Shown here piece by piece: positions 1 to 41,144 of a stretch of 41,144 bases of DNA (the stretch's first letter is position 1; every line of letters begins with the position of its first letter). Position numbers and translations under genes: made by a program. Under the pieces are notes generated by a model that had not been told where the DNA came from, ran no database searches, and saw only the letters and a program-made list of their open reading frames with translations. This stretch comes from Pseudomonadaceae bacterium (GTDB lineage: Bacteria; Pseudomonadota; Gammaproteobacteria; Pseudomonadales; Pseudomonadaceae), in contig JAIERD010000396.1 of the NCBI GenBank assembly GCA_019747155.1, forward strand, positions 1 through 41,144. The letters run 5' to 3'.

Positions 1-2
1 CC

Positions 3-734
3 GAGGCGCGGTTGCTGAATGCCGGTTTTATCAAGCGTATGGAGCAAGGCCTGCCGCTGGTGCGGGTCAAGTTGGCGATGAGTCTGGATGGCCGCACGGC
101 GATGGCCAGTGGCGAAAGCCAGTGGATTACCGGCCCGGCGGCGCGGGCTGCAGTGCAACGTTTGCGCGCCCGTTCGAGCATCGTATTGACCGGCGCCGAT
201 ACCGTGTTGGCCGACTCCGCGCGGCTGACCGTGCGCCCCGATGAGCTGGGCCTGAATGCCGAGTTGACTGCGCTGGCGATGACCCGTCCGCCACTGCGGG
301 TGCTGGTCGATGGGCGCTTGCGGGTGCCCTTGTCTGCGCCGTTTTATCAAGTCGGGCCGGCGTTGGTGGCCACTTGCGCGGCGGCGACGGCGCGAGAACG
401 TTTTCTCGATGACGGCCACCAGTTGCTGGCGGTGCCCGGCACCAATGGCCATGTCGATTTGCGCAAACTGCTAGTTGAGCTGGCCAGCCGTGGCGCCAAT
501 GAAGTATTGGTGGAGGCCGGTCCGCGTTTGGCCGGAGCCTTTGCCCGGCAGGGTTTGGTCGATGAATTTCAGTTGTTTATGGCGGCCAAGTTTCTCGGTT
601 GCAGTGGCCGGCCCTTGCTTGACTGGCCGCTGGCGAAAATGGCCGATGCACCGGCCTTGAAGATTGTTGAAATGCGCGCAGTCGGCGACGACTGGCGGAT
701 CATTGCGGTACCCGTGCCTGCGCAGCACGTATAA
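3..734 (+). CDS. ribD: RibD C-terminal part (5-amino-6-(5-phosphoribosylamino)uracil reductase domain), 5' truncated by window edge
   Basis: Open frame from the window edge; VKLAMSLDGRTAMASGESQWITGPAAR reductase motif; followed by ribE. Confidence 0.93.
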   Translation, partial: EARLLNAGFIKRMEQGLPLVRVKLAMSLDGRTAMASGESQWITGPAARAAVQRLRARSSIVLTGADTVLADSARLTVRPDELGLNAELTALAMTRPPLRVLVDGRLRVPLSAPFYQVGPALVATCAAATARERFLDDGHQLLAVPGTNGHVDLRKLLVELASRGANEVLVEAGPRLAGAFARQGLVDEFQLFMAAKFLGCSGRPLLDWPLAKMADAPALKIVEMRAVGDDWRIIAVPVPAQHV

Positions 735-790
735 TCGCGCGCTGTATTTGGCGCAGGCCTTAAAATCGTACTGAGTTAATCGGAGACAGC

Positions 791-1453
791 ATGTTCACCG
801 GCATTATCGAAGCGATCGGCACCGTGCACGCCCTCAGCCCCAAGGGTGGGGATGTGCGCGTGTATGTAAAGACCGGCAAGCTGGATCTGGGCGACGTCAA
901 GCTGGGCGACAGCATTGCCGTCAACGGCGTCTGCCTCACCGCGGTGGAGTTACCGGGCGACGGTTTCTGGGCCGATGTGAGCCGGGAAACCTTGGCCTGC
1001 AGCGCCTTTATCGACTTGAAAACCGGCAGCAAGGTCAATCTGGAAAAAGCCCTGACCCCCAGCAGCCGCCTTGGTGGCCACTTGGTCAGCGGTCACGTGG
1101 ATGGCGTTGGCGAGGTGCTGGCGCGGGAAGAAAACGCCCGTGCTGTGCAGTTTAAAATTCGCGCCCCGCGTGAGCTGGCCAAGTACATCGCACTGAAAGG
1201 CTCGATCACCATCGATGGCGTCAGCCTCACGGTGAATAGCGTGAATGGCGCCGAATTTGAACTGACCATAGTGCCGCACACCCTGGGCGAGACCATCATG
1301 GCCGACTACCGGCCGGGTCGCTTGGTCAACCTTGAAGTCGACTTGGTGGCACGTTATCTCGAGCGTTTGCTGCTCGGCGATAAGGCCGCAGAGCCGCAAG
1401 CCTCGGGTATTACCGAAGGCTTCTTGGCCGCCCATGGTTACCTAAAATCCTGA
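791..1453 (+). CDS. ribE: Riboflavin synthase alpha chain
   Basis: MFTGIIEAIGTV start and internally duplicated lumazine-binding domains; upstream RBS ggagacagc. Confidence 0.96.
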   Translation: MFTGIIEAIGTVHALSPKGGDVRVYVKTGKLDLGDVKLGDSIAVNGVCLTAVELPGDGFWADVSRETLACSAFIDLKTGSKVNLEKALTPSSRLGGHLVSGHVDGVGEVLAREENARAVQFKIRAPRELAKYIALKGSITIDGVSLTVNSVNGAEFELTIVPHTLGETIMADYRPGRLVNLEVDLVARYLERLLLGDKAAEPQASGITEGFLAAHGYLKS

Positions 1454-1468
1454 ATCTCTGAAATCCTG

Positions 1469-1496
1469 AATCGCGCCCTATTGCGGCGATTTTTTG
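1469..1496 (+). terminator. Candidate intrinsic terminator/attenuator between ribE and ribBA
   Basis: AATCGC...GCGATT stem followed by a T-run (gcgattttttgc). Confidence 0.5.
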
Positions 1497-1521
1497 CACA
1501 TCTAATTAAAGGGGCCGCCCC

Positions 1522-2616
1522 ATGGCGCTCAATAGCATCGAAGAGCTGGTTGAAGATATTCGTCAGGGCAAGATGGTCATCCTTATGGATGACGAGGACC
1601 GCGAGAACGAAGGCGATTTGATCATGGCCTCCGAGCGCGTGTTGCCTGAACACATCAACTTTATGGCGCGCTTTGCCCGTGGCCTGATCTGCATGCCGAT
1701 GAGCCGCGAGCGTTGCGAGTTGCTCAACTTGCCGCTGATGGCGCCGCGCAATGGCTCGGGTTTCGGTACCAAGTTCACCGTCTCCATCGAAGCGGCAGTC
1801 GGCGTGACCACCGGTATTTCCGCCGCCGATCGCGCCTGCACCGTACAAGCCGCTGCGGCGCGGAATGCCAAGGCCGACGACATCGTCAGCCCCGGCCATA
1901 TTTTCCCGTTGATGGCCCAGCCAGGTGGCGTACTGGCTCGTGCCGGTCACACCGAAGCGGCCTGCGATCTGGCCCGGATGGGTGGTTTTGAGCCATCCGG
2001 TGTGATCTGCGAAATCATGAACGACGACGGCACCATGGCCCGTCGCCCGGAGCTGGAAGAATTCGCCAAGCTGCATGGCATCAAGATTGGCACCATCGCC
2101 GACCTGATCCACTACCGACTGATCCACGAGCGCACCGTGCAGCGCATCGCCGAGCAGCCGCTGGAAAGCGAGCTGGGCTCGTTCAATCTGGTCACCTACC
2201 GCGACTCGGTGGAAGGCGACGTGCACATGGCCCTGACCCTCGGGAAAATCTGCGCCGACGAGCCGACCCTGGTGCGGGTGCATAACATGGAGCCGCTGCG
2301 CGACCTGTTTATGGTCAACCAGCCGGGCCGCTGGAGCCTGCGCGCGGCCATGGCCAAGGTGGCCGAGGCTGGCAGCGGCGTGGTCTTGCTGTTGGGCAAC
2401 CCGCTCAGCGGTCAGGAGCTGCTGATGCACTTGGAGCGCCAGTTGGGCACTGATGCAAGCCCGGCTAACCCGACCACCTACAGCACCGTCGGCGCCGGTT
2501 CACAGATTCTGCGCGACCTGGGCGTGCGCAAAATGCGCCTGCTCAGTGCACCAATGAAGTTCAATGCGATATCCGGTTTTGATCTGGAAGTTGTAGAATA
2601 CCTACCCGCCGAATAA
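1522..2616 (+). CDS. ribBA: 3,4-dihydroxy-2-butanone-4-phosphate synthase with C-terminal GTP cyclohydrolase II-like (degenerate) domain
   Basis: MDDEDRENEGDLIMA RibB signature; C-terminal RibA-like half lacks the Cys zinc motif. Confidence 0.93.
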   Translation: MALNSIEELVEDIRQGKMVILMDDEDRENEGDLIMASERVLPEHINFMARFARGLICMPMSRERCELLNLPLMAPRNGSGFGTKFTVSIEAAVGVTTGISAADRACTVQAAAARNAKADDIVSPGHIFPLMAQPGGVLARAGHTEAACDLARMGGFEPSGVICEIMNDDGTMARRPELEEFAKLHGIKIGTIADLIHYRLIHERTVQRIAEQPLESELGSFNLVTYRDSVEGDVHMALTLGKICADEPTLVRVHNMEPLRDLFMVNQPGRWSLRAAMAKVAEAGSGVVLLLGNPLSGQELLMHLERQLGTDASPANPTTYSTVGAGSQILRDLGVRKMRLLSAPMKFNAISGFDLEVVEYLPAE

Positions 2617-2683
2617 AGCTGCTGGGCGCCTGAGGGCGTCCGTTTAGTTTATTCCTGCTCTTTATATAGATATGAGAATGCCC

Positions 2684-3160
2684 ATGACCCTGAAGACCAT
2701 CGAAGGTAACTTCATCGCCCCCCAAGGCCGCTTTGCCCTGGTAGTTGGCCGTTTCAACAGCTTCGTGGTGGAAAGCCTGGTAAGTGGTGCGATTGACACC
2801 TTGGTACGCCACGGCGTGAGCGAAAGCCAGATCACCATCATCCGTGCTCCAGGCGCGTTTGAGATTCCCTTGGTTGCGCAGAAAGTCGCCCAGCGTGGCG
2901 AGTACGCCGCCATCATCGCCCTTGGCGCGGTGATTCGTGGTGGCACCCCACATTTTGAATACGTTGCAGGCGAGTGCACCAAGGGCCTGGCCCAGGTGTC
3001 CATGGAGTTCGGCGTACCGGTTGCCTTTGGCGTGCTGACGGTCGACTCGATCGAGCAAGCCATCGAGCGTTCCGGCACCAAGGCTGGCAACAAGGGTGGC
3101 GAAGCGGCGCTGTCGGCGCTTGAGATGGTTAGCCTGCTGGCACAGTTGGACGCCAAGTGA
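2684..3160 (+). CDS. ribH: 6,7-dimethyl-8-ribityllumazine synthase
   Basis: [37 protein letters not shown] motifs; ORF can also start at 2672. Confidence 0.96.
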
Positions 3161-3648
3161 GCCTGAATAAGGACGACAGTCCCGAGCAGACTCCGGCAGC
3201 TCCAGCGCCGAAGGGCAAAACCGCTGCGCGCCGGCAGGCCCGCAGCCTGGCCATGCAAGCCCTGTATCAGTGGCATATGGCCGGCCAAGCAGTGAACGAA
3301 ATCGAGGCGCAGTTTCGCGTCGACAATGATTTTGTCGGCGTCGACGGCGCTTACTTTCGCGAGATTCTGCACGGCGTGCCGAAGCAGAAAAGCGAGATCG
3401 ACAGCAGCTTTGAACCCTTCCTGGATCGCCCGCTCGAAGAGCTGGACCCGGTCGAACTGGCGATCTTGCGTTTGTCGACCTTTGAACTGCGCAACCGTCC
3501 GGATGTGCCATACCGCGTGGTGATTAACGAAGGCATCGAACTGGCGAAGATTTTCGGCGCCACCGATGGCCACAAGTTCGTCAACGGCATCCTCGACAAG
3601 TTGGCGCCGCGTTTGCGTGGCGAAGAAATCCGCGCCAATAAGCGTTAG
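3157..3648 (+). CDS. nusB: Transcription antitermination protein NusB
   Basis: [16 protein letters not shown]...[13 protein letters not shown]; 4-bp overlap with ribH. Confidence 0.95.
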
Positions 3649-3657
3649 TAGGAAGTT

Positions 3658-3719
3658 GGAAGCGGGAAGTAGGGAGTGGGACGTTCAACGCCACTTCCCG
3701 CGCCCTACTTCACGCTTCC
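3658..3719. repeat. Imperfect inverted repeat between nusB and thiL
   Basis: ggaagcgggaagtagggagtggg ... ccacttcccgcgccctacttcacgcttcc. Confidence 0.6.
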
Positions 3720-3755
3720 CAAGCGTGCAAGACGCCCGCCATCGAGCGCTCTGTC

Positions 3756-4724
3756 ATGAATGAGTTTGGGTTAATCCGCCAGTACTTTGCGGCCGCGCCC
3801 TGTGCGCAGGGCGCCGTTGGCGTAGCGCTGGGTATCGGCGACGATTGCGCGCTGCTGGATTTGCCGGCTGGCGAGCAGCTGGCGATCTCCACCGACACCC
3901 TGGTCGTCGGGGTGCATTTCCCCGACTCCTGTGATCCTTATCTGCTCGGTCAGCGCGGCCTGGCCGTGGCCGCCAGCGACTTGGCGGCGATGGGCGCGAC
4001 TCCTCTGGCCTTTACCCTAGCGCTGACCTTGCCGGCCGCCACCCCCGAGTGGTTGCAAGGCTTTGCCCGTGGTTTGAATCAAATGGCGCAGAGCTGCCAC
4101 TTGGCCTTGATTGGCGGCGACACTACCCGTGGGCCCTTGAGTCTGACGGTTACGGTGTTCGGCCGACTGCCGGCTGGCCAGGCGTTACGCCGCAGCGGCG
4201 CCCAGGTTGGCGATTTGCTCTGTGTTGGCGGTGCGCTGGGCGATGGCGCCGGCGCCTTGCCGCTGGTGCTGGGGCAGCGCCAAGTAGCCGATGAGCTGGC
4301 CGCGCCACTGCTGGCGCGTTATTGGTCGCCGCAACCGCAACTGGCGCTGGGCCAAGCGCTGCGCGGCAAGGCCTCGGCGGCGCTGGATATTTCCGATGGG
4401 CTGTTGGCCGATTGCGGGCATATCGCCACGGCTTCCAAGCTGGCGCTGCAGATCGAGCTTGAGCGTCTGCCCTTGTCGCCGGCGTTGTTGGCGCTGCTGG
4501 ATAAACCGGCAGCGCAGCAGTGCGCCTTGGCTGGCGGCGATGACTATGTGCTGGCCTTTACCCTGCCTGCCGCGCACTTGCCAGCCTTGCAGGCGGCCGG
4601 CTGGCCTGTTGTGGTGATCGGCCAGGCGCTCGCCGGGGTGGGCGTGCAGCTGGTCGATGGGCAAGGCGTGACTATCAATCCGGCCCAGCGCGGCTATCAA
4701 CATTTTGGGGGGGCAGATGACTGA
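3756..4724 (+). CDS. thiL: Thiamine-monophosphate kinase
   Basis: MNEFGLIRQYF, GIGDDCALL, LIGGDTTRGPLSLTVTV, DISDGLLADCGHI. Confidence 0.95.
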   Translation: MNEFGLIRQYFAAAPCAQGAVGVALGIGDDCALLDLPAGEQLAISTDTLVVGVHFPDSCDPYLLGQRGLAVAASDLAAMGATPLAFTLALTLPAATPEWLQGFARGLNQMAQSCHLALIGGDTTRGPLSLTVTVFGRLPAGQALRRSGAQVGDLLCVGGALGDGAGALPLVLGQRQVADELAAPLLARYWSPQPQLALGQALRGKASAALDISDGLLADCGHIATASKLALQIELERLPLSPALLALLDKPAAQQCALAGGDDYVLAFTLPAAHLPALQAAGWPVVVIGQALAGVGVQLVDGQGVTINPAQRGYQHFGGADD

Positions 4725-4808
4725 CTCGATACTGCGCCGCGATTTCACCCTGTCGCCCAGGCGCGATCAGCATGCAGCATTTTGGGAGCGCAGGTGACTG
4801 ACTCGATA
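4682..4808 (+). repeat. Diverged tandem duplication of the thiL/pgpA junction
   Basis: caacattttgggggggcagatgactgactcgata (copy 1) versus cagcattttgggagcgcaggtgactgactcgata (copy 2). Confidence 0.8.
4717..4797 (+). CDS. Candidate 26-aa junction ORF (MTDSILRRDFTLSPRRDQHAAFWERR)
   Basis: ATG overlaps the thiL stop; TGA overlaps the candidate pgpA GTG start (GTGA). Confidence 0.3.
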   Translation: MTDSILRRDFTLSPRRDQHAAFWERR

Positions 4809-5279
4809 AAAGCACCGCCATCGGTATGGCGTAATCCATGGCATTTTTTGGCCTTTGGTTTTGGCTCCGGCACCTTGGCGAAAGCGCCGGGCACCTGGGG
4901 CACGCTGGTGGGCTTGGCGTTTGTGCCGCTGTGGCACCTGCTGCCCGACTGGGGCTATTGCTTGATGCTGGTGCTGACCACGCTGTTTGGCGTCTGGTTG
5001 TGCGGCAAGGTGGCGCGCGATCTGGGCGTGCATGACCATGGCGGCATCGTCTGGGATGAAATGGTCGGGATCTGGATCACCCTCTGGCTGGCACCGACTG
5101 GCTGGCAGTGGTTGCTGTTGGGTTTTGCACTGTTTCGGCTGTTTGATATCGTCAAACCCTGGCCGATTCGCTGGATCGATCGACAGGTTCATGGTGGACT
5201 GGGCATCATGCTCGATGATGTGTTGGCCGGGGTGTTCGCCTGGCTGGCGCTGCAAGCGGTGATCCTAGTTTTAAGCTAA
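4794..5279 (+). CDS. pgpA: Phosphatidylglycerophosphatase A
   Basis: WRNPWHFLAFGFGSGTLAKAPGTWGTLVG; GTG start inferred, TTG at 4782 also possible. Confidence 0.93.
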   Translation: MTDSIKAPPSVWRNPWHFLAFGFGSGTLAKAPGTWGTLVGLAFVPLWHLLPDWGYCLMLVLTTLFGVWLCGKVARDLGVHDHGGIVWDEMVGIWITLWLAPTGWQWLLLGFALFRLFDIVKPWPIRWIDRQVHGGLGIMLDDVLAGVFAWLALQAVILVLS

Positions 5280-5290
5280 ACGGAGGCAGC

Positions 5291-6064
5291 ATGCGCGGTG
5301 GCTGGATAGGGATGTTATTGAGCTGCTTGCTGGTCTATAGCGGGTCATTTGTCGCAGCTCAGGCGCGCGAGGCAGCGCCGCTGGCAGAATTCAGCGTGGC
5401 CAGCGAAGTCTGGGAGGGCCACAGCAACGCCGATGGTAGTGGACTGGCCTGGGATCTACTGCGCGCGGTTTTTGAGCCGGCGGGCGTTAAGCTTAAAATC
5501 ACCAGCGTGCCCTATACCCGCGCGCTGGGCTTGGCGCAGCGCGGCAAGGTCGATGCGGTGTTGGGCTTGTATCTCAATGAAGCCGATGACGTTGCTTACC
5601 CGCGCTGGCCCTATGCCGATGACGCGGTGGTGGCCCTTGGTTTGGCGGGTGCGCCTGCGCCAACCCTGCAGAAGTTGGCCAATTACCGGCTGATCTGGGT
5701 GCGCGGTTATGCCTTTCAGAGCCAGCTGCCAACCTTAAAAAACTACCAAGAAGTGCAGCGCCGCGATGGCATCCCGCAGATGCTCAAACAAGGTCGCGCA
5801 GACTTCTATATCGATGACGATGATGAGGTCAAGATTCTCTTGGCCGGCACCGAGCATCCACAAGACTTCAAAGTGACCCCGCTGCAATACCTGCCGATTT
5901 ATCTGGGCTTTGCCCATACTGAACATGGCCGGGCGATGCAGGCGTTGTACGAGCAGCGCATGCCGCAACTGTTGCGCGCCGGCAGCTTGCGGCCGATCTT
6001 TGCCCGCTACCAGCAACACTATCCCTATGACTCTGCCGAGGAGATGCCCAATGCGCGTCCGTAA
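5291..6064 (+). CDS. Periplasmic substrate-binding protein (SBP_bac_3-like)
   Basis: Signal peptide; VWEGHSNADGSGLAWDLLRAVFEPAGVKLKITSVPYTRAL. Confidence 0.75.
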   Translation: MRGGWIGMLLSCLLVYSGSFVAAQAREAAPLAEFSVASEVWEGHSNADGSGLAWDLLRAVFEPAGVKLKITSVPYTRALGLAQRGKVDAVLGLYLNEADDVAYPRWPYADDAVVALGLAGAPAPTLQKLANYRLIWVRGYAFQSQLPTLKNYQEVQRRDGIPQMLKQGRADFYIDDDDEVKILLAGTEHPQDFKVTPLQYLPIYLGFAHTEHGRAMQALYEQRMPQLLRAGSLRPIFARYQQHYPYDSAEEMPNARP

Positions 6065-6698
6065 GCTGCTGACCACTGTTAGCCTGTTGCTGCTTGCCAT
6101 GTCGTCGCAGGCCGCCGAGCAAGTGCAGGTGGTGGGTTTGTTTCCGGGTGCTGCGGTGGTCAATGTCGACGGTCAGCGCAAGCTGGTTAAGGTCGGCCAA
6201 ACCGGGCCTGGTGGCGTGCAGGTGGTGAGCGCCGACAGCCGTGGTGCGGTGCTACGGGTTAATGGCGTGGAACGGGCTTACAGCTTGAGCCGCGAGGCGA
6301 GTGCCGGCTTCAGTGCGCCGACTAAAAGCCAGATCAGTCTTGCCCGTGGCGCCGACGGGCATTATTGGGCAGCAGGTACAGTGGGCGGGCATACCGTGCA
6401 TTTTTTGGTGGATACCGGCGCCACCAGCGTTGCCATCAATGAAGCGCAAGCGCGGCGCTTGGGCATTGACTATCGCGTGCAAGGCGAGCCGATGGTGGCC
6501 AGCACCGCCAATGGCAGGGCCAAAGCATGGCGGATCAAGTTGCCGCAAGTCAAAATTGGTCCGCTGGAGGTGTTGGGTGTTGAGGCCTTTGTGCTCGAAG
6601 GTGAGGGTTCAGTCGACTCGCTGCTGGGCATGAGCTTTCTCAATAGGGTGCGCTGGCATGAGGATCAAGGTGTGCTGGTGCTGGAGTCGAAGCTCTAG
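6051..6698 (+). CDS. Secreted retropepsin-like (clan AA) aspartic protease
   Basis: Signal peptide; VHFLVDTGATSVAIN active-site motif and DSLLGMSFLNRV; 14-bp overlap with upstream CDS. Confidence 0.88.
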   Translation: MRVRKLLTTVSLLLLAMSSQAAEQVQVVGLFPGAAVVNVDGQRKLVKVGQTGPGGVQVVSADSRGAVLRVNGVERAYSLSREASAGFSAPTKSQISLARGADGHYWAAGTVGGHTVHFLVDTGATSVAINEAQARRLGIDYRVQGEPMVASTANGRAKAWRIKLPQVKIGPLEVLGVEAFVLEGEGSVDSLLGMSFLNRVRWHEDQGVLVLESKL

Positions 6699-6808
6699 AC
6701 GCCAACCTCCAAATCTTATCCAAGATGATTCAGCCGCCGCGCCGGCCAGCCCTGCTGATACAATGCGGGCCCTGCTGATTCAGCCCTCTACTTACCTAGG
6801 AGCATTCG

Positions 6809-7429
6809 GTGTCTGTCGTCTTTGTCGCCGCCTCCCAACTGCCCACGCCGTTCGCGGTGTTTACCATGCATGGTTTTCTCGATGAGGAAACCGGCAAGGA
6901 ACACCTCGCCCTGACGCTGGGTGAAATCAACGATGGCGCGCCGGTACTCGGTCGCTTGCACTCCGAGTGCCTGACTGGCGATGCGCTGTTCAGCCAGCGC
7001 TGCGATTGCGGCTCGCAGCTTGAGGCTGCGTTGCGCGCGATTGCCGCCGAAGGCCGTGGCGTCTTGCTGTACTTGCGCCAAGAAGGCCGTGGCATTGGCT
7101 TGCTGAATAAAATCCGCGCCTATGAGCTGCAAGATGGCGGCGCCGATACCGTGGAAGCCAACGAGCAGCTGGGTTTTGGCGCCGACCAGCGCGACTACTC
7201 GATCTGCCAGCCGATGCTGGCGCACCTTGGCGTCAGCGCCATCAAACTGATGACCAATAACCCGCGCAAGGTCAAAGCCCTCGAAGGCTTCGGTTTGCGG
7301 GTGGCTTCACGGGTGCCGCTGCAAACCGGGCAAAACCTGCACAACAAAAAATACCTGGCCACCAAAGCCAGCAAGCTTGGCCACATGCTCGGCAGCCTGC
7401 ACCAAGCCGAGGTTGAGGACGGGCAGTGA
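6809..7429 (+). CDS. ribA: GTP cyclohydrolase II
   Basis: [25 protein letters not shown] zinc motif; [20 protein letters not shown]. Confidence 0.96.
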
Positions 7430-7845
7430 ACCGCGCCACAACCCGCCGGCGACTGGCGCTGGCGTGGTGGTGGCAGGTACTGCTGACCTTGGCGCCGCTG
7501 GTTATTCTTGACGGGTTGTTCGCCGACCTGCGCGCCGCGCCCTCGGTGTTGGCGTTGCCGCTGTTTATTGCCGGCTGCAGCTCACTGTTTGTCAGCCTCG
7601 GCCAGTTTAAGCGCTACAAACACGCGCTAATCGCCACCGAACAAGCCCTCAATAGTGACACTGAAGCGGCCGCCTGGCAGGCGCTGGGGCAGACTCGTCG
7701 GCGGGCTTTTATCGCCGCCGGCTTACCCGCCTGGATCGCCGCCTTGGCCGTGTTGGCCGGGCTTGAGGCAGTCCCGTTGATACTGCTGGCAGTCGCCAGT
7801 CTGGTCTTGCTCTACCTCTATCGTATTCCGCGTCAGCTTGGGTGA
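7426..7845 (+). CDS. Conserved membrane protein of unknown function
   Basis: Hydrophobic segments; start/stop overlaps with ribA and btuF-like gene. Confidence 0.7.
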
Positions 7846-8642
7846 TGAAGCGCCTGCTCGGCTTGTGTGTGCTGCTGCTGGCGCTGCCAGCGGGCGCGCT
7901 GGAGCGGGTGGTGAGTTTGGCCCCAGCGCTGAATGAGCTGATGTTGGAGTTGGGCGCAGGCCCGCAACTGGTCGGTGTGCTGGGCACTCGCGAGCGGCCC
8001 GCCGCCCTGGCTGATTTGCCCTCGGTGGGTGAATACGGCCAGCTGGAAATCGAAACCCTGCTGAGCCTCAAGCCGCAACTGGTGTTGCTCTGGCCGGACA
8101 GCATCGGCGCCGCCCAGCGCCAGCAGCTGCGCCAGCTCGGCCTGCAGCTGTATGAGGTTCAGCCGCATAGCCTCGACGAGTTAGCCACCCAGGTGGCGGC
8201 GCTGGGCCAGCGGGTGGGTCGTGCCGAGCGCGGCCAGCAACTGGCCCAAGAGTTCCGCCAACAGCTGGCACTGTTGCGCCAGCGTTATCGTCGTGACAAG
8301 CCACTGCGGGTGTTTTATCAGGTCTGGGACAATCCGCTGTACAGCATCGGCGGCCAGCAAATCATCAGCGATGCCTTGCGTGTATGTGGCGCCGAAAACC
8401 TGTTTGGCGATTTGACCCTGGCCGCGCCGCAGATCAATCTCGAAACCTTGTTGGTGCGCGACCCCGATGTGATTCTGGTCAGCGAGCCGCAATTGCTAGC
8501 GGCTTGGCAGGCGTGGCCACAACTAAAGGCCGTTCAGCGCGGGCAAGTCTGGGCTGTTCCTGATCGTGGCCTGGAACGCCCCAGCCTGCAGATGCTCAAG
8601 GCCACCGAGCGGCTGTGTGAGTTGCTCAAGTCGGCCCGTTAA
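7845..8642 (+). CDS. btuF: Cobalamin-type ABC transporter substrate-binding protein
   Basis: Signal peptide, RVVSLAPALNELMLELGAG, VVGVLGTRE, PDVILVSEPQL; near btuB. Confidence 0.8.
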   Translation: MKRLLGLCVLLLALPAGALERVVSLAPALNELMLELGAGPQLVGVLGTRERPAALADLPSVGEYGQLEIETLLSLKPQLVLLWPDSIGAAQRQQLRQLGLQLYEVQPHSLDELATQVAALGQRVGRAERGQQLAQEFRQQLALLRQRYRRDKPLRVFYQVWDNPLYSIGGQQIISDALRVCGAENLFGDLTLAAPQINLETLLVRDPDVILVSEPQLLAAWQAWPQLKAVQRGQVWAVPDRGLERPSLQMLKATERLCELLKSAR

Positions 8643-8678
8643 GCTCGTTCGCTACACGTTATGGGGGGCGGCGCGATG

Positions 8679-8745
8679 CGTAGGGTGGGCTTCAGCCCAC
8701 CGTATCAGACGGTAAAAGCCTTGGTGGGCTGAAGCCCACCCTACG
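8679..8745. repeat. Paired REP (REPIN-like), family A
   Basis: cgtagggtgggcttcagcccacc ... ggtgggctgaagcccaccctacg. Confidence 0.85.
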
Positions 8746-8780
8746 CCTCACCCTACGAAACGGGTTGATTGAGCCCTGAA

Positions 8781-10664
8781 TCAGGGCGTCCAGGTTACGG
8801 CTAGCAGGCCGGTGCGTCCGGGCTCCTGATAGCCATAAGGCGTTGTCGGGGCAGCCACGTAGTTGACGTCGTCAAAGCGCTGGTAAAGCGAGGTGTAATA
8901 GTCCTTGTCCAGGACGTTGTTCAGCTGCAGGTCAATGCGCAGGCTGGAACTTGCTTGCCAGCTACTGCGCAGGTCAACCAAGCCATAGCCAGGCACGGTC
9001 TGCCGTTCGATTTTGTAGTTAGCATTCTGAATGCTGTAGTCGTAGCTTTGGCTGACTGCACGCCAGCTGGCGCCGGCCGAGAAGGCGCCGAAAGGTCGAT
9101 CTAAGTCGATAAAAACAGTGCGCTTGGGGGTGAGTTGCAAAGTCTGGCCGTTATCGCGGTTACGCGGATCGACCAAACTAAAGCCCAAGCTACTCTGCCA
9201 GCCCAATAACTCTTGGTTGAGGCTGGTTTCGAAACCGTTGATGCGCGCCTGCCCGACGTTTTCGGTGCTGTTGCCCTTGTAGGCGATCAAGTCGGTGATG
9301 TCATTGCGGTATAGCGAGGTTTCCAGCTGGCTGGCACCGAGCTCTGCGCGCCATTGCAGCTCCCAGGTTTTACTGGTTTCCGCAGTTAAGTTCGGATTGC
9401 TGTAGCCCGGGTAGTAGAGATCGGTAAAGGTCGGCGCGCGAAAGCCTTCAGCGTAGCTGAGCAGCCACTGCTGGCCGGATTCAAGCGGCAATCCAAGCGC
9501 ACCATTCCAGCTGTTCTGGGTGCCGTAGAGTTGGTTGTCATCGCGGCGCATGCCAATTTCGCTGAACATCTGCTCGCCATTGAAACGGTACTGAAACAGA
9601 GCAGCGCTATTGCTGCGGCTGTCTTCGGCGTAGTCAGTGCTGCTGTCGAGCTGGTCCTCATACCAGTCGCCACCCAGGGTCAGTTGGTTGGCAGAATTAA
9701 GGTCGAGGCGATTAAGCCAACTGGCGGAGTGGCGGGTGGTGGCGTTGAGGCCGTTGTTCCACGGCATGGCTGCGCCAACGGCTTTGTTGCGGTCATAGCT
9801 TTGACCCAGCTCCAGGTGGCTATTCCACAGGTCATTGATCTGGCCTTGCAGAAAGCCACTGGCGCTGCTAACCCGGAACTGGTCGTTGGGCTCGGCAGGC
9901 GCTTGCTCGTACGCATCGTCGTACTCGTTTTTGCCGTGTTGCTCGTTGTAATTGAAGCCGGCCTTCCAGTCGTCATTGAACTGATGATCGAGATTGAGGT
10001 ACTGCGCCAGATTGCGTTGATTGTCGGTATCGCTGTCGGCGCCAACATTATCGCCGGTGCTGTCGTTGCCATTACTCTCGTCGAGGCTGCCGCCGAGGCT
10101 GAAGCGGGTGCGCGAATCGCCACCACTGACGCTGGCACTGCGTTGGTAGATTTGCTTACTGCCCGCAGCAAGACGGACAGAGGGATTTAGCCCGGCGTCG
10201 CCATGGCGGGTGAAAATCTGAATGACCCCGCCAATGGCGTCGGCACCATACAGCGATGAGCGCGCCCCACGGGTCACCTCCACTCGTTCAATGTTGTCGA
10301 TGCTCAGGTAGTCCAGGCGTGCAATGCCGCTGGCTGCTGAAGCAATACGCTGACCGTCGACGAGCACCAGTGTCTGGGCTGACTTGGTGCCGCGCACTGA
10401 ATAAGAGACCAAGCCACCACTGCTGCGGGTGACGACACCGGGCACACGGTCTAGCAGGTCGGGCACATTGCGGGCTTGCAGTCGCTCGATGTCCTTGCGG
10501 GTGAACACGGTGGAGGCGGCAATGGCGGTTTTCTTCGGCTCGGCGACGCGGCCGGAGGTAATCACCAGTGCTCGCACCTGCAGGGCTTCGTCAGTGTCGA
10601 TCGACTCGGCGTGAGTCGTCAGCGGCAGCAAGGCCAGCGCCAGGGCTAGGTGTGAGCGTTTCAT
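8781..10664 (-). CDS. btuB: TonB-dependent vitamin B12 receptor
   Basis: Signal peptide, plug domain RARNVPDLLDRVPGV, terminal beta-barrel strand; preceded by cobalamin riboswitch. Confidence 0.93.
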   Translation of the reverse strand: MKRSHLALALALLPLTTHAESIDTDEALQVRALVITSGRVAEPKKTAIAASTVFTRKDIERLQARNVPDLLDRVPGVVTRSSGGLVSYSVRGTKSAQTLVLVDGQRIASAASGIARLDYLSIDNIERVEVTRGARSSLYGADAIGGVIQIFTRHGDAGLNPSVRLAAGSKQIYQRSASVSGGDSRTRFSLGGSLDESNGNDSTGDNVGADSDTDNQRNLAQYLNLDHQFNDDWKAGFNYNEQHGKNEYDDAYEQAPAEPNDQFRVSSASGFLQGQINDLWNSHLELGQSYDRNKAVGAAMPWNNGLNATTRHSASWLNRLDLNSANQLTLGGDWYEDQLDSSTDYAEDSRSNSAALFQYRFNGEQMFSEIGMRRDDNQLYGTQNSWNGALGLPLESGQQWLLSYAEGFRAPTFTDLYYPGYSNPNLTAETSKTWELQWRAELGASQLETSLYRNDITDLIAYKGNSTENVGQARINGFETSLNQELLGWQSSLGFSLVDPRNRDNGQTLQLTPKRTVFIDLDRPFGAFSAGASWRAVSQSYDYSIQNANYKIERQTVPGYGLVDLRSSWQASSSLRIDLQLNNVLDKDYYTSLYQRFDDVNYVAAPTTPYGYQEPGRTGLLAVTWTP

Positions 10665-10787
10665 CAACAATCCTCAAATGGGCAAAGCCTTGTGAGGAGA
10701 ACAGAGGCAAGCGCTGTCAGCCGGGCTCGGGTAAACCGGGCAGCCGTCTGCGCTTGCCGGTGATTGCCCTCCGCAATACCAGTGGCA

Positions 10788-11006
10788 TCCCCAAGGCCGG
10801 TCTCCGGACTGCCGAGTCAAACCTGCTTACCTTCCCAGGCGAACCCAGTGGTGTTTTAAGCAGGCGTTGCAGTTCAATCCAATGGCCGCTGGGCCGCTGT
10901 TTAAACTGCGCTCGGTTACCGTTGCGGGGGCAGTGCAGGCTTGGCCAGATGGCGCACCTGCTTCCCGTTTCAGGCTGCAGCGACAACGCTGACAGCACAC
11001 CTTGGT
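10788..11006 (-). ncRNA. Cobalamin riboswitch
   Basis: On minus strand: GGTGTGCTGTC, GAAACGGGAAGCAGGTGCG, CTGCCCCCGCAACGGTAACCG, CCACTGGG, GGGAAGG, TCCGGAGACCGGCC in canonical order upstream of btuB. Confidence 0.93.
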
Positions 11007-11172
11007 GGATAAAAAAACGTCGCGCACCTTAAAGGCGCGGGGGGAGCCAAGGCAAGTGAAAAGCGCGCAGGCCGACGTGCGCCGCGCTCACCTTGGGCGG
11101 GGTTTGGGATTGTGCATGCGATTGTCGCGGTCTTGACGGGCTACGGGCGGGCGCAAACCCGGCCGCAGCGCT

Positions 11173-13074
11173 TTAGAGCTGGATCAGACGTGCCCGTACG
11201 GCGGCTTCGATACCGGCGGCATCCAGCCCGCACTCGGCGAGCATTTGCGCAGGCTTTGCGTGTTCGACATAGGCGTCGGGCAGGCCGAGATGCAGCACGG
11301 CTTTGAGCAGGTTGTCGGCGGCCAGAAACTCGCTGACCGCCGAACCTGCGCCGCCCATGATGCTGTTCTCTTCGATGGTTACCAGCAACTCATGTTCGGC
11401 GGCCAACTGGCGCAGCAGGGCGTGATCCAGGGGTTTGACGAAGCGCATGTCGACCACTGTGGCGTTCAGGATTTCGCCAACCTTCAAGGCCTCGGCCAGT
11501 TGTACGCCAAATACCAGCAGGGCGACATTCTGACCCTGGCGGCGAATCACGCCCTTGCCGATTTCCAGCGCTGTTAATGCCGGTTCGATGGTTGCGTTGG
11601 GGCCGCTGCCGCGCGGGTAACGCACCGCCGCCGGGCCTGGGAACAGGTAGCCGGTGGTGAGCATCTGGCGCAGTTCGTTTTCATCACTCGGCGTCATGAT
11701 CAGCATGCCGGGGATGCAGCGCAGGTAGGACAAATCGAAGCTGCCGGCGTGGGTCGGGCCGTCTTCGCCGACTAAACCAGCACGGTCGATGGCGAACAAT
11801 ACATCGAGGTTTTGCACCGCCACATCGTGAATCAGCTGATCGTAAGCGCGCTGCAGGAAGGTTGAATAAATCGCCACCACCGGTTTGACGCCGTCGCAGG
11901 CCATGCCCGCCGCCAGCGTTACCGCATGCTGCTCGGCAATCGCCACGTCAAAGTAGCGCTCGGGGAAACGCTGGCTGAAGGCAACCAGGTCCGAGCCTTC
12001 TTTCATCGCCGGGGTTATGCCGACCAGGCGTGGGTCTTGCTCGGCCATGTCGCACAGCCATTGGCCAAACACGCTGCAATACTTCGGTCCGCTCACCGGC
12101 TTTGGTGTGGCTGGCGCGGCGGCTGGGGCGTTGATCGGCTCCAGCTTGGTGATGGCGTGGTAGCCAATTGGGTCCAGCTCGGCGGGGCCGAAGCCTTTGC
12201 CTTTTTTGGTGCTGATGTGCAGAAACTGCGGGCCGTCCAAGTCGCGCATATTGCGCAGGGTGGCCAGCAGGGTCGGCAGGTCATGGCCGTCGATCGGGCC
12301 TATGTAGTTCCAGCCGAGTTCTTCAAACAGAGTGCCGGGGACCAGCATGCCTTTGGCGTGCTCTTCGGTCTTGCGGGCGATTTCCCAGGCGCCGGGCAGG
12401 CGCGAGAGAATCTTCTTGCTGCCCTCGCGCATGCTCGCGTAGGTGCGGCTGGAGAGAATCTTGGCCAGATAATTAGACAGCCCACCGACATTGTTGGAGA
12501 TCGACATGTCGTTGTCGTTGAGCACCACCAGCATATTGGCGCCCACATCCGAGGCGTGGTTAAGCGCCTCGAAGGCCATGCCGGCGGTCATGGCGCCGTC
12601 ACCGATCACCGCCACGGCTTTGCGTTTGCTGCCCTGGATGCGCGCGGCAATCGCCATGCCCAAGGCGGCGCTGATGCTGGTGCTGGAGTGGCCGACGCCA
12701 AAGGTGTCGTACTCGCTCTCGCTGCGCCGTGGGAAGGCGGCGATGCCGTCCTTCTGGCGCAAGCTGCCCATCTGCTCGCGGCGGCCGGTGAGAATCTTGT
12801 GCGGATAGGCCTGATGGCCCACGTCCCAGACCAGGCGATCATCGGGGGTGTCGAACACATAGTGCAGGGCGATAGTCAGCTCGATAACGCCCAGGCCCGC
12901 ACCAAAGTGCCCGCCAGTCTGGCCGACCGTGTACAGCAGGTACTGGCGCAGCTCATCCGCCAGACCCTCCAGCTCCGCCTCGGCCAGGCGGCGCAGGCCG
13001 TCCGGCGTGCTCGCGCGGTCAAGCAGCGGCGTTACGGGGCGCTCACGGGGGATCTGGTGAAAAGTCGTCGGCAT
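11173..13074 (-). CDS. dxs: 1-deoxy-D-xylulose-5-phosphate synthase
   Basis: [13 protein letters not shown] start, [51 protein letters not shown]. Confidence 0.97.
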
Positions 13075-13289
13075 CTGGAGTATCGCGTTCGTGGGGTAGC
13101 GGGGCAAAAGATCCGGCAGTTTACCCGAAGCATGCCAGCCAGCCCAAACAATGGATTGGCGCTAGGTGTCAGGGGCGGAGTTTTATTCGCCGCAGTGATT
13201 GAACCCACAGGCTTGCAACTCTCGGCTGGAATGCATTAAGAAGGCTGCTGATTTTTCAACAAGAGCGGTTTGCCCGCCTAAGGCTTTGC

Positions 13290-14186
13290 ATGCACGACTA
13301 TTTACAGCACCTGTTGCACAACCTCGACTGGGTGCTGCCGCTGCGCAGTGATTGGCTGACCCTGTTGATGCACGGCTTTAGCCTGCTCGGTTACGAGAAG
13401 TTCATTTTGTTCTTTCTGCCGCTGGGTTACTGGGCCTGGAATCGGCCGTTGTTCCTGCGCCTGTTTGTGCTGGTGACGGTTAGCGCCTTGCTGAATGCCT
13501 ATCTAAAAGACCTCTGGCAAGATCCGCGCCCGCCGCTGGAGATGCGCCTGGATGATTTGGTCGGCGCCAGTTACGGCTTGCCGTCGGGTCATGCGCAGGT
13601 GGCGGTGGTGCTGTGGCTGTGGCTGGCCTATGAGTTGCGGCGCACCTGGGCCTGGCTGCTGTGTGGTTTTATCGTGCTGGCGATTATGTTCAGTCGCCTG
13701 TACCTGGCCGCCCATGATCTAGAAGATGTGCTGGGCGGCGGCCTGATCGGCGGCGCAACACTGATTCTGTTTGCTCAGGTGAAGGATTGGCGCTGCTGGT
13801 CGGCGGCAAATCTGCCCGGGCATTTGGTCTTGATCGTGGCCGTTGCGCTGCTGAGTTTCTTCACCTGGCCCGGCACACCGCCCAACTACATCCCCTTGCT
13901 TGGCGGCATGCTGATCGGCGTGTTGCTGGGCAATGCCCGGTTGCCCTTTACCCCGCCGGTATTGCTATGGCAGCGGGCCGTGGTGGCGCTGATCGGCTCG
14001 CTGGCTTTTATCGCCGTGCAGATCAGCTTGAAAAAGCTCGAGCCGTTGCTGGGCCTGGAGCCGTTGCTCTGGCAAGGCTTGCGAGGGCTGGTGATGGGCT
14101 TGTTTGTTGGCTTGCTGATGCCTTGGCTGTTTATTCGCGCGCACATGCTAACGGCGCGGCGTGCCGGGAGTTTGCTGCGCGGCTAG
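13290..14186 (+). CDS. PAP2-superfamily membrane phosphatase
   Basis: KDLWQDPRP, LPSGHAQVAV, SRLYLAAHDLEDVLGG motifs. Confidence 0.88.
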   Translation: MHDYLQHLLHNLDWVLPLRSDWLTLLMHGFSLLGYEKFILFFLPLGYWAWNRPLFLRLFVLVTVSALLNAYLKDLWQDPRPPLEMRLDDLVGASYGLPSGHAQVAVVLWLWLAYELRRTWAWLLCGFIVLAIMFSRLYLAAHDLEDVLGGGLIGGATLILFAQVKDWRCWSAANLPGHLVLIVAVALLSFFTWPGTPPNYIPLLGGMLIGVLLGNARLPFTPPVLLWQRAVVALIGSLAFIAVQISLKKLEPLLGLEPLLWQGLRGLVMGLFVGLLMPWLFIRAHMLTARRAGSLLRG

Positions 14187-15070
14187 TTACGGCGTTCGAC
14201 AATAAAGCGCGCCAAGGCGCGCAGCGCTTCGGCACTGGCGTCGAAGCATTGCAGGGCCGCCAACGCTTGGTCGCGCAGCTCAAGCGCGTAGGCCTTGGCG
14301 GCGTCCAGGCCGAGTAGGGCCGGATAAGTGGGTTTGTCGCGGGCGATGTCGGCACCCTGGCGTTTGCCCAGGGTGGCGGTGTCGCTCTCCACATCGAGAA
14401 TGTCGTCCTGCACCTGAAAGGCCAAGCCAATCGCCTGGGCATAGCTTGCCAAAGCCGCCAGCGTTGCGGCATCTGCTTTGCCGCTGGCCAGTGCGCCGAG
14501 GCTGACGCTGGCTTCGATCAGCGCGCCAGTTTTGTGCCTGTGCATCAATTCCAGTGCGGTTTGATCGAGCTTGTGGCCGACCGAACCCAGATCAATCGCC
14601 TGTCCGCCGACCATGCCGGCCGGCCCGGCCGCGCGGCTCAAGCAACTCAGCATGCGCAAGCGGGTGTCGGCATCCTGGGGGTTGCGCTGCGCGTCGGCGA
14701 GCACTTCGAAGGCCAGGCTTTGCAGGCCATCGCCGGCCAGAATCGCGCAGGCTTCATCAAAGGCTTTGTGGGTGGTGGGTTGGCCACGGCGCAAATCGTC
14801 GTCGTCCATGGCCGGCAAATCGTCATGCACCAGCGAGTAGGCGTGGATCAACTCCACCGCGCAGGCGGCGCCATCGGCTTGCGCGGCGCGGCCACCCAGG
14901 GCTTCGCAGGCGGCATACACCAGCAGCGGGCGAATGCGCTTGCCGCCGTTGACCACGCTATAACGCATGGCTTGATAGAGCCGCTCAAGCTCGGCGTGCG
15001 GCGCCACCAGCAGCGCTGTCAGCGCAGCATCGGCGCGGGCTTGGCACTGCGCCTGATAGGCGGCGATCAT
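14183..15070 (-). CDS. ispA: (2E,6E)-farnesyl diphosphate synthase
   Basis: [55 protein letters not shown]. Confidence 0.96.
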
Positions 15071-15309
15071 ACTGATGGCTCTGGGTCGAAAGGGACTTGC
15101 TCCAGTTCGCCGTCGCGCTCCAGCAGCAGTTGCACCTTCTGCTCGGCCTGGGCCAGAGCGGCTTGGCACTCGCGGGTCAGGCGAATGCCCTGCTCGAAGG
15201 AGCTTAGGGAGTCTTCCAGCGATAACTCGCCGTTCTCCAAGCGCTCAACCAGCACTTGCAGGTCGGCTAAGGAATGTTCGAAATCGGCAGTGGCTTTTTT
15301 GCGGGCCAT
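15067..15309 (-). CDS. xseB: Exodeoxyribonuclease VII small subunit
   Basis: [39 protein letters not shown] overlap with ispA. Confidence 0.94.
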
Positions 15310-15447
15310 GGTGGCTCTCTCGGCTGGCTGGAACGGTCGCGACACTAGCAGAGCGGCGCTGTGCGGGCAAATCGGCGGACAGCTAACAGGCTGTTTGGAG
15401 TCACTGTTAAGCGCCGGATTGCACTGCGGCGAGTGTTTTCGCGGGCA

Positions 15448-15476
15448 TAAAAAAACCGGCTTGTGGCCGGTTTTTA
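15448..15476. terminator. Bidirectional intrinsic terminator downstream of ppa
   Basis: aaaaaccggc-ttgtg-gccggttttt perfect 10-bp stem with A/T tracts. Confidence 0.85.
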
Positions 15477-15491
15477 GGGGGTGGGTTTGGC

Positions 15492-16019
15492 TTATTTTTG
15501 GTAAGCCGCAACCGCCTTTAAAATCTCGCTGCGGGCTGCATCGGCATTGCCCCAGCCTTCAACTTTGACCCATTTGCCTTTCTCGAGATCTTTGTAGTTC
15601 TCGAAGAAGTGCTTGATTTGCTCCAGCAGCAGGGCTGGCAGGTCGGTGTATTCCTTGATGTCCACATACAGCTGGCTCAGCTTGTCGTGCGGTACGGCGA
15701 TCAGCTTGGCGTCGCCACCGGCTTCGTCGGTCATGTGCAGCACGCCGATTGGACGGGCGCGTACTACCGAGCCTGGGGCTACTGGGTACGGAGTCACTAC
15801 CAATACGTCGAGGGCGTCGCCGTCGTCGGCCAGGGTGTTGGGGATGTAGCCGTAGTTAGCCGGGTAGAACATCGGCGTGGCCATGAAGCGGTCGACGAAC
15901 AGGCAGTCGGTGTCTTTGTCGATTTCATACTTGATCGGCGCGTGGTTGGCCGGGATTTCGACAACTACGTAAATGTCGTTTGGCAGGTCTTTACCTGCTG
16001 GAACCTTGCTGTAGCTCAT
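15492..16019 (-). CDS. ppa: Inorganic pyrophosphatase
   Basis: [45 protein letters not shown]. Confidence 0.97.
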
Positions 16020-16094
16020 AGGTGACTCCCAGGGATGGGCCAAAAAAGTGGCCGGATTATAGGCATATTCCTGCGCCGTTGCTACGCCGGCGGC

Positions 16095-16913
16095 CTACGC
16101 CTTTGGTCTTGTGTGGCGTAAATGCTGCTCTGTCACGAGTTGTTGATGGCGCGTCAGTGGGTCTTGGCGGTAAAACAGCCGCAGTTGCGCATACACCTTG
16201 GGGTAGGCGGCGCTGAGCAAATCGGGGGCGCTGAAGAAATACTCGCTGCACACGGCAAAGAACTCGGCGGGGTTTTCGCCTGCGTAGGCATCGATCGGCG
16301 GTTCGCCGTGGGGATGGTGATCGAGCTGGGTATTCAGGTGCTCGTAGGCCGTTTGCATCACCTGCGCCCAGTCGCTCTGGCGCATGTCGGCGTGCAGCGG
16401 CGGCAAACCATTGGCCGAGCCGTTGAGCATGTCGAGCTTGTGCGCCAATTCATGGATCACCAAGTTGTAGCCGTCCCACTGGCCGCTCTGCAGTACGCCG
16501 GGCCACGCCAGAATCACCGGGCCTTGCAACCAGGCCTCGCCGCTGTGTTCACCGGCCCATTCATGCACCACGCCACTGGCATCGCGATGCTGCTGGGGGC
16601 TGCGAAAGTCGTCCGGATACAGAACTATCTCGTGAAAGCCCTGGTACCAGTCCAGATCGCTCAGCTGCAGCAACGGCAGTTCGGCCAGCGCCGCCAGATG
16701 CAGACGAGCCTCATCGTTCAAGCTGACGCCGGGCAGGGCGGTGAGGTGCTTGGCGTGCAGAAACAGTACGGCGCGGTCACGCAGGAGTTGCTCATCGCTG
16801 GCGCTGAGGCCGTCAAGAATCGGTAATTGTTGGCGGACCTTGGCCCAGGTGGCAGGGCTGAGTGGGTTATTGCGCAAAATGCGACGCTGGCGCCAGGCTT
16901 TGAATGACCACAT
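16095..16913 (-). CDS. mtfA: Zinc-dependent peptidase, MtfA family
   Basis: LVIHELAHKLDMLNGSANGLPPL HExxH motif. Confidence 0.9.
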   Translation of the reverse strand: MWSFKAWRQRRILRNNPLSPATWAKVRQQLPILDGLSASDEQLLRDRAVLFLHAKHLTALPGVSLNDEARLHLAALAELPLLQLSDLDWYQGFHEIVLYPDDFRSPQQHRDASGVVHEWAGEHSGEAWLQGPVILAWPGVLQSGQWDGYNLVIHELAHKLDMLNGSANGLPPLHADMRQSDWAQVMQTAYEHLNTQLDHHPHGEPPIDAYAGENPAEFFAVCSEYFFSAPDLLSAAYPKVYAQLRLFYRQDPLTRHQQLVTEQHLRHTRPKA

Positions 16914-16933
16914 CAGAGTTGTATTCGGGCCTT

Positions 16934-16956
16934 GGTGGGCTAAGGCCCACCCTACG
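16934..16956. repeat. Single REP, family A
   Basis: ggtgggctaaggcccaccctacg. Confidence 0.75.
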
Positions 16957-16988
16957 TTTTACATCCAGTAAGTAACGGGTAAAGAGGC

Positions 16989-17444
16989 TTATTCGTCGTT
17001 GAGTTCGAGGGTGTAGTTTTTGAATTGGCTGTCTTCGCGAAAACCAATCGACTCGTAAACCTTCTGCGCCACGTCGTTATGGATGCTGGTGGAGACGCGC
17101 AGGCGAATGGCATTGGTTTCGCGGGCCATTTTTTTCGCTTGCTGCATCAAGCCATCCGCGACCAGTTGGCGGCGGGCGTCTTCGCAGACATAGATGTCGT
17201 TGAGGATCCACACGCGCTTGAGGGTCAGCGACGAGAAGCTCGGGTAGAGCTGGCAAAAGCCCAGCAAGGTGTCGTCTTTGTCGGCCAGCGCCAGGTAAAT
17301 CACCGATTCTTTACGGCTCAGGCGCTTTTCCAGAAAGCTGCGCGAGGTCTCGGGGTAGGGCATGGCGTTGTAGAACTCACGGTATTTAACAAATAGCGGA
17401 GTCAGTAGATCCAGATGCTCCAGGGTGGCTTGGACTATGCGCAT
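16989..17444 (-). CDS. GNAT-family N-acetyltransferase
   Basis: LNDIYVCEDARRQLVADGLMQQAKKMARE...VAQKVYESIGFRED. Confidence 0.88.
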   Translation of the reverse strand: MRIVQATLEHLDLLTPLFVKYREFYNAMPYPETSRSFLEKRLSRKESVIYLALADKDDTLLGFCQLYPSFSSLTLKRVWILNDIYVCEDARRQLVADGLMQQAKKMARETNAIRLRVSTSIHNDVAQKVYESIGFREDSQFKNYTLELNDE

Positions 17445-17638
17445 GGTGGACCTCGAGTTCAGTTGGGAGTTGTAATTATCTGCAGGCGCTGTGCCATGTC
17501 TTGAGCCAGATGCTGCCTAATCCAGATAGAAAGTGCAATCCAAACAAGCGTTTAACCTTGTGCTCGGCGTCGCTGGCATTTTGTTGGGTTTTTACTCGGG
17601 TTGGCTTGTGGCCTTTGCTGGCGGGCGCAGTTGCACGC

Positions 17639-18463
17639 CTAGTCGTCGTGCGCGGCCGCCAGTAAGAAGTTGCGGGTTGGTGCGAGCGCCTCGTCACCTT
17701 CCAGCGTTTGCAGCTGCGCCTCGTCCTTGAGGTCGACGCCCGACAACTGCCGCCGGCAAGCCTCGCGCATCAAGCACAGCAGCCGGTGGGTGGCTAGGGC
17801 GTAGCTGAGGCCCTCCAAGCGCACGTTGGAGATGCAGTTGCGATAGGCGTCGGTGAGGCCGACCTTGGGCCGGTAAGTGAAATACAGACCGAGGCTGTCC
17901 GGCGAGCTGAGCCCGGGGCGCTCGCCAATCAGGATCACCGTCATTTTCGCCCCCAACAGTTCACCGACTTCATCGGCCACAGCCACCCGACCTTGCTCCA
18001 CTAGCACTACCGGCGCCAGCGACCAACCCTCATTCAGCGCCTGCTCTTCCAGGCGGGCCAGCAGCGGCAAGCTGTGCCGGTGCACGGCCAGCGCCGAGAG
18101 GCCGTCGGCGATGACGATGGCCAGATCGACGCCGCCTGGATTGGCTGCCGCGTAGTCGCGCAATTGCTGGGCCGAGTCGCAGTGTAAGCGGCGGCCTAAA
18201 TCCGGGCGCTGTAAGTAGCTATGGCGATCATCTGCGGCGCTGTGCAGCAGCAGGCTGGCGCGGTTTTTATCGCTTAACTGGGCGCGCAAGCCCGCGTGGT
18301 CGAAGGCCAGGTGCACGGCGTCGCGGGCCTGGGCGTGGGCGTATTGGAAGTCCAGCTGGGCGCTGGTCGGCAGGCTGATGCCGGTGCGGCCCAGGGCAAT
18401 GCGCGCCGAGGTCAGGCTGCGCAGCGCCAGCAAAGGGTCGGTGAGTGATTGGTCATCGGGCAT
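17639..18463 (-). CDS. eutC: Ethanolamine ammonia-lyase small subunit
   Basis: [59 protein letters not shown]. Confidence 0.96.
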
Positions 18464-18481
18464 GGCAGTGTCTCAGCCTGT

Positions 18482-19876
18482 TCAATTGAGTTGCGCCAAT
18501 GCCTGGCGGAACGCCGGCGGTAGGTTGTTACCGAAACGCACCTGGCCATCGGCTTGGCTGAAAATACCCATGCGCTGCAGCCAGGCTTCGAACTCGGGCG
18601 CGGGTTTCAGTCCCAAGGTTTGCCGGGCATAGAGGGCGTCGTGAAAAGAGGTGGTCTGGTAGTTGAGCATGATGTCGTCGGAGCCGGGGATGCCCATGAT
18701 GAAGTTGATCCCGGCTACGCCCAAGAGGGTGAGCAACACGTCCATGTCGTCCTGATCGGCTTCGGCGTGGTTGGTGTAGCAGATGTCGCAACCCATCGGC
18801 AGGCCCAGCAGCTTGCCGCAGAAGTGGTCTTCTAAGCCTGCGCGGATGATCTGTTTGCCGTTATAGAGGTATTCCGGGCCGATAAAACCGACCACGGTAT
18901 TCACCAGAAACGGCTTGAAATGCCGGGCCACCGCGTAGGCGCGGGTCTCGCAGGTTTGCTGGTCGAGGCCATGGTGGGCGTTGGCCGACAGCGCGCTGCC
19001 CTGGCCGGTCTCGAAATACATCAGGTTGTTGCCGACCGTGCCGCGTTTTTGGCTCAGGCCAGCCTCGTAGCCTTCCTGCAACAGATTGAGGTTGATACCG
19101 AAACTGGCGTTGGCCGCCTGGGTGCCGGCGATCGACTGGAACACCAGGTCCAGCGGTACGCCACGGTTGATCGCCTCGATCGAGGTGGTCACGTGGGTCA
19201 GCACGCAAGCCTGAGTGGGGATCTCGTAGCGCTGGATCACCGCATCGAGCATCTGCAGCATCGTGCAGATGGAGGCGAGGTTGTCGGTGGCCGGGTTGAT
19301 GCCGATCATGGCGTCGCCGTTGCCGTACAGCAGGCCGTCGAGAATGCTGGCGGCGATACCGGCCGGCTCGTCGGTGGGGTGATTGGGCTGCAGGCGGGTG
19401 GACATCCGCCCGCGCAGGCCGACGGTGTTGCGAAAGCGGCTGACCACGCGGATCTTTTGCGCCACTAACACCAAGTCTTGCACACGCATCAACTTGGATA
19501 CCGCCGCAGCCATTTCCGGCGTCAGGCCGGGGGCCAGGGCGCGCAGGCTGGTTTCATCGGCCAGGTCGCTGAGCAGCCAATCGCGCAGGCCGCCGACAGT
19601 CAGGTGGCTGACCACGGCAAAGGCTGCCGCGTCGTGGCTGTCGATAATCAGCCGGGTGACTTCATCTTCTTCGTAGGGGATCAGCGCCTCGTCGAGGAAG
19701 TGTTTCAGCGGGATATTGGCCAGCGCCATCTGCGCGGCGACTCGTTCGCCGGCATTACTGGCGGCCACCCCGGCGAGAAAGTCGCCGGAACGGGCCGGGC
19801 TGGCTTTGGCCATGACATCTTTGAGGCTGTCGAAGTGGAAGGTTTCCACCCCAACGCAATGGGTAAAACGGGCCAT
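18482..19876 (-). CDS. eutB: Ethanolamine ammonia-lyase large subunit
   Basis: GDAMIGINPATDN, ANASFGINLNLLQEGYEAG, MGCDICYTNHAEADQDDMD. Confidence 0.97.
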   Translation of the reverse strand: MARFTHCVGVETFHFDSLKDVMAKASPARSGDFLAGVAASNAGERVAAQMALANIPLKHFLDEALIPYEEDEVTRLIIDSHDAAAFAVVSHLTVGGLRDWLLSDLADETSLRALAPGLTPEMAAAVSKLMRVQDLVLVAQKIRVVSRFRNTVGLRGRMSTRLQPNHPTDEPAGIAASILDGLLYGNGDAMIGINPATDNLASICTMLQMLDAVIQRYEIPTQACVLTHVTTSIEAINRGVPLDLVFQSIAGTQAANASFGINLNLLQEGYEAGLSQKRGTVGNNLMYFETGQGSALSANAHHGLDQQTCETRAYAVARHFKPFLVNTVVGFIGPEYLYNGKQIIRAGLEDHFCGKLLGLPMGCDICYTNHAEADQDDMDVLLTLLGVAGINFIMGIPGSDDIMLNYQTTSFHDALYARQTLGLKPAPEFEAWLQRMGIFSQADGQVRFGNNLPPAFRQALAQLN

Positions 19877-19953
19877 GGGGTTACTCCTGCAACGGCTCGT
19901 TAGGTTAGAGCAAAGCTGTGTGTCGATTAAGTGTTGAGTCGGGCCGTAGCCCA

Positions 19954-20020
19954 TTGTAGGAGCCAGCTTGCTGGCGATCCGCGCCGCGCAAGAGCATCGC
20001 CAGCAAGCTGGCTCCTACAA
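19954..20020. repeat. Paired REP (REPIN-like), family B, between eat and eutB
   Basis: 25-bp perfect arms ttgtaggagccagcttgctggcgat / atcgccagcaagctggctcctacaa. Confidence 0.9.
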
Positions 20021-20033
20021 ACCGCGCTGGCGG

Positions 20034-21404
20034 TTAAACCCCGGTCAGCATCGCATCCGCAGGTGCATTGGCGCGGTGGTGTGAGGTCAGTTGGAAGTAG
20101 ACGAAACCCACCACCATAAAGCCGAGGAACACCATTCCGATCATGGCATTAAACCAAGCCATCGCCACCAAGCACACCACAGCCAATACCAAGGCGATGC
20201 CCGGCACTATCGGATAGCCAGGGGCGCGGAAACTGCGCTCCAGATTCGGCTCGGCTTTGCGCAGTTTAAACAGGCTGAGCATGCTCATGATGTACATCAC
20301 GATGGCGCCGAACACCGCCATGGTGATCATTGCGGCGGTCAGGGTCATGCCTTGCAGGTTGATCAGGCCGTCGCTGTAGATAGCCGCGATGCCGATCACA
20401 CCGCCGGCCAGAATCGCCCGGTGTGGGGTTTGGAAGCGGTTCAGCTTAGCCAGGCCGCGCGGCAGGTAGCCGGCGCGAGCGAGGGCGAAGAACTGCCGCG
20501 AGTAGCCGAGGATGATGCCGTGAAAGCTCGCCACCAGACCGAACAGGCCGATCCACACCAGCATGTGCATCCAGGTCGAATTATCACCGACCACGGCTTT
20601 CATCGCCTGGGGCAGTGGGTCGTTGATGTTCGACAGTTGGCGCCAGTCGCCGACACCGCCAGCCATCACCATCACCCCGACTGCCAGGAACACCAGGGTC
20701 AGAATGCCGCTGATATAGGCTTTGGGAATGGTGCGTTTTGGGTCCTTGGCTTCTTCGGCGGCCATGGCCGCGCCTTCGATGGCGAGGAAGAACCAGATGG
20801 CGAAAGGAATCGCCGCGAACATTCCTGGAATTGCCGCACTGCTGAACTCGTTGGCGCCCGACCAGCCATTCAAGGCGAAGTTGCTGAAGCTGAAGCCCGG
20901 TGCCACCACGCCCATAAACACCAACAACTCGGCCACCGCCAATACCGTCACCACCAGTTCAAAGGTGGCGGCAATGCTGACGCCGAGGATGTTCAGGGTC
21001 ATAAAGACGATGTAGGCGCCGACCGCCGCATGCTTGGGGTCCAGTTCGGGGAACTGCACATTCAAGTAAGCGCCGATGGCCATGGCAATGGCCGGTGGCG
21101 CGAAGACGAACTCGATCAGCGTGGCCAGGCCGGCAATCAAGCCGCCCTTGGGACCAAAGGCCCGCCGGCTGTAAGCGAAGGGCCCGCCCGCGTGGGGAAT
21201 GGCGGTGGTCAGCTCGGTAAAGCTGAAGATAAAGCAGGTGTACATGGTCGCGACCATCAAGGCCGTGACCAGAAAGCCCATGGTGCCGGCGCTGCCCCAG
21301 CCATAACTCCAGCCGAAGTATTCGCCGGAAATCACCAAGCCGACGGCGATGCCCCAGAGGTGCAGGGTGCCGAGGGTTGGTTTGAGTTGCGTTGTCGTTG
21401 TCAT
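20034..21404 (-). CDS. eat: Ethanolamine permease (APC family)
   Basis: Multi-TM APC transporter (GEYFGWSYGWGSAGTMGFLV) directly upstream of eutBC. Confidence 0.93.
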   Translation of the reverse strand: MTTTTQLKPTLGTLHLWGIAVGLVISGEYFGWSYGWGSAGTMGFLVTALMVATMYTCFIFSFTELTTAIPHAGGPFAYSRRAFGPKGGLIAGLATLIEFVFAPPAIAMAIGAYLNVQFPELDPKHAAVGAYIVFMTLNILGVSIAATFELVVTVLAVAELLVFMGVVAPGFSFSNFALNGWSGANEFSSAAIPGMFAAIPFAIWFFLAIEGAAMAAEEAKDPKRTIPKAYISGILTLVFLAVGVMVMAGGVGDWRQLSNINDPLPQAMKAVVGDNSTWMHMLVWIGLFGLVASFHGIILGYSRQFFALARAGYLPRGLAKLNRFQTPHRAILAGGVIGIAAIYSDGLINLQGMTLTAAMITMAVFGAIVMYIMSMLSLFKLRKAEPNLERSFRAPGYPIVPGIALVLAVVCLVAMAWFNAMIGMVFLGFMVVGFVYFQLTSHHRANAPADAMLTGV

Positions 21405-21453
21405 ATTGAGTACCCGCCCGAGAGTTGAACAGACCAAGAGTTTTGTCGAGGTA

Positions 21454-21469
21454 CGCAACGCCCATGCCA
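21454..21469 (-). promoter_or_regulatory. Candidate sigma54 (-24/-12) promoter upstream of eat
   Basis: Minus strand TGGCATG-GGCG-TTGCG versus consensus TGGCACG-N4-TTGCW. Confidence 0.6.
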
Positions 21470-21549
21470 GCTGCCGCCAATAGCGAGCGGCTGGCGTGGG
21501 GGTTTGCGTTTTTAGCTATGCAGAGGACGTTTTCAGCGCAGTAGAGCGC

Positions 21550-23070
21550 TTAAAAGAAGCCCAGCGGGTTGATGTCATAGCTGACCAGCAGGTTTTTGGT
21601 CTGTTGATAGTGCTCGAGTGCCACTTTATGGGTCTCGCGGCCAACACCCGATTTCTTGTAGCCACCGAAGGCGGCGTGGGCGGGGTACAGGTGATAGCAG
21701 TTGGTCCACACGCGGCCGGCTTTAATCGCCCGGCCCATGCGGTAGGCGCGATTGATGTCGCGGGTCCAGAGGCCGGCACCGAGGCCGAACTCGGTGTCGT
21801 TGGCAATCGCCAAGGCTTCGGCTTCGTCCTTAAAAGTGGTGACGCTGACCACCGGGCCGAAGATTTCCTCTTGGAATACGCGCATCTTGTTGTGACCCTT
21901 GAGCAGGGTCGGCTGGATGTAATAACCGCCGCCCAAGGAGCCGGCGAGTTTCTCCACGCCACCGCCGGTGAGCAGTTCGGCGCCTTCTTGTTTGGCGATT
22001 TCCAGGTAGCTGAGAATCTTGTCGAACTGCTGCTCGGACGCTTGGGCGCCGACCATGGTCTCGGTGTCCAGCGGGTCGCCGCGTTTGATCTGATTAACCT
22101 TCTTCATTACCTCCTTCATAAAGGCTGGGTAGATCGATTCCTGCACCAAGGCGCGGGATGGGCAGGTGCAGACTTCGCCCTGGTTGAAGAACGCCAGCAC
22201 CAGGCCTTCGGCGGCCTTTTCGATAAAGCTTTGCTCGGCCTGCATGATGTCTTCGAAGAAGATATTCGGGCTCTTGCCGCCCAGCTCGACGGTGCTCGGG
22301 ATGATGTTCTCGGCGGCGCACTTGAGAATGTGCGCGCCCACCGGAGTGGAGCCGGTGAAGGCGATCTTGGCGATGCGCTTGCTAGTCGCCAGCGCTTCGC
22401 CGGCCTCTTTGCCAAAACCTTGCACCACGTTGAGTACGCCCGGCGGCAGCAGGTCGCCGATCAGCTCCATCAGCACTGTTATGCCCAGCGGCGTTTGCTC
22501 GGCCGGTTTCAGCACCACGCAGTTGCCGGCGGCCAGGGCCGGGGCCAGCTTCCAGGCGGCCATCAGCAGCGGGAAGTTCCACGGGATGATCTGCCCGACC
22601 ACGCCCAGCGGTTCATGGATGTGATAGGCCACGGTGTTGCCATCGATCTCGGCGGCGCTGCCTTCTTGGGCGCGCAGGCAGCCGGCAAAATAACGGAAGT
22701 GATCGGCGGCCAGCGGGATGTCAGCGTTCAGGGTTTCGCGCACGGCCTTGCCGTTGTCCCAGGTTTCGGTGATGGCCAGCAGTTCGAGATTGGCTTCGAT
22801 ACGGTCGGCAATTTTCAGCAGTACCCCAGAGCGCGCTTGCACCGAGGTCTTGCCCCAGGCATCGGCTGCGGCGTGGGCTGCGTCCAGGGCCTTGTCGATG
22901 TCTTCGGCCGTGGAGCGGGGGAATTCGGCAATCGGCTGGCCATTTACTGGCGAGCTGTTGGTGAAGTATTGGCCTTTGACCGGCGCGACAAATTCGCCGC
23001 CGATGTAGTTGCCGTAGCGAGTCTTGAAGGAAACGAGGGCGCCTTCGGTACCTGGGTGGGCATAACGCAT
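21550..23070 (-). CDS. exaC: NAD-dependent aldehyde dehydrogenase (acetaldehyde dehydrogenase of the ethanolamine pathway)
   Basis: [56 protein letters not shown]. Confidence 0.92.
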
Positions 23071-23146
23071 GCTGAGAATCTCCTGGTTTTTTGTGCTTGT
23101 TATTAGGTTGCAGAGGAGTGCGCTCGGTGGCGCTACCTAAGCCTAG

Positions 23147-23162
23147 AGCAAGGGCCGGGCCA
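23147..23162 (-). promoter_or_regulatory. Candidate sigma54 (-24/-12) promoter upstream of the aldehyde dehydrogenase
   Basis: Minus strand TGGCCCG-GCCC-TTGCT versus TGGCACG-N4-TTGCW. Confidence 0.7.
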
Positions 23163-23250
23163 AGGTTGCGAGATGGCTGATTTAGAGGGGCTTTACCCGT
23201 TTGCAAAGCTAAGTTGCCGGTGCCCTTGTATCGACGGCGATACGCTCAGG

Positions 23251-23265
23251 GTGACAAATTGTCAC
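23251..23265. promoter_or_regulatory. Candidate enhancer (UAS) for the sigma54 activator
   Basis: Inverted repeat GTGACA-AAT-TGTCAC about 90 bp upstream of the -24 element. Confidence 0.6.
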
Positions 23266-23389
23266 AGGTCTGGCGCGAGCGACGACCGGTCAGTCAGCTG
23301 CGCATTGCAAAGCCCCGGAGCCTGGGTAATGCTGGTCGATATTCAGCGCGGTAGACGCGGGTTTTAAGGCTATGCAGCGATATGGGTCA

Positions 23390-23450
23390 TAGGGTGGGCT
23401 TCAGCCCACCGCCGGGTGATAAGGGCTTTGGTGGGCTGAAGCCCACCCTA
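23390..23450. repeat. Paired REP (REPIN-like), family A
   Basis: tagggtgggcttcagcccacc ... ggtgggctgaagcccaccctag. Confidence 0.85.
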
Positions 23451-23509
23451 GGCTTTGCCGTCAACACTTAACGGCTACTGAGCCATTTCTAAGGCGGAGA
23501 ACAATAACA

Positions 23510-25430
23510 ATGCCGGCGAATCAATTTAGTCAGCACACCCAGCAGGTGCTCACGGTCGGGCAGGGCATCCAGCAATTGGCCGGGCCGGCTGCGGATGCAT
23601 CCATCGCCCGCTCCTGGTTGCGTTGCCTGCAGGACTATCAACTCGACCCGGCGCAGCGCATGGCGCCCACAGTGTTGGAGCACAGTCGCGTGCTGGAGTC
23701 GCGCGAACGCTTGCAGCAGGTGCTGGAAATCGCCGGCGGCGAGATGACCAACTTGCACCAGCAACTGTCCGGCAGCGGTCATGCGGTGCTGCTTACCGAC
23801 TCCCGTGGGGTGATCCTCAACAGCGTCACCGGCGATGCCGAGCGCAAGACCTTCGAACGTGCCGGGCTGTGGCTCGGCGCCGACTGGAGCGAAGCCTGCG
23901 AGGGTACCAATGGCATCGGCACCTGTTTGGTTGAACGCCAGGCCCTGACCATTCACCGCGACGAACATTTTCGCGGCCGCCACACCGGGCTGACCTGCTC
24001 GGCCAGCCCAGTATTCGATGCCCAGGGCGATTTGCTGGCGGTGCTGGACGTGTCCTCGGCGCGCCGCGACGTGTCGCGCCAGAGCCAGTTTCACACCATG
24101 GCGCTGGTCAACCTGTCGGCGAAGATGATTGAGAGCTGTTACTTCTTACGGCGCTTCGAGGGCCAGTGGCTGCTGCGTTTTCATCTGCAGGCCGAGTACG
24201 TCGGTTTGTTCAGCGAGGGCCTGCTGGCCTTTGACGGCGAGGGGCGGATCAGCGCGGTCAATCAGAGTGCGATGAACCTGCTCGGGCTGACTCGCTCGGC
24301 GTTGCTTGGGCAACCGCTAGAGAACTTTTTTGATTGTCGGCTGGATGAACTGCTTGGCCGCGCCAGCCCGCAACCGAGCGCCAGCTGGCCATTGCGCAGC
24401 CGTAACGGCCGGGTCTTGTTTGCCATGCTGCGCGGTGCGCCGCGCAGCGTGCCGACCTTCAATCGCCCAGCGCCAGCAGCGGCGCAGAGCACCGCGCAAC
24501 CCTGGTGCATGGCCGATGCCGCCTTGCAAAACGACTTGCGTCGCGCCGTGCGAGTGTTCGAACGCGACGTGCCCTTGTTGCTGAATGGCGAGACCGGCTC
24601 GGGCAAAGAGGCGTTCGCCAAGGCCGTGCACCAGGGCAGTTCGCGGGCGGCCAAGGCCTTCGTGGCGCTGAACTGCGCGGCGATCCCGGAGAACCTGATC
24701 GAGAGCGAGCTGTTCGGCTATCGCGGCGGCAGTTTTACCGGCGCGCGCAAAGATGGCATGCGCGGCAAGTTGCAGCAGGCCGACGGTGGCACCCTGTTTT
24801 TGGATGAAATTGGCGACATGCCGCTGGCGCTGCAAACCCGTTTGCTGCGGGTCTTGGAAGATCGCCTGGTGGTGCCGATTGGCGGCGAGCCGCAGGCCAT
24901 CGATGTACGCATCATCAGCGCCACCCACAGAGCGCTGGATGAGCGGGTGACGGCCGGCAGTTTTCGCGAAGACCTGTTTTACCGCCTCAACGGCCTGGTG
25001 CTGGATTTGCCAGCGCACGGACAAGTTGCAATTGCTTGAGCACTTGCTGGCGCAGGAAGCCGCCGGCCAGCCGCTGCTACTGGAACCCAGTGCCCGCCAG
25101 GCGCTGCTCGATTACCACTGGCCCGGCAACGTGCGGCAATTGCGCAACGTGCTGCGCACCCTGGCGGCGCTTTGCGACGATGGCTGCATTCGGCTCGGCG
25201 ACTTGCCCGCGTCGATTCGCCAAGCCCAGCTGCAAACCCAGGTCTTGCCAGCGCCAGTACAAAGCAGCGTCGCCGGCCCACTGGATGATGCCGAGCGCAG
25301 CGCTTTGTTGGCGGCGTTGCAGGCCCAGCACTGGCACATGACCCACACCGCCGAGCAGTTGGGCATCAGCCGCAACACCCTGTATCGCAAGCTGCGCAAA
25401 CATGGCATCGAGCGCTGCGAGCAGGGTTGA
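23510..25430 (+). pseudogene. eatR: Sigma54-dependent activator, AcoR family (syntenic with P. aeruginosa eatR), frameshifted near 25015
   Basis: GAF + PAS-like + AAA+ (GETGSGKEAFAKAVH, GSFTGAR) in ORF 23510-25039; AAA+ tail and Fis-type HTH (HTAEQLGISRNTLYRKLRKHGI) continue in another frame to 25430. Confidence 0.85.
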
Positions 25431-25431
25431 A

Positions 25432-25466
25432 TCGCGGGGCGGTCGCGGCTAAAGCCCCTCCTACAA
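25432..25466. repeat. REP, family C
   Basis: atcgcggggcggtcgcggctaaagcccctcctacaa. Confidence 0.65.
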
Positions 25467-25510
25467 GAGCCGTGCCCGTCAGCACAAATCTGCAGCAAGC
25501 CAGCATTCCC

Positions 25511-25536
25511 GTAGGAGCGGCTTCAGCCGCTCCTAC
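25511..25536. repeat. REP hairpin, family C related
   Basis: gtaggagcggct-tc-agccgctcctac. Confidence 0.75.
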
Positions 25537-25670
25537 GGGTTGATGCGTTTGCCAGCGCACCGCGCCGTGCTGGCCCCGTACCAACGCCTGCGGTAACCTG
25601 CCGGCCTAGTTTGTGCGGGCCGTGGCGCCCGTTTTTGCGCTCGTCGCAAGGCCGTTTTTTGAGGTAACCC

Positions 25671-27023
25671 ATGCACATCCATATTCTCGGTATCTGTGGC
25701 ACTTTTATGGGCTCGCTGGCGGTGCTGGCTAAGGAGTTGGGCCATCGCGTGACCGGCTCCGACGCCAATGTTTACCCGCCCATGAGCACCCAGCTGCAGG
25801 CCCAGGGCATCGAACTGATCCAGGGTTATGACCCGGCTCAGCTCACGCCGGCACCGGATCTGGTGGTGATCGGCAACGCCCTGTCGCGCGGCAATCCGGC
25901 GGTGGAGTATGTGTTGAACAAGGGCTTGGCCTACGTGTCCGGTCCGCAATGGCTGGCCGAGCATGTGCTGCAAGGGCGTTGGGTGTTGGCGGTGGCCGGC
26001 ACTCACGGCAAAACCACCACCAGCAGCATGCTGGCCTGGGTGTTGGAACATGCCGGCATGAGTCCGGGCTTTTTGATTGGCGGCGTACCACAGAATTTCG
26101 GTATTTCGGCGCGCCTGGGCGATACGCCGTTCTTCGTGATCGAGGCCGACGAATACGACAGCGCCTTCTTCGACAAGCGCAGCAAGTTCGTCCACTACCG
26201 CCCACGCACGGCGATTCTGAATAACCTTGAGTTCGATCATGCGGATATCTTCCCGGATCTGGCCGCCATCGAGCGGCAGTTCCATCATCTGATACGGACC
26301 ATCCCCAGCGAAGGCCTGGTTATTTATCCGCAAGCGGAAGCCGCCTTGCAGCGAGTGATCGAGATGGGCTGCTGGACGCCCGTGCAGACCACCGGCGAAG
26401 GCGCCCAATGGCAGGCTCGATTACTTAGCGAAGACGGCTCGCGTTTCGAAGTGCTGTTCGCCGGCGCAGTGCAAGGCGTGGTCGACTGGCCGCTGACTGG
26501 TCAGCACAACGTCGCCAACGCCCTGGTGTGTCTGGCGGCGGCGCGCCACGTTGGTGTGGTGCCGGAGCTGGGGATTGCCGGCTTGAGCGCATTCAAGAAC
26601 GTCAAACGGCGTATGGAGAAGGTCGCCGAAGTGGCGGGCGTGACCATCTATGACGACTTTGCCCACCACCCCACCGCTATCGCCACCACCCTCGACGGCC
26701 TGCGTAAAAGCGTCGGCGCGGCGCAGTTGATCGCCATCATCGAGCCGCGCTCCAACTCGATGAAACTCGGCGCCCATCGCGCCGGGTTACCGGAATCCGT
26801 CGCCCAAGCCGATCAGGTGTTCTGGTACGCCCCGGCCAACCTCGGTTGGGACTTGGCCGCCACTGTGGCCAGCAGCACGGTGCCGACCCAGGTCTGCGAT
26901 TCGCTGGAGCAGATCATCAGCGGGGTTAAAGCATTGGCCGCCCCCGGCACCCAGGTGGTGGTGATGAGCAACGGCGGCTTCGGTGGCTTGCATGGCAAGC
27001 TGGCTGTGGCGCTAGCGGAATAG
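25671..27023 (+). CDS. mpl: UDP-N-acetylmuramate:L-alanyl-gamma-D-glutamyl-meso-diaminopimelate ligase
   Basis: HIHILGICGTFMGSLAVLAKELGHRVTGSD, GTHGKTTTSSM, DDFAHHPTAIATTL. Confidence 0.96.
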   Translation: MHIHILGICGTFMGSLAVLAKELGHRVTGSDANVYPPMSTQLQAQGIELIQGYDPAQLTPAPDLVVIGNALSRGNPAVEYVLNKGLAYVSGPQWLAEHVLQGRWVLAVAGTHGKTTTSSMLAWVLEHAGMSPGFLIGGVPQNFGISARLGDTPFFVIEADEYDSAFFDKRSKFVHYRPRTAILNNLEFDHADIFPDLAAIERQFHHLIRTIPSEGLVIYPQAEAALQRVIEMGCWTPVQTTGEGAQWQARLLSEDGSRFEVLFAGAVQGVVDWPLTGQHNVANALVCLAAARHVGVVPELGIAGLSAFKNVKRRMEKVAEVAGVTIYDDFAHHPTAIATTLDGLRKSVGAAQLIAIIEPRSNSMKLGAHRAGLPESVAQADQVFWYAPANLGWDLAATVASSTVPTQVCDSLEQIISGVKALAAPGTQVVVMSNGGFGGLHGKLAVALAE

Positions 27024-27062
27024 AAAGTGGAAGTTCGCGCTCAAGGCGTCGTGAGCGCAAAT

Positions 27063-27160
27063 TAGGTCAGGCGAAAGCCTGCGAGAAAGCGGAGTTTACA
27101 GCTGTAAATGAGCATTTCGAGCAGGCTTTCAACGCAGCATAAGCAAGCGCAACAGCGTTG
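27063..27160 (+). repeat. Structured intergenic element, copy E1, in the ubiX leader
   Basis: AGCCTGC / GCAGGCT clamp around GAGAAAGCGGAG-TTTACAGCTGTAAA-TGAGCATTTCGA, then TTTCAACGC tail; similar to 29611-29751 (minus). Confidence 0.75.
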
Positions 27161-27171
27161 AGAGTGAATTT

Positions 27172-27804
27172 ATGAGTGGTCCTGAACGAATTACCTTGGC
27201 CATGACCGGCGCCTCGGGCGCTCAGTACGGCCTGCGCCTGCTGGATTGTTTGGTGCGCGAAGAGCGCGAGGTGCATTTTCTGATCTCCAAGGCCGCGCAG
27301 TTGGTGCTGGCCACCGAAACCGACGTGTGCCTGCCGGCCAAAGCCCAGGCAATGCAGGCGTTCTTGACTGAATACACCGGCGCCGTGGCCGGGCAGATCC
27401 GCGTGTATGGCAAGGAAGACTGGATGGCGCCGGCGGCCTCCGGCTCCGGCGCACCGACCGCCATGGTGGTGGTGCCGTGCTCGACCGGCACCCTGTCGGC
27501 GATTGCCACGGGTGCCTGCAACAACCTGATCGAGCGGGCCGCCGACGTGGCCATCAAGGAGCGCCGCCAGCTGATTCTGGTACCACGGGAGGCGCCATTT
27601 TCCAGCATCCATCTGGAAAATATGCTCAAGCTGTCCAATCTTGGGGTGACCATTCTGCCGGCCTCGCCAGGTTTTTATCACCAGCCACAAACCATTGATG
27701 ATCTGATCGACTTCGTCGTGGCGCGGATTCTCAACTGCCTGAATATCCCCCAGGACATGCTGCCGCGTTGGGGCGAGCATCATCACGGCAGCGGCGATGA
27801 ATAA
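27172..27804 (+). CDS. ubiX: Flavin prenyltransferase UbiX
   Basis: [61 protein letters not shown]. Confidence 0.95.
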
Positions 27805-27842
27805 GGTTATGTGCCCGTTATGCGTTGCGCAGGCTGCAGCTT

Positions 27843-27927
27843 TTGTAGGCGGGGCTTTAGCCGCGACCCGCGTCCCTCAGCGCTCGCTGACACACCGCAA
27901 GGCATCGCGGCTAAAGCCCCTCCTACG
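27843..27927. repeat. Paired REP (REPIN-like), family C
   Basis: gtaggcggggctttagccgcga ... tcgcggctaaagcccctcctac. Confidence 0.85.
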
Positions 27928-27964
27928 AGGTGTGTGGCGTTCAACACGTAACGGCTACATAGCC

Positions 27965-28252
27965 ATGAATAAACCGCTGGGGCTACTGCTGGCGGCCTGC
28001 TTGCTGCAAGGCTGCGCCAGCGTCAGTACCCTGAACGGGGCTAAGACGGACTTGCCGATTATTTATTCTGGCACCCGCCTGGACTGGTACGCCCTGCATG
28101 GCGGCTGCTGTCCGGTGCCGCGCTTTGGCAGCGAGCCGCCGAGCTATCCGGCGCTCGACCTGCCCTTTAGTGCGCTGCTGGATACTTTGGTGCTGCCCTT
28201 TACGGTCTTGGCCGAACTGGGTGTAGGCGTCGGCGTAAGCGGCGGGCTGTAG
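27965..28252 (+). CDS. YceK/YidQ-family small lipoprotein
   Basis: Lipobox LLQGC; IYSGTRLDWYAL...YPALDLPFSALLDTLVLPFTV. Confidence 0.82.
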   Translation: MNKPLGLLLAACLLQGCASVSTLNGAKTDLPIIYSGTRLDWYALHGGCCPVPRFGSEPPSYPALDLPFSALLDTLVLPFTVLAELGVGVGVSGGL

Positions 28253-28270
28253 GGTGGGCTTCAGCCCACC
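28249..28270. repeat. Single REP, family A, overlapping the lipoprotein stop codon
   Basis: gtagggtgggcttcagcccacc; TAG stop at 28250-28252 lies in the repeat. Confidence 0.75.
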
Positions 28271-28278
28271 GAGTCCAT

Positions 28279-28893
28279 TTACACCGCCCAGCCCCACGAC
28301 ACCCAAGTCATCGGCCGTGGGCCCTTGAGGTAGCGGCTGTCGAGTTGCTCGATTTGAAAGCCGCCAGCGCGCAGCAGCGCCGGGATGTCGCGGTTTAAAT
28401 GACAGCCGCCGGCCAGCGGTTTCCAGATCGGCGTCAGGCGATTTTGCCAACGCACCACCGACAGGTCCGGGGCCAGCCCGTGTTCGCTGAACAGCAGCTT
28501 GCCGCCGGGTTTGAGCACCCGGCGCATCTCTTTTAATGCCGCTAAGGCATCGGGGATGGTGCAGAGGGTGAAGGTGCAGACGATGCTGTCGAAACTGGCG
28601 TCGGCCGCCTGAATCTGCCCCAGTTCCAGGGCGATCATCTGTACCGGAATGCTGATCTGCGCGGCGCGTTGCTGGGCCAGCTTTTGCATCTCGGCCGACG
28701 GGTCGACGCCGACAATTGCGCTGACTTTGTTCGGCTCATAAAAGCTCAGGTTCAGCCCGCTGCCGATACCAATCTCCAGTACGCGACCCTCGGCCAAAGG
28801 CACCACTTGCGCGCGGGTTTTCATCACGGCGCCCATGCCGCAGGCGAAGTCGATCAGGTGGGGCAGCAAGTGGCGATCGTAAAATCCCATCAA
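28279..28893 (-). CDS. Class I SAM-dependent methyltransferase
   Basis: VLEIGIGSGLNLSFY, FDSIVCTFTLCTIPDALAALKEMRRVLKPGGKLLFSEHG. Confidence 0.88.
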   Translation of the reverse strand: MMGFYDRHLLPHLIDFACGMGAVMKTRAQVVPLAEGRVLEIGIGSGLNLSFYEPNKVSAIVGVDPSAEMQKLAQQRAAQISIPVQMIALELGQIQAADASFDSIVCTFTLCTIPDALAALKEMRRVLKPGGKLLFSEHGLAPDLSVVRWQNRLTPIWKPLAGGCHLNRDIPALLRAGGFQIEQLDSRYLKGPRPMTWVSWGWAV

Positions 28894-28902
28894 TCAATAT
28901 CC

Positions 28903-29544
28903 TTAACGGCCAAGCTGGCGCAGCTGCGTCGATTCGATAATCCGCGTGCCGTCTTGCTCTTCCAGCGCCAGGCGCCAGAGGGCGCGGGCCAAGGTGCAGG
29001 CTTGAATGCCGCGATATTTACCAGGAATCCAGCGGGCCAGGGGCGCGATCAAGCGTTCGCCAAGGCGAAATTCGCGGCGTGGGCCGAGCAGCAGCGAAGG
29101 CCGGGCGATGGTCAGCTGCGGCCAGTTTTGCGCGTGCAAGGCGTTTTCCATTTCCCCTTTGACGCGGTTGTAAAACACGGACGAGTTGGCGTCGGCGCCG
29201 AGGGCGCTGATCACCAATAAGTGTCGGGCGCCGAGGGCTCGTGCGCGTGCAGCGAAGGCCAGCACCAGGTCATGGTCGACGGCGCGAAAGGCTGCCTGTG
29301 AGCCGGCTTGCTTGAGGGTGGTGCCCAGGCAGCAGAAGGCGGTATCGAAGTTGCCAGTCAGTTGCGGCAACAAGGTGGACAGTTCACCGACCGGATTGGC
29401 CAGATGCGGGTGACCGGCCAGCGCTCGCCGCGAGGGCGCCAAGACATGCGCCACGGTCGGTTCATTGAGCAGCCGATCGAGCAGGTGTTCGCCGGTCAGG
29501 CCACTGGCGCCGGCGAGCAAAATACGTTGCGGTGTGAGGTACAT
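28903..29544 (-). CDS. NAD(P)-binding (SDR/HTATIP2-like) oxidoreductase
   Basis: [52 protein letters not shown]. Confidence 0.85.
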
Positions 29545-29610
29545 AGGCAGTGCTCCGGGTAACGACCAGTTCAGTGGCTGGTTTTGTTTTGCTCAAGGTT
29601 GATGGCGCTA

Positions 29611-29751
29611 GCAGGCCGTTGAAAACTACTGCGCTAGGCTATGCGGCGTTGAAATCAGCCTCAAAATGCTCATGTACAGCTCGTACACTGCGCTTTTTCG
29701 GCTGATTGCGCCTTGCCTAGCCGTCGCTCGCTACATTTTTCAACGGCCTGC
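29611..29751 (-). repeat. Structured intergenic element, copy E2, with 15-bp terminal inverted repeats
   Basis: gcaggccgttgaaaa ... ttttcaacggcctgc; inner AATCAGCC / GGCTGATT clamp around GAAAAAGCGCAG-TGTACGAGCTGTACA-TGAGCATTTTGA. Confidence 0.8.
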
Positions 29752-31434
29752 CAAGGGCATGTTCGGCTTGCTGGTGACGCAATTTACGCCACTGGGCGAG
29801 CACGCCTTTGGGCGCCCACATCTGCGGTTCGGAGGCTTGGAAGTCGCCGGCTTTTTCCCGCTCGGCGACCTTGGTTTTGGCCAGTTCGAAGGCGCGCGGC
29901 AGGTCGTCGGTTTCGGTCAGCGCCTCGCTCAGCAGGGCGCGGCCAAAGTAGGTGAAGTCGGCCTCGTCCGAGCAGCCAAAAGACACGCGGTCGGCGCGGG
30001 CCGCCGCGATCACCAGGGTTTTTTCGTCTTGCAGCGGCGGGATAAAGCCGCCGGCGTAACAGGCGGCAATCACCACCACCTTGTTGCGGTTTTTCAGCGG
30101 CTTGAGCAGCTCGGCCAGCTCGCTGGCCGGCAGGCTTTCGAGCTCAAGGCGTGGCTGCTGCAGTGACAGTTGATGGTCGTGCGAGCCATGGCTGGTCAGG
30201 TAGATAAACACCAAGTCTTCGGCGCCGCTGCGTTCGCTAATGGTTTGACGGCGCGGCGCAGGTTTTCGCGGGTGGCCAGCGGCCGGTCAGTCAAATGGTC
30301 GCGGTTATTGGTCAGACTGATTTGGCCATGGGCGGCGAAGCGCTCTTTGAAAAGTTGATTGGCGTAGTCGGCCTCGCGCAGGAACACGCTCTGCGAGCCG
30401 TCGCCAGCCAGCGTCAGGCTGTACAGCTCGATTGCCGGGGTGGACGGCGGGATGGCGGCCAGGGCGTGTTCGAGCAACTGTCCTTGCGCCAGCAAGCCGA
30501 GCTCCAACGGGTCGCCAAGGCGTTGTGCCTGCTCATCGCGAACCCGCTGGCCATGTTGCCACTGGCCGCCGGTAATGCTGCCATCGGCGAGGGTGAGTTG
30601 ACCTTGGCCGTGGTACTCGTCGTCGGCAAACTCACCGACGAATCGGCTGCCGTCGGCCAGTTGCAGTTGGCCCTTGCCGTTAAAGCGCCAATGGCGCAGT
30701 TGGCCTTGGTAGTGACGCCCGTCACTGCCAATAAATTCACCGGCTCCGGTGAGCGCGCCATGCTTGAACTGACCGAGCCAGACATCGCCCTCGCTGCTGG
30801 TGTAGCGGCCCTTGCCGTCAAAGCTGTCGTGTTTAAAACCGCCCACGTACTGCTCACCTTCGGCGCCCATGTAGCTGCCTTCGCCCTCGAGCAAGCCCTG
30901 CTTGAAGGTGCCGCTGAGCAGATTGCCATCGGCATCTTTGCGCACCCCTTGGCCCTGGGGTTCGCCGCGTTTGAACTGGCCGGTGTAGTTGCTGCCGTCG
31001 GCCAGTTCGAGGTCGCCAAGACCATGGTATTGATCGGCTTTGAACTCGCCGCGGTAGCTCAGTTTGCCTTGCTGTAAATGACCTTCGCCGTCCATCTGGC
31101 CTTGTTTGAAGTGACCTTGATACAGGCTGCCGTCTTTGTGGCCGAGGCTGCCTTGGCCGTCGAATTCGCCTAGTTGAAACTCGCCGATGTAATGCTCGCC
31201 GTGGGGACCTTGCCATTCGCCTGTGCCGTGCGCCTGACCGTCTTTGAATTGTCCGGCGTACCAGCTGCCATTGCGGTAATCCAGCCGCCCAGGGCCTTGT
31301 AGCAGGCCGTTGACCACTTCGCCGCGATAGCGTCCGCCATCCGGTAAGGTGGCGTTCGCCGGGGTCAAGGGCTCGCCCTGGCCGCAGGCGACCAGCAGCA
31401 AAGCAAGGCTTAAGGGGGCAAGCAAATAGCGCAT
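29717..31434 (-). pseudogene. MORN-repeat lipoprotein fused to a C13 (legumain-like) peptidase, frameshifted near 30235-30255
   Basis: ORF 30196-31434 has lipobox LLVAC and about 11-12 MORN units; ORF 29717-30214 carries IYLTSHGSHDHQ (His) and VVIAACYAGGFIPPL (Cys). Confidence 0.82.
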
Positions 31435-31513
31435 CAAAGACATCCAGGTCAGCAAGGCAATGGCTGCAGTATGGCGCAAACGAATGCACGGTGTTGTTGG
31501 CGCTCTAAACGCA

Positions 31514-31538
31514 AACGGGGCGCTCATGGCGCCCCGTT
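31514..31538 (-). terminator. GC-rich hairpin downstream of the MaoC gene
   Basis: aacggggcgc-tcat-ggcgccccgtt. Confidence 0.5.
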
Positions 31539-31553
31539 GCTAGTTGCGACTGT

Positions 31554-32009
31554 TTAAACGAAGCAGAGGGTCAGCATTTCGGCGATATAGGCAGGTTTTG
31601 CGGAGCCTTCGATCTCCAGCACGGCCTTGGCTTTGAGCAGCCACTGGCCGGGGTTTTTCTCTGTGGCGTCGATCAGGGTCAGCACCAGGCGCACGTTGGA
31701 GTTCACTTTGACCGGCTGAATAAAGCGCACGCTGTCCAGGCCGTAGTTGACCGCCATCTTCAAGCCTTGCGGCATCAGCATGATGCCTTCCATCAGCTTG
31801 GGCGCCAGTGACAGCGACAAAAAACCGTGGGCGATGGTGCCGCCGAACGGGGTCAGCTTGGCTTTTTCCGGGTCGACGTGGATGAATTGGTGGTCGCCGG
31901 TGCATTCGGCAAACTGGTTGATCCGCTCTTGGTCGATGTTCAGCCAGGCGGAGTGGCCAAGTTCCTTGCCGATGTAATCCTGGAGTTCTACTACGGGTAC
32001 GAGTGCCAT
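31554..32009 (-). CDS. MaoC-family dehydratase
   Basis: DYIGKELGHSAWLNIDQERINQFAECTGDHQFIHVDPEKA...GGTIAHGFLSLSL. Confidence 0.93.
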   Translation of the reverse strand: MALVPVVELQDYIGKELGHSAWLNIDQERINQFAECTGDHQFIHVDPEKAKLTPFGGTIAHGFLSLSLAPKLMEGIMLMPQGLKMAVNYGLDSVRFIQPVKVNSNVRLVLTLIDATEKNPGQWLLKAKAVLEIEGSAKPAYIAEMLTLCFV

Positions 32010-32180
32010 AAATTATCCTTAAATTCGCGGGTGTTGTTGTTTTTAGCGGGTGTTGCTCCAAGGCCTTAGATCAACATCTGGCGCGGATTTGGTCAAGCCG
32101 CAAACGCGGCGGCCAGACGTAAGTTATAGCCGATATGTCGCTGTGCTTATAATGGCGACGCGATCCTTTGGGAGACTCTC

Positions 32181-32543
32181 ATGCTGTTACGTGGCCTGAC
32201 TTGGCTGGTGCTGTTTCAACTGTGCGGCACCGCAATAAATGTGTTGTGGCTGTCGATGTTACCGGGGCCGATTATCGGCATGCTGTTGCTGCTTGGCTTC
32301 TTGTTGCTGCGCGGCGAGGTGGGCGAACCCTTGAGTGTGGCCGCCACGGGACTGCTGCGTTATCTGCCGTTGCTGCTGGTGCCGGCGGCGGTCGGGGTGA
32401 TGGTGTATATGCGGGTCTTGGCGGCGGATTTTTGGGCGATTGCCGGAGCCTTGAGCCTGTCGTTGTTGCTGTCGCTGGCCTTCGCCGGCTGGTTGATGCA
32501 AAAGCTCATCGAGCGCCAGGCGCGCCGTGGCGGTGAGTCGTGA
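32181..32543 (+). CDS. lrgA: CidA/LrgA-family membrane protein
   Basis: LWLSMLPGPIIGMLLLLGFLLLRG; paired with lrgB. Confidence 0.9.
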   Translation: MLLRGLTWLVLFQLCGTAINVLWLSMLPGPIIGMLLLLGFLLLRGEVGEPLSVAATGLLRYLPLLLVPAAVGVMVYMRVLAADFWAIAGALSLSLLLSLAFAGWLMQKLIERQARRGGES

Positions 32544-33244
32544 TGGCCGCTTGGCAGGCGGTGATTCATCATCCGCTGTTTGGCGTTGGGATTACCTTGG
32601 CCGCCTATCAACTGGCGTTGGCGGCTTATGAGAAAACCCGCTGGGTCTTCTTGCAGCCGGTGTTGTTGTCGATGCTGGCAGTGATCGGTGTGCTGCTGGC
32701 CTGCGGGCTGAGCTATGTCGAATACAAGCAAAGCGCACAACTGCTGATCGTTCTGCTCGGTCCGGCCACCGTGGCGTTGGCGGTGCCGCTGTATGTGAAT
32801 TTACGTCGCATCCGCCAGCTGTTCTGGCCGACCGTGCTAACGCTGCTGATCGGCGGGGTGCTGGCCACGCTGCTGGGCGTGTTGCTGGCGTGGCTGTTTG
32901 GCGCCGAGCCGATGATCTTGATGACCATCGCGCCGAAGTCGGTAACCTCGCCGATTGCCATGTTGGTGGCCGAGCAAATTGGTGGTGTGGCGGCGCTGGC
33001 GGCGGTGTTTGTGCTGATCACCGGGGTGCTCGGCGCCATGTGCGGCCCCGAGTTGTTACGCCTGATCGGGGTGCGCCATCCAGCTGCAGTGGGCATGGCG
33101 CTGGGCTTGACGGCGCATGCCGTGGGCACCGCGCGGGCGCTGCAAGAAGATGAAGAAAGTGGTGCCTTTGCCGCCCTGGCCATGAGTTTGATGGGCATGG
33201 CGACGGCGGTATTCTTGCCTTTGATGGTGTCTTTGCTGAGTTAA
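32540..33244 (+). CDS. lrgB: CidB/LrgB-family membrane protein
   Basis: TIAPKSVTSPIAMLVAEQIGG, GVRHPAAVGMALGLTAHAVGTARA. Confidence 0.94.
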   Translation: MMAAWQAVIHHPLFGVGITLAAYQLALAAYEKTRWVFLQPVLLSMLAVIGVLLACGLSYVEYKQSAQLLIVLLGPATVALAVPLYVNLRRIRQLFWPTVLTLLIGGVLATLLGVLLAWLFGAEPMILMTIAPKSVTSPIAMLVAEQIGGVAALAAVFVLITGVLGAMCGPELLRLIGVRHPAAVGMALGLTAHAVGTARALQEDEESGAFAALAMSLMGMATAVFLPLMVSLLS

Positions 33245-33256
33245 ACGGGTCGTCCT

Positions 33257-33847
33257 ATGCAATTGCCGTTATTTCCCCTCGATACAGTGTTGTTCCCAGG
33301 TTGCCCGCTGGACTTGCAGATTTTCGAACCGCGTTATTTGGACATGCTCAGCCGCTGCCTTAAGCAAGGCACCGGCTTTGGTGTGGTGGCGATTCTGGAT
33401 GGCCAGGAGGTCGGCACGGCGCCGGACCGTTGCGCCGAGATCGGCTGCGAGGCGCGGATTGTCGATTGGCAACAGTTGCCGAATGGTTTGCTGGGGATTC
33501 GGGTGGTCGGGGCTCGGCGTTTTCGCGTCGAGCAGGCTCAAGTCCAACCCGATCAGTTGAGCCTGGCCACTGTGGCTTGGTTAAGTCAGCCGGATGAGTT
33601 AGCGCTGGCCGAGCAGCATGCCGATTTACAGGCGCTGTTATTGGCGCTGGCCGAACATCCACGGGTCGCCGCCATGGGCTTGGATGGCGAGGTGGCGGGT
33701 CAGCTGGCGTTGGTCAATCAACTGGCTTATTTGCTGCCTTTTAGCTTGGCGCAAAAGCTCGATCTGTTGGCTCTGGGCGAGCCAGCGGCCTGCTTGCAGC
33801 TGATCCAGCGCTGGCTGGATCAGCTGCAAGGCGAAATGCTCGCCTAA
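33257..33847 (+). CDS. LON N-terminal/substrate-binding domain protein
   Basis: LPLFPLDTVLFPGCPLDLQIFEPRYLDMLSRCL. Confidence 0.92.
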   Translation: MQLPLFPLDTVLFPGCPLDLQIFEPRYLDMLSRCLKQGTGFGVVAILDGQEVGTAPDRCAEIGCEARIVDWQQLPNGLLGIRVVGARRFRVEQAQVQPDQLSLATVAWLSQPDELALAEQHADLQALLLALAEHPRVAAMGLDGEVAGQLALVNQLAYLLPFSLAQKLDLLALGEPAACLQLIQRWLDQLQGEMLA

Positions 33848-33865
33848 CCTCGTTCTCGGTGAGTA

Positions 33866-33931
33866 CGTAGGGTGGGCTTTAGCCCACCAAGAGGCTCTTA
33901 GGTGCTGCGGTGGGCTGAAGCCCACCCTACG
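33866..33931. repeat. Paired REP (REPIN-like), family A
   Basis: cgtagggtgggctttagcccacc ... ggtgggctgaagcccaccctacg. Confidence 0.87.
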
Positions 33932-33970
33932 AAATGGGTTCTTAATCGAGCCGGTGCATCGCCTTTATTA

Positions 33971-35287
33971 TCAGTAGCGATAGTGCAGCAACGCCGCCGG
34001 CAGCGCCGTGCTGGCAAAGCCGATAAAGAGCGCCAGACAGGCCGGGAGTATCAGCCACCAGATGGACGCGGCCATTTCCGGCAGGTGCTGACGGCGCTCG
34101 CTCAGACTCAAGCACGCGGCGCACAGGCTGCTGGCGAGCAAGGCACCGGCCAGAATGTCCGTTGGCCAATGCACACCCAGATAGACCCGCGACAGGGCGA
34201 TGGCGCTGGCCGGCAAGCTGGCCAGCAGCAGCCAGGTCAGGCGCCAGCGTGGCGGTTGGCCGCGTCCCGCCAGCACGCCGAGCACCAGGCAGAAGGCAAA
34301 GGCTGCCGAGCTATGCCCGCTGGGCAAGCTGAAGCTGTGCAGGGGGTCCAGCAAAATGTCGGGGCGTGGGCGCGCCAGCAGGTGCTTCAAGGCGCTGTTG
34401 GCCAGCGCGGTCAGCAGCAGGGTGCTGGCGGCGAAGAGGGCGATGCGCCATTTGCGCGCCAGCAGCAAAAGCAGGCAGAGCAAACTGCCAGCAGCGAGTT
34501 GCGTGCTGAAATCGCCGAGCCGCGTCAGCAGCACCATCAGGCTGTCCATCTCAGGACTGCGCTGGGCTTGCACCAGGCTCATCAGACCCTGGTCGAAATC
34601 GCTTAGGTGACGCCAGCCCAGCAGCAAGCTCAACAGCAGTAAGGCGCCCAGGCCGCTGGTCACGGCGGCGGCGCGGGGTTGTTGGCGCAGACCGTTGTGG
34701 ATGCTCAGCAGCACCAGGACCGCCAAAGCCGCCGCAACTACTGCGGCCTGGCCCCAGAAGCCTTGGCTCAGTGGCAGGCGCATGGCCGCGCCGGTGGCCC
34801 AGCCGGGCACTAGATACGCCACCGACCAGCCGGCGCCGGCCAGCAAGCTGACGGCGCTAAAACGCGCCAGTGGCATCTTCAACATGCCCGCCACCATCGG
34901 CAAAAACGGTCGCAGCGGGCCGATAAACCGTCCCACCAGCAGGCTGCCGATGCCATAGCGCTGCATATAGGTTTCGGCGCCGTCCAGCCACTGCGGATGG
35001 CTGCGCAGCAGGGGCAGGCGTCGAATCCGTTGTTGAAAACGCCGGCCCAGAGCGTAGGACAACAGATCGCCGAGCAAGCCGCCTGTGTAGGCCAGCAGCA
35101 AGGTTTCGCCGAGCGTTAACACCCCGCCGCCGGCCAGTACGCCAACCCCAAAGAGCAAAATGGTGCCCGGCACCAGAATACCCACCAGGGCCAGGCATTC
35201 GCCGCAGGCCAGTAAAAAAACCGCCAGACCCAGCCATTCGGGATGGGCGCCGAGCCAGCCGGTGAGGCTGTCGAACCACTGCAACAT
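33971..35287 (-). CDS. DedA-family / PAP2-phosphatase fusion membrane protein
   Basis: N-term DedA (GRFIGPLRPFLPMVAGMLKMPLARF); C-term PAP2 (KHLLARPRPD, LPSGHSSAAF, SRVYLGVHWPTDILAG). Confidence 0.92.
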   Translation of the reverse strand: MLQWFDSLTGWLGAHPEWLGLAVFLLACGECLALVGILVPGTILLFGVGVLAGGGVLTLGETLLLAYTGGLLGDLLSYALGRRFQQRIRRLPLLRSHPQWLDGAETYMQRYGIGSLLVGRFIGPLRPFLPMVAGMLKMPLARFSAVSLLAGAGWSVAYLVPGWATGAAMRLPLSQGFWGQAAVVAAALAVLVLLSIHNGLRQQPRAAAVTSGLGALLLLSLLLGWRHLSDFDQGLMSLVQAQRSPEMDSLMVLLTRLGDFSTQLAAGSLLCLLLLLARKWRIALFAASTLLLTALANSALKHLLARPRPDILLDPLHSFSLPSGHSSAAFAFCLVLGVLAGRGQPPRWRLTWLLLASLPASAIALSRVYLGVHWPTDILAGALLASSLCAACLSLSERRQHLPEMAASIWWLILPACLALFIGFASTALPAALLHYRY

Positions 35288-35476
35288 AAGTTTTTTCTCG
35301 GTGGGCGAGGGTGAGTCGCGCCGCTTGAATGTTTGGCTCTGCCGGGCAGACGCACAGGGGGCATTGCTCGGCGACCGTGATTACGCAAACTAAGGGTGGG
35401 ATCGTGAACTGCGGGCTGTCGCCGGTGGGCGGCGCGGCATAGTCTGGCGGCCATCATAACAATAAGAGTGCAACTC

Positions 35477-36355
35477 ATGGCTGAACGAGCGCGGGTTAGC
35501 AGTGCCCATATCTCGCCGAGTGCGCACTACACCGGCTATGTGTGGTATCGCCATCAGCTGGCCGATCCGGCCTTCGCCACCGATCTGGGGCGTTGGATTC
35601 ACGGCGTGCTGCGCCCAGTTACCTGGGGCGCGCGGGTTGGTTTTGGGATTGATCTGGAAAACCTGCTGCTGCAGCGCCATCTGCTGATCGATGCCCGTTT
35701 GACTCAGGCCGTCGAGCAGGAAGGAGTCTGCCAGGTGGTCGAAATCGCCTGTGGTTTGTCGCCCCGTGGTCGACGCTTTACCACCCGCTATCCGAACCTG
35801 CGCTATATCGAGGCCGACCTGCCGGTGATGGCCGCGCGCAAACGCCTGCTGCTGCAGAGTCAGGGCTGGCTGAGCCAGAGTCATCAGGTCAAGGCGGTGG
35901 ATATTCTCGCCAGCGACGGCCGCGACACCTTGGCCAATTTGTTTGCCGGGCTCGATCACACCTTGCCGATTTTGGTGATTACCGAAGGCTTGGTGAACTA
36001 CTTCGAGTTACCGGTGATCGAGGCGTTCTGGACGCGTTTGGCGGCGCAGTTACAAGTGTTTCCCCGCGCGACGTATCTGACCGATCTGTACCCCAATCTG
36101 CAAGAGCATCCGCGTTACCGGCAATTGCGTTGGGGTGTGGAGCTGGTCGGGCGACTGACTCGCGGCAGTTATCCGCTGCATTACCGCAATGCCGAGGAGA
36201 TAGTCGCGGGCTTCAGCCACTGCGGCTTTAGTGCGACCGCAGTGCTCGATCCCGATCAGCACGCCCAGGCGTTAGGCTTGCCGCCGCCGCGTTTGCCCGG
36301 TTTGGTGCGGGTCATCGAGGCGCGCTGCCAGGGTTTAACGGCTGAACAGGATTAA
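35477..36355 (+). CDS. Class I SAM methyltransferase, leucine-carboxyl-methyltransferase-like
   Basis: VVEIACGLSPRGRRFTTRYPNLRYIEADLP; LVITEGLVNYFE. Confidence 0.82.
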   Translation: MAERARVSSAHISPSAHYTGYVWYRHQLADPAFATDLGRWIHGVLRPVTWGARVGFGIDLENLLLQRHLLIDARLTQAVEQEGVCQVVEIACGLSPRGRRFTTRYPNLRYIEADLPVMAARKRLLLQSQGWLSQSHQVKAVDILASDGRDTLANLFAGLDHTLPILVITEGLVNYFELPVIEAFWTRLAAQLQVFPRATYLTDLYPNLQEHPRYRQLRWGVELVGRLTRGSYPLHYRNAEEIVAGFSHCGFSATAVLDPDQHAQALGLPPPRLPGLVRVIEARCQGLTAEQD

Positions 36356-36410
36356 ATGGCTCTCTGTACCAGTTTTGTGTTGCAACCGTATGTAGCGGTA
36401 AGCGTGCAAA

Positions 36411-36516
36411 CCCGTAGGAGCGAGCTTGTGCCGTTAGCCGTGCCGTCGGGCGTCATGGGTGGCAACCTGCTGAGTTATTTGCTTAGTCCAGATCGCCAGC
36501 AAGCTGGCTCCTACAA
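36411..36516. repeat. Family B REP pair (left arm diverged)
   Basis: cccgtaggagcgagcttg ... gatcgccagcaagctggctcctacaa. Confidence 0.7.
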
Positions 36517-36559
36517 GGGGCCGCGCGCATATACAGCACGTAACTGGTACAGCGGCCTG

Positions 36560-37786
36560 TTAAGCGCAGGCGGCGGTGGGCAGCATGGCTGGGCGCAGCA
36601 GTGCCGCCAGTGCGGTGCTGGCGTTGGCATCGCTGTGCACGAATACGAAGGCCAGGCCATGGCTGTCGTGGCGCAGGCTGAGCAACGGGTGTTGGCTCTG
36701 GTCGGCCAGTCGCAGTTGCCAGCCGCGCCCGTCAGTGGCGGGCAGTTGACCTTGCAGTAGGCCGCCAAAAAAGCCCAGTTCAAGCAGTTCCACCGGCCAC
36801 TCGCCCGCCTCGCTATGCCACAGGCTGGCGCGGCGCTGTAGGGCCGGTGTGCGCTGCTCGTGGCGCTGCTCCAACTGCAGCAGTTGGCTGCGGGCCAGTC
36901 GGCTGGCGCCGGGGCTGGCGATGGGCAAGGCCTCGCCACGCAAAAAGGGGCTGTACAGCTGGGCGCAGGCTTCACGGCGTTCGAATTGGGCCAAGTGGTC
37001 TGCGTGATGAATGATCACGCAGTCGGCATTGCAGCAGGCGGCGGCAAAGCGCGCATGCTCCCAGGGTTGAGTGAAATGGTCGTGCTCGCCTGCCAGCAAC
37101 AGCGTCGGGCAGCTGGGGTAGCAGTCAAAGCCGCTGAAGCTCAGCAGGCGCCGGGTGTTTTGCTGGTAGCGCTGGATTTCCGCCGGGCTCAGGCGCTGCA
37201 TCTGCCGCAGCAGGGCTTTACGAAATACCGGCGAAACTCCGGTGTCGTGTTGTTGCAGCGGATTGAGCAGGCCGGTCAGGGCCGCTTGGGCAAAGGCGGC
37301 GCTGCGACCCTCGGCGAGCAGCTGCAAACCTTCTTCCAATAGGCGCCGTGCGCCCTGCCGGGCCAGGGCGGTAATCCCCGACAGCAGCAAGCGGGCGCAA
37401 TGCTGCGGGTGGCGTGCGGCAAACAGCGCGGCCAGCGCCGAGCCGTAGGATAGGCCGATCGGCATCAGCGGCGGCAGCTGCCAGTGCTCGGCAAAGGCGG
37501 CGATCAGGTCGGCCAGTTGCGCCAGCGACAGCTCCGGGGCCAGTTGTAGGTTGCTGCCCTGGCTCGGCAGGTCGAGCAGAATCACCGGGTGCTCGGCGAG
37601 CAATTCGCCGACTTCGCCGGCAAACGAGCGAAAACTCTGAAAGGCGCCGCCCAGCAGTAATACCGGGCTGCGCGGGTCGTCGGGCTGTTGAGCAAAGGCT
37701 AGGTAATGCAGGTGCCAGCCACCCAGTTCGAGAATCTGCGGGGCGCCGGCAAGCAGGGCGGGGCTGTAATCGGTGCGGTAGCGCAT
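36560..37786 (-). CDS. Alpha/beta hydrolase with C-terminal extension (possible degenerate PilZ-like domain)
   Basis: GLSYGSALA nucleophile elbow, [10 protein letters not shown] acid, [10 protein letters not shown] histidine; C-term [37 protein letters not shown]. Confidence 0.8.
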
Positions 37787-37862
37787 GGCGAGTACTCCGG
37801 CGGTGCTCCGCCTCTTGTGCTTCGCGCTCGGTAGGTGGCTGCCGGCGCTGGGTATGTTGGCA

Positions 37863-37893
37863 AGGTAAACATTCGCCACACTTTTGTTTACCT
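37863..37893. promoter_or_regulatory. Inverted repeat in the divergent hydrolase/proA promoter region
   Basis: AGGTAAAC-N15-GTTTACCT; extra half-site GTTTACC at 38004-38010. Confidence 0.45.
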
Positions 37894-38088
37894 AACCTTC
37901 GGGTGGCCTTGCCGGTGCGGCCCTGGCTGAGTGTCACCGTCTCGCCGGCAGGCCCGTGGTGCGGCGCTTTGCCGGGTAACTCAGCGCTGGCGCGGGTGGC
38001 AATGTTTACCATCCGCCCGACGCTGCTGGGCTTGCGGTGGCGGGGCAGCTATAATCGGCGGCTTTACTTACTTTTGATCAATCAGACC

Positions 38089-39348
38089 ATGACTGAGTCC
38101 GTGCTCGATTACATGACCCGCCTCGGTCGCGCCGCCCGCGCTGCCTCCCGGCAGGTCGCTCACGCCAGTACCGCCCAGAAAAACCGCGCCCTGTTGGCGG
38201 CTGCCGAGGCGCTGGACGCCGCGCGCGGGGAGTTAAGGGCGGCCAATCAACTGGACCTCGCCGCAGGCCTGGCCAGTGGTTTGGAGCCTGCCTTGCTGGA
38301 GCGTCTGGAACTGACCCCCGCACGCATTGACGGCATGCTGGTGGGGTTGCGCCAAGTGGCGGCGCTGCCGGACCCGGTCGGCGCGATTCGCGACATGAGC
38401 TATCGGCCTTCGGGCATTCAGGTCGGCAAGATGCGCGTGCCGCTCGGCGTGATCGGCATCATCTATGAGTCGCGGCCGAACGTGACCATCGATGCCGCCA
38501 GCCTGTGTCTGAAATCCGGTAACGCCACCATCTTGCGCGGTGGCTCCGAGGCGATTCATTCCAACCGGGCCATTGCCCTGTGCATCCAGCGCGGCTTGGA
38601 GGTCGCCGGCTTACCGGCCGCCGCCGTGCAAGTGGTGGAAACCACTGATCGCGAGGCCGTTGGCGCGCTGATCAGCATGCCGGAATTCGTCGACGTGATA
38701 GTGCCGCGCGGCGGCAAAGGCTTGATCGAACGGATCAGCCGTGACGCCCGGGTGCCAGTGATCAAACACCTGGACGGCATCTGCCATGTGTACGTCGAGG
38801 CCCTGGCCGATTTGGCCAAGGCCCAGCAAATTGCCTTCAACGCCAAGTGCTACCGCTACGGTATTTGCGGCGCGATGGAGACCTTGCTGGTCGATCAGGC
38901 GATTGCGGCGGATTTCCTGCCGGCCATGGCCGCCCAGTTTCGCGCCAAGGGCGTCGAGTTGCGCGGTTGCGAGCGCACTCGCGCGCTAATCGAGGCGCTG
39001 CCGGCCACCGAGGCCGATTGGGGCACCGAGTATCTGGCGGCGATCTTGTCGATTCGCATCGTCGATGGTCTGGATCAGGCGATTGAACACATCAATCACT
39101 ACGGCTCGCACCACACCGATTCGATTGTCACCGAGCACCAGGGGCAGGCCCGGCGCTTTATCGCCGAGGTCGACTCCAGCTCGGTGATGCTCAACACGCC
39201 AACCTGTTTTGCTGATGGTTTTGAGTATGGCTTGGGCGCGGAGATTGGCATTTCCACCGACAAACTGCATGCCCGTGGCCCGGTGGGGCTGGAGGGGCTG
39301 ACCTGCGAAAAGTATGTGGTGATCGGTGACGGACAGTTGCGTGGCTAG
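38089..39348 (+). CDS. proA: Glutamate-5-semialdehyde dehydrogenase
   Basis: [67 protein letters not shown]. Confidence 0.97.
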
Positions 39349-39985
39349 AAAAGTCGGTATCCTTGGCGGCACTTTTGATCCGATCCATATCGGTCACTTG
39401 CGCGGTGCCATCGAAGTTGCCGAGCAATTGGGCCTGGACGAGTTGCGGTTAATCCCCAGTGCCCGGCCGCCGCACCGTGATACGCCGGTAGTCAGCGCGG
39501 CGGATCGGCTGGCGATGGTCGAGCTGGCGGTGGCCGGATTGCCGCAGTTGCTGGCCGATGGTCGCGAGCTGCAGCGCGCGCAAGCGTCTTACACGATCGA
39601 CACCCTGGAGTCGTTACGCGCTGAGTTGGCCGCCGACGATCAGCTGTTTTTATTGCTCGGTTGGGACGCCTTTTGCGGCTTGCCGAGCTGGCATCGTTGG
39701 AAGCAGTTGTTGAGTCATTGCCATCTGCTGGTGCTGCAACGTCCGGATGCCGGTGGCGCATTACCGCCGGTGTTGCTTGAGTTATTGGCAGCGCGGCAGG
39801 TGCGCGACATCCAGGCCTTGAGCGGGCCTGGCGGGCAAATTGTATTACTTGCGCAGGCGCCGTTGGCGGTGTCTGCCAGCCACATTCGCCAGCTGCTTGG
39901 CAGCGGCAAGTCGGCACGTTTTTTAGTGCCTGACGCGGTACTGGCCTATATCCATGCGCACGGACTTTACCCTGCGTTGAACTGA
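39341..39985 (+). CDS. nadD: Nicotinate-nucleotide adenylyltransferase
   Basis: [16 protein letters not shown]; overlaps proA end. Confidence 0.96.
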
Positions 39986-40007
39986 ACATGAGACAAGTGA
40001 GTTACCT

Positions 40008-40418
40008 ATGAGCAAGCAAAAAAATCAACTGAGCAGCGACGAAGTGGTCAAGTTGGCGGTCGCCGCCCTTGAAGACCTCAAGGCCCAGGACGTTCTCAGC
40101 ATCAACGTGCGCGAGAAAACCAGCATCACCGACTACATGGTGATCGCCAGCGGCACCTCCAGCCGTCACGTTAAGTCGCTGGTCGACAACGTCCTGGAAA
40201 AAGTCAAAGAGCAGGGCGTGCGACCACTGGGCAGCGAAGGCCTGGACAGCGGCGAGTGGGCTTTGCTCGACTTGGGCGATGTGGTGGTGCACGTGATGCA
40301 GCCGTCCACCCGCCAGTTCTACGACCTCGAGAAACTCTGGCAGGGCACCGAACAGAGCCGTTTGCAGCACAGCCATGAGCAGTTCATCGCCAGCGAACAC
40401 AAACCCGAAAACGAATAA
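40008..40418 (+). CDS. rsfS: Ribosome silencing factor
   Basis: [31 protein letters not shown]...[14 protein letters not shown]. Confidence 0.96.
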
Positions 40419-40427
40419 GGCTGCGTT

Positions 40428-40895
40428 GTGCGCCTGCGCCTGATCGCCGTTGGTTCGCGGATGCCTAAGTGGGTGGAAGACGGTTGGCAGGAATATGCCA
40501 AGCGTTTACCGTCCGAGTTGGCGTTGGAACTGGTGGAAATCCCGCTCAATACCCGTGGCAAAAATGCCGACGTGGCCCGCCTGATCCGTCAGGAGGGCGA
40601 CGCCATGCTGGCCAAAGTGCTGCCGGGGGAACGGGTGGTGACGCTCGAAGTCGAAGGCAAGCCCTGGAGCACCGAGCAGCTGGCGGCGGAGCTGGATCGC
40701 TGGCGCCTGGATGCGCGCACCGTCAACTTGATGGTCGGCGGTCCCGAGGGCTTGGCGCCGCAGGTGTGTGCGCGCAGCGAGCAGCGTTGGTCGTTGTCGC
40801 CACTGACCTTGCCGCATCCCTTGGTGCGGATCTTGATCGGTGAACAGATTTATCGCGCCTGGACGGTGTTGTCCGGGCACCCTTATCACAAGTGA
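40428..40895 (+). CDS. rlmH: 23S rRNA pseudouridine1915 N3-methyltransferase
   Basis: [55 protein letters not shown]. Confidence 0.96.
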
Positions 40896-40988
40896 TAGCG
40901 ACCCCTGAATGCCGCCCTTGATCGCCGCGTGTTTGTCCTCACGCCAAACCCTTATCAGCAATGATTGCGATTGACTAAGAATGCCGCA
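40879..40988 (+). repeat. Diverged direct repeat at the rlmH/mrdA junction
   Basis: cacccttatcacaagtgatagcga..ctgaatgccgc versus aacccttatcagcaatgattgcga..ctaagaatgccgc. Confidence 0.5.
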
Positions 40989-41144
40989 GCCAATCCGCAT
41001 TAAGGACCACGAGAGAGACTCCCGCCTAGTACGCAAACGGGTGGTGGTCGGCGCCGTGGCGATTGTTTTGTTGATTGGTGTGCTGATCGCCCGGCTGTAT
41101 TTTTTGCAGGTGATTCAGTACGACTATCACTCGACGCTGTCGGA
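40981..41144 (+). CDS. mrdA: Penicillin-binding protein 2, N-terminus (truncated by window end)
   Basis: MPQPIRIKDHERDSRLVRKRVVVGAVAIVLLIGVLIARLYFLQVIQYDYHSTLS; downstream of rlmH. Confidence 0.92.
   Translation, partial: MPQPIRIKDHERDSRLVRKRVVVGAVAIVLLIGVLIARLYFLQVIQYDYHSTLS

Follow-up and report, generated by a model that had tools for sequence, protein, structure and literature searches.

MITEs are usually regarded as dead deletion products bound to one IS and one lineage. Those of the IS5 superfamily are short and gene-free, reach high copy number, have the TIRs of full-length IS and are flanked by target-site duplications of the YTAR, TNA or TA type, all of which also holds for the elements described here. 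These elements differ in that their interior is not an internally deleted IS (inspection of the ends showed that only ~16 bp of TIR are held in common with the partner IS) and in that one structured core is common to several TIR classes and phyla. REP sequences and REPINs with their RAYT are likewise palindromic, dispersed, intergenic and common in Pseudomonas, but our elements measure ~120–140 bp and have full TIRs, duplications and conserved internal-loop strands, and no gene, RAYT included, recurs beside them (~120 loci, 2.5 kb). ERIC, Correia (NEMIS) and RPE repeats are each known from one lineage; they too are palindromic mobile repeats of ~100–150 bp, mostly intergenic but in some cases inserted in frame into genes, and they are not known to have such a shared core, a distinction drawn from their descriptions. 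The R178 repeat of P. fluorescens is 101 bp long with an internal 11-bp inverted repeat, a GC content of 61.9% and 18, 28 and 9 copies in SBW25, Pf0-1 and Pf-5 (Silby et al. 2009, PMC2718517).

The window (the whole stretch of 41,144 nucleotides analysed here) contains two copies of the element, E1 and E2, which the sequence confirmed at the places and on the strands where the preliminary description had put them, together with the clamps, the stems at the apex and the almost invariant strands of the internal loops reported there; the lengths, however, had to be revised. E1 is an imperfect palindrome of ~141 bp (27031–27171, + strand), delimited from its sequence and from the ends of its orthologues, with the outer stem AAGTTCGCGCTCAA...TTGAGAGTGAATTT. 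Within it, on the same strand, follow the 5′ strand of loop B (AGGC, 27069–27072), the 5′ strand of a covarying 10-bp clamp (GAAAGCCTGC, 27073–27082), the conserved tip core GCGGAG-TTTAC-n-GTAAA-TGAGCATT (27089–27116), the covarying 3′ clamp strand (GCAGGCTTTC, 27121–27130) and the 3′ strand of loop B (AACG, 27131–27134). The two loop B strands recur across the family: of 333 copies, 278 have AGGC/AGAC upstream and 298 have AACG/AACA downstream. E2 (~139 bp, 29612–29750, − strand) belongs to the IS5-like class a and has the TIR CAGGCCGTTGAAAA...TTTTCAACGGCCTG, identical to that of a full-length IS in genome G012; its tip core, including the preceding AA, occupies 29665–29695 (−). E1 is flanked by the mpl stop (27021–27023) and the ubiX start (27172), so closely that its outer stem directly adjoins the ubiX ATG. 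Its orthologues in G001 (L105) and G013 (L108) have the same ends, and a clear target-site duplication was not found for E1. The right end of E1, GAGAGTGAATTT (window 27158–27171), just 5′ of this ATG, may provide the ubiX ribosome-binding site. The ORF upstream of E2 (29717–30214, −) runs into the element, which supplies its terminal residues RPLKNVASDG and stop codon, so that the insertion has reshaped the C-terminus of the ORF.

The preliminary description proposed a conserved nucleic-acid fold in which the stems covary and the loops stay the same, and the wider sample bears this out. From the outside inward the layers are an outer stem, which is the TIR, a loop region (GTAGCGAGCGA / GAGCGCAGTAG in a Pseudomonas example), a second stem of the pattern GGNNA:TNNCC, loop B (AGGC / AACG) and the clamp; inside the clamp there is often a GA/GA step, then a stem of 4 bp (RRAA:TTYY), the tip loop with its strands GCGNAG and TGAGCA and, at the apex, a stem of 5–6 bp with a short loop. 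In every stem the differences between copies are compensatory; the internal-loop strands GCGNAG/TGAGCA and AGGC/AACG, by contrast, are fixed, an invariance that for the core of the pattern-found copies is partly built in by the design of the search. In 168 of 238 copies the distance between clamp and core is constant, and in these 1535 of 1680 positions form Watson-Crick pairs, against 982 when the right arms are shuffled. Among 42 diverse copies, 97.2% of cells paired (78.2% shuffled, 47–51% slid by one column), double-sided changes occurred at 14 of 19 pairs and the covariation score was 0.568 against 0.184. Across 333 copies the two arms align over ~60 nt per side with a median score of 50.5, compared to 19.5 for swapped arms. 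The apical stem covaries as well (GCCTAC:GTAGGT, GTGTGC:GCACAT) in divergent copies found by the covariance model and not by the exact core, and in one of them (L477) a GC:GC step is replaced by CC:GG. Extra branched modules are present in some copies (L035, L042, L101, L459, L462–L464). A classical kink-turn was ruled out by inspection, the loop letters being unsuitable.

In the element's own genome (G000, an assembly 79% complete in 621 contigs) the core AAGCGNAGTNTACN{0,12}GTANATGAGCATT gave 37 exact matches, against none for a reversed-pattern control, and the covariance model gave 73; for two relatives the model gave 40 and 36. A comparison with Rfam yielded only weak matches to unrelated families, whether the thresholds were curated or loose. 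Exact cores were found in 18 of 38 relatives, other families of the order included, at 0–39 per genome in the first sample of relatives; most of the larger Pseudomonas genomes sampled (6–7 Mb) had 0–1. Thirteen of 249 sampled Pseudomonadota genomes contained the core, with 51 copies in G261 and 163 in G187, and the reversed pattern always gave 0. The highest whole-genome counts were 169, in a Nitrosomonadales MAG, 163 and 121. In a species-level collection the core occurred in at least 119 stretches; judging from their titles, the matches listed include Halomonas, Salinicola, Chromobacterium, Luteimonas, Microbulbifer, Nitrosomonadales, Rickettsiales, Desulfobacterales and many Bacteroidetes, these last being metagenome bins. 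Several independent Bacteroidetes bins have AT-rich variants of their own. One and the same tip is found with several TIR classes and in several phyla, from Pseudomonas to Alistipes. Three plasmid records carried the element; it was not found in phage records. The motif was printed for no bacterial repeat in the literature searched, which lacked most subscription papers and yielded only unrelated sequences, and its strings were likewise absent from the two MITE papers searched.

The elements are gene-free imperfect palindromes of ~120–140 bp with TIR ends that fall into four classes, each with a target-site duplication of its own length (4 bp YTAR, 3 bp TNA, TA, or a different 4-bp sequence), types that correspond to the IS5, IS1031 and IS427 subgroups. 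Identical 4-bp flanks were found for 20 of 56 class a copies (shuffled mean 4.4, maximum 11) and for 7 of 16 in class d (0.77, maximum 4), identical 3-bp flanks for 13 of 31 in class b (4.5, maximum 9), and TA on both sides in 20 of 21 class c copies. Full-length IS with matching TIRs occur in related genomes as well, a DUF772 IS in G012 with CTAG|CAGGCCGTTGAAAA and CAGACTGTGTGAAAA ends and DUF4096 IS in G008 and G001 with TA|GGTTCTGTACGAAAA-type ends. The transposase for the copies in G000 is deduced from these relatives, since no match to PF05598 or PF13340 was found in that 79%-complete assembly. Precise empty sites at orthologous positions in relatives were recovered at two loci, the joined-flank query having covered six, and the insertions examined were mostly species-specific. 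No neighbouring protein recurred within 2.5 kb at ~120 loci, which marks the element as non-autonomous. Together, the TIRs, duplications, matching full-length IS and empty sites indicate miniature transposons, and on these sequence features E1 and E2 both belong to a single non-autonomous, MITE-like family, for which mobilisation in trans, probably by transposases from several IS families, is well supported. In G000, a second L014 locus, 89% identical, lacks the element (G000:C540:6400-6686) and may be a paralogue or reflect a mixture of strains.

A different role had been put forward for E1, that of a leader RNA of ubiX, and this is not supported. The element does lie in sense orientation abutting ubiX and is retained there, with compensatory changes, in three species, as would be expected of a cis-acting attenuator, riboswitch or antiterminator serving ubiX and other genes, and several species retain a related structure between rplY and pth. 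However, most Pseudomonas lack it at this position and have a mpl-ubiX gap of only ~0–20 bp, other species have unrelated repeats there, and members of the same family also sit beside unrelated genes. Orientation relative to the flanking genes, approximate as it derives from codon-scored gene calls, shows no bias, with 49 copies in sense, 67 in antisense, 40 in convergent and 23 in divergent arrangement. The absence before ubiX in most Pseudomonas and the unbiased orientation argue that E1 is not a ubiX leader, and we consider a cis-acting role of this kind very improbable. The copies kept between rplY and pth (L066, L068, L071, L073, L220; gene names read from sequence) are diverged relatives of the element in several fluorescens-type Pseudomonas.

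The pattern of mismatches suggests that the tip fold is constrained as one particular single strand. On the strand reading GCGNAG...TGAGCA, G.T mismatches outnumbered A.C: the ratio was 50:16 among 120 distinct clamps (p = 3e-5) and 33:10 within the young E2 subfamily, where there were 39 double compensations besides, and high-GC and low-GC hosts gave 262:142 and 137:53 respectively, counts that represent non-independent events as the copies share ancestry. A cruciform would give equal numbers, so that an excess on one strand speaks for a folded single strand; the excess was present whether copies lay sense, antisense, convergent or divergent to their neighbours. Orthologous copies suggest in addition that pairing is maintained after insertion, for in L273/L284 the clamp differences were compensated 4/4 and further compensations were seen in L049/L184 and in the E1 trio. 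Given the shared ancestry, these tests are suggestive and not proof.

Taken as a whole, the data are best explained, with a probability of roughly 0.75, by a superfamily of non-autonomous miniature transposons that are mobilised in trans and whose tip is read as a folded strand by a host component. Transposases of several IS families would move the elements, and the tip would be read, as folded RNA or, less likely, as folded ssDNA, by a widely conserved component of the host, which would aid the spread of the element or its tolerance. In the outer stem only self-complementarity would be constrained, leaving it free to drift; it may come to match whichever IS is at hand, so that lineages acquire the ends of different IS. 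We infer that the tip functions as a folded strand, most likely RNA, since the constraint is single-stranded and tolerant of G.U and DDE transposition does not require ssDNA. Because a single tip is found with several TIR classes and in several phyla, the putative partner is probably itself a widely conserved bacterial component. A bolder version, offered only tentatively, is that the tip is a new structured RNA (or ssDNA) module present across phyla, which binds some near-universal component of bacteria and was joined repeatedly to unrelated IS ends; the elements would then be bacterial equivalents of SINEs, parasitising many DNA transposases at the same time. One candidate, a primosome site suggested by the string AAGCGG, was rejected: positions relative to the replication strand, counted by eye and including those of G029, revealed no consistent bias, and a primosome site is hard to reconcile with the G/C alternation in GCGNAG.

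The most serious alternative is that these are plain MITEs with a non-functional interior, the pairing of the stems being due to hairpin-templated (quasi-palindrome) correction or to a few master copies and the tip being merely inherited. Being MITEs would account for TIRs, duplications and copy number, and paired changes like the 4/4 in L273/L284 can arise through template switching in the absence of selection. Yet template correction should erase non-complementary loops, which are instead the most constant part, and it neither predicts the preference for G.T over A.C on one strand nor explains why a single tip recurs across different TIR classes and phyla; we regard this explanation as unlikely. 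That the family is an already named Pseudomonas repeat such as R178 is less likely still: the size and the internal inverted repeat are similar, but GC content and copy counts do not fit, a comparison made on the published description (PMC2718517), and even a match would leave the cross-phylum family uncovered. The preliminary description also considered a protein-binding site, a role that the loops may have, and a mobile ssDNA substrate. Mobility was borne out, but ssDNA is an unlikely route of transposition, given the TIRs, the duplications and the full-length DDE-type IS. The conserved loops in otherwise free stems are reminiscent of attC sites and of IS200/IS605-type recognition; a folded strand serving a HUH/Y1 transposase or a tyrosine recombinase, in the manner of REPINs or attC sites, would also explain a single-strand constraint irrespective of gene orientation. 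The class-specific duplication lengths, together with full-length IS whose TIRs are identical, speak instead for DDE transposases, and no recurrent protein neighbours the copies within 2.5 kb, all of which makes such a substrate a rather remote prospect.

What is new here is the shared folded tip, which occurs across several TIR classes and phyla in up to 169 copies per genome. One folded core recurring with several kinds of ends, along with signs of selection on its single-stranded fold, contrasts with the usual view of MITEs. Were the tip functional, it would explain the spread and tolerance of such elements and would be a ready probe for an RNA- or ssDNA-binding partner. Alu and other SINEs offer an analogy only, as structured non-coding elements moved by the proteins of others with a fold under constraint, but here the ends are those of DNA transposons and do not involve retroposition, and docking to the ribosome is a feature known from the Alu/SINE side.

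Some further arrangements were observed. Larger versions with an additional branched module (TTCGCTTCGCTCACCC...GGGCCG...) beside the tip occur in two families of the order (L035, L042, L154, L158, L217, L223, L459, L462–L464), and two genomes have tandem copies ~120–170 bp apart (L160, L252). In Pseudomonas xionganensis the element lies in frame within an enzyme-like ORF (L193), comparable to Rickettsia palindromic elements. Elsewhere in the window, a cobalamin riboswitch was identified against Rfam at 10779–11019 (−) with 80 bits.
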